Shown one piece after another: positions 1 to 64,000 of a stretch of 64,000 nt of DNA. Under the pieces are notes generated by a model. The model saw only the letters and a list, made by a program, of their open reading frames with translations, was not told the DNA's origin and searched no databases. A program made the position numbers and the translations under genes. This DNA comes from Ancylobacter polymorphus. GTDB lineage: Bacteria; Pseudomonadota; Alphaproteobacteria; Rhizobiales; Xanthobacteraceae. Within the stretch, counting starts at the first letter, position 1. Each line of letters starts with the position of its first letter. The stretch covers positions 186,001 to 250,000 of the forward strand of contig NZ_JAUSUI010000006.1 in assembly GCF_030813495.1 (NCBI RefSeq). Reading direction: 5' to 3'.

Positions 1-86
1 GCGGCACCGGGAACGCCGAAGGCGGTGGTGACGCCTTCCATTGCGAGAATCCGGATCGCCGCATCGACGGCACGCATCTTGGCCAT
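1..86 (-). CDS. gcl: Glyoxylate carboligase, N-terminal fragment (cut by window edge)
   Basis: Only the first 28 codons are in the window. They read MAKMRAVDAAIRILAMEGVT followed by TAFGVPGA, which matches the start of glyoxylate carboligase (tartronate-semialdehyde synthase), a ThDP enzyme that joins two glyoxylates and releases CO2. The ATG at 86 has a strong AGGAGG ribosome site just upstream (about 93-98). The catalytic parts are outside the window, so the call rests on the N-terminus and on the oxalate neighbourhood. It is divergent from the IclR gene at 471, and the shared 384-bp gap carries three inverted repeats. Another ThDP enzyme of the acetolactate synthase family is the main alternative. 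Confidence 0.8.
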   Translation of the reverse strand, partial: MAKMRAVDAAIRILAMEGVTTAFGVPGA

Positions 87-257
87 GGCACTTCCTCCTC
101 GCGTCGCAGGTCCGGCGGGGGCTCGCCCCTTGAAGGGGCTGGCGGCGCCCGGCACCGGCCTGTTCGACCTGTTCAAAACACTTGTCCGGCACCGCACGGC
201 GCCGCCTTGCGCAGGGGTCGCGGAACCCGGGCGCATGCTGCGGGGCGGCATCATTCT

Positions 258-329
258 TTCCGCACTGCGGAATGAATTTCCGAAATCGCGGAAAACATGC
301 CACGGCGGAGCTATTTCCGCAATACGGGA
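258..329. promoter_or_regulatory. Three TTCCG-N5/6-CGGAA inverted repeats in the gcl/iclR divergent region
   Basis: TTCCGCACTGCGGAA (258-272) is a perfect palindrome around one central base. TTCCG-N6-CGGAA lies at 278-293. TTCCG-N5-CGGGA, with one mismatch, lies at 315-329. Centres are about 20 and 37 bp apart, compatible with helical phasing. The adjacent IclR protein is the natural candidate binder. This stretch (87-470) otherwise shows no gene. Confidence 0.55.
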
Positions 330-470
330 TATATTTCTGGTTTGCGAAAAATGTGAGGATGCGCCTTTATGCGGGGAGGCGGCGCCGCCGGCCGATGGCA
401 TAGGCTGTGACGCGTAGGCAGCGGGGCCGGGCGGTGCGATGGTGTGCTCCCTTTCGGAGGTGATCTGCGG

Positions 471-1289
471 ATGAATCAGGATGTTCCGACCGTGCGCCGC
501 CGCGGCCGCCCTTCCTCCGCGACCGGCACCGAGGGCGGGGGCGAGGTGCAGTCGCTCGACCGCGCCATCGCGCTCTTGGAAGTGCTGGCGCTGTCCGACG
601 GGCTGACGCTGAGCGAGGTGGCGCGCGCCGCCGAGCTGCCGACCTCCACCGTGCACCGCCTGCTGACCACGCTGGAGCGGCGCGGCCTTGTCGGCCATGA
701 CGCGGCGACCGGGCTGTGGATGGTCGGCATCGGCCTGTTCCGCGTCGGCTCGGCCTATTTGCGCATCCGCAAGCTGCCCGAGATCGCCCGCGCGCTGCTG
801 CGCGAACTCTCCCACGGGGTGAACGAGACGGTGAACCTGTCGCTGATCGAGGGGCCGCATCTCGTCTGCGTGGCGCAGGTGGAAAGCCACGCGGCGGTGC
901 GGGCCTTCTTCCGCATCGGCGGCGATCTGCCGATCCACGCCTCGGGCGGCGGCAAGGCCATTCTCTCGGCGATGAACCCGGAGGCGCGGCGCGCCTGGCT
1001 TGGCGGCGACCAGCTGCAGCGCTTCACCGAGCACACCCATATCAGCCGCCGCGCCCTGCAGGCCGACCTCGCCGAGATTGCCGAGCGCGGCTTCTCCATC
1101 GACGATGAGGAGCACACGCCCGGCATGCGCTGCGTGGCGGCGGCGGTGCTGGACGAATGGCGCGAGCCGGTGGGGGCGATCTCGATCTCCGCGCCGACCG
1201 TGCGCATGCCGCCCGAGCGCATCGCCGATCTCGGCTCCCGTGTGCGCGAGGCGGCGCGGCGGCTGACGACGCAGTATTCGGGGCGCTAG
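471..1289 (+). CDS. IclR-family transcriptional regulator
   Basis: 272 residues from ATG 471, which has GGAGG ten bases upstream; a GTG at 444 would add nine residues but lacks a comparable site. Residues about 30-85 form the IclR winged helix-turn-helix (SLDRAIALLEVLA, LSEVARAAELPTSTVHRLL). The rest is the IclR effector domain with the usual GGGKAILS and TPGMRCVAAAV stretches. Because it is divergent from gcl and beside the oxalate genes, it probably senses glyoxylate or a related acid and controls gcl; known gcl regulators such as AllR belong to this family. Specificity cannot be read from the sequence. Confidence 0.85.
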   Translation: MNQDVPTVRRRGRPSSATGTEGGGEVQSLDRAIALLEVLALSDGLTLSEVARAAELPTSTVHRLLTTLERRGLVGHDAATGLWMVGIGLFRVGSAYLRIRKLPEIARALLRELSHGVNETVNLSLIEGPHLVCVAQVESHAAVRAFFRIGGDLPIHASGGGKAILSAMNPEARRAWLGGDQLQRFTEHTHISRRALQADLAEIAERGFSIDDEEHTPGMRCVAAAVLDEWREPVGAISISAPTVRMPPERIADLGSRVREAARRLTTQYSGR

Positions 1290-1294
1290 CGTGC

Positions 1295-1323
1295 AAAAAA
1301 AAGCCGGCGCTCAGCGCGCCGGC
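1295..1323 (-). terminator. Rho-independent terminator of the frc1 end of the oxalate operon
   Basis: An 8-bp GC stem (1303-1310 with 1316-1323, loop TCAGC) is followed on the minus strand by eight T residues (1302-1295). It is 177 bp past the frc1 stop and just beyond the convergent iclR stop. Confidence 0.75.
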
Positions 1324-1499
1324 GTTAGTCGCCTAGGAGGAACCGAACGTTGGGTGAACCCTTCGTCCTGCTCCGGGAGGCTCGTGGGCTTTTCCCTCTC
1401 CGCCGCATCTGCCGCGCGGCGTGAAAAGGGGCCGATAGGTCCGCGCCGGTGAGCGCGGGACGGAGCGGCGCCGCGCGCCGCTCCGCAGGCCACGGGCGA

Positions 1500-2750
1500 T
1501 CAGACCGCCTTGGCGTCGTGCATCGCGGCGATTTCTTCCTGCGAATAGCCGAGCTGGGCGAGCACTTCGTTGGTGTGCTGGCCGAGCAGCGGCGAGGCGG
1601 TGACCTCGACTTCCACGTCCGAGAACTTGATCGGCGAGCCGACGGTCAGGTACTTGCCGAGCTTGGGGTGATCGACCTCGACCACGGTGCCGCTCTTGCG
1701 CAGCGACGGGTCGTTGGCGATTTCCTTCATCGACAGCACCGGAGCGCAGGGGATGTCGAACTTGCGCAGGATGTCGATGGCTTCGAACTTCGTCTTGTCG
1801 GCGAGCCAGGACTCGATGAAGGCGAAGATGTCGAAGATCTTGTCCTGACGGGCCTCGGCGGTGTTGTAGGCCGGATCGTCGATCCACTCCGGCTTGCCCA
1901 GCGCCTTGCAGATCGGCGCCCAGGCATGGCCCTGAATGGTGAAGTAGATATAGGCGTTCGGGTCGGTCTCCCAGCCCTTGCACTTCAGCACCCAGCCCGG
2001 CTGACCGCCGCCGCCGGCATTGCCGCCGCGCGGAACGACATCCGAGAACTCGCCATGCGGGTACTGCGGATATTCTTCGAGATAGCCGAGGGCGTCGAGG
2101 CGCTGCTGGTCGCGCAGCTTGACGCGGCAGAGGTTGAGCACCGAATCCTGCATCGACACGGCGACCTTCTGGCCCTTGCCGGTCTTGATCTTCTGATGCA
2201 GCGCCGTGAGGATGCCGATGGCGAGGTGCATGCCGGTGTTGGAATCGCCGAGGGCGGCGGCCGACACGGTCGGAGGGCCATCCCAGAAGCCGGTGGTGGA
2301 GGCGGCGCCGCCCGCGCACTGCGCGACGTTCTCGTAGACCTTCAGGTCCTCATAGGCGTGGCCTTCCGAGAAGCCCTTCACCGAAGCGAGGATCATGCCC
2401 GGGTTGAGCGACTGGATGTGCTCCCAGGTGAAGCCCATGCGGTCGAGCGCGCCGGGGCCGAAATTCTCGACCATCACGTCCGACTCCTTGATCAGCTTGG
2501 TCAGGACTTCCTTGCCCTGCGCCGTCTTGGTGTCGAGGGTGAGCGAACGCTTGTTGGAGTTCAGCATGGTGAAGTACAGCGCGTCGGCGTCCTTGACATG
2601 ACGCAGCTGCGAGCGCGTGACATCGCCCGCGCCGGGGCGCTCGACCTTGATCACGTCGGCGCCGAACCAGGCAAGAAGCTGCGTGCAGGCCGGACCGGCC
2701 TGAACGTGCGTGAAATCGATGATCTTAATACCTTCGAGGGGCTTAGACAT
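1500..2750 (-). CDS. frc: Formyl-CoA:oxalate CoA-transferase 1
   Basis: 416 residues, class III CoA-transferase (CaiB/BaiF fold). It moves CoA from formyl-CoA to oxalate, giving oxalyl-CoA and formate. The catalytic aspartate is D169 in the motif [10 protein letters not shown], and the glycine loop GGGGQ is intact at 246-250. Residue 48 is Gln, as in E. coli YfdW as I recall it, rather than the Trp of the Oxalobacter enzyme. Start ATG 2750 gives [20 protein letters not shown], the usual family N-terminus; upstream in-frame codons read non-coding sequence. It lies 329 bp downstream of a second frc on the same strand and is the last gene before a terminator. Confidence 0.93.
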
Positions 2751-3079
2751 TGTAGTCGACTTCCCTTTTCGCGTTAACAGTCCGGACGGAGGCTCACCCT
2801 GCCGCCGGATTGAGGCCTCCATCCCGCGGATGAAGGCTTTCGTCTCCCCATGCTCCCCGGTGCTGTTCAGCGCCGGCGGGCATCTCCCAGGGGGTGATCG
2901 ACTTCGGAACGATTCACGACTTCTTTTCGTCCACCCTGGCCTCACATCCCGCCGGTCGCCGCGCCTTGGGCGGCCTTCCGGCGGAATGTCTCGTTGCGGA
3001 CAAGTCGCGGTCGCCCGCGCCATGCCCGTATCGTCACGCGACGCCTCCCGCCGCCGGGAGGCGCGTCAGATGCGCAAGC
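2751..3079. other. Intergenic gap between the two frc genes
   Basis: 329 bp, long for an operon. It contains a GC-rich hairpin near 3046-3065 (7-bp stem, no T-run) just past the frc2 stop. I see no convincing promoter or gene. frc1 may be transcribed by readthrough or from its own start in this gap. Confidence 0.4.
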
Positions 3080-4357
3080 TCACTCGGCCGCCAGCGCCAC
3101 GGGGGCGCCGACCGCGCCGGAGGCCTTGATGCGCTCGATCTCGTCGCCGCCGAGGCCGAGAACCTCGGCGAGGATTTCCTCGGTGTGCTCGCCCAGCAGC
3201 GGCGAACGCTCGACCGCGACATCATTGTCCGACAGCTTGATCGGGTTGCCGACGGTCAGATACTTGCCGCGCGTGGGGTGGTCGATCTCCACCAGCGTTC
3301 CGGTCGCGTAGAGCGACTCGTCCTCGGCGATCTCCTTCATCGAGAGCACCGGGCCGCAGGGAATGTCGACCTTGTTGAGGATTTCCATCGCTTCGAACTT
3401 GGTGTGGGCCATGGTCCACGATTCGATGCGGTGGAAGATCTCGTTGAGATGCGGCAGGCGGGCCGCCGGCGTGGCGTAGTTCGGATCGGTCTTCCACTCC
3501 GGCTCGCCGATGACGTCGCAGATCTTCCCCCAGACCGGGGCCTGGGTGATGAAATAGATGTAGGCGTTGGGATCGGTCTCCCAGCCCTTGCACTTCAGGA
3601 TGCGGCCGGGCTGACCGCCGCCGGAATCATTGCCGGCGCGGGGCACGGTGTCGCCGAAGGGGAAGCCCTCGCCGAACTGGCTGTATTCGCGCAGCGGGCC
3701 GCGATCGAGGCGCTGCTGGTCGCGCATCTTCACGCGGCAGAAATTCAGCACCGCGTCCTGCATGGCGCAGAGCACCTTCTGGCCACGGCCGGTCAGGGTG
3801 CGCTGGTAGAGCGCGGTGACGATTCCGAGGGCGAGGTGCAGGCCGGTGCCGGAATCGCCGATCTGCGCGGCGGTGACAAGCGGCAGCCCGTCGCGGAAAC
3901 CCGTGGTCGAGGCGGAACCGCCGGTGCACTGGGCGACATTCTCATAGACCTTGCAGTCCTCGAACGGGCCGGGGCCGAAGCCCTTCACTGAAGCGAGGAT
4001 GATGCGGGGGTTCAGCTCCTGGATGCGTTCCCAGCTGAAGCCCATGCGGTCGAGCGCGCCCGGCGCGAAATTCTCGACCATCACGTCGCAGATCTTCACC
4101 AGTTCCTCGAGGACCTTCTTGCCCTCGGGATTCTTGGTGTCGAGCGTGATGGAGCGCTTGTTGGAGTTCAGCATCGTGAAGTAGAGGCTGTCCGCATTGG
4201 GGACATCGCGCAGCTGGGCGCGGGTGACATCACCTTCGCCCGGGCGCTCTACCTTGATCACATCGGCCCCGAACCACGCGAGAAGCTGCGTGCAGGTGGG
4301 GCCGGACTGAACATGGGTGAAATCGAGGACGCGAACGCCGTCCAATGCCTTGCCCAT
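3080..4357 (-). CDS. frc: Formyl-CoA:oxalate CoA-transferase 2 (paralogue)
   Basis: 425 residues and clearly homologous to the gene at 1500-2750 along the whole length (shared [46 protein letters not shown]). Catalytic Asp168 is kept in [10 protein letters not shown]. The glycine loop that shields the active site reads SGGGQ (245-249) rather than GGGGQ, and the stretch before Asp168 differs from Frc1. It directly follows oxc on the same strand with a 103-bp gap. It most likely also acts on oxalate, but the loop changes leave room for another acid acceptor such as a dicarboxylate. Start ATG gives [20 protein letters not shown]. Confidence 0.88.
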
Positions 4358-4460
4358 GGGGTTCCTCTCAAGATGACCCGGCTTTTCGCCGTTGTGTCGT
4401 TGTTACTTAGGGAATGGGACGGGTGGGGATATTGCCGCTCCCCACCCGTCCCGGTTTGAC

Positions 4461-6200
4461 TTACTTCTTCTTCACAACGCTCTGCGGGTTCAGGCTGCCG
4501 ATATTGCCGCTCTCGCTGCCGGCGGCCGGATCGATCACGGCGTTGATGAGGGTCGGCTTGCCGCTGTCCATCGCCTCGTCCACGGCGCGCTTGAGCTCGT
4601 CCGGGGTGGTGACGTGGACGCCGACGCCGCCGAAGGCTTCCATCATCTTGTCGTAGCGCGAGTCCGCGACGAAGACGGTGGTGCCGGGATCGCGGCCGGT
4701 CGGGTCGGTGTCGGTGCCGCGATAGATGCCGTTATTGTTGAAGATAACGACGCAGACCGGCAGGTTGTAGCGGCAGATCGTTTCCACCTCCATGCCGGAG
4801 AAGCCGAAGGCCGAGTCGCCCTCGACCGCCAGGACCGGCTTGCCGGTTTCCACGGCGGCGGCGATGGCGAAGCCCATGCCGATGCCCATCACGCCCCAGG
4901 TGCCGACATCCAGGCGTTTGCGCGGCTGGTACATGTCGATGACGCCGCGGGCGAGGTCGAGCGTGTTGGCGCCTTCATTGACCAGGATCGCGTCGGGACG
5001 CTCCTTGATCACCTGCTTGAGCGCACCCAGAGCCGAGTGGAAGTCCATCGGCGTCGAGTTCTTCAGCAGCCGCTGGGACATCTTGGAGATGTTGACTTCC
5101 TTGCGGGCGTTGATCGCGCCGATCCACTCCTGCGAGGGGGCGGTCCAGCCGGACTTGATGCCCTCGTTCAGGGCCTCGATCACCGAGCCGATGTCGCCGA
5201 CGAGCGGCGCCGCGATCTCGACGTTCGAGTCCATTTCCTTGGGCTCAATGTCGATCTGGATGAACTTCTTCGGGGCATCGCCCCAGGTCTTGCCCTTGCC
5301 GTGCGAGAGCAGCCAGTTGAGGCGGGCGCCGACGAGGACGACCACGTCGGAATCCTTCAGCACCGTCGAGCGGGCGGCGCCGGCCGAGAGCGGATGGGTG
5401 TCGGGCAGCAGGCCCTTGGCCATCGACATCGGCAGGAAGGGGATGCCGGAGGTCTCGATGAAGGAGCGGATCGCCTCGTCGGCCTGCGCGTAGGCCGCGC
5501 CCTTGCCAAGGATGACGAGCGGCTTCTTCGCCGACTTCAGCACGTCGAGCGCGCGGGTGACCGCGGCCGGGGAGGGGAGCTGCGCCGGGGCGGCGTCGAT
5601 CACCTTGACCAGCGACTTGGCGCCGGCGTCGGCGTCCATCACCTGCGAGAACAGCTTGGCCGGCAGGTCGAGATACACGCCGCCGGGACGGCCGGAGACC
5701 GCCGCGCGGATGGCGCGGGCGACGCCGATGCCGATATCGGCCGCATGCAGCACGCGGAACGCGGCCTTGCAGAGCGGCTTGGCAATGGCGAGCTGGTCCA
5801 TTTCCTCATAGTCGCCCTGCTGGAGGTCGACGATCTCGCGCTCGGAGGAGCCGGAGATGAGGATCATGGGGAAGCAGTTGGTGGTGGCGTTCGCCAGGGC
5901 GGTGAGGCCGTTGAGGAAGCCCGGCGCCGAAACGGTGAGGCACACGCCCGGCTTCTTGGTCAGAAAGCCGGCGATGGCGGCGGCGTTGCCGGCGTTCTGC
6001 TCATGGCGGAACGAGATCACGCGGATGCCTTCGGCCTGCGCCATGCGGCCGAGGTCCGTGATCGGAATCCCGGGCACGCCGTAGATGGTGTCGATATCGT
6101 TCAGTTTGAGCGCATCGATGACCAGGTGGAAGCCGTCGGTGAGCTCCTGTTCGGTCTCGGTGGCGGCATTCACGTCAATAACCTGTGCGACTGCGGACAT
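4461..6200 (-). CDS. oxc: Oxalyl-CoA decarboxylase
   Basis: 579 residues, matching the ThDP-dependent oxalyl-CoA decarboxylase family, which converts oxalyl-CoA to formyl-CoA and CO2. The N-terminal pyrimidine-binding domain contains Glu67 in [10 protein letters not shown], the cofactor-activating glutamate. The central domain is the nucleotide-like binding fold. The C-terminal domain carries the ThDP/Mg motif starting [13 protein letters not shown] and ending FNNNGIYRG. Start ATG 6200. It lies 43 bp after the upstream gntR and is followed by frc2, so gntR-oxc-frc2 is probably one transcript. It is the only decarboxylase for two CoA-transferases. Confidence 0.95.
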
Positions 6201-6243
6201 CCCGTATTCCCTCCCAAACGTCCTTCGGCGGGTTCATGCCGCC

Positions 6244-6969
6244 CTAATCTAGGTCTACGTGGTTCTCGACATGCTCAGCGAGCCGGAGCGTGTGGTCGCG
6301 CACCAAACGCTCGGCGCGGTCCGCGTCCCGCGCCTCGAGAGCAAGAATGATCTCCAGATGGTCGGAGGCCGAACGCTGCGCCCGGTCCATCTCGAAGATC
6401 GTGCGGTGGCGGATGGCCCGTACATGGAAGAACAGGTTTTCCGTCATCGCCACGAGCAGCTCAGAGCCGCTCAGCCGGATCAGCGCCTGGTGAAACGCGA
6501 TATTCGCACTCGAATATTCGTCGCACCGGTCGCGCTCGATCCGCGCCAGATCGAACTTCTTGAACAACGTCCTCAGCTCGGCGATCGCCTCGTCGCTTGC
6601 GCGCTGCGTGGCAAGGCGGGCCGCCATGCTTTCGAGCGCCGCCCAGGCCTCGATCATCTGGATGATCTCGGCCTTGGAACGGCGAACCACCATAATTCCC
6701 CGCCGGGGCACGGCGCGGAGCAGGCCTTCCTGCTCCAGCATCGCGACCGCCTCGCGGATCGGCGTCCGGCTTGCGCCGAGACGCTCGGAAATATCCCGCT
6801 CGTCGAGCAGCATCGGCTCGCTCGAGCCGTAAATATTCATGTGCGTGATAGCTTCCTTGAGAGCGGCGTAGGCCTTGCTCTTGAAGCTCTCCTTGGCCGG
6901 CAGGCGTTCGATGGTCAGGCCATTCTCACCGCTTTGCCAGGGCTTGCTCTCAACGGCTTTGCTGCTCAC
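6244..6969 (-). CDS. GntR-family regulator, FCD subfamily (A)
   Basis: 241 residues. An N-terminal GntR winged helix (about 30-100, LDERDISERLGASRTPIREAV, then LRAVPRRGIMVVRRSK) is followed by the all-helical FCD effector domain (about 110-230) with metal/ligand histidines such as AFHQALIRL. The start is GTG 6969, with GAGG eight bases upstream. It is first in the gntR-oxc-frc2 set and so probably autoregulated. A close paralogue lies upstream at 7402-8103. The ligand is likely oxalate, oxalyl-CoA, formate or glyoxylate, but this is inferred from position only. Confidence 0.85.
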   Translation of the reverse strand: MSSKAVESKPWQSGENGLTIERLPAKESFKSKAYAALKEAITHMNIYGSSEPMLLDERDISERLGASRTPIREAVAMLEQEGLLRAVPRRGIMVVRRSKAEIIQMIEAWAALESMAARLATQRASDEAIAELRTLFKKFDLARIERDRCDEYSSANIAFHQALIRLSGSELLVAMTENLFFHVRAIRHRTIFEMDRAQRSASDHLEIILALEARDADRAERLVRDHTLRLAEHVENHVDLD

Positions 6970-7401
6970 GGAAGCGTCCTCTGCGGAAAACCCACAGTGG
7001 ATTTCCGAAAAAGTGGCATACCAAATACCAACATGTCAATTCGCTTGTCCCCGCTGCGGGAACCCCTCCGGCTCCTTTTCCTCACGCGTGCCGCGCGCTT
7101 TCTCAGCTCCACCTGCCCCTGGGGAAGAGTGCCGGAACGCGCTTGCGTATGCAATATACCACGGGTGAATGCGGCTGGCGAGAGTGTCTGAACACTTTGC
7201 TGCGCTGCGCAGTCAAAAGTTCGCCAGAGGTAACAAAGCGGGGCGCCTGACGGTGGAGATCGGGGCGCGCAAGCTCGGCGGGCGGTGCGGAAAGCCCTTT
7301 GGCTGTCAGCGCTTCTGCACGCGTGCTGCGCCCGTATGCCAAGGCGGCGCACCGGCCGCTCGCGAAGCGGCAGGCGCCTGTGCGCCGCACCATGCCTGAT
7401 G
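6970..7401. promoter_or_regulatory. Regulatory gap upstream of gntR-oxc-frc2 with GTATGC motifs
   Basis: 432 bp without a gene. GCATAC occurs at 7016-7021 next to a second half-site (on the minus strand, GGTAT twice in tandem). GTAT-N5-ATAC occurs at 7147-7159 and includes GTATGC. The same hexamer is found in both antiporter promoters. TTGACA on the minus strand (7034-7039) has no good -10 partner. The part from about 7170 to 7400 shows nothing I can name. Confidence 0.4.
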
Positions 7402-8103
7402 TCAGGAGGGGAAGCGGCCGTGCTTCTCCACATGGGCGGCGAGGCCCAGCGTGTGCTCGCGCACGAGTCGTTCGGCGAGGTCGGCATCGCGGGCGACCAG
7501 CGCGGCGATGATGGCGCGGTGCTCCTGCAGCGAGCGCTCCGAGCGGTTTTCCTGCCGCACCGAGACGGCGCGGATGCCGCGAATATGGATGAACAGGTTT
7601 TCCGTCACCTCGCCGATCATGGCGCAGCCGCCGAGGCGGATGATGGTCTGGTGGAAGCGGATATTGGCGTTCGAGTACTCGTTCATGTGCTCGGCCGGCG
7701 CCTCGGCCTCGAAGTCATGGAACATGTCGCGCAGTTCCGTAAGGTCGCGGTCGCTGGCGCGGCTGGTCGCCAGCCGGGCGGCCATGCTCTCCAGCGCCGC
7801 CCAGACGATGATCATGTCGATGATCTCGCGCTTGGACTTGCGCACGACGAAGATGCCCCGCCGCGGCACGGAGCGCACGAAGCCTTCCTGTTCGAGAACC
7901 GTCAGCGCCTCGCGGATCGGCGTGCGACTGACGCCGAGATCGTGCGAGAGCTGGCGCTCATCGAGCCGGATCTCGCTCTCCTGCCCATACATGTCCATCT
8001 CGGTGATGGCCTTCTTGATGGCGTCATAAGCCAGCGTGCGAAGGCTCGTATTGGCGGCGAGAGGCGCGATGTTCAGCCTCATCTGGGTGTCGGCGCTTTC
8101 CAC
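7402..8103 (-). CDS. GntR-family regulator, FCD subfamily (B)
   Basis: 233 residues, with a GntR winged helix (LDERQLSHDLGVSRTPIREAL, VRSVPRRGIFVVRKSK) and FCD effector domain (RFHQTIIRLGG). It closely resembles the product at 6244-6969 throughout the DNA-binding region, so the two may recognise related operators. Start GTG 8103 has AGGA eight bases upstream; an in-frame ATG at 8082 is an alternative. Its own upstream region (8104-8638) is shared with the divergent antiporter gene at 8639, which makes it the likely repressor or activator of that transporter. The two copies look like an old local duplication that later split roles. Confidence 0.84.
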   Translation of the reverse strand: MESADTQMRLNIAPLAANTSLRTLAYDAIKKAITEMDMYGQESEIRLDERQLSHDLGVSRTPIREALTVLEQEGFVRSVPRRGIFVVRKSKREIIDMIIVWAALESMAARLATSRASDRDLTELRDMFHDFEAEAPAEHMNEYSNANIRFHQTIIRLGGCAMIGEVTENLFIHIRGIRAVSVRQENRSERSLQEHRAIIAALVARDADLAERLVREHTLGLAAHVEKHGRFPS

Positions 8104-8249
8104 GGGCGGTTTCCTCGTCAGTTGATCGGTATCTTGTTCTTGTTGTTGTCCGTCGCAGCGTGGCTGCGGCGCGGCCGGCTTTGGCGGCCTTCACGCGACC
8201 CTGTCCTGTCATTGGCGATTCTGTGGCGGATCAAGGCATCGTGAGCATC

Positions 8250-8262
8250 GTATAACACATAC
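8250..8262. promoter_or_regulatory. GTAT-N5-ATAC inverted repeat upstream of gntR-B
   Basis: GTATAACACATAC, with the same geometry as 7147-7159. It lies 147 bp upstream of the gntR-B start and is a candidate GntR/FCD operator. Little else is recognisable between 8104 and 8480. Confidence 0.35.
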
Positions 8263-8488
8263 AGAATGTCCATGCGGGAGGCCCCTTACCGGCGCGCTGG
8301 GCTCCCCGCGCCGGCCTCTCCCTGCGTTTCCGGCCGGGCCCTTCCGCATCTCGCACGCACGCCTCGCCGGTCCGCGGGAGTGTTGCGCACCCGTTTCAAG
8401 AGCTGACGCTGCGTAATAATGGGCAAGTATTCCCTATGGGAATATGCCGTTACGTCACTCTGCGTTCTGCACATGGACTGTGTTCGTG

Positions 8489-8528
8489 GTATGCAAAATT
8501 TTGCATTACCCAAATTTCATAGTATGGT
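8489..8528 (+). promoter_or_regulatory. Promoter and perfect 16-bp palindromic operator of the first antiporter gene
   Basis: ATGCAAAATTTTGCAT (8491-8506) is a perfect palindrome, preceded by GT so that GTATGC is present. Its right end doubles as a -35 (TTGCAT, 8501-8506), with TATGGT 16 bp further on (8523-8528). A repressor bound here would block RNA polymerase. Start codon at 8639. Confidence 0.55.
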
Positions 8529-8638
8529 CGTTTCAATGGCTGATTGATGACCCGCCCGGATGGGCGTGCGTAGCGGGCATTCAACAAGAAAATAGAAAAT
8601 AGTCAGTCGGTTTACGTTGGGAAACGTTCGAGGACAAC

Positions 8639-9943
8639 ATGACATCTGACGCAACGGCATCCATCAATAAAAAGCGCTGGCTGCAGCTGGTGTTCGGCGT
8701 GATCTGCATGTGCATGATCGCCAACATGCAGTATGGCTGGACCTTCTTCGTCAATCCGATGCAGGAAGCCCATGGCTGGGATCGCGCCGCGATCCAGGTG
8801 GCGTTCTCCATCTTCATCGTCACCGAAACCTGGCTCGTGCCGGTCGAAGGCTGGTTCGTCGACAAGTACGGCCCGCGCGTCGTGGTGCTGTTCGGCGGGC
8901 TGCTGTGCGGCGTTGCCTGGGTGATCAACTCCTATGCCGACACGCTGACCCTGCTCTATGTCGGCGCCGCCCTCGGCGGTATCGGCGCCGGCGCGGTGTA
9001 CGGCACCTGCGTGGGCAACTCGCTCAAGTGGTTCCCGGATCGTCGCGGTCTCGCCGCCGGCATCACTGCCGCCGGCTTCGGCGCGGGCTCGGCTCTGACC
9101 GTGATTCCGATCCAGAACATGATCAAGAATCAGGGCTACGAGGCCGCCTTCTTCTATTTCGGCGTCGGCCAGGGCGTGGTGATCACGCTGCTCGCCCTCT
9201 TCCTCGCCGCCCCGAAGAAGGAGCAGATCGCCGCCTTCGCCGCCAAGGCGGTGGCCAAGCTCTCCCAGTCGGCCCGCGATTTCGCGCCGAAGGAAATGCT
9301 CTCCACCCCGCTGTTCTGGGTGATGTACGCGATGTTCGTCATGATGGCCGCCGGCGGCCTCATGGCGACCGCCCAGCTCGGCCCGATCGCCAAGGATTTC
9401 GGCATCGCCGACATTCCGGTGAGCCTGATCGGCATCACCCTGCCGGCGCTGACCTTCGCCGCCGCGATCGACCGCGTGCTCAACGGCCTGACCCGTCCGT
9501 TCTTCGGCTGGGTGTCGGACCAGATCGGCCGCGAGAACACCATGTTCGTGGCCTTCGCCATCGAGGGCGTCGGCATCTATGCGCTGAGCGTGCTCGGCCA
9601 TAACCCGGTGCTGTTCGTCATCCTCACCGGCCTCGTCTTCTTCGCCTGGGGCGAGATCTACTCGCTGTTCCCGGCCATGTGCGGCGACGCCTTCGGCTCG
9701 AAGTTCGCCACCACCAATGCCGGCCTGCTCTACACCGCCAAGGGCACTGCGGCGCTGATCGTGCCGTTCACCTCCATCATCACCACCATGACCGGCAGCT
9801 GGCATGCGGTGTTCATCACCGCCGCGGCGCTCAACATCATCGCCGCCGTAATGGCGCTGGTGGTGCTGAAGCCGCTCGCCTCCGCCCATGGGCGCCGCGC
9901 GGCAGCGCAGGCGGCCGCGTCGAAGGTGGTGGCGGCCGAGTAA
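8639..9943 (+). CDS. Oxalate/formate antiporter-type MFS transporter 1
   Basis: 434 residues with about twelve hydrophobic helices, of the oxalate:formate antiporter (OFA) branch of the major facilitator superfamily. OFA features include the early NMQYGWTFFVNPMQ segment, DKYGPR in loop 2-3, NSLKWFPDRRGLAAGI in loop 4-5, and FFGWVSDQIGREN in the cytoplasmic loop 8-9. An OxlT-like protein would bring oxalate in and export formate made by the Oxc/Frc cycle. Start ATG 8639 follows GAGGAC. It ends with a strong terminator. The gene at 10602 encodes a close paralogue. Other small carboxylates remain possible substrates. Confidence 0.85.
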   Translation: MTSDATASINKKRWLQLVFGVICMCMIANMQYGWTFFVNPMQEAHGWDRAAIQVAFSIFIVTETWLVPVEGWFVDKYGPRVVVLFGGLLCGVAWVINSYADTLTLLYVGAALGGIGAGAVYGTCVGNSLKWFPDRRGLAAGITAAGFGAGSALTVIPIQNMIKNQGYEAAFFYFGVGQGVVITLLALFLAAPKKEQIAAFAAKAVAKLSQSARDFAPKEMLSTPLFWVMYAMFVMMAAGGLMATAQLGPIAKDFGIADIPVSLIGITLPALTFAAAIDRVLNGLTRPFFGWVSDQIGRENTMFVAFAIEGVGIYALSVLGHNPVLFVILTGLVFFAWGEIYSLFPAMCGDAFGSKFATTNAGLLYTAKGTAALIVPFTSIITTMTGSWHAVFITAAALNIIAAVMALVVLKPLASAHGRRAAAQAAASKVVAAE

Positions 9944-9973
9944 GCCGCCCCCTCCTTCCCTGGCCTTCTTTCA

Positions 9974-10005
9974 GGGCCCGTCTCCGGACGGGCCCTTTTT
10001 CTTTT
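9974..10005 (+). terminator. Rho-independent terminator after antiporter 1
   Basis: GGGCCCGTC (9974-9982) pairs with GACGGGCCC (9987-9995), loop TCCG, followed by TTTTTCTTTT. Confidence 0.9.
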
Positions 10006-10324
10006 CCGGAGCACCGGAAGCGGGGGCGCGCCTGCCCTTTATTGGCGGCAAGATTGACAGCATTCCAATTGTAAACTGGCGGCGAAAAGGGGATGCGAAG
10101 CGTGCGCTTTCGTGTCGTCGTCCGGGGATCCGTGTCACGCGACGTGACAACGCAAAGTCACCATTCCCGAACGTTCCTGATATTCAACTTTTATCTGAAT
10201 TTGAACTGACGCAGCGGCGTCGCACGACAACGATGTGACATCTATTAATATCCGTCGCCAGACCAAGTGAAAAGTGTTCGGTATCTTTAGCCTTACGGAA
10301 CGGTTGGCGAGTCATAAAAGCCAA

Positions 10325-10353
10325 TTGGCATACATAATATTGTCGATTATGAT
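10325..10353 (+). promoter_or_regulatory. Sigma-70-type promoter of antiporter 2, with GCATAC motif
   Basis: TTGGCA (10325-10330), 17-bp spacer, TATGAT (10348-10353). GCATAC (10328-10333) overlaps the -35, as GTATGC does near antiporter 1. The predicted transcript has an untranslated leader of about 240 bases, from about 10360 to 10601. No other gene is visible between 10006 and 10601. Confidence 0.55.
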
Positions 10354-10601
10354 CCTTGCTCAGCGGGTCGGTTCCGCAACCCTGCGGCAGGGCGTCTCCG
10401 AGGTGTCGGAACGCGGCGTCAGGGGCGGATACCGCGCAACCTTTGAGAACGAGATGCCGCACGAGCGGCCGTCGCGGGGGCGACGCAGAAAGCGCCCCCG
10501 GGACCAACGACAAGCCGGCGCCCGGGCCCCACAGGCAACGGAGCGACCGCAACAAAAAAGCCGATCCGCGGCATTTATCGATTTGGGAGAGGAGATCGCC
10601 C

Positions 10602-11927
10602 TTGAATACGACCAAGACTCTGGCGGCTGTCGGGCCGGGCCAGGATTTCTCTGAGAGCCGCCGCTGGATGCAGCTGGTCGTCGGCGTGGTCTGCATGATC
10701 GCGACCGCCAACATCCAGTATGCCTGGACCCTGTTCGTCCCTGAAATTCAGCAGACCTTCGGCTGGGAGCGCGCCTCGATCCAGGTGGCGTTCACCATCT
10801 TCGTGCTGGTGCAGACCTGGCTGGCGCCGATCGAAGGCTACTTCATCGACAAGTTCGGCCCCCGCCTGATGGTCGCCTTCGGCGCGCTGTTCATCGGCAC
10901 CGCCTGGGTCATCAACTCGCAGGCCACCAGCCTGATGGGCTTCTATGTCGGCGCGGCCATTGGCGGCATCGGCGTCGGCTCCATCTACGCCACCTGCATC
11001 AACAACGCGCTGAAGTGGTTCCCGGATCGACGCGGCCTCGCCGTCGGCCTCACCGCCGGTGGCTATGGCGCCGGCTCGGCCGCCACCATCCTGCCGATCG
11101 CGGCGATGATCGAATCCTCGGGCTTCCAGGAGACCTTCTTCTTCTTCGGCGTGCTGCAGGGCGGTCTCGCCTTCATCGCGGCGTGGTTCCTGCGTTCGCC
11201 GAAGGCGGGCGAGGTCAAGGCCTCCACCAAGCTCAACCAGAGCCGCCGCGACTACACCCTCAAGGAAGCGCTGAACACCAAGCTGTTCTGGCTGATGCTG
11301 GTCATGTTCACCTGCGTCGTCACCGGCGGCATGATGGCCGTGGCGCAGCTGGGCGTGATCGCGCAGGACCTCGGCGTGAAGGAGTTCGAGGTCAACCTGT
11401 ACTTCTTCACCATGGCCGCCCTGCCGCTGGCCCTGATGCTCGACCGCGTCATGAACGGCATTTCGCGTCCGCTGTTCGGCTGGATTTCCGACCATATCGG
11501 CCGTGAGAAGACCATGGTCATCGCCTTCTCGCTCGAAGGCATGGGCATCATCGCGCTCGGCTATTTCGGCCACAATCCGTGGGCGTTCCTCATCCTCTCC
11601 GGCGTCGTCTTCCTCGCCTGGGGTGAAGTCTACTCGCTGTTCTCGGCGCTGGCCGGCGACGCCTTCGGCACCAAGCACATCGCGAAGATCTATGGCGTGC
11701 TCTACTGCGCCAAGGGCATCGGCGCGCTGTTCGTTCCGATCGGCAACCTGCTGATGGAAGCGACCGGCACCTGGTCGACCGTGCTCTACACCGTCGCCGC
11801 CATGGACCTGTTCGCCGCCTTCCTGGCGATCACCCTGCTGCCGCGCACGCTGAAGTCGCATGTCGCGCAGTCCGCCGCGATGGGCCCTTCGGTGGACAAG
11901 ACCGCGACCGCCTCGGCGCATGCCTGA
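10602..11927 (+). CDS. Oxalate/formate antiporter-type MFS transporter 2
   Basis: 441 residues from a TTG start at 10602, which is preceded by GGGAGAGGAG. A longer in-frame reading from 10356 would add 82 residues of unlikely sequence and would begin close to the predicted transcription start. Twelve-helix OFA-family transporter collinear with the protein at 8639 (NIQYAWTLFVPEIQ, DKFGPR, NALKWFPDRRGLAVGL, LFGWISDHIGREK). It was probably duplicated together with the gntR and frc genes. It may favour the opposite exchange direction, a different affinity, or another acid such as formate. It has its own promoter and terminator, so it can be expressed separately from antiporter 1. Confidence 0.85.
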   Translation: MNTTKTLAAVGPGQDFSESRRWMQLVVGVVCMIATANIQYAWTLFVPEIQQTFGWERASIQVAFTIFVLVQTWLAPIEGYFIDKFGPRLMVAFGALFIGTAWVINSQATSLMGFYVGAAIGGIGVGSIYATCINNALKWFPDRRGLAVGLTAGGYGAGSAATILPIAAMIESSGFQETFFFFGVLQGGLAFIAAWFLRSPKAGEVKASTKLNQSRRDYTLKEALNTKLFWLMLVMFTCVVTGGMMAVAQLGVIAQDLGVKEFEVNLYFFTMAALPLALMLDRVMNGISRPLFGWISDHIGREKTMVIAFSLEGMGIIALGYFGHNPWAFLILSGVVFLAWGEVYSLFSALAGDAFGTKHIAKIYGVLYCAKGIGALFVPIGNLLMEATGTWSTVLYTVAAMDLFAAFLAITLLPRTLKSHVAQSAAMGPSVDKTATASAHA

Positions 11928-11985
11928 TCCGCTTGCCGTCCCGGCCGGCAAACACCGCCCGGGACGCAACGGAACGACCTTGGAT

Positions 11986-12010
11986 AAGGGGCCCTCGCGG
12001 GCCCCTTTTT
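11986..12010 (+). terminator. Rho-independent terminator after antiporter 2
   Basis: AAGGGGCCC (11986-11994) pairs with GGGCCCCTT (11999-12007), loop TCGC, followed by further T residues. It lies between convergent genes. Confidence 0.88.
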
Positions 12011-12023
12011 CGTTGCGGAGTTC

Positions 12024-12461
12024 TCAGTCGGCGCTCGCCGCAGCAAGGGCGAGGTCCGCGAGATACTCGACCTTCAGGCTGGCGGCGGGGCCGAGGCGGG
12101 CGAGTTCCGCCCGGTCGAACCAGCGCGCTTCCAGCGCGTCGTCGGCGGCGACGGCCTCGCCCGCCTGCCAGCGGCACAGCACGGCGATCATCGCGAAATG
12201 ATGGGCGAGGGCCCCGGACGCCTCGTGCTCGATGAAGTCCAGCACGGTGACGAGGCGCGGGTCTTCGGCGAGAAGGCCGGTTTCCTCGTGAAGCTCGCGC
12301 AGCGCCGCGTCGAGATAGGTCTCGCCCGGCTCCACCCGGCCACCGGGAAAGCCCCACAGCCCCTGGTCGGGCGGGTTGGCGCGGCGCACCAGCAGAACCT
12401 CACCCCCGCGCTCGACGAGAGCGAGCACGGCGACGGTGGGGCGGACAGGGGGCGGCGTCAT
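12024..12461 (-). CDS. NUDIX hydrolase
   Basis: 145 residues. The full NUDIX box is present (GGRVEPGETYLDAALRELHE then ETGLL, fitting GX5EX7REUXEEXGU), so it should hydrolyse a nucleoside-diphosphate-linked substrate with Mg or Mn. The substrate cannot be told from sequence; ADP-ribose, oxidised nucleotides or a thiamine-pathway diphosphate are all possible. It lies 54 bp after thiC on the same strand, with a 10-bp GC hairpin between (12486-12509). It may be co-transcribed with thiC, but the hairpin could also separate them. It converges with antiporter 2. Confidence 0.85.
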   Translation of the reverse strand: MTPPPVRPTVAVLALVERGGEVLLVRRANPPDQGLWGFPGGRVEPGETYLDAALRELHEETGLLAEDPRLVTVLDFIEHEASGALAHHFAMIAVLCRWQAGEAVAADDALEARWFDRAELARLGPAASLKVEYLADLALAAASAD

Positions 12462-12485
12462 GCAGCGAGGGCTCCCGGTTGAGAA

Positions 12486-12509
12486 CGCGGCCGGGAAAGC
12501 CCGGCCGCG
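12486..12509 (-). terminator. GC-rich hairpin between thiC and the NUDIX gene
   Basis: A 10-bp stem (12486-12495 with 12500-12509, loop AAAG) six bases past the thiC stop. Only a weak T-rich tail follows, so termination may be partial. Confidence 0.45.
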
Positions 12510-12515
12510 CCAAAA

Positions 12516-14597
<2,082 letters not shown>

Positions 14598-14689
14598 TCA
14601 ATCGGCCTGAACCGTCACCCTGCCGCTGCCGTATTCCTGTAGAATGGCTGACGGCGAGACGATTGCAGAACGACATGTCGGGGAGTGCC

Positions 14690-15925
14690 ATGCGCCGCTG
14701 GAAGAGTTCGATCGGCCGTTTGGCCGCACTGGTGGCGCTGGCCGCGCCTTTGGCCTTCTCGACCGCCGCCTCGGCGCAGGAGAATTGCGGGCGCAGCGGC
14801 GCCGGCTTCGACGCCTGGCTCGCCGGCTTCAAGCAGCAGGCGGTGGCGGAAGGGGTGTCGCCGCGCACGGTTGCGGCGGCGCTCAACGGCATGACCTATG
14901 CTCCCGACATCGTCGGCACCGATCGCGGGCAGAAGGTGTTCGGCCAGAGCTTCTTCCAGTTCTCCGACCGCATGGTGGCGAATTATCGCATCCAGCAGGG
15001 CCGGCAGAAGATCCAGGCCAATCCCGATCTGTTCAGCCGCATCGAACAGCGATTCGGCGTGCCGGGCGCGGTGCTGGTGGCGTTCTGGGGGTTGGAAACC
15101 GATTTCGGCGCGGTCATGGGCGACAAGCCGACCATCCGCTCCGTCGCCACGCTGGCCTGGGACTGCCGGCGGTCGGAGATGTTCCGCACCCAGCTGATGG
15201 CGGCGCTGAAGATCATCGACCGCGGCGACCTCACCGTGCAGACGATGCGCGGGCCGTGGGCGGGGGAACTCGGGCAGTTCCAGTTCCTTCCCGATCACTA
15301 TCTCAATTACGGCATCGATTTCGACGGCGACGGGCGGGTCGATCTCATCCGCTCGGCGCCGGACGCGCTGGCCTCGGCGGCCAATTACATCAAGGCGCTG
15401 GGCTGGAAGGCCGGCCAGCCCTGGCTGGAAGAGGTGCGGGTGCCGCCGAACCTGCCCTGGGACCAGGCGGATCTGTCGATCAAGATTCCCCGCTCGCAAT
15501 GGGCGCGCATGGGCGTGGTGCGGGCCGGCGGCGGCCAGCTTCCCGCCGACCAGCTTCCCGCCTCGCTGCTGTTGCCGATGGGGCGCAACGGCCCGGCCTT
15601 CCTCGTTTATCCCAATTTCGACGTGTTCACCGAGTGGAACAACTCGCTGACCTACGCCACGTCCGCCGCCTATCTTGCCTCGCGCGTCGCCGGGGCGGGG
15701 CCGTTCAACCGGGGGCAGGGGGATAAGATCCCCGTGCTGTCCATGGCCGAGGTGAAGGACCTGCAGACACTGCTCAACGCGCGCGGGCACCATGTGGGCC
15801 GGGTCGACGGCATTGTCGGGGCGGCGACGCGGCAGGCGATCAAGGTCGAGCAGATGCGGCTCGGCCTGCCGGCCGACTCCTATCCGACGCCGGAGCTGGT
15901 GGCGGCGCTGCGCGCGGGCCGGTGA
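14690..15925 (+). CDS. Lytic murein transglycosylase (MltB family) with peptidoglycan-binding domain
   Basis: 411 residues from ATG 14690. GGGGAG lies close upstream, and the start gives a clean signal peptide (MRRWKSSIGRLAALVALAAP, cleavage near SAQ-EN). ATG 14675 is an alternative that adds five residues. The SLT_2/MltB catalytic domain spans about 35-320 with the acidic residue in WGLETDFGAVMG and the QFQFLPDHYLNYGIDFDGDG block. The C-terminus (about 345-405) is a PG_binding_1 domain (LQTLLNARGHHVGRVDGIVG). It would cleave the glycan strand of peptidoglycan in the periplasm to give anhydro-muropeptides. No lipobox, so soluble rather than lipoprotein. Confidence 0.9.
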   Translation: MRRWKSSIGRLAALVALAAPLAFSTAASAQENCGRSGAGFDAWLAGFKQQAVAEGVSPRTVAAALNGMTYAPDIVGTDRGQKVFGQSFFQFSDRMVANYRIQQGRQKIQANPDLFSRIEQRFGVPGAVLVAFWGLETDFGAVMGDKPTIRSVATLAWDCRRSEMFRTQLMAALKIIDRGDLTVQTMRGPWAGELGQFQFLPDHYLNYGIDFDGDGRVDLIRSAPDALASAANYIKALGWKAGQPWLEEVRVPPNLPWDQADLSIKIPRSQWARMGVVRAGGGQLPADQLPASLLLPMGRNGPAFLVYPNFDVFTEWNNSLTYATSAAYLASRVAGAGPFNRGQGDKIPVLSMAEVKDLQTLLNARGHHVGRVDGIVGAATRQAIKVEQMRLGLPADSYPTPELVAALRAGR

Positions 15926-15944
15926 GGAGACCGGAGAGGGGCGT

Positions 15945-16033
15945 TCGTCATCCCGGACGGCCGACAGGCCGATCCGGGATCGCGTGCCGTCAGCGGATGG
16001 CGCCCCCGGCTCTCGCTTCGCTCGGCCGGGATG
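15945..16033. repeat. REP-like palindrome pair (CATCCCGG family)
   Basis: The first unit (15945-15983) has outer arms CATCCCGG and CCGGGATC around an inner GGCC-GACA-GGCC stem. The second (16004-16033) has GGCTCTCGCTTCGCTCGGCC inside CCGG/CCGGGATG arms. It is related to 40066-40160, 41195-41223 and 60061-60148. It sits between convergent genes. Confidence 0.75.
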
Positions 16034-16049
16034 TCGGCGTGTCGCGGCC

Positions 16050-16937
16050 CTAGAGAACCGGCACGCCCTGCTGCTTGGCCTTCACTTCCGGCTCGACATG
16101 GATGTTGACGAGGATATCGGCAACCTCCGCTTCCAGCGCGTCCTCGATACGGTCGCAGATGGCGTGGGCTTCGCTCACCGGCATGTCGCCGGGCACGACG
16201 AGGTGAAAGTCGACGAAGGTCATCCGCCCGGCCTGGCGGGTGCGCAAATCATGCGCCTCGATGGCGCCGGTGGCCTCGGCGGCGATGCGCTTGCGGATGC
16301 GCTCCAGCGTCTCCGCCGGCACGGCCTGATCCATCAGCCCGCCGACGCTCTCCTTCAGTACCGACCAGCCCGACCAGAGGATGTTGACCGCGACGAGGCC
16401 GGCGAGGACGAGATCGAGCTTGTCCCAACCGGACAGCACCGCGAGCACCACGCCGAGCAGCACGCCGGCCGAGGACAGCACATCGGTGAACAGATGCCGC
16501 CCGTCGGCCGCCAGAGCGGGGGAGCGCGCGCGCCGTCCCTCGCGGATCAGCACCGCGCACCAGATGCCGTTGATGACCGTCGCGGCGGCGTTGATCGCCA
16601 GACCCTGCGGCGAGGCGTCGAAGCTGTGCGGTTCCAGCCAGCCGAGATAGACCTCGCGCAGGATCGAGATCGCCGCCACCACGATCAGCACGCCGACGAT
16701 GACGGCGGAAAAATACTCCGCCTTGGCATAGCCATAGGGATGGGCGGCATCGGCCGGCTTGGCGCTGACCCGCAGCGCCAGCACCGCCGTGATGGCCGTC
16801 GCCACATTGACGATGCTCTCCAGCGCGTCCGAATACAGCGCGACGCTGCCGGTGAGCAGGAAGGCGAGATATTTCAGCCCCAGCACGGCGAGGCTGACGC
16901 CGACATTGATCAAGGCGATCCGCGAGGAGATGGTCAT
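16050..16937 (-). CDS. Cation diffusion facilitator family metal transporter
   Basis: 295 residues with six transmembrane helices (about 8-215) and a C-terminal cytoplasmic ferredoxin-like dimerisation domain (about 215-290). Proton-coupled efflux of a divalent metal from the cytoplasm is expected. The membrane metal site on helix 5 is the usual HLFTD (H148, D152), and HPYGYAKAEYF is present between helices 2 and 3. On helix 2, where zinc transporters have D/H-x3-D, it has E40-S-I-V-N44, suggesting a metal other than zinc or altered selectivity. No regulator is adjacent; the zinc uptake genes are 20 kb away. Confidence 0.88.
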   Translation of the reverse strand: MTISSRIALINVGVSLAVLGLKYLAFLLTGSVALYSDALESIVNVATAITAVLALRVSAKPADAAHPYGYAKAEYFSAVIVGVLIVVAAISILREVYLGWLEPHSFDASPQGLAINAAATVINGIWCAVLIREGRRARSPALAADGRHLFTDVLSSAGVLLGVVLAVLSGWDKLDLVLAGLVAVNILWSGWSVLKESVGGLMDQAVPAETLERIRKRIAAEATGAIEAHDLRTRQAGRMTFVDFHLVVPGDMPVSEAHAICDRIEDALEAEVADILVNIHVEPEVKAKQQGVPVL

Positions 16938-17069
16938 CGGCGCAAACCCGTTCCGGCGCCGCGCGCCCGCTGCCGCAGCGCTTAGTCGGTCAGAGGGCGG
17001 AAATCAAGCAAGCGCAAGGGTTTGCAAGTCGTTCGCAGAAGCAGGTGCGGCCTCTGCGTCCCTCTCCGC

Positions 17070-17978
17070 TCAGGCGTTGGCGTGGCGCGGCAGCAACGCG
17101 CCGCGATGGCGGATGACGCGGCCGGCGAGCTGGTGCCCGGCCGTCGCCGCTGCCGCCGGGGCTTCGCCGGCAAGGCGCGCGGCGAGATAGGCGGCGTTGA
17201 AGCTGTCGCCGGCGGCGGTGGTGTCCACCGGCACCACGGGCTGGGGAATGGCGACCAGCTGCGCCTGGCCACCACTCACGACAAGCGCGCCCTCGGCGCC
17301 GTTCTTCACCACAATTTCCTGCACGCCGAAGGTGGCGAGCCGCTCGGCGGTGGCGGTGGGGGAACCGTCGCCCCACAGCGTCGCCTCATCCTCGAAGGTC
17401 GGCAGGGCGATGGAGGTGCGCTTCAGCGCCTCGGCATAGACGGCGCGGGCGCGGGCCACGTCGCCGCGCCAGTTGCGCGGGCGGAAATTGCCGTCGAAGA
17501 CGACGCGCGTGCCGCGCTCGCGGGCGAATTCGATGGTCGCGAGCAGGCGGCCCAGCCCGGCATTGGAATAGAGCGAGAGGGTGATGCCGGAGAGATAGAT
17601 GAGCTTGGCCTCGATCAGCGCCTCGCACATCACCTCCCAGCCGGGCAGTTCGAACAGCTCGCGTGCCGGAGCGCTGTCGCGCCAATAGGTGAAGCTGCGC
17701 TCGCCCGCCGCGTCGATGTCGATGAGATAGAGCCCGGCGGTGCGGCCGGGTACGCGGGCCATCAGGCTGATGTCGAGGCCCTCGGCCTGGGCGGAGGCGC
17801 GGATGGCGTCGGAATAGGGATCGTCGCCCAGCGCGGTGGCATAGGCGGTGTTGACGCCGGCGCGGGCGAGATAGACGGCGGTGTTGAAGGTGTCGCCGCC
17901 GACGCCCTGGCTGAAACGGCCATCGGCGCTGCGGGCCAGTTCGACCATAACTTCGCCGATGGAGATTACCTCAGCCAT
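17070..17978 (-). CDS. kdgK: PfkB-family sugar kinase, probably 2-keto-3-deoxygluconate kinase
   Basis: 302 residues, ribokinase/PfkB fold. GGDTFNTAVYLARAG near the N-terminus binds the sugar and DTTAAGDSFNAAYLA near the C-terminus carries the anion hole and the catalytic Asp. The segment SFTYWRDSAPAR is typical of KDG kinases, which phosphorylate 2-keto-3-deoxygluconate to KDPG for the Entner-Doudoroff aldolase. No aldolase or transporter gene is next to it. An SDR gene lies upstream on the same strand with a 108-bp gap containing a large GC hairpin (about 18049-18080). Start ATG 17978. Confidence 0.82.
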   Translation of the reverse strand: MAEVISIGEVMVELARSADGRFSQGVGGDTFNTAVYLARAGVNTAYATALGDDPYSDAIRASAQAEGLDISLMARVPGRTAGLYLIDIDAAGERSFTYWRDSAPARELFELPGWEVMCEALIEAKLIYLSGITLSLYSNAGLGRLLATIEFARERGTRVVFDGNFRPRNWRGDVARARAVYAEALKRTSIALPTFEDEATLWGDGSPTATAERLATFGVQEIVVKNGAEGALVVSGGQAQLVAIPQPVVPVDTTAAGDSFNAAYLAARLAGEAPAAAATAGHQLAGRVIRHRGALLPRHANA

Positions 17979-18086
17979 GCGTCCCTCCCTGTCGCGTCGA
18001 TTCGCGCGGGAGCCTCGCCCTATTCGGCGGGGGAGGCAAGGCCGGGGCGTCTCCCCGCCCCGCGCGGGCGGGACGGGGAGGGGTAC

Positions 18087-18848
18087 TCAGAGCTGGACGC
18101 CGCGCGTCAGCGCGCCGTCGACAACGAGATTGGTGCCGTAGATGAAGCTCGCCGCCGGGCTCGCCAGGAAGACGGCGGCATTGGCGATTTCCTGCGGCGT
18201 CGCCATGCGGCCGGTGGGATTAAGGGCCAGCGCCTCGGCGAACAGGGCCGGGTTGCCGTCCTTGATCTGGTTCCAGATGCCGCCGTCGAAATAGGTATTG
18301 CCGGGCGAGACGGTGTTGGCGCGGATCTTCTTCGGCGCCAGCTGGAAGGCGAGGCCCTGCGTGTAATGGATCAGCGCCGCCTTGAATACGCCATAGGGCC
18401 CGCAGGCAAAATCGATCTCGCGGCCCGACACCGAGGAGATGGTGACGATGGAGGCGGCGGCGCTCTTCTCCAGATAGGGCATGGCGGCGTTGACGAGGCG
18501 CACCGTGCCCATGAGGTCGGTCTCGAAACCCTTCTTCCAGTGCTCCTCATCATTGCCCACGGCCAGCGCGCTGACATTGGCGACGACGATGTCGAGCCCG
18601 CCAAAGGCTTCCGCCGCCTTGTCCACGAGGCTGGCAAGGGCGGCGCCGTCGGACACATCGGCGGCCGCGCCCAGCGTCTTCACGCCGCTTTCCGCCAGCC
18701 GTGCGGCAGTGGCTTCCGCCTCCGCGCCGTTGCGGCTGCACAGGGCGACATCGCAGCCCTCGGCGGCCAGGGTCTCGGCGATGGCGAGGCCGATGCCCTT
18801 GGTGCCGCCGGTGACGACGGCGCGCAGTCCCTTGAGTCCGAGATCCAT
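18087..18848 (-). CDS. SDR-family oxidoreductase
   Basis: 253 residues. Classical short-chain dehydrogenase: TGGTKGIG cofactor loop, aspartate in AAADVSD, VANVSAL in place of NNAG, catalytic Ser in TISSVSG, and Y-x3-K as YGVFK. The loop SRN after the second strand suggests NADP(H). Substrate unknown; its place before a KDG-kinase-like gene hints at sugar-acid metabolism but proves nothing. Start ATG 18848 gives MDLGLKGLRAVVTGG, and the 17 in-frame codons upstream look non-coding. The ANVS replacement of the usual NNAG is a mild departure from the family. Confidence 0.82.
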   Translation of the reverse strand: MDLGLKGLRAVVTGGTKGIGLAIAETLAAEGCDVALCSRNGAEAEATAARLAESGVKTLGAAADVSDGAALASLVDKAAEAFGGLDIVVANVSALAVGNDEEHWKKGFETDLMGTVRLVNAAMPYLEKSAAASIVTISSVSGREIDFACGPYGVFKAALIHYTQGLAFQLAPKKIRANTVSPGNTYFDGGIWNQIKDGNPALFAEALALNPTGRMATPQEIANAAVFLASPAASFIYGTNLVVDGALTRGVQL

Positions 18849-18958
18849 GGTCGGGGGTCCTTCATGAACGGGGGGAAGAGGGCGGCATGATCCCAACACC
18901 GCCGGCCCTGCACAAGACGGTTCGTCGGCTTATTCCGATGCCGTGTGGAGGGTGGCGC

Positions 18959-19537
18959 TCATGGCGCGATCAGGATGACGCGCGGCGCGCCGGTGGGCGC
19001 GGGAGGTGGCGCGGTGGCGGTGGAGGGGTCGCCGGCGGGCGCCGCAGGCGGGGCGGGCGGCGCCGGCGGCCAGCCGCCTTCCGGCGCGTAGCGGGTTTCG
19101 AGGTCGCGGGCGCGCTGTCCGTTGAGGCCGATCAGGCAGATCAGCCGCTGCTCCATGACGCCCGACCCGCCGAGCCGCCCGCCAATGCTCTGCTTCGGGC
19201 CCTCACCCTCGAAGGGGGCGATGCTCTGGCACTCGAAATTGCGCCAGTGGACGAACCGGCCCTGCGCCTCCTCGAACAGCGAACTCCAGCGGCGGCGCTG
19301 CGCCGGCTGCAGATCGGCCCGCGCCTCGATGGTGGCGAGGACGCCGGCGACGCTCCGCTCCAGCGCGCTTTCGCCCGCCGCCTGCAGCGCGGCGAGGCAG
19401 TCGAGATAGGCGCGCGGCTCGGCATGTTCGCGCCGGCAGGCCGCCGGGTCCGTCGAGGCGCTGGCCGCGGCGGAACCGAGCCCGAGCAGAAGCGATGCGG
19501 CGAGAAGGTGAAGGCCGAGGCGGCTTCGGTCTGTCAT
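18959..19537 (-). CDS. Secreted DUF1311/LprI-N-like protein with proline-rich tail
   Basis: 192 residues. A signal peptide (LGLHLLAASLLLGLGSAAAS) is followed by a cysteine-bearing domain (about 33-145) with LQPAQRRRWSSLFEEAQGRF and WRNFECQ. This pattern is that of the DUF1311 domain found in lysozyme inhibitor LprI and many uncharacterised periplasmic proteins. The last 45 residues are rich in Pro and Ala and probably disordered. Start ATG 19537. It lies 29 bp after the aminotransferase gene on the same strand. Function in the envelope is unknown; lysozyme inhibition is only a family association. Confidence 0.7.
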   Translation of the reverse strand: MTDRSRLGLHLLAASLLLGLGSAAASASTDPAACRREHAEPRAYLDCLAALQAAGESALERSVAGVLATIEARADLQPAQRRRWSSLFEEAQGRFVHWRNFECQSIAPFEGEGPKQSIGGRLGGSGVMEQRLICLIGLNGQRARDLETRYAPEGGWPPAPPAPPAAPAGDPSTATAPPPAPTGAPRVILIAP

Positions 19538-19566
19538 CGGTCTCGGCCTCCGTTCGACCGCCACGC

Positions 19567-20772
19567 TCAGGCGGCGGGCGCCTTGCGCAGGAACGCGTCC
19601 ATGCGCTCCAGCGCGCGGGAGATGTTCGCGGCCGAGTTGGCATAGGACAGGCGGATATAGCCCTCGCCGAACACGCCGAAATCCGGCCCGCCTATGGTGG
19701 CAACACCCGCCTCGTCCAGCAAGGCGGTGGCGAGCTTCTTGGCGGAGGTCCAGCCGGTGCCCGTGATGTTGGGGAAGGCGTAGAAGGCGCCCTTCGGCAC
19801 GGCGCAGCGCACGCCCGGCAGGGCGTTGAGCCCGTCCACCACCAGATGCCGCCGCCGGTCGAACTCGGCCACCATTTCCGCTACGCAATCCTGCGGCCCG
19901 GTGAGCGCCGCCAGCGCGCCGAACTGGGCGGGGGCGTTGACGCAGGACCAGGCATTGACCGCGAGCTTGCGCGCGGCATCGAACAGCCCTTCCGGCCACA
20001 GCGCCCAGCCGAGCCGCCAGCCGGTCATCGCATAGGTCTTTGACCAGCCATTGAGCAGGATCAGCCGGTCGCGGATCTCGGGATAGGCGAGCAAGGTGGT
20101 GTGCGCTTCCCCATCGAACAGGAACTGGTCGTAGATCTCATCGGAGAGGATCGCGACCTGCGGGTGCGCGGCCAGCCCGGCAATGAAGGCGTCGATCTCG
20201 GCCTTGGGGGTAACACCGCCGGTCGGGTTGGCCGGCGAGTTGAGGATGACGAGCCGCGTGCGCTCGGTGATGAGCGAGAGCGCCTCGGCGGCGGAGAAGC
20301 CGAACCCATTCTCCTCGCGCACCGGCACCGGCACCGGGGTGGCGCCGGTGAACTCGATCATCGAGCGGTAGATGGGAAAGCCGGGGTCGGGATAGAGGAT
20401 TTCCGCGCCGGGTTCGCCGAGCATGAGGATGGCGGAGAACATCGTCACCTTGCCGCCGGGCACGATCATCACCCGGCCGGGGTCGATGCCGAGGCCGAAG
20501 CGGCGTTCGATATCGCCCGCCACCGCCTCGCGCAGCGGCTCTATGCCGACGGAAGGGGTGTAGCCATGCTGGCCGTCGCGCAGCGCCTTGATGGCGGCTT
20601 CGACAATGTGGCCCGGCGTGGCGAAATCCGGCTGGCCGATGCCGAGATTGATGATGTCGCGGCCCTGCGCCGACAGGGCGGCGGCGCGCGCCAGCACGGC
20701 GAAGGCGTTCTCCTCGCCGATCCGCGCGAAGGCGGCGACGGGGTGGAGCGGCAGGCGGGCGTCTGGCGTCAT
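19567..20772 (-). CDS. Class I/II PLP-dependent aminotransferase
   Basis: 401 residues, fold-type I aminotransferase of the aspartate/alanine group. Visible: GQPDFATPGHI, YTPSVGIEPLREAV, the NSPANPTGG loop, SDEIYDQFLFDG, the PLP lysine in NGWSKTYAMTGWRLGW, and the carboxylate-binding Arg in YIRLSYANS. It should transfer amino groups between an amino acid and a 2-oxo acid in the cytoplasm; the specific pair cannot be deduced. Two ATGs lie side by side (20775, 20772); the second is better spaced from GAGG. Divergent from the acetyltransferase gene at 20913. Confidence 0.88.
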   Translation of the reverse strand: MTPDARLPLHPVAAFARIGEENAFAVLARAAALSAQGRDIINLGIGQPDFATPGHIVEAAIKALRDGQHGYTPSVGIEPLREAVAGDIERRFGLGIDPGRVMIVPGGKVTMFSAILMLGEPGAEILYPDPGFPIYRSMIEFTGATPVPVPVREENGFGFSAAEALSLITERTRLVILNSPANPTGGVTPKAEIDAFIAGLAAHPQVAILSDEIYDQFLFDGEAHTTLLAYPEIRDRLILLNGWSKTYAMTGWRLGWALWPEGLFDAARKLAVNAWSCVNAPAQFGALAALTGPQDCVAEMVAEFDRRRHLVVDGLNALPGVRCAVPKGAFYAFPNITGTGWTSAKKLATALLDEAGVATIGGPDFGVFGEGYIRLSYANSAANISRALERMDAFLRKAPAA

Positions 20773-20912
20773 CATGTCCTCGTTCGGCTTGCGTTGGCGT
20801 TTCGGTTGACGCGGCGCATCAAAGCTCTTGCAGTCTTTCGCAGTCGTGTCACACGGGAACGGGGCCGGGTTCAAGTGCGACGCCGGCCATGCGGGAGTAG
20901 GACAAGACGCCG

Positions 20913-22094
20913 ATGACTGGGCCGCAGAGTGAGCTTTCCGCACCGCCGGCGCTGCCGATCGGGCCCTTGGTCGATACCGCGCCGGCGCAGCGGCCCGTGC
21001 GCACGGTGCTCGCCGGCCGCTTCGTCGACCTCGTGCCCTTCGATCTCGACGCCCATGGGCCGGCGCTGTACGCCGCCAGCCATGGGCCGGAGAGCGAGGC
21101 CATCTTCGCCTATCTGCCCAATGGCCCCTATGCCGATTACGCCGCCTTCGCCGCCTATTACGGCCCGGCGGCGGAGCGCGACGACCCGCTGCTGTTCGCG
21201 ATCATCGACAAGGCGACCGGCGTCGCGGTGGGCCATGCGACCTATCTGCGGATCGACCCGGCGAACCGCTGCATCGAGGTCGGCCATATCCTCTACACGC
21301 CGGCGCTGATGCGCACGCCGGGCGGCACGGAAGCCATGTATCTCATGGCCCGCCATGTGTTCGAGACCCTGGGCTATCGCCGCTATGAGTGGAAGTGCAA
21401 CGCGCTCAATGCCCCCTCGCGCCGGGCGGCGGAACGCTATGGCTTCCGTTTCGAGGGGATTTTCCGCCACCACATGATCATCAAGGGCCGCAATCGCGAC
21501 ACGGCGTGGTTCTCCATCCTCGAAGAGGAATGGCCGCAGATCGCGGTGGCGATGGAGACATGGCTGGCACCGGAGAATTTCGACGCCGCCGGCCGGCAGC
21601 TGGTCTCGCTCTCCGTGCTCAACGCCCGCACGCTTGAGGTGGAAGGGCGCGCGCTGCGCCGCGCCGACCTTGCCGATCTTCCCGCCGTCGAGACGCTGCA
21701 GCGCGCCGCCTATGCCCGCAACCGCATCCTGCTCGGTGTCGAGCCGGTGCCGCTGCTGTGGGATTATGCCCGCGTGTTCCGCGAGCGCGAGGTGTGGGTG
21801 CTGGACGGCGCCGACGGCATCGCTGCCGTCGCCATTCTCCAGCCGCGCGGCGACGACCTGCTGGCCGACAGCCTCGCCGCCTGCCCGCGCGCGCAGGGCT
21901 TCGGCCATGGCAATCTGCTGCTGGCGGCGGCCGAGGCGCGGGCCCGCGCCCTCGGGCGGCACACGGTGCGGCTGTATACGGGCGAGCCGCTGGAAGCCAA
22001 CATCAACTGGTACCGCCGCAAGGGTTACGCCATCGAGCGGGTGGAGCAACTGCCCGACCGGCGGCTGGTGCATATGGCCAAGCCGCTGGGGTGA
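20913..22094 (+). CDS. Tandem two-domain GNAT N-acetyltransferase
   Basis: 393 residues with two acetyltransferase domains. The first (about 30-225) is RimJ/RimL-like: LAGRFVDLVPFD, the GHATYLRIDPANRCIEVGHI strand, and WKCNALNAPSRRAAERYGF. The second (about 243-390) is a different GNAT type: LEVEGRALRRADLADLPAVE, the acetyl-CoA loop ACPRAQGFGHGNLLLAAAE, and YTGEPLEANINWYRRKGYAI. The second domain would fit an ordinary single-domain GNAT, so this is a fusion of two unrelated subfamilies. Substrates are unknown. It is followed 107 bp later by map, whose product removes N-terminal methionine; a role in N-terminal protein acetylation is a guess. Confidence 0.82.
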   Translation: MTGPQSELSAPPALPIGPLVDTAPAQRPVRTVLAGRFVDLVPFDLDAHGPALYAASHGPESEAIFAYLPNGPYADYAAFAAYYGPAAERDDPLLFAIIDKATGVAVGHATYLRIDPANRCIEVGHILYTPALMRTPGGTEAMYLMARHVFETLGYRRYEWKCNALNAPSRRAAERYGFRFEGIFRHHMIIKGRNRDTAWFSILEEEWPQIAVAMETWLAPENFDAAGRQLVSLSVLNARTLEVEGRALRRADLADLPAVETLQRAAYARNRILLGVEPVPLLWDYARVFREREVWVLDGADGIAAVAILQPRGDDLLADSLAACPRAQGFGHGNLLLAAAEARARALGRHTVRLYTGEPLEANINWYRRKGYAIERVEQLPDRRLVHMAKPLG

Positions 22095-22201
22095 GGGCGA
22101 TGCGCGGGCCGTTTGGCGCGCGCTTTCCTTGCGCCAGCGCGCGGATGGCTTACATTCGGGGCGCACCTTCGCCCTGACCCCGTGCTTTTGGACGTTCGAC
22201 G

Positions 22202-23029
22202 ATGAGCTATGTGGAGGCGGCCGGCGCGCCGCTGCGCAAGACCGGCCATATCAAGCTGCATGGCCCCGAGGGCTTTGCTGGCATGCGCAAGGCCGGGCAG
22301 CTGACGGCGCAGGCGCTCGACCTCGTGCATGAACTGGTGGCGCCGGGCGTGACCACCGACGCCATCGACCGGCTGGTGTTCGACTTCGCCATGGACCATG
22401 GCGCGCTGCCGGCGACGCTGATGTATCGCGGCTACCGCAAATCCACCTGCACCTCGATCAACCATGTCGTCTGCCATGGCATTCCCAACGACAAGCCGCT
22501 GCGTGAGGGCGACATCGTCAATGTCGATGTGACGCTGATCGTCGATGGCTGGTATGGCGATTCGAGCCGCATGTATCCGGTGGGCGAGATTCCCCGCCGC
22601 GCCGAGCGGCTGCTGGACGTGACCTATGAATCGCTGATGCGAGGCATCGCCGAGGTGAAGCCCGGCAACCATGTCGGCGATATCGGCGCGGCGATCCAGG
22701 ATTTCGTCGAGCCGCTGCATATGAGCGTGGTGCGCGATTTCTGCGGACACGGCGTCGGCCAGGTGTTCCACGACGAGCCTAACATCGTGCATGTCGGCCG
22801 GCGCGGCGACGGGCCGGAACTGATGCCCGGCATGATCTTCACCATCGAGCCGATGATCAATCTCGGCCGCCCGCATGTGAAGGTGCTGTCCGACGGCTGG
22901 ACGGCGGTGACGCGCGACCGTTCGCTCTCCGCCCAGTTCGAGCACACGGTGGGCGTGACGGAGACGGGGTGCGAGATCTTCACCCTCTCGCCCAAGGGCT
23001 ATCACAAGCCGATCTTCAGCAACGACTGA
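22202..23029 (+). CDS. map: Type I methionine aminopeptidase
   Basis: 275 residues. Removes the initiator methionine from new proteins using two metal ions. Ligands appear in order: Asp in [11 protein letters not shown], Asp in WYGDSSRMY, His in GHGVGQVFH, Glu in [10 protein letters not shown] and Glu in QFEHTVGVT. The bacterial signature [19 protein letters not shown] is intact. The N-terminus is slightly extended ([20 protein letters not shown]), as in other Alphaproteobacteria. Start ATG 22202. radC follows after 17 bp, so the two are probably co-transcribed. Confidence 0.97.
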
Positions 23030-23046
23030 GCGGGGCCGGGGCCGGC

Positions 23047-23814
23047 ATGGCGCGCAACGGAGCAGGGCGCAGCGGCGGCCGCGAGGCCGCGCCGGGGTCC
23101 GCCGGAAGCGAGCCGGCCGCCCCTTCCGGCTTCGACGAGGCGGAGCCGCATTTTCTCGGCCATCGCGAGCGGCTGCGCGAGCGCTTCCGCAGCGGGGGCG
23201 GGGAGGCGCTGCCGGACTACGAACTGCTCGAACTCGTGCTGTTCCGCGCCGTGCCGCGCGCCGATGTGAAGCCGCTCGCCAAGGCGCTGATCGACCGTTT
23301 CGGCTCCTTCGCCGAGGCGATCAGCGCCCCGCCCGGACGGCTGCGCGAGGTGAAGGGGGTGGGCGAAGCCATCATCACCGAGCTGAAGCTGATCGGCGCG
23401 GCGGTGGAGCGGGTGACACGGGGACAGGTGCGCGCCCGCCCGGTGCTCTCCTCCTGGAGCGCGGTCATCGCCCATTGCCGGGCCAGTATGGCCTTTGTCG
23501 AGCAGGAACAGTTCCGCATCCTGTTCCTCGACAAGCGCAACCAGCTCATCCTCGACGAGGTCCAACAGCGCGGCACGGTAGACCACACGCCCGTCTATCC
23601 GCGCGAAGTGGTGAAGCGCGCGCTGGAAGTGGCGGCGAGCGCGATCATTCTCGTCCACAACCACCCGAGCGGCGATCCCACGCCGTCCCATGCCGACATC
23701 CAGATGACCAAGACCATCATCGACGTGGCCAAGCCGCTCGGCATCGAGGTGCATGACCACATCATCGTCGGCAAGGACGGCCACGCCTCCCTGCGCGGGC
23801 TGCGGCTGATCTGA
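23047..23814 (+). CDS. radC: RadC-family JAB-domain protein
   Basis: 255 residues from ATG 23047. An HhH-like N-terminal part (about 35-110, [28 protein letters not shown]) leads into the JAB/MPN+ metalloprotease-like domain (about 130-255). The JAMM motif is complete: Glu in [13 protein letters not shown], then [14 protein letters not shown]. The protein is common in bacteria but its role in DNA repair is not established; isopeptidase or nuclease activity is only suggested by the fold. The first 35 residues are low-complexity. It follows map by 17 bp and converges on the amine oxidase gene with only eight bases between the stops. Confidence 0.93.
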
Positions 23815-23822
23815 CGTCTCCG

Positions 23823-25298
23823 TCAGCGCGCGCCGGAAAGCGGGCGCGCCTCCGGGTCGATCTGCCGGGCGGCGCGCAGGCCGGATTCGATGGCGCCCTC
23901 CACCCAGCCGGTCTTCAGCGTGGTGAAATCGCCGGCGAAATGGATGCGCCCCTCCGGGGCGGTCCATTCCTTCACCATCCAGCCGCCGCCGACCGGGGTG
24001 GAGCCGAAGGAGCCGCGAATCCAGGGCTGTTCGCTCCAGGCGAAATCGCTGACGCTGACGACGTCGCCGAGCAGGCCCGGCAGGTCCTGCTGGAAGAGGT
24101 CCACCACCTGCTGCGCGCGCACCTCGCGCGGGGCGGCGAGCACACGGTCGGCATTCTCGCCATTGAGGTAGAGGAAACCGCTGCCATGGCCGCCGGGTTC
24201 GTTGCCGGTGATGTCGATGAAGCGCTCCCACGGCCGGTCGCCGCCGGCCATCGGCCAGCCGCGCACATTATGGGCGAGCCAGGTCGGTTCACGGGTCTTG
24301 ACGATGACCTTGACCGTCTTGTCCCACTCCATCTCGGCGAACATGCGTGCCTTGCCGGCGGACCAGGCGGGCGCGACCTCGACCTCGTCCATCACGCTGA
24401 AGGGGATGGTAGAGACGATGGCGTCGCCGGTGAACTCCTTGCCGTCCTTGGTGCCGACGCGAATGCGCGGGCCGGTCTGGTCGATGCGGACCACCTGCGC
24501 GTCGAGCACGATGTTGCTACGGCCGAGAGCATTGGCCATCGCCATCGGCAGGCGGTTATTGCCGCCCTGGATGCGGAACACGTTCTGATCGCCGAAATGA
24601 TAGGCGAGATCGGGAATGATGCTGAGCGTCTGCGCGTAGGGGGTGAACAGCCCGGCATTGGCGGCGAGCAGCTTGAGGAAGGCGGGCGAGGCGCCCACCG
24701 GCCGCAGCAGGTCTTCCAGCGTGATGTCGTCCAGTCGGTCGAGCAGGTCCTCGTCCGGCCAGTCGGGGCTCAGCACGGTGTTGGTGTCGAGCCCGGCGCG
24801 GAACAGATAGCGGTTGAGATTGGCGGAGACGGTGACGTTGCGCTCTTCCGCCGTCAGGTCCCACGGCCAGTTGGTGATGTCGGCGGATTTCGCCGTCTTG
24901 CCGTCCACCATATAGACCGGCAGCCCGTCATTCAGGCTGAGCAGCGGCAGGTTGAAATGGCGCACATAGTTCAGCACCAGCGGCATGTCGGAGCGGAAAT
25001 GGCCGCCGCCCGCCTCGGTGAACATGCCATCGCCCAAGGGCAGGGAGAGCAGCCGGCCGCCGATGCGTCCCTGCCGCTCGATCACCGTCACCTTGTGGCC
25101 GCGCCGTTGCAGCGAAAGCGCCGCGGTGAGGCCGGACATGCCGGCGCCGAGCACCAGAACCTCGATGGGGTTGCCGGTGCGCGCCTGCGCCCGCGCCGGT
25201 GCCGCCAGCGGCGGGGCGGCGAGCGCCCCCAAGGTCGCGGCGGTGCCGGCCAGCAGCGCGCGGCGCGAGAAGCCACGGGGGGGCGTATCGGTCGTCAT
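23823..25298 (-). CDS. Tat-exported FAD-dependent amine oxidase
   Basis: 491 residues. A twin-arginine signal peptide (SRRALLAGTAATLGALAAPP) points to folded export to the periplasm with FAD already bound. The Rossmann FAD site follows: VLVLGAGMSGLTAALSLQRRG, the ERQGRIGGRLLS linker, and near the C-terminus GRIHFAGDFTTLKTGWVEGA. This is the flavin amine oxidase family (monoamine oxidase, L-amino acid oxidase, tryptophan oxidase). The substrate is not predictable. Such enzymes release H2O2, ammonia and an oxo acid or aldehyde. Start ATG 25298 follows GGTGGAGC. The upstream gene (gap 74 bp, same strand) encodes a secreted inhibitor-like protein. Confidence 0.86.
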   Translation of the reverse strand: MTTDTPPRGFSRRALLAGTAATLGALAAPPLAAPARAQARTGNPIEVLVLGAGMSGLTAALSLQRRGHKVTVIERQGRIGGRLLSLPLGDGMFTEAGGGHFRSDMPLVLNYVRHFNLPLLSLNDGLPVYMVDGKTAKSADITNWPWDLTAEERNVTVSANLNRYLFRAGLDTNTVLSPDWPDEDLLDRLDDITLEDLLRPVGASPAFLKLLAANAGLFTPYAQTLSIIPDLAYHFGDQNVFRIQGGNNRLPMAMANALGRSNIVLDAQVVRIDQTGPRIRVGTKDGKEFTGDAIVSTIPFSVMDEVEVAPAWSAGKARMFAEMEWDKTVKVIVKTREPTWLAHNVRGWPMAGGDRPWERFIDITGNEPGGHGSGFLYLNGENADRVLAAPREVRAQQVVDLFQQDLPGLLGDVVSVSDFAWSEQPWIRGSFGSTPVGGGWMVKEWTAPEGRIHFAGDFTTLKTGWVEGAIESGLRAARQIDPEARPLSGAR

Positions 25299-25372
25299 CG
25301 GTTCAAGCTCCACCTTGCCGGTACGGCATCTAGCAGGAGATGGTTCAAAAGTCTCGCATCTAGCGGCGCGGC

Positions 25373-26116
25373 TCAGGGGCGGCTCAGCAGCAGCGGCTTT
25401 CCTTCTTCCGGCGGCACTTTCTCCCAGCCGCCGTCTTCCTGCGCGGCGAAGCGCAGGCCCTCGCCGCGCGCGGTGAGCAGCACCAGGCTGCCGCCGTCGA
25501 GCCGCCAGCGATCCGGCGCCAGCGCCACCAGCCGCGCCGGGCAGCCGGCGGCGAGCCGGGCGCGGAAAGTGCCGCCGCCGGCCTCGGCATCGGTGAGTTC
25601 GAGCCGGCACAGCGGCTTGCCCGCCTGCTCGGCCATGTCCCAGACCCCCACGAGATCGGCGGCGTGCAGCGCGGGATCGGCGAGGCGCGGATTGACGAGG
25701 AAATACACCCCGTCGCCCTCGCGCAGCGCCTCCCAGGTGCCGCCGACGCCCTCAGTAAACTCCGCCACCAGCGCGCCATCCGGCCCCTGCAGCCGGATGG
25801 CATTGCCGGGGCCGGGCGACCAGGAAGCGATGTCGACACTGAACAGGATGGCGCCGGCGCAGGCCTGCCGGTCGAGGGCGACCTCGAAGCGCGCCGGGCT
25901 GCGGGCTCGGCCCTGCGGTTTTTCGGACAGGGTGAGAAGACACATCCGGTCGCCATCGGCATTGGTCAGCCGGTAGTCGGCCGCGAGCGAGGCCGGCGCG
26001 GGAATGTCGCTCTCCTGCGCGCGCGCCGGTGCCGCGACGGCAAGCGCGACGGCAAGCGCGAGGGCTCCGGCGCCGACACGCGGGCGGCAGCGGGCGAGGC
26101 GGCGGGGCGCCGGCAT
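25373..26116 (-). CDS. Secreted protein with two AprI/Inh-type protease-inhibitor domains
   Basis: 247 residues with a signal peptide ending near APARAQ. Two similar beta-barrel-like domains follow: about 40-140 (DYRLTNADGDRMCLLTLSEK ... FSVDIASWSPG ... GDGVYFLV) and about 150-245 (LVGVWDMAEQAGKPLCRLEL ... LAPDRWRLDGGSLVLL). Each has the W/L-x-L start, a Cys pair and the LxxxGxxW pattern of the Inh/AprI metalloprotease-inhibitor family (MEROPS I38). Known members are single-domain periplasmic inhibitors of serralysin-type proteases; no such protease gene is nearby. Start ATG 26116, 11 bp after the hydroxyacid dehydrogenase stop. The family call is by pattern only. Confidence 0.65.
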   Translation of the reverse strand: MPAPRRLARCRPRVGAGALALAVALAVAAPARAQESDIPAPASLAADYRLTNADGDRMCLLTLSEKPQGRARSPARFEVALDRQACAGAILFSVDIASWSPGPGNAIRLQGPDGALVAEFTEGVGGTWEALREGDGVYFLVNPRLADPALHAADLVGVWDMAEQAGKPLCRLELTDAEAGGGTFRARLAAGCPARLVALAPDRWRLDGGSLVLLTARGEGLRFAAQEDGGWEKVPPEEGKPLLLSRP

Positions 26117-26127
26117 GGGCGTCGCCC

Positions 26128-27111
26128 TCAGCCGGCCGGCTTCACGGGCGTCTCCGGCACCGGGGTCAGCACCGGCTTGCCCGCCGCCCAGGCGAGGAGG
26201 TTGTCGACCACAAGCTGGCCCATGGCGTTGCGCGTGACATGGGTGGCGGAGGCGACATGCGGCAGCAGCACGACATTGTCCATGCCGATCAGCGCTTCCG
26301 GGACATGCGGCTCGTTGGCGAACACGTCGAGCCCGGCGGCGGCGATGGTGCCGTCTTCCAAGGCCTTCACCAGCGCCGGCTCGTCCACCACCGAGCCGCG
26401 CGCGACATTGATCAGCACGCCCTTCGGGCCGAGCGCCGCCAGCACCTCGGCATTGATCATGCGGTCGGTTTCGAGCCCGCCCGGCACGATGACGATGAGC
26501 GCGTCGACATCCTTCGCCAGCGCGACCAGCTCGGGATAATGGGTATAGGGCACATCCGCGACGGGACGGCGGCTGTGATAGGCGATGGGCCGGCCGAAGC
26601 CTTCCAGCCGGCGGGCGATGGCGCGGCCGATGCGGCCCATGCCGACAATGCCGAGCGTGCGGTCGCGCAGGGTGGCGGTGAGCGGGAAGCCGCCGGCGGG
26701 CCACTTGCCCTCGCGCAGATGCCGCTCGGCCTGGGGAATCTGGCGGATGGTGGCGAGCAGCAGGCCGACGGTGAGGTCGGCCACCTCGTCGTCGAGCACG
26801 CCGGGGGTGTTGGTGACCACCACGCCGCGCCGGCCGGCCGCCTCGGCATCCACAGAATCATAGCCGACGCCGAAATTGGCGACGATTTCCAGCGCCGGCA
26901 AACGGGCCATCAGCGCCTCGGTCACCCGGCGGGCACCGCCGCCGGTGGAACCGACGCCGGTGGCGACGGCGCGGATGCGCGGGCCGACCTCCGTCAGCAT
27001 CAGCTCGGCGTCCGGCGCGTCGAGCCGGTGAACCGTGAAGTGCTCGTTCAGCTGCGCCTCGATCATGCCCATCATCGGGCCGGTCTGGAGAAGGTCTGGG
27101 CGGCCGGACAT
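26128..27111 (-). CDS. D-isomer-specific 2-hydroxyacid dehydrogenase (glyoxylate/hydroxypyruvate reductase type)
   Basis: 327 residues. The NAD(P) domain (about 105-285) has GIVGMGRIGRAIARRLEGFG, then a basic SRRP after the second strand, which favours NADPH. Catalytic residues of the family are present: Arg in NVARGSVVD, Glu in FANEPHVP, and His in LLPHVASATH. This combination fits GhrB/GyaR-like reductases of glyoxylate and hydroxypyruvate. A role in removing glyoxylate or hydroxypyruvate made by the oxalate/Gcl route is an inference. Start ATG 27111. Flanked upstream by a MarR regulator (gap 88 bp), downstream by the AprI-like gene. Confidence 0.87.
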   Translation of the reverse strand: MSGRPDLLQTGPMMGMIEAQLNEHFTVHRLDAPDAELMLTEVGPRIRAVATGVGSTGGGARRVTEALMARLPALEIVANFGVGYDSVDAEAAGRRGVVVTNTPGVLDDEVADLTVGLLLATIRQIPQAERHLREGKWPAGGFPLTATLRDRTLGIVGMGRIGRAIARRLEGFGRPIAYHSRRPVADVPYTHYPELVALAKDVDALIVIVPGGLETDRMINAEVLAALGPKGVLINVARGSVVDEPALVKALEDGTIAAAGLDVFANEPHVPEALIGMDNVVLLPHVASATHVTRNAMGQLVVDNLLAWAAGKPVLTPVPETPVKPAG

Positions 27112-27199
27112 GGGACACTCCTGCGCGGAAAGGGGCCGACATTCCTCACCAAAGCCGGGCCGGTTTCAAGCCCGATTCGGCGGAAGGCGCCTTTCGCGT

Positions 27200-27694
27200 T
27201 CAGGCGGTCTCTTCCTCGGCCGCGTCCTCGGCGTCCTCGTCCGCCTCGGTCGTCGCGGCGCCGAGCTGGGCGGAGAGGTTGCGGTCGATCTTGCGCAGCA
27301 TCTTGCGGAAACGCCTGCGGTCCTTGCCGTCGAGGCCGGCGGTCATCGTGTCTTCGATGGAGTCGGAAATGGCGTCGATCGCCTCGGCGCGGTGGCGACC
27401 TTCCTCGGTCAGATGCACCCGCACCAGCCGGGCATCGCCCTCGGAGGCGCGGCGCACCAGCAGCCCTTGCGCGGAGAGGCGGCCGACCGTCTTCGACGCG
27501 GTAGGCGGGCGCACCTTCAGGGCGGCGGCCAGCTCGCTCATGGTGCGGCCGTCACTTTCGCAGAGCAGCTTGAGTACCGTTTCCTGACCGGGAAACAGCC
27601 CGACATCCTGAAGGCGCCGTGCCGCCAGAGCGCGCTGAAGCCGCGCGACGTGATGCAGCCGCTGGCCAATCTTCTTGTCGAAGCCGTCCTTCAT
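27200..27694 (-). CDS. MarR-family transcriptional regulator
   Basis: 164 residues from ATG 27694, chosen for AGGGA upstream; ATGs at 27709 and 27718 would extend it slightly. Winged helix-turn-helix at about 45-110 (MSELAAALKVRPPTASKTVG, LVRRASEGDARLVRVHLTEEG). It ends in a very acidic tail (TEADEDAEDAAEEE). The ligand is unknown. Just upstream lies a 19-bp inverted repeat (27737-27755), a likely autoregulatory operator. It is downstream of the ABC/amidohydrolase operon and upstream of the hydroxyacid dehydrogenase, so it could control either. Confidence 0.85.
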   Translation of the reverse strand: MKDGFDKKIGQRLHHVARLQRALAARRLQDVGLFPGQETVLKLLCESDGRTMSELAAALKVRPPTASKTVGRLSAQGLLVRRASEGDARLVRVHLTEEGRHRAEAIDAISDSIEDTMTAGLDGKDRRRFRKMLRKIDRNLSAQLGAATTEADEDAEDAAEEETA

Positions 27695-27736
27695 GGGCGT
27701 CCCTGCCATCCAATGCACGCCACGGTACCATTATCT

Positions 27737-27755
27737 AATGCGAAAATAACGCATT
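27737..27755. promoter_or_regulatory. Inverted repeat AATGCG-N7-CGCATT upstream of marR
   Basis: Perfect 6-bp arms around an A/T-rich 7-bp spacer, 43 bp upstream of the MarR start codon in the 119-bp gap between 27695 and 27813. The size and A/T centre fit MarR operators. Confidence 0.5.
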
Positions 27756-27813
27756 GCCGTGACACAAACACCGATGCCAGCGAAAGATCGCCCGGCAAAG
27801 AGGGCGCGCGGCG

Positions 27814-28401
27814 TCAGAGCCGGGCGAAACGGGCCTCGACCTTGGCCAGGAAGGCGGCGCGGCGCTCGGCACTGGCGGAATCCATGCTGTGCAGCGCCAG
27901 CCAAAGCTTGCGCGCGCGCGGGTGGATGATGCCGCCAATGCCGTCGAGCAGGATGCGCCGGCCGGGCTGGCCGATCCACAGCCACCAGTACCAGGGCGAA
28001 CCGAGCGAACTCACCGCCGCCAGCACGCGGATATTGGTCAGCCGGCGTTCCAGCGAGCGAAAGGGCTTGGGCATGCCGAAGGTTTCGTGCGGCACCAGTA
28101 CCCGCTCCAACCAGCCCTTGAGCATGGCGGGAGGGCCGTACCACCAGGTGGGCGCGACGAAGATGAGGGCGTCGGCCTGCTTCACCCGTTCGAGATGACC
28201 GGCGATGCGGACCGTGTTGAGGCCGGGCTCGTGATAGGCGAGCCGCTCCTCGCGGCCCATCACCGGATCGACGCCCTCGCCATAGAGGTCGAGCAGGTCC
28301 ACCTCATGGCCGGCGGCCATCAGCCCCCTAATAACCGCGTCGCGGACGCCGGCGGTGAAGCTCTCCGCCACCGGGTGGCAATAGACGACAAGCGCGCGCA
28401 T
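27814..28401 (-). CDS. Flavodoxin-fold NAD(P)H oxidoreductase (quinone reductase type)
   Basis: 195 residues, Flavodoxin_2 family (MdaB, NQO1, KefF-type). It starts with the FMN/FAD phosphate site (VVYCHPVAESFTAGVRDAV) and carries PTWWYGPPAMLKGWLERVL, which is the family signature. Two-electron reduction of quinones or other acceptors in the cytoplasm is expected. It overlaps the stop of the FAD-linked oxidase gene by one base (TGATG) and is the last gene of the operon that starts at 33797. Its place next to a flavin oxidase suggests electron handling for the same pathway. Confidence 0.83.
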   Translation of the reverse strand: MRALVVYCHPVAESFTAGVRDAVIRGLMAAGHEVDLLDLYGEGVDPVMGREERLAYHEPGLNTVRIAGHLERVKQADALIFVAPTWWYGPPAMLKGWLERVLVPHETFGMPKPFRSLERRLTNIRVLAAVSSLGSPWYWWLWIGQPGRRILLDGIGGIIHPRARKLWLALHSMDSASAERRAAFLAKVEARFARL

Positions 28402-29822
28402 CAGCTGGCCTCTCCCGTGCTTCGGCCTTCCAGCCCGGGGAACAGATAGGTGCGGCCGGTGGCAAAGTCGAAGTCGGGATTCTCCCAGGCGATCATCTTG
28501 CCGGGGTTGAGCAGGCCGCGCGGGTCCGCCTGGCGCTTGAAGGCGAGCTGCGCCGGGTCGGTCTGCTTCATGCCGCCTTCCTCCAGCGTGTAGCGGTGCG
28601 GATTGAACACCGGGATGCCCAGTTCCTCATGCAGGGCGACGATTTCCTCAAGCCGCTCCTCGGAGCTGAAGCGCACGAGCGGCAGGCCGAAACAGGTGAC
28701 CTTGCCGTCGAAGCGCACGAATTCGAGATGCGCCGGCACTTCCTCGCCGAGCAAGGCATGCACCTTCGCCACCAGCCCCAGCTGGTGCGGAAAGGGATAG
28801 AGCGTCTGCAGATAGGTGATGGCGGGGTCGACCCGCAGCGCCCGCAGCGTCGTGTGGTTCCAGGCCAGCTCGTAGAGCGGCGGCAGGCCCTTCCGCTCCT
28901 CCGGCGGCAGCCGATCGGAGCGGAACAGCATTTCCCCGCCCCAGCGGGCGGTGAAGCCCTCGAACGCCGCGCGGCCCATCGGCGCCAGCATCACCAGCAC
29001 GATGTGCCGGCCCTCCGGCAGGAAGGGGCGATGGCGCAGGAAACTCAGTTGCGGAATGGGCGCGGCGATGACGGAAACGAGCTTCTTCAGCAGCGCGTCC
29101 TGTTCGCCCAGCGCGTTGGCATAGGCGGCGGCCTCGTTGAAGTCCGAAAAGCCGATAATGGCCTCGGTCCAGTCATAGGCCGGCGCGAGCGGCATCTCGA
29201 TGTCGAGGATGATGCCGTTGGTGCCATAGGCGTGGGCGACCTTCTGCACCTCCTCCCCGGTCAGGGTGAGGAGGCGCGGCTTTGCCTCCATGGTGGCGAG
29301 GCGCAGCGAGAGGATGTTGCCGAGGTCGCGCAGCCCACCCCAGCTGATCGAGCCGACCCCGCCCGAACCGCCGGCGATGAAGCCGCCCAGCGAGGCGGTG
29401 CGGTAGGTGGAAGGGTGCAGGCGCAGTTCCTGCCCGCTCATTGCGCAGGCGGCGTCGATGTCCGCCAGCAGGGCGCCGGCCTGCGCCCGCACCCGGCCGG
29501 GGGCGATGTCGAGCACCTTGTCGAGGCCGGAGAGATCGAGCACCAGCCCGCCCGCCAGCGGCATGGCCTGCCCGTAATTGCCGGTACCCGTGCCGCGCGG
29601 GGTGACGGGTATGCCGAGTTCAAAGCAGGCGGCGAGGATGCGCAGCACCTCCTCCTCGCTGGTCGGAGCGGCGAGGATGTCGCCGACAACGCCGTCGAGC
29701 TGGCGCTTCAACGTCGGCGAGTACCAGTAGAAATCACGGCTCTTCTGCCGCAGCACGGCCGGATTGTCCTCAAGCCGGATGCCCGCCAGCCGGGCCTTGA
29801 GGGCGGCGATGTCATAGGTCAC
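28401..29822 (-). CDS. FAD-linked oxidase, GlcD/VAO type
   Basis: 473 residues. The PCMH/VAO FAD-binding domain is at about 45-225 (VTPRGTGTGNYGQAMPLAGG, LHPSTYRTASLGGFIAGGSG, YGTNGIILDIEM), followed by a C-terminal substrate domain ending AFKRQADPRGLLNPGKMI. Members oxidise 2-hydroxy acids and similar alcohols. The start is GTG 29822; the stop of the preceding amidohydrolase lies 11 bp inside this gene, so translation is probably coupled. The substrate is unknown. It could oxidise a hydroxy-acid product made after ring opening by the amidohydrolases of this cluster. Confidence 0.82.
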   Translation of the reverse strand: MTYDIAALKARLAGIRLEDNPAVLRQKSRDFYWYSPTLKRQLDGVVGDILAAPTSEEEVLRILAACFELGIPVTPRGTGTGNYGQAMPLAGGLVLDLSGLDKVLDIAPGRVRAQAGALLADIDAACAMSGQELRLHPSTYRTASLGGFIAGGSGGVGSISWGGLRDLGNILSLRLATMEAKPRLLTLTGEEVQKVAHAYGTNGIILDIEMPLAPAYDWTEAIIGFSDFNEAAAYANALGEQDALLKKLVSVIAAPIPQLSFLRHRPFLPEGRHIVLVMLAPMGRAAFEGFTARWGGEMLFRSDRLPPEERKGLPPLYELAWNHTTLRALRVDPAITYLQTLYPFPHQLGLVAKVHALLGEEVPAHLEFVRFDGKVTCFGLPLVRFSSEERLEEIVALHEELGIPVFNPHRYTLEEGGMKQTDPAQLAFKRQADPRGLLNPGKMIAWENPDFDFATGRTYLFPGLEGRSTGEAS

Positions 29823-31128
29823 GCGGGCGCTCCATCAAATCGTCCAGCTCGGCATAATCGGGCGGCATGGTGTCGATGGCGCGGCCTGCCCTGAGCACGG
29901 TGCGCCCCGCCAGAGGGCGGGCGAGCCATTCATTGAGGCTGCGCGCGGGAAAAAGCGAGAGATCGGCGGGCGAACCCTCGGCCAGCGTGCCGGCCTCCAC
30001 GCCCATATGCGCCGCCGGGGCGCGGGAGATGAGCGCCGGCCCGTCGCCATGGGGATGGTCGAGATGGGCGATGCGGGCGGCTTCGCGATAGACTTCCGCG
30101 AGGTCGAGATCGCCATAGGCGTAGAAGGGATCGCGGGTATTGTCGCTCGCCACCATGACCGGGATGCCGCGCGCCCTCATTTCCTGCAGCAGGGTGACGC
30201 CGCGCCAGCGCGGGGTGCGGCCGGACTGGCGGTCCTGCAAATAGAGGTTGCACATGGGCAGCGAAACGACGGCAATGCCGGCCTGCGCCACAAGGTCGAG
30301 CGTGCGGTCGATCTCGTCCTCCCCCTTCACCGCGAGCGCGCAGCAATGGCCGGCGAGAATCGGTCCCTCGAAGCGGCGCTCCAGCGTCATGCGCGCCAGG
30401 AGGTCGAGCCCGCGCCCCTCGCGGTCGCGCTCGTCCACATGCAGGTCGAGCCCGAGGCCGAAGCGCTCGGCCGCGTCGAACAGCCGGGCAAGGCCGGCTT
30501 CGAGGTTCGGGGTGAGATAGGTATAGGCGCCGAGACGGCCGCCATGAGTGCGCACCAGATCCAGAAACGGCGTGAAGGCCGAATCGTCGAGCACGCGGTC
30601 GATGGCGATCAGCCCCACCGCCTGCAGGTCGATCCGCCCGCGCCAAGCCTCGCGCATCCGCGCGAAGACCCGCCACGCGCCGGCGGCGCGCGGCCCTTCG
30701 GAATCGAGATGGGTGCGGATCGCCACCGTGCCATGGGCATAGGCGCAGCGCAGGCCGAAATCGAAGCGCCGGCTTATGTCCTCCTCGGTCCAGTGCGCGG
30801 CGCGATCCGCGTTCACCGCGTTCACCGCGCCGTCGAAACTGCCGTCGGGGTTCGGCGCGCGCTTCCAGATGAAACCCTTGTCGAGATGGGTGTGGATGTC
30901 CACAAGGCCAGGCAGCACCAGCCCGCCCGAGAGGCCGAGCCGGGGGCCGGCCTCGACAAGCGCGCCGGCCGGGGCGAGGCGGGCGAGGCGCGCCCCTTCC
31001 ACGGCGATGTCGAGCGCCACCAACCCTTCCGCATCCGCCGTCCCGGCAAAGGACGGCACGAGACAGGCGGGCGCCCGCACAGGGCCGAGAATGTAGGCGG
31101 CCGGCGGGGCTTTCAGATCAAACGTCAC
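29812..31128 (-). CDS. Cytosine-deaminase-like metal-dependent amidohydrolase
   Basis: 438 residues from GTG 31128, whose GTGA overlaps the permease stop by four bases. It is a TIM-barrel amidohydrolase with metal ligands in order: HTH in GLVDIHTHLDKGF, His in LDLHVDERD, His in LAGHCCAL and Asp in MVASDNTRDPF. The HLDKG and DNTRDPF stretches match cytosine deaminase (CodA) and related deaminases of N-heterocycles. Start residues TFDLKAPPAAYILG are atypical. It sits between ABC importer genes and the flavin oxidase gene, so its substrate is probably what the importer brings in. True cytosine deaminase activity is possible but not favoured by the context. Confidence 0.8.
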   Translation of the reverse strand: MTFDLKAPPAAYILGPVRAPACLVPSFAGTADAEGLVALDIAVEGARLARLAPAGALVEAGPRLGLSGGLVLPGLVDIHTHLDKGFIWKRAPNPDGSFDGAVNAVNADRAAHWTEEDISRRFDFGLRCAYAHGTVAIRTHLDSEGPRAAGAWRVFARMREAWRGRIDLQAVGLIAIDRVLDDSAFTPFLDLVRTHGGRLGAYTYLTPNLEAGLARLFDAAERFGLGLDLHVDERDREGRGLDLLARMTLERRFEGPILAGHCCALAVKGEDEIDRTLDLVAQAGIAVVSLPMCNLYLQDRQSGRTPRWRGVTLLQEMRARGIPVMVASDNTRDPFYAYGDLDLAEVYREAARIAHLDHPHGDGPALISRAPAAHMGVEAGTLAEGSPADLSLFPARSLNEWLARPLAGRTVLRAGRAIDTMPPDYAELDDLMERPRDL

Positions 31129-31907
31129 GTCCGGCCACCCAGTTCGCTCTCGTGCCAGCGCCGCAGCACCAGCCAGGACAGCAGGCTCAGCGCGGCATAG
31201 ATGAGGATGCCGGTGAGCGAGATGAGGAGAAGCGCCGCGAACAGGCGCGGAATATTGAGCCGATAGGCCGATTCGACGATGCGGAAGGCGAGGCCCGACC
31301 CTTGCCCGGCCGAGCCGGCGGCGATCTCGCCGACCACCGCGCCGATCAGCGCCAGCCCGCCGGCAATGCGCAGCCCGCCGAGAAAATAGGGCAGGGCGGT
31401 GGGCAGCTTGAGCTGGATGAGCGTCTGCCAGCGCGAGGCGCCGGAGAGGCGGAACAGGTCGCGCAGGTTCGGGTCCACCGAGTTCAGCCCCAGCGTGGTG
31501 TTGGACAGTACCGGGAAGAAGGCGACGATCCAGGCGCAGAGCAGCACCGCGCTGTCGGTGGAGAGGTAGATCAGCATCAGCGGCGCCACGGCGATGACGG
31601 GCGTCACCTGCAGAATGACAGCGATGGGGAACAGCGAGAATTCCACGATGCGGGCGCTGGCGAACAGCAGCGCCAAGGCGACGCCGCCGACCACGGCCAG
31701 CGCCAGCGCGACCAGCGTGGTTTGCAGCGTCACCAGCATGGAGGCGAACAGCACCGCGCGGTCCTTGACCAGCGTCGCCAGCACCGCGTCCGGGGCCGGC
31801 AGAACATAGGGCGGCAGGTTGTTGAGCTTCACCACCGCTTCCCAGCCGAGGATGAGTGCCGCCAGCACGCCGAGGGGGAGCAGCCAGCGCAGCGGCGAGG
31901 TGGCCAT
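31125..31907 (-). CDS. ABC transporter permease (SsuC/TauC/ThiX type)
   Basis: 260 residues, about six membrane helices, BPD_transp_1 family. The cytoplasmic EAA loop is visible (LFRLSGASRWQTLIQLKLPT followed by ALPYF). It belongs to the nitrate/sulfonate/pyrimidine-precursor import group. Start ATG 31907 lies 11 bp after the ATPase stop; the stop overlaps the amidohydrolase start. It forms the importer with the ATPase at 31919 and the binding protein at 32772. Only one permease gene is present, so a homodimer channel is expected. Confidence 0.9.
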   Translation of the reverse strand: MATSPLRWLLPLGVLAALILGWEAVVKLNNLPPYVLPAPDAVLATLVKDRAVLFASMLVTLQTTLVALALAVVGGVALALLFASARIVEFSLFPIAVILQVTPVIAVAPLMLIYLSTDSAVLLCAWIVAFFPVLSNTTLGLNSVDPNLRDLFRLSGASRWQTLIQLKLPTALPYFLGGLRIAGGLALIGAVVGEIAAGSAGQGSGLAFRIVESAYRLNIPRLFAALLLISLTGILIYAALSLLSWLVLRRWHESELGGRT

Positions 31908-31918
31908 GCCCGCCCCCG

Positions 31919-32734
31919 CTAGTGCGCGTCCATCGCCCGGGCGAGGGCGAGGGAGGTTTCGCGGCAGAGCGCCGCATATTCCGGCGAGGTGCGGAAGGCT
32001 TCGTCGCGCGGCTGGTCCGGCGCGATGGACAGTTCCGCCGAGACGCGTCCGGGGCGGGCGCGGAAGACCAATATGCGCGAGGAGAGATAGACCGATTCGA
32101 ACACCGAATGGGTGACGAAGACGATGGTGCAGTTGAGGCGCCGCCACACCTCCAGCAGATCATTGTTGAGCTTGAAGCGGGTGATCTCGTCCAGCGCGGC
32201 GAAGGGCTCGTCCATCAGGAGCAGGCGCGGCTTGGTGACGAGCGCGCGGGCGATGGAAACCCGCATTTTCATGCCGCCGGAGAGCTCGCGCGGATAGGCA
32301 TCGCGGAAGGCGGAAAGGCCCACCAGTTCCAGCGCTTCCATGATGGCGGGCTCAGCCGCGCGCCGGCCGACCCCGGCGAGTTTCAGCGGCAGATGGACAT
32401 TGCCGAACACGCTGGCCCAGGGCATCAGCGTGGGCTCCTGAAACACGAAGCCGATGGCGTGGGGATGCTGCGCGCGCCGGGCCTTTTCGTCCGCGGCCCA
32501 GTCGAGCCGGCCCTCGCTCGGCTCGGCGAGGCCGGCGATGAGCCGCAGCGCGGTCGACTTGCCGCAGCCGGAGGGGCCGAGCAGCGAGACGAACTCGCCC
32601 GCGCGGACCTCCATATCCAGCCCCTCCAGCGAGGTGACGCTGTTGGCAAAGCGTTTGCCGACGCCGGACAGGCGCAGCAGCGGCGCGCCTTCGCCGGCCG
32701 GGCGCGGTGCGATGTCCGACGGGTGCGCGTTCAT
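31919..32734 (-). CDS. ABC transporter ATP-binding protein (SsuB/TauB/ThiZ type)
   Basis: 271 residues. Walker A GPSGCGKST (about 54-62), Q-loop VFQEPTLMPW, signature LSGGMKMR, Walker B RLLLMDEPFAALDE, and switch His in FVTHSVFES. It energises import by the permease encoded 11 bp downstream. The LSGGM signature with a methionine is common in the nitrate/taurine/pyrimidine group. Start ATG 32734, 37 bp after the binding-protein stop. Confidence 0.93.
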   Translation of the reverse strand: MNAHPSDIAPRPAGEGAPLLRLSGVGKRFANSVTSLEGLDMEVRAGEFVSLLGPSGCGKSTALRLIAGLAEPSEGRLDWAADEKARRAQHPHAIGFVFQEPTLMPWASVFGNVHLPLKLAGVGRRAAEPAIMEALELVGLSAFRDAYPRELSGGMKMRVSIARALVTKPRLLLMDEPFAALDEITRFKLNNDLLEVWRRLNCTIVFVTHSVFESVYLSSRILVFRARPGRVSAELSIAPDQPRDEAFRTSPEYAALCRETSLALARAMDAH

Positions 32735-32771
32735 GCCGGGCTCGCGCGGCGAGCAGGGGGCGAGGCACGCC

Positions 32772-33797
32772 TCATTTCGGCGCCAGCTCCTTGCCGACGC
32801 CCTTGTTGACGAAGTGCAGCGTGTAGGATTTTGCGTAGTCGATGCCCGGCGCCAGCACCTTGGCCTTCACCATCTTGTCGTAGAACGCCTTCATCCGCGC
32901 ATCGCTCATCGCGCCGATGCCGAGCGTGGTCGTGTCGCCGGAATCGACGATGCCATATTCCTTCATCTTGGCGATGGAGAAGGCGATCATGGCGTCGGTC
33001 ATCTCCGGGTTGTCCTGCTTGATCAGGGCATTGGCCTTGGCATTGTCGCCATAGAGATAATTGTACCAGCCGATGATCGAGGCATCGACGAAGCGCTGCA
33101 CGAGGTCGGGATTCTGCTTCACCAGCTCGGTGCGGGTCTCGATGGTGGTGGCGTAGGTCTCGAAGCCGTAATCGGCGAGCAGGAACAGGCTCGGCTTGAA
33201 CCCGCCCTGCTGTTCCACCGCATAAGGCTCGGAGGTGATGTAGCCCTGCATGGCGCTGTTCTTGTCGACGAGGAAGGGCGCGGCGTTGAAGGTGTAGGGC
33301 TTCACCTGGTTCTCGCTGAAGCCGTAATCGGCGATCAGCCACTGGTAGTAGCTCGCCAGCCCCTCCTTGGAGATGAACAGCGTCCGTGTCTTCAGCTGCT
33401 CGAACTGCGTCACGTCGGGATGGGCGATGAGGACCTGCGGGTCCTTCTGGAACATGGCGGCGACGACCTCGGTGGGGATGTTCTCCACCACCGAGGAGAT
33501 CGCCTGCAGCATGTTGGCGCCCATGTAGAAGTCGATCTTGCCCACTGGCAGCAGCAGCCGGTTATTGGCCTGCGGGCCGCCGGGCATGATGGTGACGTCG
33601 AGCCCGTATTTCGCATAGGTGCCATCGGCCACCGCCTGGTAGAAGCCGCCATGCTCGGCCTGGGCGACCCAATTGGTGCCGAAGGTCACCTTGTCCGCGG
33701 CGCGCGCCGGAGCGGCCGTGAGCAGAGTGGCGAGGGCCAGCGCACCCAGCGCGGCGCGAGGGAAGAGGGAACGCAAGCGCGGCAGACGCGGGCGCAT
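32772..33797 (-). CDS. NMT1/THI5-like periplasmic substrate-binding protein
   Basis: 341 residues from ATG 33797, which has GGAG six bases upstream; ATG 33809 is an alternative. The signal peptide ends near PARAAD. The mature protein begins TFGTNWVAQAEHGGFYQAVA and contains YGLDVTIMPGGPQANNRLLL and GKIDFYMG, typical of the NMT1/THI5 fold whose known members bind pyrimidine thiamine precursors, riboflavin, or aliphatic sulfonates. The actual ligand is unknown. It is first in the operon and probably sets the specificity of the whole catabolic locus. Divergent from the Rid-family gene at 33951. Confidence 0.87.
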   Translation of the reverse strand: MRPRLPRLRSLFPRAALGALALATLLTAAPARAADKVTFGTNWVAQAEHGGFYQAVADGTYAKYGLDVTIMPGGPQANNRLLLPVGKIDFYMGANMLQAISSVVENIPTEVVAAMFQKDPQVLIAHPDVTQFEQLKTRTLFISKEGLASYYQWLIADYGFSENQVKPYTFNAAPFLVDKNSAMQGYITSEPYAVEQQGGFKPSLFLLADYGFETYATTIETRTELVKQNPDLVQRFVDASIIGWYNYLYGDNAKANALIKQDNPEMTDAMIAFSIAKMKEYGIVDSGDTTTLGIGAMSDARMKAFYDKMVKAKVLAPGIDYAKSYTLHFVNKGVGKELAPK

Positions 33798-33871
33798 CGA
33801 AATCTCCATCCGGGCTAACAAGGGCGGTGCGTGACGGAACCCATGCCCTCATGATAGGCGAGCTTAATCGC

Positions 33872-33906
33872 CATGCACATATGCTGTCGCGAGAGAACTG
33901 TGCATG
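33872..33906. promoter_or_regulatory. Inverted repeat CATGCACA-N19-TGTGCATG in the divergent promoter
   Basis: Perfect 8-bp arms (33872-33879, 33899-33906) in the 153-bp gap between the binding-protein gene (minus) and the Rid-family gene (plus). A shared operator for both operons is likely; the binding regulator is not obvious. Confidence 0.5.
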
Positions 33907-33950
33907 CGCAGCATCGCCCGCCTTCGGCCCGGCGGAACCGGAGAGACCCC

Positions 33951-34340
33951 ATGCTTCGCCATTTCGTGCCGTCCGCCATCCGCGCCCCTTTCGCCCGCTA
34001 CAGCCATGCGGTGGAAATCCCCGCCGGCGCCCGGCTGCTGCTGGTCTCCGGCCAGCTCGGCATCACCCCGGACGACGCCATTCCCGACGGGGTGGAAGAG
34101 CAGGCCGCGCTGTGCTTCGCCGCCATCGAGGCCTGCCTCACCGAGGCCGGCATGGGGCGCGCCGACATTGTGCGGCTCAACGCCTATGTCACCGACCGGG
34201 CTTATCTCGCCGGCTACATGGCGGCACGCGACCGTTTCATCGCCGCCCCGCCGCCGGCCTCGACGCTGATGATCGTCTCCGGCTTCGCCCGGCCGGCGTT
34301 CAAGGTGGAAATCGAGGCGCTGGCGGCCCGGCGGGATTGA
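33951..34340 (+). CDS. Rid-family protein without the deaminase arginine
   Basis: 129 residues, YjgF/YER057c/UK114 (Rid) fold: LLLVSGQLGITPDDAIPDGV, NAYVTDRAYLAGYMAARDRF, and the C-terminal FARPAFKVEIEALA. RidA proper hydrolyses reactive enamines/imines using an Arg in a PAR-S/T motif; here the position reads PAST, so the arginine is replaced by serine. That places it in the Rid4-7-type subfamilies often found in catabolic operons, with unknown chemistry. Start ATG 33951. Followed after 36 bp by the creatininase-family gene. Confidence 0.82.
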   Translation: MLRHFVPSAIRAPFARYSHAVEIPAGARLLLVSGQLGITPDDAIPDGVEEQAALCFAAIEACLTEAGMGRADIVRLNAYVTDRAYLAGYMAARDRFIAAPPPASTLMIVSGFARPAFKVEIEALAARRD

Positions 34341-34376
34341 GCCTAGAACGCCGCCAGCAACGACCGGAGCCGTGCC

Positions 34377-35195
34377 ATGCCCCCCAAACGCTTCTGGACC
34401 GAACTCAGCTGGACCGATTTCGCCCAGGGCGACACGGAGAACTGGATCGCCGTCTTGCCGGTGGCGGCGGTGGAACAGCACGGGCCGCATCTGCCGGTGG
34501 GCGTCGACGCCTTCATCGGCGAGGGCTATCTCAAGGAAGTGGCGCGGCTGCTGCCGGAGGATATTCCCGCCCTGTTCCTGCCCATGCAGGCCATCGGCAA
34601 GTCGAACGAGCATCTCGATTTTCCCGGAACGCTGACGCTTTCGGCAGAGACGGTGATCCGCGCCTGGACCGAGATCGGCGAGAGCGTGCACCGCGCCGGG
34701 GTTCGCAAGCTGGTGATCGTCAACTCCCATGGCGGCAATGTGCCGATTCTGGACATCGTGGCGCGCGAATTGCGGGCGCGGCTCGGCATGTTGGCCGTCA
34801 TGGTCTCCTGGCATCGCTTCGGCTATCCTGAGGGCCTGTTCACCGCGCAGGAACGCCAGCACGGCATCCATGCCGGCGGGGTGGAGACCTCGCTCATGCT
34901 CGCCTTCCGGCCCGATACGGTGCGGGTTGACGAGGTGCGCGACTTTCCCCCGGTGACGCTGGCCATGGAGCAGGAATTCGCCTTTCTGCGCGCGGGCTCG
35001 CCGGCCGGGTTCGGCTGGATGGCGCAGGATATCCAGCCCACCGGCGCGATGGGCGATGCCACCGAGGCGAGCCTTGAGAAGGGCGAGGTCTGCGCCCTCT
35101 ATGGCGCGCGGGCCTTTGTCGAACTGCTCGGCGATGTCCATCGTTTCGATCTGTCGCGGCTGCCGGCGGGGCCGCGCGGCGGGGTGGCCCGCTGA
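34377..35195 (+). CDS. Creatininase-family amidohydrolase
   Basis: 272 residues. Metal-binding features of the family are clear: EQHGPHLPVGVD (about 33-44), NSHGGNVPI (about 120) and HAGGVETSLML (about 165-175). Members open cyclic amides or amidines (creatinine, dimethyl-allantoin-like compounds, FAPy nucleotides), using two divalent metals. Which ring is cut here is unknown. Start ATG 34377. It overlaps the next gene by one base (TGATG), so the pair is coupled. Together with the cytosine-deaminase-like enzyme it is one of two ring-acting amidohydrolases in this locus. Confidence 0.86.
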   Translation: MPPKRFWTELSWTDFAQGDTENWIAVLPVAAVEQHGPHLPVGVDAFIGEGYLKEVARLLPEDIPALFLPMQAIGKSNEHLDFPGTLTLSAETVIRAWTEIGESVHRAGVRKLVIVNSHGGNVPILDIVARELRARLGMLAVMVSWHRFGYPEGLFTAQERQHGIHAGGVETSLMLAFRPDTVRVDEVRDFPPVTLAMEQEFAFLRAGSPAGFGWMAQDIQPTGAMGDATEASLEKGEVCALYGARAFVELLGDVHRFDLSRLPAGPRGGVAR

Positions 35196-36256
35196 TGGAA
35201 GGCTCGGTCGCGCGGGCGGCGTTCCATTCCCGCCCTCTCTCGCTTGACGCTGCCCGCGCCTATGCAACGCGGGTGCTGGAGCGCTTCGGCGCGGCGCCGG
35301 GCAACGCCCACGTGACCGCCGATGCGCTGGTGCGCGCCGAGGCGGACGGGCTCGCCACCCATGGCCTGACCCGGCTGCCGAGCTACAGCGCCATGGTCGC
35401 CGCCGGCAAGATCGACGGCCACGCGGTGCCGCGGATGCGGCCGGTCGCTCCGGCGGTGCTGGCGGTGGATGCCGGCAACGGCTTCGCCTATCCCGCCCTC
35501 GCCCATGGCCTGCCCTCGCTGGCGGCGATGGCGCGGGCGAGCGGGGTGGCGCTGATGGCGGTGCGGCGCTCAAGCCATTTCGGCGTCGCCGGCCAGCCGG
35601 TGGAGACGCTGGCGAATGAAGGTCTCGTCGGTCTCGCCTTTTCCAACGCCTCGGCCTCCATCGCGCCCTGGGGCGGGAAGCGACCAGTGTTCGGCACCAA
35701 CCCCATCGCCTTCGCCACGCCGCTGAAGGGAAGGGCGCCGGCGGTGGTGGACCTCTCCGTCGCCAAGGTGGCGCGCGGCAATCTGCTCGCCGCCGTGCAG
35801 CGCGGCGAAGACGCGATTCCCCCGGGCTGGGCCTTCGACCGCGAGGGCAACCCGACCACCAACGCCAAGGCGGGGCTCGCCGGCACCATGGTGCCGATGG
35901 GCGAGGCCAAGGGCACGGCGCTCGCCTTCGTCGTCGAGGTGATGGCGGCGGCGCTCACCGCTTCCACCTTCTCCTTCGACGCGCCGAGCTTCTTCACCGG
36001 CGAGGGGCCGCCGGCCTCGGTCGGCCATGTCGTGATCGCCATCAATCCCGGCCTGCTGGCGGGCGATGCCTATCTCGACCATCTCGAGCGCCTGGCGCTC
36101 ACCATCGAGAGCGAGCCTGGCGCGCGGCTGCCGGGAACGCGCCGGCTGGTCAACCGCGAACGCGCGGCCCGCGAGGGCGTGACGCTCACGGTCGGCGTGC
36201 AGCGGGCGCTGGCGCAGATGGGCTATGTCGACGCTCCGGAAGCGGCCGGGGCCTGA
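35195..36256 (+). CDS. Ldh2 (malate/L-lactate dehydrogenase-like) family oxidoreductase
   Basis: 353 residues of the YbiC/YlbC/AllD fold, which is unrelated to Rossmann lactate dehydrogenases. Typical segments: ADGLATHGLTRLPSY (about 49-63), SSHFGVAGQPVE with the catalytic His, FGTNPIAFATP, and MVPMGEAKGTALAFVVE. Members reduce 2-oxo acids or cyclic imino acids, or oxidise ureidoglycolate (AllD), with NAD(P)H. In this operon a role on a carbonyl or imine released by the creatininase-like enzyme is plausible. It ends before a bidirectional terminator. Confidence 0.86.
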   Translation: MEGSVARAAFHSRPLSLDAARAYATRVLERFGAAPGNAHVTADALVRAEADGLATHGLTRLPSYSAMVAAGKIDGHAVPRMRPVAPAVLAVDAGNGFAYPALAHGLPSLAAMARASGVALMAVRRSSHFGVAGQPVETLANEGLVGLAFSNASASIAPWGGKRPVFGTNPIAFATPLKGRAPAVVDLSVAKVARGNLLAAVQRGEDAIPPGWAFDREGNPTTNAKAGLAGTMVPMGEAKGTALAFVVEVMAAALTASTFSFDAPSFFTGEGPPASVGHVVIAINPGLLAGDAYLDHLERLALTIESEPGARLPGTRRLVNRERAAREGVTLTVGVQRALAQMGYVDAPEAAGA

Positions 36257-36262
36257 CAGCCG

Positions 36263-36288
36263 AAAGGCCCGGACAGGGCCGGGCCTTT
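36263..36288. terminator. Bidirectional terminator between the Ldh2-type gene and ppa
   Basis: AAAGGCCCGG (36263-36272) pairs with CCGGGCCTTT (36279-36288), 6-base loop. It serves two convergent genes. Confidence 0.85.
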
Positions 36289-36318
36289 CATATTCTCACA
36301 CACCGGGAAGTGCGGCGC

Positions 36319-36843
36319 TCACTTATAGGCGGCGATCGCCTTGAGGATCAGCTCGCGCGCGCGCTCGGGACCTTCCCAGCCGGCAACCGAGACCTTCTTG
36401 CCCTTCTCCAGATCCTTGTAATGGGTGAAGAAGTGGCCGATCTGCTCGATGACGAGCTCCGGCAGGTCGGCATAGGTCTTGATCTTGGAGTGGTAGGGAT
36501 AGACCGAGTCCGCCGGCACGGCGAGGATCTTCTCGTCGCCGCCCTTCTCGTCGGTCATCATCAGCACGCCGACCGGGCGGCAGGCGATGACGCAGCCGGC
36601 CAGCAGCGGGATGGGCGAGAGCACGATCACGTCGATCGGGTCGCCGTCATCGCCGAGCGTGTTCGGCACGAAGCCGTAATTGCCGGGATAGAACATCGGC
36701 GTGTGCAGGAAGCGGTCGACGAACAGCGCGCCCGATTCCTTGTCGATCTCGTATTTCACCGGCGCGCCGCCGGCGGGGATTTCGATGATGGCGTGGACTT
36801 CGTCAGGCGGGTTGGGCCCGACCGAAATGCGCGAAATATCCAT
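36319..36843 (-). CDS. ppa: Inorganic pyrophosphatase
   Basis: 174 residues, the usual size of family I soluble pyrophosphatases. Hydrolyses PPi to phosphate and so pulls biosynthetic reactions forward. The conserved acidic cluster is present: DGDPIDVIVLSPIPL, MTDEKGGDEKILAVP, and the N-terminal EIPAGGAPVKYEIDKESG. Start ATG 36843. Monocistronic: a terminator lies downstream and a divergent zinc operon upstream. Confidence 0.97.
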   Translation of the reverse strand: MDISRISVGPNPPDEVHAIIEIPAGGAPVKYEIDKESGALFVDRFLHTPMFYPGNYGFVPNTLGDDGDPIDVIVLSPIPLLAGCVIACRPVGVLMMTDEKGGDEKILAVPADSVYPYHSKIKTYADLPELVIEQIGHFFTHYKDLEKGKKVSVAGWEGPERARELILKAIAAYK

Positions 36844-37008
36844 GAATGGGCTCCAACGGCTCCAGGTCGACGGGCCGGCAAGGCCGGCGGGCAGAAAGGC
36901 GCCTTCTCATAGGTCGCTGCGGGCGCGCCGTCGAGACGGGTCGTCCCATCAATTCGACGGGCACCACTCGCGCAATGAGGCTAGCCGCTGACGCACCGTC
37001 AAGGATTT

Positions 37009-37056
37009 GATACACTGTATCTTTCTGCTGGACGGGCAATGCCGATATACAGTATC
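37009..37056 (+). promoter_or_regulatory. Two GATA/TATC palindromes, candidate Zur operators of the znu operon
   Basis: GATACACTGTATC (37009-37021) is a perfect palindrome around one base. GATA-N5-TATC lies at 37044-37056. They are spaced 35 bp centre to centre and end 23 bp before the first znu-operon start. Each is flanked by TTGATAC in opposite orientation. Zur is encoded at 52133; binding here is inferred. Confidence 0.5.
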
Positions 37057-37079
37057 AATTCCGGGTCTGGAGTTTGAGC

Positions 37080-37427
37080 ATGTCCGTCGCCCCCATCCGC
37101 CTGCACGACCACGCCCACATATCCGCCCCTCCGGAGGGACGTGGAAAGGCCGGCGCGGGGGGGCACGGGCACGCTCATTCTCCGGGCCACGCGCATGGTC
37201 ACGATCACGATCACGGCCATGCGCAGACCCATTCCCCTGCCGATGCCCGGGAGGGCGGCGCGCATCTGCACCGCCATCATTCGCATGCGGCGGGCGAGCG
37301 GCATCCGCCGGCCCGGCCGGGCTTCTCGTTGCTGCGGCTCTCCGCCCTGCAGCGCCTCGCCATCGCGCTGCCGCTGGCGGCCGTGCTGTGGGCCATGGCG
37401 CTGGCGGTGATCGGGGTGGGCGCGTGA
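37080..37427 (+). CDS. Small His-rich membrane protein, first gene of the zinc operon
   Basis: 115 residues from ATG 37080, with GGAG seven bases upstream. Residues about 5-75 are very rich in His, Asp, Gly and Ala (HGHAHSPGHAHGHDHDHGHA and AHLHRHHSHAA), an obvious metal-binding stretch. The end (about 85-113) is one hydrophobic helix, LAIALPLAAVLWAMALAVIG, so the protein is probably anchored with its His tail on one side of the inner membrane. No known family is recognised. Its stop overlaps the znuC start (TGATG), so it is made together with the importer. It may buffer zinc for ZnuB or sense it. Confidence 0.75.
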   Translation: MSVAPIRLHDHAHISAPPEGRGKAGAGGHGHAHSPGHAHGHDHDHGHAQTHSPADAREGGAHLHRHHSHAAGERHPPARPGFSLLRLSALQRLAIALPLAAVLWAMALAVIGVGA

Positions 37428-38191
37428 TGGGAAACGTGCTGGCCTTCCGCAATCTTACCCTCGGCTATGACCGCCACCCGGCGGTGCACCATCTCGACGG
37501 CGAGGTGGCCGAGGGCGACCTGCTTGCCATCTGCGGGCCGAACGGCGCGGGAAAGTCCACCCTGCTCAAGGGCATTGCCGGCGTGCTGTCGCCGCTCACC
37601 GGGCGCATCGAGGGCCATATTGCGGCGCGGGACATCGCCTATCTGCCGCAGGCGGCGGAAGTCGACCGCTCCTTCCCGATCGACGTTTACGATCTCGTCT
37701 CCATGGGACTGTGGCGGCGCGCCGGCCTCTTCGGCGGCATCAGCCGCGCCGACCGGGTACGGATCGAGGAGGCGCTCGCCGCCGTCGGGCTGGAAGGCTT
37801 CGAGGCGCGCCCCATCGGCACGCTGTCGGGCGGGCAGATGCAGCGCGCGCTGTTCGCCCGCCTGCTGCTGCAGGATGCGCGGCTGCTGCTGCTCGACGAG
37901 CCCTTCACCGCGCTCGATGCCGGCACCATCACCGATCTCACCGCGCTGGTGAAGCGCTGGAACGGCGAAGGCCGCACCGTCATCGCCGTGCTGCACGATT
38001 TCGAGCTGGTGCGCGGGCATTTCCCCCGCACGCTGCTGCTCGCCCGCGAGGCGGTCGCCTGGGGTGCCACCGGCGAGGTGCTCACCCCCGCCAACCTCGC
38101 CGAAGCCCGCCGCATGTGCGAGGCATGGGACGAGGATGCGCCGGCCTGCGCTCCATCGCTCAAGGCGACGGCGGCGGGGAGGGCGGCGTGA
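37427..38191 (+). CDS. znuC: Zinc ABC transporter ATPase
   Basis: 254 residues. Walker A GPNGAGKST, signature LSGGQMQRA, Walker B RLLLLDEPFTALD, switch His in AVLHDFELV. Sequence and context (ZnuB, ZnuA, His-rich protein) identify it as the ATPase of a high-affinity zinc (or Mn/Zn) importer. It starts inside the stop of the His-rich gene, and its own stop overlaps the znuB GTG start by four bases. Confidence 0.92.
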   Translation: MGNVLAFRNLTLGYDRHPAVHHLDGEVAEGDLLAICGPNGAGKSTLLKGIAGVLSPLTGRIEGHIAARDIAYLPQAAEVDRSFPIDVYDLVSMGLWRRAGLFGGISRADRVRIEEALAAVGLEGFEARPIGTLSGGQMQRALFARLLLQDARLLLLDEPFTALDAGTITDLTALVKRWNGEGRTVIAVLHDFELVRGHFPRTLLLAREAVAWGATGEVLTPANLAEARRMCEAWDEDAPACAPSLKATAAGRAA

Positions 38192-39057
38192 TCTACGATC
38201 TGCTCATCGCCCCCTTTGCCGAATTCGATTTCATGCGCCGCGCGCTGGTGGGCGTGCTCGCGCTCGGCATCGGCGCCGGTCCCATCGGCGTGCTGATGAT
38301 GCTGCGCCGCATGAGTCTCGCCGGCGACGCCATGGCCCACGCCATCCTGCCCGGGGCGGCGGTCGGTTTCCTCGCCGCCGGGCTGAACCTGTTCGCCATG
38401 ACGGTGGGCGGGCTGGTGGCAGGCTTCGCGGTGGCGCTTGGCGCCGGCGCGGTGGCGCGGGCGACGCAGATGAAGGAGGACGCCGCGCTGGCTGCCTTCT
38501 ACCTCATCTCGCTGGCCCTCGGCGTGCTTCTCGTGTCACTGCGCGGCTCCAATGTCGATCTGCTGCATGTGCTGTTCGGCACGGTGCTGGCGCTCGATGA
38601 CGCGACGCTGCTGCTCATCGTCTCCATTTCCAGCCTGACGCTGGTGGCGCTGGCGCTGGCCTGGCGCCCGCTGGTGCTGGAGAGCGTCGACCCCGGCTTT
38701 CTGCGCTCGGTGAGCCGTGCAGGGGCGCCGACCCATCTGATCTTCCTGGCGCTGGTGGTGATGAACCTCGTCGGTGGCTTCCATGCGCTGGGCACGCTGC
38801 TGGCGGTGGGGCTGATGATGCTGCCCGCCGCCGCCGGCCGGTTCTGGACCCGCGAACTAACGGCGCTGGTCGGCGTCTCGGTGCTGATCGCCTGCGGCTC
38901 CGGCGTGCTGGGGCTGCTGGTTTCCTATCATTCCGGCGTGCCCTCCGGGCCCGCCATCATCCTCGTCGCCGGCGGCGCCTATGCGCTGTCCGTTCTGTTC
39001 GGGCCGGTGGGCGGGCTTCTGCCCCGCTTCCTGCCGCAACGCCATCTCGAAGCCTGA
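38188..39057 (+). CDS. znuB: Zinc ABC transporter permease
   Basis: 289 residues, ABC-3 family, about eight to nine membrane helices. MSLAGDAMAHAILPGAAVGF and the GTLLAVGLMMLPAAAGRFWT segment are family hallmarks. The start is GTG 38188 within the GTGA overlap with znuC. Carries the metal across the inner membrane from the ZnuA binding protein, whose gene follows after 11 bp. Confidence 0.93.
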   Translation: MIYDLLIAPFAEFDFMRRALVGVLALGIGAGPIGVLMMLRRMSLAGDAMAHAILPGAAVGFLAAGLNLFAMTVGGLVAGFAVALGAGAVARATQMKEDAALAAFYLISLALGVLLVSLRGSNVDLLHVLFGTVLALDDATLLLIVSISSLTLVALALAWRPLVLESVDPGFLRSVSRAGAPTHLIFLALVVMNLVGGFHALGTLLAVGLMMLPAAAGRFWTRELTALVGVSVLIACGSGVLGLLVSYHSGVPSGPAIILVAGGAYALSVLFGPVGGLLPRFLPQRHLEA

Positions 39058-39068
39058 AGGAGCCCCCC

Positions 39069-40052
39069 ATGCTCACCCGCCGCCTTGCTGTCGCCGGCGC
39101 GCTCGCGCTCGGCCTGTCGCTTCCCCTCGCGCTGCCCGCCGCCGCGCAGGAGGCCGCAAAGAAGATTCCCGTCGTCGCCTCCTTCTCCATCTTGGGCGAC
39201 TTCGTTAAGGAAGTCGGTGGTGATCGTGTCTCGGTCACCACTCTCGTCGGCCCCAATGGCGATGCTCATGTGTTCCAGCCCGCGCCGGCCGACGCCAAGA
39301 AAGTCGCGAGCGCCCAGATCGTCTTCGTCAACGGCCTCGGCTTCGAGGGCTGGATCGACCGGCTGGTGAAGGCGTCCGGCACCAAGGCGGAGATCGTTGT
39401 CGCCACCAAGGGCATCACCCCGCGCGAAATGGCGGATGAGGATGAGGACGACCACGCCGCGCAGGGCCACAAGGATCACGACCACGACCACGCCAAGAAG
39501 GGCGAACATGACCACGACCATGGCGGCACCGACCCGCACGCCTGGCAGTCGGTGGCCAATGCGGAGATCTATGTCGCCAATATCCGCGACGCGCTGATCG
39601 CTGCCGATCCCGCCGGCAAAGCCGCGTATGAGGCCAATGCGAGCGCCTATACCGCCAAGCTGGAGGCGCTGGACGCGCAGGTGAAGGCGGCGATGGCGGC
39701 GATCCCGGAGAGCCGGCGCCGCATCATCACCTCGCATGATGCGTTCGGCTATTTCGGCGCCGCCTATGGCGTCGAGTTCATCGCGCCGCAGGGCGTGTCG
39801 ACGGAATCGGAAGCCTCCGCCAAGGACGTTGCCCGCATCATCCGCCAGATCAAGGCCGAGAACATTCCGGCGGTGTTCATGGAGAACATCTCCGACCCGC
39901 GCCTCGTCAAGCGCATCGCCAAGGAGACCCAGGCGAAGATCGGCGGCGAGCTGTTTTCCGACGCGCTCTCCGATGACAAGGGCCCGGCGAGCACCTACAT
40001 CGACATGATGAAAAACAACATCACCCAGCTCTCCTCGGCCCTGTCGAGCTGA
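39069..40052 (+). CDS. znuA: Zinc-binding periplasmic protein
   Basis: 327 residues with a signal peptide (LAVAGALALGLSLPLALPAA). Cluster A-I metal-binding protein: His in NGDAHVFQPAP, a flexible acidic/His loop at about 125-155 (DHDHDHAKKGEHDHDHGG), GTDPHAWQS, and His in ITSHDAFGYFG. The His loop is typical of zinc-specific members rather than manganese ones. Delivers zinc to ZnuB. Last gene of the his-rich-znuCBA operon. Confidence 0.95.
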   Translation: MLTRRLAVAGALALGLSLPLALPAAAQEAAKKIPVVASFSILGDFVKEVGGDRVSVTTLVGPNGDAHVFQPAPADAKKVASAQIVFVNGLGFEGWIDRLVKASGTKAEIVVATKGITPREMADEDEDDHAAQGHKDHDHDHAKKGEHDHDHGGTDPHAWQSVANAEIYVANIRDALIAADPAGKAAYEANASAYTAKLEALDAQVKAAMAAIPESRRRIITSHDAFGYFGAAYGVEFIAPQGVSTESEASAKDVARIIRQIKAENIPAVFMENISDPRLVKRIAKETQAKIGGELFSDALSDDKGPASTYIDMMKNNITQLSSALSS

Positions 40053-40065
40053 CGCGGGGCCCCCC

Positions 40066-40160
40066 GCATCCCGGCCGGCCGCTGGCCGGACCGGGATCGG
40101 CGGGAAATGTGAACGGAACACGCGATCCCGGTTCGCCGCAATGCGGCGTCCGGGATGACG
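40066..40160. repeat. REP-like palindrome pair between znuA and the COG0523 gene
   Basis: Unit 1 (40066-40098): GCATCCCGG / CCGGGATC arms around GGCCGGCC-x-GGCCGG. Unit 2 (40121-40160): GATCCCGG / CCGGGATGACG arms around CGCCG-CAAT-GCGGCG. Outer arms match the 15945 and 60061 copies while inner stems differ. Confidence 0.75.
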
Positions 40161-40187
40161 CATTTGAGACGACCACTGGAGTTCACC

Positions 40188-41162
40188 ATGCCCGAAGCGG
40201 CTTCGTCCAAAATCCCCGTCACCGTGCTGACCGGCTATCTCGGCGCCGGCAAGACCACGCTGCTCAACCGCATCCTCTCCGAGCCGCACGGCAAGAAATT
40301 CGCCGTCGTCGTCAACGAATTCGGCGAGATCGGCATCGACAACGACCTCGTGGTCGGCGCCGATGAGGAAGTGTTCGAGATGAACAACGGCTGCATCTGC
40401 TGCACCGTGCGCGGGGACCTGATCCGCATCATCGACGGCCTGCTGCGCCGCAAGAACGACTTTGACGGCATCATCATCGAGACCACTGGCCTCGCCGACC
40501 CGGCCCCGGTCGCCCAGACCTTCTTCGTCGACGAGACGGTGGGCGCCAAGACCGCGCTCGATGCGGTGGTGACGGTGGCCGACGCCAAATGGCTGAAGGA
40601 CCGGTTGAAGGACGCGCCCGAGGCCAAGAGCCAGATCGCCTTCGCCGACGTGATCCTGCTCAACAAGACCGATCTGGTGACGGAGACCGAGCTGAAGGAC
40701 GTGGAGATGCGCATCCGCGCCATCAACCCCTTCGCCCGCATCCACCATACGCAGCGTTCCGAGATCGCCATCGACAAGGTGCTGGGGCAGGGGGCGTTCG
40801 ACCTCGACCGCATCACCGCCATCGATCCGGACTTTCTGGAAGGCGGCCACCGCCACTTCCATGACGAGGACATGCGCTCCTATTCCTTCGCCACCGACAA
40901 GCCGCTGGACCCGGACAAGTTCTTTCCGTGGATCCAGGAACTGACCCAGCGCGAGGGCGCCAATATCCTGCGCTCCAAGGGCATTCTCGCCTTCAAGGAC
41001 GATGCGGACCGCTTCGTGTTCCAGGGCGTGCACATGATCCTCGACGGCGACCACCAGCGTCCCTGGCGCGCGGACGAGGCGAAGGTGAGCCGCATCGTCT
41101 TCATCGGCCGCCAGCTGGATGCGGCGGCGCTGGAAAAGGGTTTTCTCAGCTGCGTGGCGTAG
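40188..41162 (+). CDS. COG0523/CobW-family GTPase, putative zinc chaperone
   Basis: 324 residues from ATG 40188 (GGAG six bases upstream; an ATG at 40155 lies inside the repeat). G3E P-loop GTPase: Walker A GYLGAGKTTL, metal motif NGCICCTV (CXCC), ETTGLADP, NKTDLV. C-terminal CobW_C domain from about 225. Placement right after znuCBA suggests the ZigA/ZagA/YeiR branch, which delivers zinc to client enzymes in shortage. A His/Asp-rich patch (GGHRHFHDEDMRSY) sits between the domains. Downstream is a WD40 gene on the same strand. Confidence 0.88.
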   Translation: MPEAASSKIPVTVLTGYLGAGKTTLLNRILSEPHGKKFAVVVNEFGEIGIDNDLVVGADEEVFEMNNGCICCTVRGDLIRIIDGLLRRKNDFDGIIIETTGLADPAPVAQTFFVDETVGAKTALDAVVTVADAKWLKDRLKDAPEAKSQIAFADVILLNKTDLVTETELKDVEMRIRAINPFARIHHTQRSEIAIDKVLGQGAFDLDRITAIDPDFLEGGHRHFHDEDMRSYSFATDKPLDPDKFFPWIQELTQREGANILRSKGILAFKDDADRFVFQGVHMILDGDHQRPWRADEAKVSRIVFIGRQLDAAALEKGFLSCVA

Positions 41163-41194
41163 AGCCGTCATCCCTCTCCCTCCTGCCGACGATT

Positions 41195-41223
41195 CCCGGA
41201 CACGGCCTGACGGCCGTTCCGGG
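41195..41223. repeat. REP-like palindrome after the COG0523 gene
   Basis: CCCGGACACGGCC-TGA-CGGCCGTTCCGGG. The inner ACGGCC/CGGCCGT arm is the same as in the second unit at 60061-60148. Flanking CCCTCTCCCTCC and GGAGGAGAGGG could extend the stem. It may also stop transcription. Confidence 0.65.
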
Positions 41224-41309
41224 AGGAGAGGGAGGAGGGGGACTTCCGTCGTGACGCCGGCCGCGAATTGGGCTAACCCGACATTTCCCGCCAAGAAGCC
41301 GTCGAGCCC

Positions 41310-42305
41310 ATGACCTCCCAATCCTCCACGCCCTCCTCGCTCACCTCGAAGCTCCGCCGGCTCGATCTCGGCGGCGCGGTCGTCGGCCTGCGCTTCCTCG
41401 GCGCCACCGCCGGTTTCGTGCTGGGCGAGGGCGAGATCGTGCTGGTGGACGCGGAAGAGACGCGCGTAGAGGCGCATAAGGGCGCGGTACTCTCGGTTGC
41501 CGGCGACGACAGGCGGCTCCTCACCGGCGGCGATGACGGGCGGGTGGTCGCGACGACCGCCGACGGCGCGATGCAGGCGCTGTTCGAGCAGAAGGGCCGC
41601 TGGATCGACCAGGTGGCGGCAGGCGCCGATGGGACCGTCGCCTTCTCGGCCGGCAAGACCGCGCATTTCCTGCCCGTGAAGGGCGAGCGCAAATCGCACG
41701 ATTTCCCTTCCACCGTCGGCGGCCTCGCCTTCGCGCCGAAGGGCACGCGGCTGGCCGTCGCGCACTATGGCGGCGTCTCGCTCTGGTTCCCCAATGCCCA
41801 GGCCAAACCCGAATTTCTGGAATGGAAGGGCTCGCATCGCGGCGTTCTGTGGAGCCCGGACATGCGTTTCGTGGTGACGACCATGCAGGAAGCGGCACTG
41901 CATGGCTGGCGGCTCGCCGATGGCGGGCATATGCGGATGTCGGGCTATCCCTCGCGCGTCACCTCGATGGCCTTCACCGCCGGCGGCAAGTTCCTCGCCA
42001 CCTCCGGTTCCAGCGAAGCGATCCTCTGGCCCTTCGCCAGCAAGGAAGGGCCGATGGGCAAGCAGCCTTCCATGCTGGCGCCGCGGGATGTGCGCGTCTC
42101 CAGCGTCGCCGCCCATCCCCGCGACGAGGTGGTCGCCTGCGGCTATGAGGACGGGCTGGTGCTGATGGTGCGCATCTCCGACGGCGCGGAAATCCTGCTG
42201 CGCGCCCCCGATGGCGCGCCGGTGACGGCGCTGGCCTGGCGCGGCGACGGCGGTGCGCTGGGCATCGGAACGGAAAGCGGCGCGGCCGGCCTCATCGCGT
42301 TCTGA
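41310..42305 (+). CDS. WD40-repeat protein
   Basis: 331 residues, no signal peptide. About seven beta-propeller blades are visible as repeated hydrophobic strands with motifs such as GAVLSVAGDDRRLLTGGDDG, VTSMAFTAGGKFLATSGSSE and VSSVAAHPRDEVVACGYEDG. A scaffold role is usual for such proteins. It follows the COG0523 GTPase gene by 147 bp on the same strand. I recall the same pairing in other Rhizobiales, so a link to zinc handling is possible but unproven. Start ATG 41310. Confidence 0.8.
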   Translation: MTSQSSTPSSLTSKLRRLDLGGAVVGLRFLGATAGFVLGEGEIVLVDAEETRVEAHKGAVLSVAGDDRRLLTGGDDGRVVATTADGAMQALFEQKGRWIDQVAAGADGTVAFSAGKTAHFLPVKGERKSHDFPSTVGGLAFAPKGTRLAVAHYGGVSLWFPNAQAKPEFLEWKGSHRGVLWSPDMRFVVTTMQEAALHGWRLADGGHMRMSGYPSRVTSMAFTAGGKFLATSGSSEAILWPFASKEGPMGKQPSMLAPRDVRVSSVAAHPRDEVVACGYEDGLVLMVRISDGAEILLRAPDGAPVTALAWRGDGGALGIGTESGAAGLIAF

Positions 42306-42486
42306 GGTTATTTAATACCGTGATTTCTGGGGGTTAGCCGCCTTCTGCTGTGGCAAGTCGGCCACGGTGAGGCGAGGACGTCGCTCGCGCGCCAACAATC
42401 TGGGGTGTGTCACCGGCCTGTCACCGATCTGTCGTCCGCGCTCGCTAGCGGGGCAGCGGGAACAGAGGACCGGGGAGCCGACCACC

Positions 42487-45400
42487 ATGAACCGTCACGT
42501 CACGTCGAACCGCTACGTCACGTCGACCAGCCGCCTTGCGCTGGTGGTGGCCGCCACCATCCTAGCCGCACCGCTGGTGCTCGGGGCGGCGGCCCGCGCC
42601 GACTCTTTCGTCGTGCCGACCGGCTCGACCGTGACCACGGCGCAGAGCGTCGCCGGCACCGACACAGGCCTGGTCGAGGAAGGCGGGCGGCTCGATGTCT
42701 CCGGCGTTGCCATCACCTGGAGCGCTCCGGCGACCGGCGTGGGTGTGACGCTGGACAATGACGGCACGATCACCAGCACCGGCCGGGCGATCGACAGCGC
42801 CTCCGACGTGACGGGCACGCTCACCTTCACCAATAGCGGCGCCATCACCTCCGGCGAGGACACGGTGCGGATCAACGGCGCCTTCGTCAATGGCGTGCTC
42901 GATATGGTCAACTCAGGCACGATGACTGCCAACGCCGGGCAGGTGCTGGACCTCACCAAGGCAGCGGCGGAAACCGCCACGGTGACGATCGAAAACACCG
43001 GCACCATGACCGCCGCGAAGAGCGATGCCGTGCGTTTCGGCGCGGGCACCATCGTCTTCACCAACTCCGGCACGATCCAGACGCTCGACACCAAAAGCCG
43101 CGCCCTGAAGTTCGACGATGAGACCGCGATCGACACGCTCGTGTCGTTCACCCTCGTCAACGAGGAAGGCGGCAAGATCATCGGCATGGATGATGGCTTC
43201 AAATTCACTGCCAAGTCCCAAACGTCCGACGCGAAGGTCACGGTCGAGAATCATGGCCTCATCGACGGCGGGGCCGGCCAGGCGCTCGATTTCGCCGACC
43301 TGACCTCCGCCGGCAATGTCATCGCCATCACCAATTACGGCGTGCTCAAATCCGCCACTGCCGACGGCATCCGCCCCGGCGCCGGCGCCACGGTGACGAA
43401 TTACGGGCTGATCCAGTCGACCGCCCTGACCAGCGACGGCGACGGGATCGATTTCCAGAAGGCTGGCGGCACGGTCGTCAACAAGACGGGCGGCCAGATC
43501 ATCGGCGCCAAGCACGGCATCACCGGCGACGGCGCCGTCACCGTCACCAATGAGGCCGGGGCGACCATTACCGGCAAGAACGGCTCGGGCATCAACATTG
43601 ACAGCAGCGGTGCCACGCTGGTCACCGTCACCAATTACGGCACCATCCGCGGCGAGGTCACCGGGCTCATCGACGAAGAGGGCAAGGACAGCGTGCCGGA
43701 CGGCGATGGCGACGGCGTCGATGTCGACGGCCAGGTGCTGCTGCACAATTACGGCGTGATCCAGGGCACCGGCGCCTCCGGCACCAAGGATGGCGAGCCG
43801 AACACGGCGGACGGCATCGCGGCCGGCGGCGGCATCATCTACAACCACAAGACCGGCATCATCGAAGCCTTCGACAACTATCCGAACGTGGATTCCGACG
43901 ATGTCGGCCGCGCCATCCTCATCGACGACAGCGCGCAGGGGCCGGCGCCCTTCGCCACCCAGCTGTTCAATGAGGGCATCATCCGCTCCGATGGGCCGAC
44001 CGTGACCTTCATCGGCACGCAGGACGACACCATCGTCAATAGCGGCCTCATCAGCAGTGGCGGCGAGGTCGCGGTCGACATGGGCGGCGGCAACGATCTG
44101 TTCGTCTATGTCGCCGGCAGCGAGGTCGTCGGGCTGGTTCTGGGCGGGGCGGGCGACAACACGTTCGAACTCTCCGGCGCGGGCACGTTCGACCTCTCCC
44201 TGCTTGGGGACGCGGCGCAGTATCGCGACTTCGGCACGCTGCTGGTGGGCGAACTCTCCAGCTTCACCGGCACCGGTATCTCGACTTTCGACGGTGAGGT
44301 GCAGATCGACGGCAGCTTCGTCCTGAATGGTTCGCTGGCGGCCGCCTCCGTGGCGGTCGAGGACGGTGCTCTGCTCGGCGGGAATGCCACCGTCGGCAAC
44401 CTTGTCGTCGGCCTGGGCGGCACGGCCTCGCCGGGCAATTCCATCGGCACCGTTACTGTGCTGGGCACGACGACCTTCGAGACCGGCTCCTTCTATGAGG
44501 TGGAACTCAGCGGCCTCGCCTCGGACCGCATCGTCACCGATACGCTCACGCTCAATGGCGGCACGGTGGTGCTCTCGGCGATTGGCCCGGTCTATACCGG
44601 AACGCCCTACGAGATCATCTCGGCCTCGGCGACGACCACGCCGTCGAGCCAGTTTACGCTGGAGGATCCGGGGTTCTTGTTCGTCGACGCCGCACTCGGC
44701 CGCGACGACGCCTCGGTGACGCTCACCCTCACCCGCAACGACGTGTCACTCGCCAGCCTCGCGCGCACCGCCAACCAGGCCAGCGTCGCCGGCGCCCTCG
44801 ACCGCGCCAATGGCAGCGCGCTGCAGGCCACCGTGCTGGCCGGCACGAGCGGCCAGGAAGAGGCGATCCGCGCCGGCTACGATCTGCTCTCCGGCGAGGT
44901 GCATGCCTCGGTCGGCACGACGCTGTATTTCCAGTCGACGCTGGTGGCCGACACGCTCGTCGGCCGTCTCCGGCAGGCTTCGGCGGCCGGGGCCTCGCCG
45001 GCCCTGGCGGCGCTCGCCACCGGCGGGCCGGTGACCGCCTATGCGGCGAAGGCGCCGGAGGCGGCGAGCCCGTTCCCGGTGAAGGCCCTGCCGCCTGAGC
45101 CGGCGGGTCCGGTCTACGCCGCCTGGGCGCAGGGCTTTGGCCAGTGGAATTCCGCCAACGGGACCGGCAATTCCGCCGATGTCGATTCCTCGCTCGGCGG
45201 CTTCCTCGCCGGCGGCGACGTCACCTCGGGCAATGTCACCTTCGGCCTCGCGGCCGGCTACGCTTCCGCCAGCCTCGATGTCGACGACCGGATGAGCAGC
45301 GCCGATGCCGATACGGTACTCCTCGCCGCCTATGCCGGGGCGAATTTCGACGCCTTCCGCCTGCGCGGCGGCGCCAGCTATGGCTGGAGCAGCATCGACA

Positions 45401-45936
45401 CCACGCGCAGCGTCGCGATGCTGAGCCTGTTCGAGAACCCGCTCGGCTCCTATGACGGCTCGACCGCGAACATCTTCGTCGAGGCCGCCTATGCGGTGGA
45501 AGCCGGCGGTATCGCCTTCGAGCCGTTCGCGCAGATGGCGTGGAGCTGGATCGACACGGACAGCTTCACCGAGACCGGCGCCTTCACCAGCGGCCTCGCC
45601 TCCTCCGGGCTTTCCTATGACGTGCCGTACTCGACGCTGGGCCTTCGCCTCGCCACCACGCTGTCTCTGGGCGAGGGCACGATGACCCCGCATGCCAGCG
45701 TGGCCTGGCGCCACGCCTATGGCGACATCACCCCGGAGCTCGGCATGAGCTTCGCTTCCACCGGCACGGCCTTCACCGTGTCCGGCGCGCCGATCGCCGA
45801 GGACAGCTTCCTGTTCGGCGCCGGCATCGACTTTGCGGTGGGAGCAAACGTGCTTCTCAATGTCGGCTATGAGGGGCAGTTTGCCAGCGAGGTGAACACC
45901 AACGCGATCAAGGGCGGCTTCACCTACCGGTTCTGA
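42487..45936 (+). CDS. Autotransporter adhesin-like protein (type Va secretion)
   Basis: 1149 residues. A signal peptide (cleavage after ARA near residue 38) is followed by a passenger of about 800 residues with repeated beta-helix rungs rich in N-x-G (VTVENHGLIDGGAGQALDFA, VTNYGTIRGEVTG). The last 280 residues are an autotransporter beta-barrel (AWAQGFGQWNSANGTGNSAD ... GGFTYRF) ending in Phe, as BAM substrates do. A Pro-rich linker precedes the barrel. Likely surface-exposed or released adhesin; ligand unknown. The N-terminus is preceded by two near-identical 18-bp units (42490-42525) encoding NRHVTS NRYVTS. Start ATG 42487; monocistronic. Confidence 0.9.
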   Translation: MNRHVTSNRYVTSTSRLALVVAATILAAPLVLGAAARADSFVVPTGSTVTTAQSVAGTDTGLVEEGGRLDVSGVAITWSAPATGVGVTLDNDGTITSTGRAIDSASDVTGTLTFTNSGAITSGEDTVRINGAFVNGVLDMVNSGTMTANAGQVLDLTKAAAETATVTIENTGTMTAAKSDAVRFGAGTIVFTNSGTIQTLDTKSRALKFDDETAIDTLVSFTLVNEEGGKIIGMDDGFKFTAKSQTSDAKVTVENHGLIDGGAGQALDFADLTSAGNVIAITNYGVLKSATADGIRPGAGATVTNYGLIQSTALTSDGDGIDFQKAGGTVVNKTGGQIIGAKHGITGDGAVTVTNEAGATITGKNGSGINIDSSGATLVTVTNYGTIRGEVTGLIDEEGKDSVPDGDGDGVDVDGQVLLHNYGVIQGTGASGTKDGEPNTADGIAAGGGIIYNHKTGIIEAFDNYPNVDSDDVGRAILIDDSAQGPAPFATQLFNEGIIRSDGPTVTFIGTQDDTIVNSGLISSGGEVAVDMGGGNDLFVYVAGSEVVGLVLGGAGDNTFELSGAGTFDLSLLGDAAQYRDFGTLLVGELSSFTGTGISTFDGEVQIDGSFVLNGSLAAASVAVEDGALLGGNATVGNLVVGLGGTASPGNSIGTVTVLGTTTFETGSFYEVELSGLASDRIVTDTLTLNGGTVVLSAIGPVYTGTPYEIISASATTTPSSQFTLEDPGFLFVDAALGRDDASVTLTLTRNDVSLASLARTANQASVAGALDRANGSALQATVLAGTSGQEEAIRAGYDLLSGEVHASVGTTLYFQSTLVADTLVGRLRQASAAGASPALAALATGGPVTAYAAKAPEAASPFPVKALPPEPAGPVYAAWAQGFGQWNSANGTGNSADVDSSLGGFLAGGDVTSGNVTFGLAAGYASASLDVDDRMSSADADTVLLAAYAGANFDAFRLRGGASYGWSSIDTTRSVAMLSLFENPLGSYDGSTANIFVEAAYAVEAGGIAFEPFAQMAWSWIDTDSFTETGAFTSGLASSGLSYDVPYSTLGLRLATTLSLGEGTMTPHASVAWRHAYGDITPELGMSFASTGTAFTVSGAPIAEDSFLFGAGIDFAVGANVLLNVGYEGQFASEVNTNAIKGGFTYRF

Positions 45937-46000
45937 GGCGCCGCGCGGCTGGGCTCTCCTGACGGTCCCGGCCGCCCCCTACCAGAAGACGGCAATTCGG

Positions 46001-46117
46001 CTAGAGCACGTTCCGATCTGATTGCATCGCAATCAGATCGGTAAAACGTTCTCTATCGATCATTGAGAGACTGATTCACCGATCAGGTCGATTCAACCTG
46101 ATCGGATCAGGCTCTAG
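46001..46117. repeat. 117-bp MITE-like palindromic element
   Basis: It begins CTAGAGC and ends GCTCTAG. Inside are a 13-bp perfect stem CCGATCTGATTGC-ATC-GCAATCAGATCGG (46013-46041) and a second stem CCGATCAGGT-N7-ACCTGATCGG (46079-46105). A partial reversed copy is at 55661-55713. No coding potential. It fills the gap between the autotransporter and the decarboxylase-family gene. Confidence 0.75.
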
Positions 46118-46143
46118 GCTGGGCCATCGCAGGAGTCTCCCGC

Positions 46144-46884
46144 ATGAAGATCGACGACGTTCGCCGCACCGCCTATTCCATGCCGCTCACCAACCCGGCC
46201 TTTCCCAAGGGGCCGTACCGGTTCTTCAACCGCGAATTCTTCGTCATCACCTACCGCACCGATCCGGCGGCGCTGGAGAAGGTGGTGCCCGAGCCGCTCA
46301 AAGTGGTCGAGCCGATCGTCAAATATGAGTTCATCCGCATGCCGGATTCGACCGGCTTCGGCGACTACACCGAGACCGGGCAGGTGATCCCGGTCGAGCT
46401 GAACGGGGTGAAGGGCGGCTATGTCCACTCCATGTATCTCGACGACGAGGCCCCCATCGCCGGCGGGCGCGAGCTGTGGGGCTTTCCCAAGAAGCTGGCG
46501 AAGCCGAGCCTGAAGGTCGAGAGCGACACGCTGGTCGGCACGCTCAACTATGGCAGCGTGCTCGTCACTTCCGCGACCATGGGCTACAAATATACGGCGC
46601 TGGACAAGGCGGCGCTGCACGCCTCGCTTCTGGGCCCCAACTGGGTGCTGAAGATCATTCCCCATGTCGACGGCACGACGCGGGTGTGCGAACTGGTCGA
46701 GTATTATCTCGAAGACATCACGGTCTATGAGGCGTGGACCGGCCCGGCGGCGCTCGGCCTGTTTCCGCATGCGCTGGCGGATGTCGCCAAGCTGCCGGTG
46801 CTGGAAGTGATCTCGGCGGCGCATTTCCGCACCGACCTCACCCTCGGCCTCGGCAAGGTGGCGTTCGACTACCTGAAGGACTGA
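46144..46884 (+). CDS. adc: Acetoacetate decarboxylase family protein
   Basis: 246 residues, the family length. Converts acetoacetate to acetone and CO2 through a Schiff base; the lysine pair is present at 116-117 in [11 protein letters not shown], preceded by the acidic GGRELWG. Also [13 protein letters not shown] and [12 protein letters not shown] at the end. True acetoacetate decarboxylase or a promiscuous homologue (ADCSF) cannot be separated by sequence alone. Start ATG 46144 follows CAGGAG. Convergent with the NicO-family gene, four bases apart. 3-hydroxybutyrate dehydrogenase, which makes acetoacetate, is encoded 7 kb away. Confidence 0.87.
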
Positions 46885-46888
46885 GGCC

Positions 46889-47848
46889 CTATCCGAGCGC
46901 CAGCCGCTCCGTCGCCATGAAGCCGAAAAACAGGGCGAGCCCGAAGGCGACCAGCATCAGGGCGGCGAGGAGTTCCACGCCGCGCAAGGCTACCGCCGCC
47001 GCCGACCCGGAACGGTTGGCGGCGAGCCGCACCGCCGCGTGCTTGGCGAACACCGCCAGCGCGGCGATGGCGCTGACCGTCAGTGCCGTACCCACCCCCA
47101 TGAGCAGGGCCGAGGCGGCGCCGACCCAGAAAATGCCCTGCGCCAGCGCGAAGACCAGCACGAGAATAGCGCCCGAGCAGGGCCGCAGCCCGACCGACAG
47201 CACCGCCCCCCACCAGTCGCGCCAGCGATTGCTGCGAGGCAGATCGTCCGGGCTCGGCATATGGGCGTGGCCGTCGCCGCAGCCGCAATCAGGGCCATGG
47301 ACATGGGCGGGCGTGCCGCGCCAGGCGGCCATGAGCGCTTGGCCCTTGATCCAGGCAAGGCGCAGGCCGAGGACGACGATGAGGCCATAGGCGGCGAGCT
47401 CGATGAAGCTCACCGCCCGGCTCATCGTCGCGGCGGTGGCGCCGAGGAGGGCGGCGAGCAGGCCGGCGACGGCGATGGCGGTGAACGCCTGCGCCAGCGC
47501 GCTGGCAAAGGCGAGGCCGACGCCGCGCTTCAGCGTCGCCTCGTTCGCGAGCAGATAGGAGGAGATCACCGCCTTGCCATGGCCGGGGCCGGCGGCGTGG
47601 AACACGCCATAGGCGAAGGAAATGCCGCCGAGCAGCAGCACTGCATGGCCATCCTGTTTGGACGCGCGCACGGCGGAGGTGAGGAGCCGGTAGAATTCCG
47701 CCTGCTTGGCGAGGATGAAGCCGGCGATGCCGCCGGCCTCTGGCGCCGCCGGCGCGCCGACACCGAACGGGCTCTGGGCAAAAGCGGGGTGCAGCGTCAG
47801 CGCGCAAGCGCCGAGAGTCAGCGCCAGCAGGGCGAGCCGGCGTCTCAC
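46889..47848 (-). CDS. NicO/RcnA-family nickel/cobalt transporter
   Basis: 319 residues from GTG 47848, overlapping the DUF1007 stop in GTGA. N-terminal signal or first helix, then about six helices. The family motif HAAGPGHGKAVISSY (about 90-105) and LRPCSGAILVLVFALAQG are clear. A His/Cys-rich loop (HVHGPDCGCGDGHAHM) lies in the middle and should bind metal. Efflux of Ni/Co (RcnA) or uptake are both known in this family; the partner DUF1007 protein is usual for the periplasm-facing type. The metal is not defined by sequence. Confidence 0.85.
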   Translation of the reverse strand: MRRRLALLALTLGACALTLHPAFAQSPFGVGAPAAPEAGGIAGFILAKQAEFYRLLTSAVRASKQDGHAVLLLGGISFAYGVFHAAGPGHGKAVISSYLLANEATLKRGVGLAFASALAQAFTAIAVAGLLAALLGATAATMSRAVSFIELAAYGLIVVLGLRLAWIKGQALMAAWRGTPAHVHGPDCGCGDGHAHMPSPDDLPRSNRWRDWWGAVLSVGLRPCSGAILVLVFALAQGIFWVGAASALLMGVGTALTVSAIAALAVFAKHAAVRLAANRSGSAAAVALRGVELLAALMLVAFGLALFFGFMATERLALG

Positions 47849-48483
47849 GAGCACTTCACCGTCACGCGGTTGGCGAATTGCGAACCGAACTGGCTGGCCG
47901 AGGTGAGGGCGTTGAAGAAGCCTTCCGACAGCGTGGTCGAGCTTCCCGTCGCCGCCGGGTCGGGGCGGTGCAGGGTGAGGGCGCAACTGCCGGCGTCGCC
48001 GGCGAGCGTCACCGGGTCGTCATCGGCGAGCTGGAAGGCGACGAAATAGGTGGGGTCATAAACGTCGAGCGACATTTCCCCCTTCTTCGCAGGGGGATCG
48101 GCGAAGGGAAGGGTGAAGTGCAAGGTCAGCGCGGTGCCGTCATAGGTGAGAGAATAGTCCTTCGGCGGCAGGAACTTGATGTCCTGCTTGCCACGCTTGG
48201 CATAGGTGAAGAAATCGAACTCGTGCAGGGAGTCGATATTCACCTGCGCCAGTTCCTTCAGCGTCTTCTCGCTGGGCTTGCCATCGGGCGTGGTTTCCAG
48301 CCCTTGCAGCGCATAGGTCGAGAACGCCTCGTCGAACTTCCAGTGGTGGCGCACCCCGCTGAGCCGGCCATCGGGCGCGTAGTCGAGTTCCGACTGCACC
48401 TCGACCCAGACATGCGGGTGTGCAGTGGCGCCGCCAGTGAGTGCGGTGAGGACGACGAAGATCGCCAGAAGTCGCTGAATCAC
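47845..48483 (-). CDS. DUF1007 periplasmic protein, partner of the NicO transporter
   Basis: 212 residues with a signal peptide ending TGGATAHPHVWVE; the HPHVW motif right after the cleavage site is the DUF1007 hallmark and a probable metal site. Two late Cys residues (SCALTL, VKCS) may form a disulfide. It overlaps the NicO gene by four bases, the common arrangement. Probably passes nickel/cobalt between periplasm and transporter. Start ATG 48483. Confidence 0.85.
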   Translation of the reverse strand: MIQRLLAIFVVLTALTGGATAHPHVWVEVQSELDYAPDGRLSGVRHHWKFDEAFSTYALQGLETTPDGKPSEKTLKELAQVNIDSLHEFDFFTYAKRGKQDIKFLPPKDYSLTYDGTALTLHFTLPFADPPAKKGEMSLDVYDPTYFVAFQLADDDPVTLAGDAGSCALTLHRPDPAATGSSTTLSEGFFNALTSASQFGSQFANRVTVKCS

Positions 48484-48647
48484 GTCGGGTCTCTCCGGAG
48501 CCGCTGGGCTGAGCGACTGGTGGCGGGGGAGTTCGGCGGAATGGTGACGCAGGGCGCAGCAAACGGCAACGGCCGCCCGCAGGCGGCCGTCTCATCGCTT
48601 CACAAGCCCGTGTGGGTGGCCCCAACGCCTGCCCGCCGCTCCGTGCG

Positions 48648-49685
48648 TCAGGCCGCCTTCTGCGCCTTCGGCTGGATCAGCTTGCGGTTGACCAGCACTT
48701 CGGCGATCTGCACCGCGTTCAGCGCCGCGCCCTTGCGCAGATTGTCCGACACGCACCAGAAGGAGAGGCCGTTCTCCACCGTCGCGTCCTCGCGGATGCG
48801 CGAGACATAGGTGGCGTCCTCGCCGGCCGCTTCATAGGGCGTGATGTAGCCACCGGGCTCGCGCTTGTCGACGACCAGCACACCCGGCGCGTTGCGCAGG
48901 ATCTCGGTCGCTTCCTCGACGCTGATCGGATTCTCGAACTCGACGTTCACGGCTTCCGAATGGGAGATGAACACCGGCACGCGCACGGCGGTGCAGGTGA
49001 GCTTGATCTTCGGGTCGAGAATCTTCTTCGTCTCGGCCATCACCTTCCATTCTTCCTTCGTGTAGCCGTCTTCCATGAAGACGTCGATGTGAGGAATGAC
49101 GTTGAAGGCGATGCGCTTGGGGAACTTCTTGGCTTCCACCGGGTCGGAGACGAACACGGCGCGGGTCTGGGCGAACAGTTCGTCCATGGCGTCCTTGCCG
49201 GCGCCGGAGACGGACTGATAGGTCGCCACGACGACGCGTTTGATCGTCGCCTTGTCGTGCAGCGGCTTGAGCGCCACGACGAGCTGGGCGGTCGAGCAGT
49301 TCGGGTTGGCGATGATGTTCTTCTTGGTGAAGCCGACGACGGCGTCGGCATTCACCTCCGGCACGATCAGCGGCACGTCGCTGTCGTAGCGCCAGGCGGA
49401 GGAATTATCGATCACCACGCAGCCCTGACGGCCGATCTTGGGCGACCATTCCTTGGACACCTCGCCGCCGGCCGACATCAGGCAGATGTCGGTGTCGGAA
49501 AAATCGTAGTTTTCCAGGGCTTTGCACTTAATGGTCTTGTCGCCGAAGGAAACCTCGGTGCCGACGGAGCGGCGAGAGGCGAGCGCAACCACCTCGTCGG
49601 CGGGAAAGCCCCGCTCGGAGAGAATGTCGAGCATTTCGCGGCCCACATTACCTGTGGCACCGACGATGGCGACCTTGTAGCCCAT
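48648..49685 (-). CDS. asd: Aspartate-semialdehyde dehydrogenase
   Basis: 345 residues. Makes aspartate semialdehyde from aspartyl phosphate with NADPH, for lysine, threonine, methionine and diaminopimelate. GATGNVGREML cofactor loop, SAGGEVS, catalytic Cys in NPNCSTAQLV, and His in VFISHSEAV. Start ATG 49685 follows AGGAG; the in-frame extension upstream is not conserved-looking. Monocistronic, with repeats upstream. Confidence 0.96.
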   Translation of the reverse strand: MGYKVAIVGATGNVGREMLDILSERGFPADEVVALASRRSVGTEVSFGDKTIKCKALENYDFSDTDICLMSAGGEVSKEWSPKIGRQGCVVIDNSSAWRYDSDVPLIVPEVNADAVVGFTKKNIIANPNCSTAQLVVALKPLHDKATIKRVVVATYQSVSGAGKDAMDELFAQTRAVFVSDPVEAKKFPKRIAFNVIPHIDVFMEDGYTKEEWKVMAETKKILDPKIKLTCTAVRVPVFISHSEAVNVEFENPISVEEATEILRNAPGVLVVDKREPGGYITPYEAAGEDATYVSRIREDATVENGLSFWCVSDNLRKGAALNAVQIAEVLVNRKLIQPKAQKAA

Positions 49686-49766
49686 GTGCTGATCTCCTGA
49701 AGGCCCTGCCATTCACAGGCTCGGGCGAGCGCGGGCTTTTACGCGATAAGGCGAAGCGAGGCAACG

Positions 49767-49798
49767 GGTGCGAGCGCAGCGAGCCTCGAAGGATGGTC
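49767..49798 (+). repeat. Palindromic repeat, family 2 (copy A), downstream of the GIY-YIG gene
   Basis: A truncated copy (missing the CGTCATCCTGA end) whose AGGATGGTC edge is 14 bases from the GIY-YIG stop codon. It is inverted relative to copy B at 50121-50163. Confidence 0.8.
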
Positions 49799-49812
49799 GC
49801 ACAAGCGCGTCA

Positions 49813-50106
49813 CTATTTGCGCAGAGACGGCCGCCGCGCGGCCCCTCGCACCGTCTCCCAGTCGCCACGGATGAGGGCTTCTTTCTTGAGCCGGCTCCAC
49901 CCCTTGACCTGCCGTTCGGCGGCGATGGCATCGGTGATGCGCTCGAACGCTTCCGACCAGACCAGCCTTACCGGCCGCCGCCGAAACGTGTAGCCGGGAT
50001 AGCTGCCACTCTGGTGTTCGGCAAGGCGCTTTTCCAATGCGCCGCTAGTCGAGCCGACATAGAGCGAACCGTCGGCGCAGCGAAGCATGTATACGACCGC
50101 ACCCAT
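49813..50106 (-). CDS. GIY-YIG nuclease family protein, framed by inverted repeats
   Basis: 97 residues, a stand-alone GIY-YIG domain: VVYMLRCADGSLYVGST with the catalytic Tyr pair (the canonical GIY-YIG reads VYM-YVG here), an Arg in LEKRLAEHQSG, and Glu in AIAAERQVKGW. Small proteins of this YhbQ/UPF0213-like type are multiplied in some Rhizobiales; activity is largely uncharacterised. Start ATG 50106 with GGGAGAAG upstream. The gene is bounded on each side, 14 bp from its stop and 14 bp from its start, by inverted copies of the same palindromic repeat. Confidence 0.85.
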   Translation of the reverse strand: MGAVVYMLRCADGSLYVGSTSGALEKRLAEHQSGSYPGYTFRRRPVRLVWSEAFERITDAIAAERQVKGWSRLKKEALIRGDWETVRGAARRPSLRK

Positions 50107-50120
50107 CTTCTCTCCCGGAT

Positions 50121-50163
50121 GACCATCCTTCGAGGCTCGCTGCGCTCGCACCTCAGGATGACG
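50121..50163 (-). repeat. Palindromic repeat, family 2 (copy B), upstream of the GIY-YIG gene
   Basis: Full 43-bp copy. On the minus strand it reads CGTCATCCTGAGG, core, then CCTCGAAGGATGGTC. Arms CATCCT/AGGATG and GAGG/CCTC can pair. 14 bp from the GIY-YIG start codon. Confidence 0.85.
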
Positions 50164-50197
50164 TTGTGCCGGGGGAAGGCAAGGGGCGTGGACGAGC

Positions 50198-50235
50198 CTC
50201 CTTCGAGGTCCGGCGATGCCGGGCACCTCCGGATG
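50198..50235 (-). repeat. Degenerate copy of the family 2 repeat
   Basis: CTCCTTCGAGG ... CACCTCCGGATG keeps the outer arms. The core is replaced by a true hairpin CCGGCGATGCCGG. Confidence 0.55.
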
Positions 50236-50281
50236 CCGGCGCGTTGGTGGATGACGACGTGATGAACTCCTTAAGGAACCA

Positions 50282-50324
50282 CGTCATCCTGAGGTGCGAG
50301 CGCAGCGAGCCTCGAAGGATGGTC
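50282..50324 (+). repeat. Palindromic repeat, family 2 (copy C)
   Basis: Full 43-bp copy identical in sequence to copy B, in opposite orientation and 118 bp away. It lies 27 bp before the rhodanese stop. Confidence 0.85.
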
Positions 50325-50351
50325 GTCCGGGCACATGTCGCCCACGCCACC

Positions 50352-50747
50352 TCACCCCTTCGCCGCCACGCTCTCCACCGGCGCGCCGGAAGCCTTCCAC
50401 GCGGTGAAGCCGCCCGTGAGGTGGCAGAGCTTTTCCAGCCCCATCTCCTGCGCCGTTTTCGTCGCCAGTGCCGAGCGCCAGCCGAGCGAGCAGTAAAACA
50501 CGAAGCGCTTGTCCTGCTGGAAGATGTCCTTGGCGTAAGGGCTTTCCGGGTCGATCCAGAATTCCAGCAGGCCGCGCGGGCAGGAGAAGGCGCCGGGGAC
50601 GGCGCCCTCGCGTTCGCGCTCGCGCGGGTCGCGCAGATCGACGAACACCACGTCGTCGCGGCCGTGCAAGGCCGTGGCCTCCGCCACGTCGATCGCGGTG
50701 ACGACGGCATTGGCCTCGGCGAGCAGCTGCTTGTAGCCCTTCTTCAT
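50352..50747 (-). CDS. Rhodanese-like domain protein
   Basis: 131 residues, one rhodanese domain. Active-site Cys in VFYCSLGWRSA (about residue 90), preceded by FVDLRDPREREREGAVPGAF and followed by LTGGFTAWKASG. It would carry sulfur as a persulfide. Start ATG 50747 is four bases after the ispG stop, so the two are co-transcribed; a role in feeding sulfur to the Fe-S enzyme IspG is only a guess. The first 25 residues form a short helical extension. Confidence 0.88.
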   Translation of the reverse strand: MKKGYKQLLAEANAVVTAIDVAEATALHGRDDVVFVDLRDPREREREGAVPGAFSCPRGLLEFWIDPESPYAKDIFQQDKRFVFYCSLGWRSALATKTAQEMGLEKLCHLTGGFTAWKASGAPVESVAAKG

Positions 50748-50751
50748 CGTC

Positions 50752-52074
50752 TCACTCCGCCGCATCAATGCCGGCATCGACGCCCGGCGCCCGGCCGGTC
50801 CCGGTGACGCCGAACCGCCGCTCCACATAGTCCTCGACGATCTTCTTGAAATCCTCGCGCAGGGAAGGGCCGCGCAGCGTCATCGCCTTCTTGCCGTCGA
50901 GATAGACCGGGGCGGTGGGGAACTCGCCGGTGCCGGGCAGCGAGATGCCGATATCGGCATGCTTGCTCTCGCCCGGTCCGTTGACGATGCAGCCCATGAC
51001 CGCGACGTTCAGCGTCTCGACGCCGGGATAGCGCTTCTTCCATTCCGGCATGGAGGTGCGAATGAAATCCTGCACCTCGAAGGCCAGCTCCTGGAAGGTG
51101 GTGGAGGTGGTGCGCCCGCAGCCGGGGCAGGCAGCGACCAGCGGCACGAAGGTGCGCAGCCCCATGGTCTGCAGCATTTCCTGCGCCACCGTCACCTCGC
51201 GGGTGCGGTCGCCGCCGGGCTCGGGGGTGAGCGAGACGCGGATCGTGTCGCCGATGCCCTGCTGGAGCAGCACGCCCATAGCGGTGGAGGAGGCGACGAT
51301 TCCCTTGGAGCCCATGCCGGCCTCGGTGAGGCCGAGATGCAGCGCATAATCGGCGCGGCGGGCCAATTCGGCATAGACGGTGATGAGGTCCTGAACCGCC
51401 GAGACCTTGGCGGAGAGGATGATCTGATCGCGCGGCAGGCCGATCTCCTCCGCCAGCGCCGCCGAGAGCAGGGCCGAGCGCACCAGCGCCTCGCGGGTGA
51501 CGGCGCGCGCTTCCGCCGGGCGGGGGAGCTTGGCATTCTCATCCATCAGCGCGGTGAGCAGATCGCCGTCGAGCGAGCCCCAATTGGCGCCGATGCGCAC
51601 CGCCTTGCGGTAGCGGATCGCCTGCTCGACTATGGTGGTGAAGTGGCGGTCGCGCTTCTCGCCAAAGCCGACATTGCCGGGATTGATGCGGTATTTGTCG
51701 AGCGCCTCGGCACAGGCCGGGTACTTCGTCAGTAAGAGATGGCCGTTGTAATGGAAGTCGCCGACGATGGGGGTATCGAGCCCCATCTTCAGCAGACGCT
51801 CCTTGATCTCAGGCACCGCCATGGCCGCTTCCTCGCGGTCCACGGTGATGCGCACGATTTCCGAGCCGGCGCGGGCCAGCGCGGCGACCTGGCGGGCGGT
51901 GCCTTCGGCGTCCGCCGTGTCGGTATTGGTCATCGACTGCACGACAACGGGCGCGCCGCCGCCGACGGTGACGCCGCCGACCTTCACCGCGACGGTGCGG
52001 CGGCGGGAGGCGGGCCCGGCGGCTTCCAGCTCGGGGGCGACGACGGGGGCGGGGGAGAGGGCGTCCATGTTCAT
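50752..52074 (-). CDS. ispG: 4-hydroxy-3-methylbut-2-en-1-yl diphosphate synthase
   Basis: 440 residues. Penultimate step of the MEP isoprenoid pathway, a 4Fe-4S enzyme. The TIM barrel starts at about 25 ([20 protein letters not shown]), and the Fe-S ligands lie near the C-terminus: CPGCGRTT and [13 protein letters not shown]. Two in-frame ATGs (52074, 52068); neither has a strong ribosome site. It precedes the rhodanese gene by four bases and lies 58 bp after zur on the same strand. Confidence 0.96.
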
Positions 52075-52132
52075 CGTCCGGGGACTAAAGCGCGCGGCGG
52101 GCGGCAGGGGGTAAGACGGGGCGGGCGGGGCG

Positions 52133-52687
52133 TCAACGGGCCGCCTCGGCGGGCACGGTGGCGGCGTCCGCTTGCGCCGTGGCGGCGCGGCACTTTGCGC
52201 AGGTGCCGGCGATCTCCACCACCGGCGTGCGCGGGGTGAAGCCCTCGGCGCGGGTGGCCCAGGCGAGATCGCGGCCAATGGCGTGGGAGGCGACTTCCGC
52301 TGTCACGCCGCAGCCCTCGCAGATCAGGAACACGATCACATCGTCGGGGCCGTGCTCGCGCCCGCAGACGAGATAGGCGTTGCGGCTTTCGATGCGGTGG
52401 GCAAGCCCCTCGCTCACCAGAAAGTCCAGCGCCCGGTAGACCGACATCGGTGGTGGCTTCTCGCCGGAGGCGCCGAGCCTTTCGACGATGTCATAGGCGC
52501 CGAGCGGGGTGTGGCTATCGGCCAGTTCCTCCAGCACACGGCGGCGCAGCGAGGTCAGCCGCGCGCCGCTTTTGGCGCAGCGCGCCTCGAAGCGGGCAAT
52601 GGCCCCGGCGACGCAGGCCGCGTGGTCATGGTCGTGGCCATGGTGGTCATGCCCGTGCGGGCCGGCGGGGAGAGGTAAAACCGACAT
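52133..52687 (-). CDS. zur: Fur-family zinc regulator Zur
   Basis: 184 residues. An N-terminal His-rich tag ([15 protein letters not shown]) precedes the Fur winged helix (about 40-110, [40 protein letters not shown]) and the dimerisation domain with structural zinc cysteines CEGCG and CAKC. Glu/His metal residues and the Zur-like [16 protein letters not shown] segment favour Zur over Fur or PerR. It should repress znuCBA when zinc is ample. TATAAT lies so close to the ATG that the mRNA is probably leaderless. Confidence 0.9.
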
Positions 52688-52693
52688 ATGAAT

Positions 52694-52699
52694 ATTATA
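52694..52699 (-). promoter_or_regulatory. TATAAT -10 box abutting the zur start codon
   Basis: TATAAT on the minus strand ends six bases before the A of ATG 52687, so the predicted transcript begins at or next to the start codon. No ribosome site is present. The -35 (TGGCGC at 17 bp) is weak. Confidence 0.55.
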
Positions 52700-52881
52700 G
52701 ACCCTCCGGCGTCACGGCGCCATGACGGCTCGAGTCACGCCCCGTTCACGCTGCCGTCACCCGGTTCCGGCGCAGGCGACGAAAGAGGCAGCGGCTGGCG
52801 GCGGGTTCGGCGCGCTTCGCCCTTGTGGGCGCCCGTGTGCCGGAGCAGGATACAGGTGCCGGTTCGTCAAGTGGGGGTTCC

Positions 52882-53340
52882 ATGAAGGCTTTCAAGTTCA
52901 TTCTCGTGGCGGCGCTCGCGCTGCCTCTGGCGGCGTGTTTCGAGGGGCCGTCCGGCCCTGCGGGTCCGAAGGGTGAGGCCGGTGCGGCCGGCGCCGCGGG
53001 TCCTGCCGGTCCTGCGGGCCCGGCCGGCGCGACGGGTCCCGCCGGGCCTGCCGGTCCCGCCGGCCCGGCCGGTCCCACCGGTCCGCAGGGGCCGGCCGGC
53101 ACGCCCGGCGCGGCTGGCGCGCCCGGTTCCTCCGCGCTCACGGTACGCAGCGTGCCGTGCCCGGCGGCGGGCTGCACCAGCAGCTGCGAGACCGGCGAGG
53201 TCATCATCTCCGGCTACTGCGTCAACAAGGAGCGCGGCTTCCAGCACATCGCCTCCTTCGCCGATGATGGCGGCAAGACGGTCGTGGCCTGCGAACATCC
53301 GGTGAAGGAAGTTGTCGCGGTCTGCCTCAAGCAGCCGTGA
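52882..53340 (+). CDS. Collagen-like lipoprotein with a six-cysteine C-terminal domain
   Basis: 152 residues. The lipoprotein signal peptide has lipobox LAAC, so Cys19 should be lipidated. Residues 22-81 are exactly twenty uninterrupted G-X-Y triplets (mostly GPA, GPT, GAA), a short collagen-like triple helix with many GPA and one GPK-GEA ionic pair. Residues 85-152 hold six cysteines (93, 98, 102, 113, 137, 148), probably three disulfides, ending VVAVCLKQP. No known function; it could project a trimeric stalk from a membrane. Start ATG 52882 follows GTGGGGG. It is followed by two hairpins that may terminate it. Confidence 0.8.
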
Positions 53341-53362
53341 GCCGCGTCTGAGCCTGTGTCGA

Positions 53363-53426
53363 GGCGGGGCGGTGATGGGAACGTCACCGCTCCGCCCTAG
53401 AATCCAGCGGGCGGCCGCAGCCGCCC
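53363..53426 (+). terminator. Two hairpins after the collagen-like gene
   Basis: Stem 1 (53363-53375 with 53384-53396) has about 12 pairs. Stem 2 is GGGCGGC-CGCA-GCCGCCC (53409-53426). No T-run, so termination strength is unclear. Confidence 0.4.
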
Positions 53427-53450
53427 GTCCCGTCGCATGAGGAATTGGCT

Positions 53451-54233
53451 ATGTCCTTGAAGGGTAAGAACGCCGTCGTCACCGGCTCCACCAGTGGCAT
53501 CGGCCTCGCCATCGCCCGCGCCTTCGCCGCCGAGGGGGTGAATGTCACGCTGAACGGCTTCGGCGACGCGGCCGAGATCGAGGCGCTGCGCGCCGGCATC
53601 GAAAGCGAATTCGGCGTCAAGGCGCTCTATTCCGATGCCGACCTCACCAAGGCGGCGGCCTGCGCCGGGCTGGTGGCCTATGCGCAAGAGAACCTCGGTT
53701 CGGTCGACATTCTCGTGAACAATGCCGGCATGCAGCATGTCGCGCCGGTGGAGGAATTCCCGGACGACAAGTGGGACCTCATTCTGGCGCTGAACCTTTC
53801 CGCCGCCTTCCACGCCATCAAGGCCGCCGTGCCGGGCATGAAGGCGCGCCAGTGGGGCCGAATCATAAATACCGCCTCCGCCCATGCGCTGGTGGCCTCG
53901 CCGTTCAAATCCGCCTATGTCGCCGCCAAGCACGGTATCGCCGGCCTGACCAAGACCGTGGCGCTGGAGACGGCGCCCTTCGGCATCACCGTCAACGCCA
54001 TCTGCCCCGGCTATGTCTGGACGCCGCTGGTGGAAAAGCAGATCCCCGACACGATGAAGGCGCGCGGGATGACCGAGCAGCAGGTGAAGGACATGCTGCT
54101 GGCGGAGCAGCCGACCAAGCAGTTCGTCACCGTCGAGGAGGTGGCGGCGCTGGCGGTATTCCTCGCCGGCGACAATGCCCGCTCCATCACCGGCGCGCTG
54201 CAGCAGATGGATGGCGGCTGGGTGGCGAAGTAG
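53451..54233 (+). CDS. bdhA: 3-hydroxybutyrate dehydrogenase
   Basis: 260 residues, SDR family: TGSTSGIGLAIARAFA, NNAGMQH, catalytic Ser in NTASAHAL, YVAAKHGIAGLTK, and the ICPGYVWTPLVEKQI substrate loop typical of D-3-hydroxybutyrate dehydrogenase. Interconverts 3-hydroxybutyrate and acetoacetate with NAD in the degradation of polyhydroxybutyrate. Start ATG 53451 follows GAGGAA. Monocistronic; the product acetoacetate could feed the decarboxylase-family protein encoded at 46144. Confidence 0.93.
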   Translation: MSLKGKNAVVTGSTSGIGLAIARAFAAEGVNVTLNGFGDAAEIEALRAGIESEFGVKALYSDADLTKAAACAGLVAYAQENLGSVDILVNNAGMQHVAPVEEFPDDKWDLILALNLSAAFHAIKAAVPGMKARQWGRIINTASAHALVASPFKSAYVAAKHGIAGLTKTVALETAPFGITVNAICPGYVWTPLVEKQIPDTMKARGMTEQQVKDMLLAEQPTKQFVTVEEVAALAVFLAGDNARSITGALQQMDGGWVAK

Positions 54234-54275
54234 CGCCCTCTCGACGGGCGGGCGGCTTTGTGGTGTGACGGCGCG

Positions 54276-55037
54276 ATGAGCGACACCGTCACGTCCGCCC
54301 CGCCCGCCTTCGACATCGCCGCCCGCGTGCTCTACCGCGACGGCATGATGCTGGTCATCGACAAGCCGGCGGGCCTTGCCGTGCATAAGGGGCCGAAGGG
54401 CGGCGAGACGCTGGCCGACCATCTCGACGCGCTGCGCTTCGGCCTGCCCAATGCGCCGGAACTGGCGCACCGGCTCGACAAGGATACCTCTGGCTGCCTT
54501 GTGCTCGGCCGCCACCGCAAGGCGCTGGCCGACCTCGGCAAGGCGTTTGCCGACGGTACGGTGGGCAAGACCTATATGGCCGTGGTGCGCGGCGTGCCGG
54601 CGGAGACGCGCGGGCGCATCGAACTGCGCCTCGCCAAGCGCTCGCCGACGCGCGGCTGGTGGATGGCGGTGGACCCCAGGGGCCAGGAAGCCATCACCGA
54701 GTGGGAGGCCATTGCCGTGGGCGAGGGGCTGGCGGTGCTGGCGCTCTCCCCGCTCACCGGGCGCACCCACCAGCTGCGCGTGCATCTCGACGCCATCGGC
54801 CACCCGATTCTCGGCGATTCCATCTATGGCGGTGCCTCGCGCCTGCCGGGCGGGCCAATCCTGCACCTGCATTCCCGCCGGGCGGTGATCCCGCAGAAGA
54901 AGGGACGCGAGGCGGTGGATGTGCGGGCGCCTCTGCCCCCGCACATGCGGGCCACGCTGGAGCGTGCCGGTTTCGATCCCGCCGCGCTGGAAGCGCTGGC
55001 GGACGCTGCCGTCTTCACGCCACGGGCGGAGCGCTAG
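54276..55037 (+). CDS. RluA-family RNA pseudouridine synthase
   Basis: 253 residues, RluA/RsuA-type catalytic domain without an S4 domain. Catalytic Asp in AHRLDKDTSGCLVLGRH (about residues 65-80), plus MLVIDKPAGLAVHKGP and the GRTHQLRVHLDAIGHPILGD motif. It changes selected uridines in rRNA or tRNA to pseudouridine; the target base cannot be assigned. Start ATG 54276, 42 bp after bdhA. Confidence 0.88.
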   Translation: MSDTVTSAPPAFDIAARVLYRDGMMLVIDKPAGLAVHKGPKGGETLADHLDALRFGLPNAPELAHRLDKDTSGCLVLGRHRKALADLGKAFADGTVGKTYMAVVRGVPAETRGRIELRLAKRSPTRGWWMAVDPRGQEAITEWEAIAVGEGLAVLALSPLTGRTHQLRVHLDAIGHPILGDSIYGGASRLPGGPILHLHSRRAVIPQKKGREAVDVRAPLPPHMRATLERAGFDPAALEALADAAVFTPRAER

Positions 55038-55214
55038 AACTTCCTGCAAAAGTGGGTAGCGGCGGCGTGGCCCGGGTCGATGGGGCGGCGCCACCGGGCA
55101 GGTGAGACCGCGTCACAATTGCCTATGCAATGCGGGCGCCCCCTTTGCGTCACCCGCGACATACGACAAGATCATACCGTCGCTGGTCGGCGGTCTGTTT
55201 GTCGGGAGATGCCT

Positions 55215-55634
55215 GTGCGTCGAAGTGTGCTTTTTGTTCTTGCTGCCATGTCTTTCACCGGTCCGGCGCTCGCGCAGGACGCGTGGCCGGATCTCGTCGG
55301 CAAATGGGTGGGGAAGAGCCGGGCGATCATTATGAGCCCGGCGGGTCACTATGGCAGCGCCGGCAGCGGCAGCGAGCCACGGTTCGTCTCCGCCGATCTG
55401 GTGATCGAGATCACCAAGCAGGACCAGGGCCGTTACATCGGCACCATCGTCTCTGCGGGCCACAGGGAAGAAAAATTCATGATTCTGTCCGAAGACCGGA
55501 AAACACTCCGCTCGGCGGACAGCGACGGAAACTCCGTCGGCCACATCATCGATTCGAACAGCTTTGAATTGTGCTATGCGCAGATGGCGCCGACGGTGGC
55601 CTCTTGCGCTCTCTTCAGGCGTGAAAAACAATAA
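55215..55634 (+). CDS. Small secreted protein of unknown function
   Basis: 139 residues if GTG 55215 is the start, which has GGGAG six bases upstream; ATG 55209 abuts that site and is less likely. The signal peptide (RRSVLFVLAAMSFTGPALAQ) is followed by a 118-residue beta-rich domain (LVGKWVGKSRAIIMSPAGHY, IVSAGHREEKFMILSEDRKT, FELCYAQMAPTVASCALFRR). The W-x-G start and two Cys near the end recall small lipocalin-like or peptidase-inhibitor-type barrels, but I recognise no family. It lies 177 bp after the pseudouridine synthase gene. Confidence 0.6.
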   Translation: MRRSVLFVLAAMSFTGPALAQDAWPDLVGKWVGKSRAIIMSPAGHYGSAGSGSEPRFVSADLVIEITKQDQGRYIGTIVSAGHREEKFMILSEDRKTLRSADSDGNSVGHIIDSNSFELCYAQMAPTVASCALFRREKQ

Positions 55635-55660
55635 ATCTGCCGGAGCTGTCACGCGCGCGA

Positions 55661-55713
55661 ACGTTTCCCGATCTGATGGCATCGCCATCAGATCGGAGCG
55701 TGCTCTCGTCTAG
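55661..55713 (-). repeat. Partial reversed copy of the 46001 palindromic element
   Basis: On the minus strand it starts CTAGA..GAGCACG and contains CCGATCTGATGGC and its complement (55668-55696). Relative to 46013-46041 the stem pair T-A has become G-C on both sides. The terminal TAG supplies the glk stop codon. Confidence 0.75.
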
Positions 55714-56681
55714 ACCACCCGCAAACCGGGCTTGAGGGTGCGCGCCACCCGGCCGCCGAACTGGCCGCAGCCGATCAGCCCCGGCGTCGGATGGGTGATG
55801 ACATGCACCGGCATCTCGGCGAGCCGGCCCTCGAAGGGCGGGTGCTCCTCGAAGGCGGCGCGGAAGTCCGATTGCGCGAACAGCGAGGCGAGGCCGACCG
55901 AGACGCCGCCGGCGAGAAATACGCCGCCGCGCGCATTGGTGATCAGCGCGAGATCGCCGGCGATGCGGCCGAACAGTCGCAGGAAAACCTGGCAGCTGTG
56001 CCTTGCCGCGTCCTCGTCGCGCTTCGCTGCCGCAATCACCTCTTCCGGCGACAGGGCATTGCCGGAGAGGATGCGGTGGATGCGGGCGAGGCCGGAGCCG
56101 GAGAGCGCGTGCTCCACCACGACAGGGCCGAGCTCGCGCACCATATGGCCGAGCAGCAGCGCCTCCTCCGAATCGGCGGCGCCGAGCCGCACGCGTCCGC
56201 CCTCGCCGGTGAGCACCATGCGGTTGCGGCCGGTCTTGACGAGCATGGCGGTGCCGAAGCCGGTGCCGGGCCCGCACACCAGAATGGGCGCATCGCGCTC
56301 GGCATGGCCGCCGCCGACCGCGACCAGATCGTCGGCGGTGAGCGCCGGCACGCCCAGCGCCAGCGCTTCGAAATCGTTCAGCACGTTGAACTTCTGCCAG
56401 CCGAAATAGCGCCGCATCTCGCGCTTGGAGAAGGCCCAGTCGCGGTTGGTAAGGCGGATCTCCTCCTCATCCGCCGGTCCCGCCACCGCCAGCACCGCAC
56501 CGCCGACCGAGGCCCGCGCCTCCGCGCCGCGCTGGGCGAGATCGGCCTCGATCATCCGCTCGAAGCCGGCAAAATCGTCATTGCGGTGAATCTGGATGTC
56601 GCGCGGCACGCCGTCCGGGCCGACAAGGGCGAGGCGGGAGGAGGTTCCGCCGATATCGGCGATGAGGATCTTGCTGGGCAT
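55710..56681 (-). CDS. glk: Glucokinase
   Basis: 323 residues, the usual size of bacterial (E. coli-type) glucokinase. Phosphorylates glucose with ATP. ADIGGTSSRLALV phosphate loop, ALGVPAL/FEALALG, CGPGTGFGTAML, and EGGRVRLG sugar contacts. The end (GQFGGRVARTLKPGLRVV) is slightly longer than I expect, and its TAG stop falls in the terminal bases of a palindromic repeat. Start ATG 56681. Divergent from rsmB. Confidence 0.92.
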   Translation of the reverse strand: MPSKILIADIGGTSSRLALVGPDGVPRDIQIHRNDDFAGFERMIEADLAQRGAEARASVGGAVLAVAGPADEEEIRLTNRDWAFSKREMRRYFGWQKFNVLNDFEALALGVPALTADDLVAVGGGHAERDAPILVCGPGTGFGTAMLVKTGRNRMVLTGEGGRVRLGAADSEEALLLGHMVRELGPVVVEHALSGSGLARIHRILSGNALSPEEVIAAAKRDEDAARHSCQVFLRLFGRIAGDLALITNARGGVFLAGGVSVGLASLFAQSDFRAAFEEHPPFEGRLAEMPVHVITHPTPGLIGCGQFGGRVARTLKPGLRVV

Positions 56682-56844
56682 GTTCCATTCGCTGCAGGAC
56701 GAGGCCGGGGGAGGGCGGCACGGCAAGGATTAGGGCCCATTCGGACCCGGTTCGACAACCCCCATGCCGGCATTTGGATGCACCGCTTGCGGGAAGTTGC
56801 GGATAAGGTTGCCTTCCCCTCCGGCTCGGCCTAGTCCCATCGCG

Positions 56845-58197
56845 ATGAAAGACACGCGCTCGTCTCCCCGCCGCCCGGCTTCGGGCTCTCCCGCCGCTTC
56901 CCCGCCCGCGTCCGAGGCGCCGGGCCTTGCCGCGCGCCGCGCTGCCGCCGAGGCGGTGCTCGCGGTGCTGGAGACCGGCCATCCGCTCGAAGAGACGCTG
57001 GAGCGGCTCACCCGCGGGCTGGAAGACCGCGACCGGGCGCTGGCGCGCATGATCGCGGCGACGACGCTGCGGCGGCTGGGAAGCCTGCGGGCGCTGCTGA
57101 AGACGCTGCTGGAACGCGGCATTCCCGACAAGGCGCGGCGGGTGGAGGTGCTGATCCTCACCGGCGCGGCGCAGATCCTGTTCATGGACGTGCCCGACCA
57201 TGCGGCGGTGGGCACCACGGTGACACTGGTGGGCGAGCAGGCGGCGACCGCCGGCTTCAAGGGGCTCGCCAATGCTGTGCTGCGGCGCATCGCCCGCGAG
57301 GGTGGGGCGGTTCTGCCCGACGCCGCCGACCAGCCGGAATGGCTGGTGGAAGGCTGGACGGCGGCCTATGGCCCGGCGCGGGGCGAGGCGATCTCCCGCG
57401 CGCTGGCACAGGAAGCGCCGCTCGACCTCACCGCGCGGGAGAACCCGGCGGCGCTGGCGGAAAAACTCGGCGGACGGCTGCTGCCCACGGGCTCGATCCG
57501 TCTTGTCGAGGCCGGCAATGTCACCGCGCTTCCCGGCTTCGCGGAGGGCGAGTGGTGGGTGCAGGACGCGGCGGCGGCGCTGCCGGCGCGGCTGCTGCGT
57601 CCGGCGGCGGGCATGACGATCGCCGATCTGTGCGCCGCGCCCGGCGGCAAGACCGCGCAACTCGCCGCCGCCGGCGCGCGGGTGGTGGCGGTGGACCGTT
57701 CCGGCCCGCGCCTGCGCCGGCTCAAGGCCAATCTGGCGCGGCTGAACCTCTCCGCCGAGATCGTCGAGGCCGACGCCACCCGCCTCAATGCCGGGCCGTT
57801 CGACGGTGTGCTGATCGACGCTCCCTGTTCGGCCACCGGCACCATACGCCGCCACCCCGAGGTCGCCTGGACCAAGGCGCCGGGCGACATTGCCAGCCTC
57901 GCCGACCTGCAGACGCGCCTGCTCTCCCACGCCGCCGACATGGTGAAGCCGGGCGGGGTACTGGTCTATTCGACCTGCTCGCTGGAGCCGGAGGAAGGCG
58001 AGCGGCAGGTCGCGGCCTTCCTTGAGCGCCGGCCCGATTTCGTCCGCGATCCGGTGACGCCGGGCGAGGGCGGCATCCCCGCGGAATGGATCAATGCCGA
58101 GGGCGAGGTGCGCACCCTGCCCACCCATCTGCCGGACGAGGATCCGCGCTTTGCCGGCCTCGACGGCTTCTTCGCCGCGCGGCTGCGCCGGGGGTGA
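56845..58197 (+). CDS. rsmB: 16S rRNA m5C methyltransferase RsmB-type protein
   Basis: 450 residues from ATG 56845. NusB-like N-terminal RNA-binding domain (about 30-165), then a SAM methyltransferase domain: CAAPGGKTAQLAA, VDRSGPRLRRLK, DAPCSATGTIRR and the catalytic Cys in VYSTCSLEPEEGE. It methylates cytosine in rRNA. In Alphaproteobacteria this gene is often followed by the heparinase-like gene and purH, as here. Confidence 0.9.
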   Translation: MKDTRSSPRRPASGSPAASPPASEAPGLAARRAAAEAVLAVLETGHPLEETLERLTRGLEDRDRALARMIAATTLRRLGSLRALLKTLLERGIPDKARRVEVLILTGAAQILFMDVPDHAAVGTTVTLVGEQAATAGFKGLANAVLRRIAREGGAVLPDAADQPEWLVEGWTAAYGPARGEAISRALAQEAPLDLTARENPAALAEKLGGRLLPTGSIRLVEAGNVTALPGFAEGEWWVQDAAAALPARLLRPAAGMTIADLCAAPGGKTAQLAAAGARVVAVDRSGPRLRRLKANLARLNLSAEIVEADATRLNAGPFDGVLIDAPCSATGTIRRHPEVAWTKAPGDIASLADLQTRLLSHAADMVKPGGVLVYSTCSLEPEEGERQVAAFLERRPDFVRDPVTPGEGGIPAEWINAEGEVRTLPTHLPDEDPRFAGLDGFFAARLRRG

Positions 58198-58320
58198 GCT
58201 TTTCCACCTGCGCCGCCTCCCGCCCTGCTCCCCGGTTGGAGGCCGGGACTCGCTCCGCTACAGTCGCGTCCATGGCAGAGCTGGTGATTCCCGGCGTCTT
58301 CGAGAGGGGCTGAGGCGCTG

Positions 58321-60039
58321 ATGGCCCGCGACATCAACGCGAAGCGCGCCCGCCTGGCGCTGTTCGCGATCGAGACCGGCTGGAACAGGCTGGTGGCGCG
58401 CACGCTGGTGCATCCCTGGTTCCCCTGGCGGGCGACGGCCGTGCCGGTGCCCTCGCGCCTGCTGTTCGCCCCGCATGAACTGCGCACCGGCGACCCCGCC
58501 CGCGCCGCCGAATTCTATGCCGGGCGCTACAGCTTCGTCGGCAAGCTGGTGCTGACCGACGGCGCGTCGCCCTTCGAGATGGAGCCGCCCTCGCCGGAAT
58601 GGGCCCGCGAGCTCTATTCCTTCGGCTGGCTGCGGCATTTGCAGGCGGCGGCCTCGCCGGTCGCCCGCGCCCATGCCCGCGCGCTGGTGGGCGACTGGAT
58701 CGCGATGCGCGGCCACCGCCTGCCGCTCGCCTCCGCCCCCGATGTGGCGGCGCGGCGGGTGACCAGCTGGCTCACCCAGGCGCCCTTGATCCTGCAGGAT
58801 GCCGATCCGAGCTTCCACCGCCGCTTCATCCGCAGCCTCACCGCGCAGGTGCGCTACATCAAGAGCGTGGGGCCGAGCGCGCCGGACGGGCGGGCACGGC
58901 TTTCCTGCGCCTTCGCGCTGGCGCTGGCCAGCCTGTGCATGGCCGACCAGACGAGGCTGATGCGCGCGGCGCAGAAGCGGCTGGTGGAGGAGCTCGACCG
59001 GCAGGTGCTGGGCGATGGCGGCCATGTCAGCCGCAATCCCGGCCTGCTGATCGAGGTGCTGCTCGACCTGCTGCCGCTGCGCCAGAGCTATGAGGCGCGG
59101 CATGTGCCGCCGCCGCCGGCGCTGCTCAATGCGCTCGACCGGATGATGCCGATGCTGCGCTTCTTCCGCCATGTCGACGGCGCTTTCGCGCTGTTCAACG
59201 GCATGGGGCCGACGCCGGCGGATGTGCTCGCCACCGTGCTCGCCTATGACGATGCACGCGGGCGGCCGGTGGCGAACGCGCCCTATTCCGGCTACCAGCG
59301 CATGGAAGCCGGCGCCACCGTGGTCATCGCCGACACCGGCGCCCCGCCGCCGCTGCCGGTGAGCCTGGAGGCGCATGCGGGCTGCCTGTCGTTCGAACTT
59401 TCCGCCGGGCGGCACCGCATCGTGGTCAATTGCGGCCTGCCGGCCGCCGGGCGCGACGAATGGCGCGCGGTGGCGCGGCAGACGGCGGCGCATTCCACCG
59501 TGGTGGTGGAGGATGCCTCTTCCTGCCGCTTCCTTGCCGCCGGCCCGCTGACGCGCCTGTGCGGCGCGCCGGTGTTGAGCGGGCCCAGCGACCTGCATGT
59601 CGACCGTAGCGAGCGGGGCGGGGCGGATGTGCTGCGTGCCAGCCATGACGGCTATGCCGGCCGCTTCGGCGTGGTGCATCAGCGCTCCTGGCGGCTGTCG
59701 GCCGATGGGATGCGGCTCGACGGCGAGGATTTGTTCCGGGTGGCGCAGGGCGAGGAATTCTCCGCCGACCAGCCGGCCCGTTATGCCGTGCGTTTCCACC
59801 TGCATCCGGCGGTCGAGCCTTCGCGCACCTCGGACGGGCAGACGGTGATCCTGCGCCTGCCGGATGGCGATGACTGGGCCTTCACCGCGCCGGGCAGCAG
59901 CGTGGCGATCGAGGAGAGCATCTTCCTCGGCAGCGGCGCCGGCCCGCGCCGCACGGCGCAGCTGGTCATGACAGGCACGGCGCGGCAGACGCCGCGGGTG
60001 GAATGGACCTTCGTCCAGCTCAAGGCGCTGCGGGGCTGA
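58321..60039 (+). CDS. Heparinase II/III-family protein
   Basis: 572 residues. N-terminal alpha-toroid (about 60-290; PEWARELYSFGWLRHLQA, YIKSVGPSAPDGRARLSCAF, HVSRNPGLLIEVLLDLLPLR) and a C-terminal beta-sandwich Hepar_II_III domain (about 340-560; SFELSAGRHRIVVNCG, HDGYAGRFGVVHQRSWRLSA). No signal peptide. Homologues sit between rsmB and purH in many Alphaproteobacteria, suggesting a conserved but undefined role; true heparin lyase activity is unlikely to be the native one. Start ATG 58321 with GAGGCG upstream. Confidence 0.85.
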   Translation: MARDINAKRARLALFAIETGWNRLVARTLVHPWFPWRATAVPVPSRLLFAPHELRTGDPARAAEFYAGRYSFVGKLVLTDGASPFEMEPPSPEWARELYSFGWLRHLQAAASPVARAHARALVGDWIAMRGHRLPLASAPDVAARRVTSWLTQAPLILQDADPSFHRRFIRSLTAQVRYIKSVGPSAPDGRARLSCAFALALASLCMADQTRLMRAAQKRLVEELDRQVLGDGGHVSRNPGLLIEVLLDLLPLRQSYEARHVPPPPALLNALDRMMPMLRFFRHVDGAFALFNGMGPTPADVLATVLAYDDARGRPVANAPYSGYQRMEAGATVVIADTGAPPPLPVSLEAHAGCLSFELSAGRHRIVVNCGLPAAGRDEWRAVARQTAAHSTVVVEDASSCRFLAAGPLTRLCGAPVLSGPSDLHVDRSERGGADVLRASHDGYAGRFGVVHQRSWRLSADGMRLDGEDLFRVAQGEEFSADQPARYAVRFHLHPAVEPSRTSDGQTVILRLPDGDDWAFTAPGSSVAIEESIFLGSGAGPRRTAQLVMTGTARQTPRVEWTFVQLKALRG

Positions 60040-60060
60040 TCCCTCGCCTCGTCCCAATTC

Positions 60061-60148
60061 GTCATCCCGGCCGAGCGCAGCGAGAGCCGGGATCGTTTCC
60101 CGATCGTCGCGCGATCCCGGATACGGCCTGCGGCCGTTCGGGATGACG
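60061..60148. repeat. REP-like palindrome pair upstream of purH
   Basis: Unit 1 (60061-60094): CATCCCGG / CCGGGATC arms around a GAGCGCAGCGAG core. Unit 2: GATCCCGG and GGGATGACG arms around ACGGCCTGCGGCCGT. Opposite outer arms make a BIME-like pair. Confidence 0.75.
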
Positions 60149-60167
60149 CCGCGCCGTTTTCGCGCGC

Positions 60168-60207
60168 CGTCATCCTGAGGTGCGAGCGCAGCGAGCCTCG
60201 AAGGATG
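60168..60207 (+). repeat. Palindromic repeat, family 2 (copy E)
   Basis: Reads CGTCATCCTGAGG, then the same core as the 50121 and 50282 copies, then CCTCGAAGGATG. About 90 bp before the purH start. Confidence 0.85.
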
Positions 60208-60297
60208 CATACCTGTCCGCGAGGCCCGAAGGTTCACCCGGAAGGCCAGACGTGGTAGGGGCGGCGGCTTCCTCGTTCAAACGCACTGGCCGCTCCC

Positions 60298-61899
<1,602 letters not shown>

Positions 61900-61921
61900 G
61901 CGGGACGGACACGCCAACGAA

Positions 61922-61947
61922 AAAGGGCCGGCGCGAGCCGGCCCTTT
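61922..61947. terminator. Bidirectional terminator between purH and the OmpW-family gene
   Basis: AAAGGGCCGGC (61922-61932) pairs with GCCGGCCCTTT (61937-61947), loop GCGA. It serves convergent genes. Confidence 0.88.
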
Positions 61948-61966
61948 GCGTGTGAGGCTCTTGGCC

Positions 61967-62674
61967 TCAGAAGCGGTAGGTGACGCCGAGGCCGACGATC
62001 CACGGGTCGAGATCGGCCTTGCCGGTCAGCGCCTGGCCGGCGACGACCACGTCGAAATCGGGCTTGAGGAAGAGCTTCTTCACGTCGACGTTGAGGCCCC
62101 AATGCTCGTCGAACATGTAGTCGAAGCCGACCTGCAGCGCCCAGCCGAACGTGTCCTTCACGTCGATCGAATCGGCCGAATAGGCCTTCTGGTCGAAGAA
62201 GAAGGTGTAGTTGATGCCCGCGCCGACATAGGGCTTGAAGGCGCCGAAATCGGTGAAGTGATATTGCAGCGTCAAGGTCGGCGGCAGCAGCCAGACTTCG
62301 CCGATCTTGTTCAGGCTGGCGATCGTGCCGGTGCCGTTGATATCGTGCGGGGTGACGCCGAGGATCAGTTCGGCGGCCCAGTTCTTGGTGAAGTAGTAGG
62401 TGATGTCGAGTTCCGGCACCACCGAATCCGAGATGTCGAGCCCGGAGCCGGGGACGCCGTGCACCGAACCATTATCTTCGGGGAAGACGCCGAGCAGGCG
62501 CAGGCGAATCTGCCACGGGCTCTGTTCCACCACCGGCGCGGGCGCCTTGTAGGCCAGCGGCGCGGCCTTGGTGATGTCGGCGGCCAGCGCCGGGCCCCCC
62601 ATCAGAGCCGCGCCCGCGAGCGCAAGGACCGCCGGCGCGGCGGTGCGAGCAAAAAATGACCGGATGGACGACAT
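61967..62674 (-). CDS. OmpW-family outer membrane protein
   Basis: 235 residues with a signal peptide ending PALAAD. A small eight-stranded barrel: [57 protein letters not shown], and terminal [11 protein letters not shown] with C-terminal Phe. OmpW proteins form a hydrophobic channel for small molecules. Start ATG 62674. A perfect FNR/FixK-type box lies 79 bp upstream, in keeping with oxygen-responsive ompW genes elsewhere. Confidence 0.9.
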
Positions 62675-62752
62675 GCCCCAAAACCCCTTTATTCCCTTAA
62701 GCCCCGTGCAAGGGCGCGGGCCTATTGGTGAGGGCGCGGGCGAGTCGTGCGC

Positions 62753-62766
62753 TTGATCGAGATCAA
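62753..62766. promoter_or_regulatory. FNR/FixK-type box TTGAT-N4-ATCAA
   Basis: TTGATCGAGATCAA is a perfect match to the anaerobox consensus. Centred 86 bp upstream of the OmpW-family start and 167 bp upstream of the glutamate dehydrogenase start. If it is a -41.5 activator site, the OmpW transcript would start near 62718. Confidence 0.6.
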
Positions 62767-62926
62767 TCGGGCGATAGTCTTGTCTTTCTGTGACCAACGG
62801 GCAACAGCGGCCGAGAGAGGGCTCACCCGCATTTCAGTGGGCGGAATAGACGTATAATAGAACAATCGGCTACAGCCGGCGGGCGGGCTCCCAGGCGGAG
62901 GCCGCGCCATCCGGCGGGGGGAAGTG

Positions 62927-64000
62927 ATGGGCGTCGAAGGGTTCCTGGCCAGCGAGGACGAGCGCGTGGCGCGCCAGCTCGTCGAGCAGGCGGACCTTAT
63001 CCTGCAGGCGACCGACGGCGACGTGCCGGCCCGGTTCGCGCAGGGGCTGTTCGGCCGCGCGGTGGCGGAGGATGTGCGGGTGTACACGCCGCACGAACTC
63101 GCCGCGCTGGCCCGGCTTGCCTATGGGCATCTCAAGGTCCGCCGCCGCGACAGTTTCGACATTCGCATCGAACAGCTCCCGGCCGCCGAGGGCGGCGACC
63201 GGCTCGCCCGGGTCTCGGTGATCGAGATCGTCAATGACGACATGCCGTTCCTGCTCGATTCGCTCATGGGCGCGCTCAACGCGCAGGGGCTGACGGCGAG
63301 CTTCGTCGTCCACCCGATCATGGGCGTCGACCGCGACACCAGCGGGCAGGTGACCAATCTCGTGCCCGGCGAGACCCCGGCCGGCGCCCGCATGCGGCGC
63401 GAAAGCCTGATCCAGATCCATGTGCCGCGCATCGAGGATGAGAGCCGCCAGCTCGCCCTGATCGAGGAACTCGGTGCGGTGCTCAACCAGGTGCGCGTGG
63501 TGGTCGCCGCCTGGCAGCCGATGATGGCCCAGGTGCGCGCGGCGGTGACCAACCTCACCCTCGCCCCCGCCATGGTACCGCGCGAGGACCGGGAAGAGGC
63601 GATCGCCTTTCTGGAATGGCTGCTCGCCGGCCGCTTCACCTTTCTCGGCTGCCGCCACTATCAGTCCGCCGGCGCGCCCGGCGCGAAAGCGACGGTGTTC
63701 GAGCGGCGCATGGAGGATGCACTGGGGATGATGGCGGACGAGGCTTTCCGCCTGTTCCGCCCCACCGGCGATCCGCGCTCGGTCAGTGCCGATATCGCCG
63801 AGGCGCTGGCCGATCCCAGCCCGCTGATCGTCACCAAGTCGCGTACCGTCTCCAGCGTGCACCGGCGGGCCTGGATCGACGTGGTTCTGGTCAAGCGCTA
63901 CGACGCGCAGGGGCGTGTGGTCGGCGGGCTGTGCATCGCCGGCCTGTTCACCGCCACCGCCTATACGAGCTCGGTCCGCACCATTCCCGTGCTGCGGCGC
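62927..64000 (+). CDS. gdhB: NAD-specific glutamate dehydrogenase (large type), N-terminal part
   Basis: The first 358 codons lie in the window; the gene runs off the end. The sequence matches the N-terminus of the 180-kDa NAD-GDH family: MGVEGFLASEDERVARQLVE, VNDDMPFLLDSLMGAL, VVHPIMGVDRD, RESLIQIHVPRIED, EAIAFLEWLLAGRFTFLGCR, TKSRTVSSVHRRAWIDVV. The enzyme interconverts glutamate and 2-oxoglutarate with NAD. The first 170 residues include the ACT-like regulatory part. ATG 62927 follows GGGGGGAAG; a GTG just before it at 62924 is also possible. The catalytic domain is beyond the window. Confidence 0.9.
   Translation, partial: MGVEGFLASEDERVARQLVEQADLILQATDGDVPARFAQGLFGRAVAEDVRVYTPHELAALARLAYGHLKVRRRDSFDIRIEQLPAAEGGDRLARVSVIEIVNDDMPFLLDSLMGALNAQGLTASFVVHPIMGVDRDTSGQVTNLVPGETPAGARMRRESLIQIHVPRIEDESRQLALIEELGAVLNQVRVVVAAWQPMMAQVRAAVTNLTLAPAMVPREDREEAIAFLEWLLAGRFTFLGCRHYQSAGAPGAKATVFERRMEDALGMMADEAFRLFRPTGDPRSVSADIAEALADPSPLIVTKSRTVSSVHRRAWIDVVLVKRYDAQGRVVGGLCIAGLFTATAYTSSVRTIPVLRR

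Follow-up and report, generated by a model that had tools for sequence, protein, structure and literature searches.

The window analysed here, a stretch of 64,000 nucleotides from Ancylobacter polymorphus, carries between asd and a rhodanese gene (both named by reading of their translations) a small gene for a GIY-YIG nuclease, with a copy of a dispersed REP on either side [Table 1]. The encoded protein contains a single GIY-YIG domain (60.1 bits with PF01541, against a curated cut-off of 22.6), and its only clear relatives of solved structure are 1zg2 and 1ywl, both UPF0213 proteins. Nearly identical named genes are found in A. vacuolatus (97%), A. dichloromethanicus (85%) and A. aquaticus (84%). 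Ancylobacter genes of this type, hereafter A genes, are under purifying selection, with a median dN/dS of 0.178 over 62 of 66 pairs, the frameshifted L025 included.

The original prediction, that inverted REPs frame the gene, was confirmed: positions 49767-49798 and 50121-50152 form a 32-nt inverted match that is 100% complementary and ends 14 bp from the stop of the gene on one side and 14 bp from its start on the other. The further copies that it had reported, namely copy C, a degenerate copy and copy E, were all found. Its description of the frame as symmetrical and palindromic held for the inverted arrangement of the copies but not for their form, the left copy being shortened at its outer end (it is whole at the same site in G018) and the repeat being a bulged, CGTC-tagged hairpin rather than a clean palindrome. 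Chance is excluded as the source of this framing, because the A-type pattern has 18 copies in the window's 4.7-Mb genome and related genes elsewhere are framed alike.

Table 1 Features of the nuclease locus and related repeats in the window
Feature	Position	Strand	Remarks
Small GIY-YIG nuclease gene, group A	49813..50106	-	97 aa plus stop
Copy A, downstream REP, truncated, without the outer CGTCATCCTGA end	49765..49795	+	Intact at the same site in L035
Copy B, upstream REP, complete	50124..50163	-	CGTC tag pointing away from the gene
12 bp on the gene side of copy A	49796..49807	.	Matches the G011 dimer spacer (24 bp) in its right half
12 bp on the gene side of copy B	50112..50123	.	Matches the G011 dimer spacer (24 bp) in its left half
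Degenerate REP, CCCGGC inner-stem type	50197..50235	-	
Copy C, complete REP	50282..50321	+	
Copy E, complete REP	60168..60207	+	Adjoins a dimer of another REP type

REPs of a second type, termed D below, also occur in the window. An inverted D-type dimer (35 and 36 bp) lies at 60061-60147, 20 bp from the A-type copy E, and the two REP types thus stand together at 60061-60207 though no D-type nuclease was matched in the window's genome; a lone D-type REP is located at 15947-15982.

A bulged hairpin related to the CGTC REPs

The A-type repeat begins CGTCATCCTGAGG and finishes CCTCGAAGGATGG, with a variable middle that is mostly CGAGCGCAGCGAG-like or CCCGGC-loop-GCCGGG-like, and folds into a bulged hairpin, one end of which bears the tag CGTC. 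Pairing of the inner arms holds for CCCGGC-like variants and is poor for those of the CGAG type. Over 52 variants, 0.81 of inner-stem positions were paired, compared to 0.65 with shuffled partners; by type, the values were 0.99 versus 0.935 shuffled (CCCGGC-like) and 0.60 versus 0.56 shuffled (CGAG). The variants thus lend partial compensatory support to the inner stem. Counts of the A-type pattern ranged from 0 (in 10 of 30 Ancylobacter genomes) up to 413 per genome, and the reversed control pattern had no match in these 30 genomes.

The survey by Di Nocera 2013 (PMC3733652) describes CGTC REPs as repeats abundant in alphaproteobacteria and forming inverted dimers, whose mark is a tag reading CGTC (or TGTC/CCTC) and, adjoining it, a stem that starts with AT, is 8-9 bp long and closes on a loop of 4-5 nt, other loop lengths occurring in some species. 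The window repeat resembles them in its CGTC tag, AT stem, inverted dimers and alphaproteobacterial abundance, and the A type departs from them in its longer, bulged stem and variable inner part. The tag does stand beside an AT-starting stem: copies B, C and E of the window read CGTCAT and relatives read CGTCAT or CCTCAT, the window stem itself reading CATCCT, with AT in second place after the C of the tag CGTC. A stem of 8-9 bp with a loop of 4-5 nt is not what the A type has, being bulged, with a longer stem plus an inner part, and both stem and loop exceed the lengths given in the survey; the B and E types introduced below have, by eye, a plain stem and a short loop. According to the same survey (PMC3733652), no tyrosine transposase gene flanked by CGTC repeats was found and these repeats were left without a transposase, while for GTAG REPs mobilisation by a RAYT or IS200/IS605 transposase was proposed.

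The latter proposal could be extended to the present repeats, with a RAYT or IS200/IS605 transposase moving them in trans and the GIY-YIG gene a mere passenger. The Y1 transposase profile PF01797, however, matched nothing at E 0.001 in any of the 30 Ancylobacter genomes, whereas the same search matched 5 of 14 control genomes, E. coli included; together with the reported lack of a CGTC-flanked tyrosine transposase gene, this makes such a transposase acting in trans very improbable. A RAYT in trans was rejected for this genus on the PF01797 result.

Framing of small GIY-YIG genes in the genus and beyond

A PF01541 profile search was run on the 30 Ancylobacter genomes, and each of the 21 small GIY-YIG genes that were scored in the genus had an inverted flank score in the range 27-104, scores of at least 26 being reached by 2.6% of 4346 shifted control intervals. 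Left out of this scoring were L006, which lacks flank where its contig ends, and L022, excluded for its long frame. Fifteen more places in the genus, judged by eye, were all framed except for four, namely the decayed L205, where no repeat is visible, L204, which has framing on one side, the broken L206 and L207, truncated by the end of its contig. Clustering by protein identity alone (at 65% or 70%) divided 38 genes of the genus into five groups plus the decayed L205, and most of these groups have a palindrome of their own, as judged by eye: that of the window in group A (14 genes), TCATSCCCGGGCTTGACCCGGGSAYCCA in group B (7 genes), one with TTCCCGGACGCC and GGCGAGCCGGGACCCAGC in group C (4 genes), one like CGTCATCCCGGCCGAAGCGCAGCGAAGAGCCGGGATCG in group D (4 genes) and TCATGGCCGGGCTTGTCCCGGCCATCCACG in group E (8 genes). 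Protein groups and repeat types do not pair without exception, since it is the B pattern that surrounds three group E genes (L020, L023 and L199).

Two arrangements within the genus may be recorded here. A B-type gene with the same neighbours is found in one orientation in L002, L016 and L017 and, in one species, in the opposite one in L021. At L040 (G005), a REP and start-proximal sequence are tandemly repeated upstream of the gene, with three REPs in one orientation (by eye).

The search was extended to the phylum, where 249 genomes were searched and, among the matches listed, 30 loci plus 100 chosen places (mostly short frames, some other listed places being left out) were taken; this sample represents the best-scoring places and is not a random draw. 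Together with the genus loci, 162 loci were available, 153 of them with a modelled gene, 152 with a small one and 150 scored. Among the matches listed, inverted flank scores of at least 30 were found for 59 of the 150 small GIY-YIG genes and of at least 40 for 51, compared to 1.1% and 0.6%, respectively, of the 4346 shifted controls.

Framing is unevenly distributed over the family. A tree was built from the phylum genes except L165, which was too short (128 of 129 genes; 98 columns; numerous forks unresolved), and genes were labelled on it as framed when their flank score, in either orientation, was at least 40. One side of 48 genes contains 35 framed ones (branch support 100/98), the window's type has 7 framed out of 13 (91/83), and a group of 67 that includes the YhbQ-like proteins has none (87/93), such that framing amounts to 42/61 in the first two groups and 0/67 in the third. 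The label required 16 changes on the tree, versus 35.5 for shuffled labels. The original prediction had counted it against itself if other GIY-YIG genes lacked the flanks: some indeed do, most of them belonging to this one separate group, of which all 67 are bare. Hairpins with the tag outward on both sides were likewise found in 21/47 genes of the GTLYIGVT class, 0/56 of the YhbQ-like class and 1/650 control intervals, in a scan that needs an 8-bp stem and is therefore blind to the A-type repeat (0/16 in that class), and that placed L149 in the wrong class. Against these figures has to be set the possibility that repeat-rich intergenic space simply lends its repeats to small genes, REPs being mainly intergenic according to Di Nocera 2013 (PMC3733652). 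The rates in the two sets of controls and the wholly bare YhbQ-containing group argue against such coincidence, to which we assign next to no credence. Chance framing was rejected on the two control rates.

Named relatives of the A protein provided a further set of 41 loci, 39 of which were examined and 35 scored, four being at contig ends. Inverted scores of at least 26 were found in 20/35, three of these in the window's genus and several barely above 26; direct scores only were obtained in 3/35 and no framing in 12/35, with 4.7% of 895 controls for comparison. Eight stretches of named plasmid-collection records were also read. Framing exceeded all of the record's own controls in Azospirillum lipoferum, Novosphingobium aromaticivorans pNL2, Methylobacterium bullatum and a Sphingobium plasmid. 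The scores of Neisseria gonorrhoeae (45) and Sinorhizobium meliloti (42) stayed below the best of their controls (51 and 45, respectively), with repeats visible by eye in both; Aeromonas caviae scored 20 against 22, repeats being seen on both sides by eye only; and no framing repeats were seen in the Rhizobium tumorigenes record. The tags nearest to the gene point toward it in the Neisseria and Azospirillum records (by eye). The B-type Ancylobacter protein is 56.8% identical to a N. gonorrhoeae protein, the window's type belonging to another tree group, and had no match at E 1e-5 in 50,697 phage records.

On the A. lipoferum plasmid AZO_p3 (L251), the REP-framed GIY-YIG gene lies between sufB and sufC. 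Seven loci (L132, L133, L149, L153, L160, L175 and L188) have inverted flank scores of 63-143, several with a CGTCAT tag, which suggests a group with longer framing repeats.

Repeat numbers, gene-less dimers and sites

The A, B and E repeats were counted with exact patterns in the 30 Ancylobacter genomes and compared with the presence of the matching gene group, groups being set by protein identity alone and p-values ignoring kinship among the genomes. A repeats had a median of 35.5 in the 12 genomes with an A gene versus 0 in the 18 without (p=9.5e-5); the corresponding medians were 45 (7 genomes) versus 3 (23 genomes) for B repeats (p=9.8e-4) and 6 (7 genomes) versus 0 (23 genomes) for E repeats (p=2.2e-4). 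The six mismatched pairings of repeat and group yielded p-values of 0.018, 0.4, 0.11, 0.15, 0.11 and 0.4. Eight genomes have no small GIY-YIG gene, and their totals of A, B and E repeats were 0, 0, 0, 0, 0, 0, 1 and 55. The genome with 55 copies, G016, has two REPs and no gene at a site where its relatives have the gene with REPs (L039), which is consistent with past loss of the gene.

Repeats as frequent in genomes without the gene, another outcome that the original prediction had held to be adverse, were not the rule: they are rarer there, with exceptions. Many A repeats are present without an A gene in G025 (179), G015 (30), G013 (20) and G016 (17), and B repeats without a B-group gene in G011 (59), G024 (39), G016 (38), G023 (36), G026 (27), G007 (27), G025 (24) and G020 (18). 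For the E type, G021 (10), G011 (7) and G018 (6) have copies without the gene; in G007, where the gene is present, just 3 copies were counted. In the phylum, after leaving out the six genomes that had supplied the gene model, a gene hit was obtained in 9/19 genomes with at least five dRS3-type repeats versus 43/224 others (p=0.0078), the remaining 10/19 having no gene hit.

REP dimers without a gene were searched for in ten genomes. Tail-in dimers numbered 90 in G011, 107 in G024 and 103 in G021, and tag-in dimers 167 in G021 and 80 in G025. In G011, the 24-bp dimer spacer has the consensus CTCGTCCGGGTGCGCTGTAGCGAC (41 spacers of exactly 24 bp, 60 listed). At the window locus (L001) and at L013 and L010, the 12 bp that adjoin each REP on its gene side agree with the spacer's two halves, left and right, at about 22 bits, shuffled flanks averaging -28 to -35 with a standard deviation of about 10 (for the window gene, 22.3 bits versus -34.5, sd 9.8). 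The match is weaker for L011 (9.3); for L195 and L012, the upstream flank, the sole one examined, matches, and that of L005 does not. In L001, L013 and L010, the element thus has the mark by which MITEs are known, non-autonomous copies sharing their ends with the coding element. Because the sequence beside the gene matches the spacer halves of gene-less dimers, gene unit and dimers look like the full and reduced forms of one element; the gene would therefore sit where the middle of the dimer spacer would be.

Twelve A loci fall into seven neighbourhoods (within about 1.5 kb), five loci being at the asd/rhodanese site and two at another. Eleven loci were examined at the asd/rhodanese site, eight of them with both neighbours in view: the gene with REPs was present in 4/8, REPs only in 1/8 (L039), neither in 2/8 (L041 and L042) and other sequence in 1/8 (L034). 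For the empty-site comparison called for by the original prediction, no clean pair of empty and filled sites was found. On Sphingobium plasmids, 7/11 records spanning the gap between fnrL and a regulator gene cover the gene unit (four of these were read) and 4/11 do not; of the latter, all of which were read, two have one palindrome tagged at both ends and two have other sequence. The two with one palindrome resemble, by eye, a deletion between 8-bp direct repeats inside two REPs. Neither the asd site nor Sphingobium showed a clean insertion with a target-site duplication, and the search yielded no usable empty site in S. meliloti.

At the asd/rhodanese site of G013, a close relative, L034 holds unrelated sequence resembling small genes (by eye). 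The D-type nuclease unit L022 (G026), from another species, adjoins the same neighbour gene, ispG by reading, as the window's A-type unit, which hints at a hot spot for different nuclease groups.

A homing reading, with the nuclease cutting inside REP dimers, the gene being copied in and the REPs spread by something else, would account for a gene lying within an apparent 24-bp dimer spacer and for the REPs found without a gene at one site in G016. We nevertheless deem it distinctly unlikely, considering that A genes number one or two per genome against 90-107 tail-in dimers, that no Y1 transposase (the sole class searched) was found as another mobiliser, and that repeat types track protein groups.

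A nuclease and its repeats as proposed parts of one element

The layout had been likened to RAYTs and their REPs with a GIY-YIG enzyme in place of the transposase, and the anatomy supports this likeness well: most genes in two protein groups are framed, repeat types are associated with protein groups and, within one genus, repeat numbers track the matching group. RAYT/REP systems (REPtrons, REPINs) likewise have an enzyme gene framed by scattered hairpin repeats, as well as gene-less dimers; theirs, however, is an HUH tyrosine transposase with a GTAG tag, as opposed to the GIY-YIG nuclease and CGTC tag seen here. GIY-YIG homing endonucleases of the I-TevI type have the catalytic domain and the selfish gene in common with the present system, but no intron or intein was seen and no separate DNA-binding domain was found here, and the gene is framed by its own repeats.

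That protein and repeat are paired is, in our judgement, nearly certain, and we consider it probable, drawing partly on what is reported of the Ssn nucleases, that the nuclease acts on the repeat. That its action spreads the repeats we hold to have slightly better than an even chance, and we lean by about as much toward regarding gene and repeat as two parts of one selfish element. The unit would consist of two CGTC-tagged hairpins, tags mostly outward, framing a small GIY-YIG nuclease, and the commoner dimers (REP, about 24 bp, inverted REP) would be its gene-less derivatives. In single-stranded DNA, the nuclease would recognise the hairpin that its own type of REP forms and cut it at the tag or close by; REPs would then spread as the cut DNA is repaired or copied, the whole unit doing so less often, and different nuclease groups would serve different REP types. 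Hairpin cleavage by the protein may be presumed from what is reported of a Neisseria relative; that cutting drives copying, and by which route, we infer.

GIY-YIG nucleases of the Ssn family, described in Nature Communications in 2025 as site-specific single-strand nucleases, reportedly cut homologue-specific repeats, those of a Neisseria relative among them, and the enzyme is reported to act as a nuclease and modulator of transformation; the gonococcal gene is presumably the Ssn gene. That family too reportedly has a small GIY-YIG protein with cognate repeats, and the Neisseria relative of the B-type protein adjoins CGTC repeats; by analogy, the window protein may cleave its repeat in the same manner. 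The REP-dimer, gene-unit and copy-number evidence presented here is not known to be part of that work. Alternatively, nuclease and repeats could serve the cell by restricting incoming single-stranded DNA or steering it, which is what is reported for the Neisseria Ssn nuclease in natural transformation; the repeats would then be retained or tolerated, and any spread a by-product. The CGTC repeats near the gonococcal relative and the purifying selection on the A gene are in line with such a function. Yet the patchy presence of the A gene (12 of the 30 genomes), its differing sites, the resemblance of the spacer in gene-less dimers to the ends of the gene unit and the large differences in copy number together look like a mobile element; we view the cellular function as unlikely, if by no means negligible, and continue with the reading of gene and repeats as one selfish element.

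The suggestion that the system might be undescribed was only partly right, given that Di Nocera 2013 describes CGTC REPs which the repeats fit and that the Ssn nucleases reportedly cut repeats in Neisseria. Cutting of homologue-specific repeats by GIY-YIG relatives is reportedly already in print; new, as far as we know, would be the connection of such nucleases with CGTC REPs in a mobile-element system, the anatomy of the reduced dimers and the per-group match in copy number. Judged by titles and the starts of abstracts, none of the matches listed in a literature search linked GIY-YIG nucleases with palindromic repeats, and a word search of later papers on REPs, Coxiella, Bradyrhizobium and HUH enzymes returned no mention of GIY-YIG.

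CGTC hairpin repeats are abundant in many alphaproteobacteria and present in Neisseria, and the 2013 survey left them without a dedicated transposase. The pairing described here names candidate enzymes for repeat types. We give about even odds to a wider reading, in which the mobilisers that the CGTC-REP superfamily as a whole has been lacking would be small GIY-YIG nucleases; they would define a class of bacterial mobile element whose one-domain hydrolytic nuclease, its gene lying between two tagged hairpins, spreads gene-less hairpin dimers over the genome while enzyme and hairpin diversify in step. We know of no strand-transfer activity in GIY-YIG enzymes, and should the nuclease indeed spread the repeats, it would represent a form of mobility based on an enzyme of this kind and would help explain the large differences in repeat number between related species.
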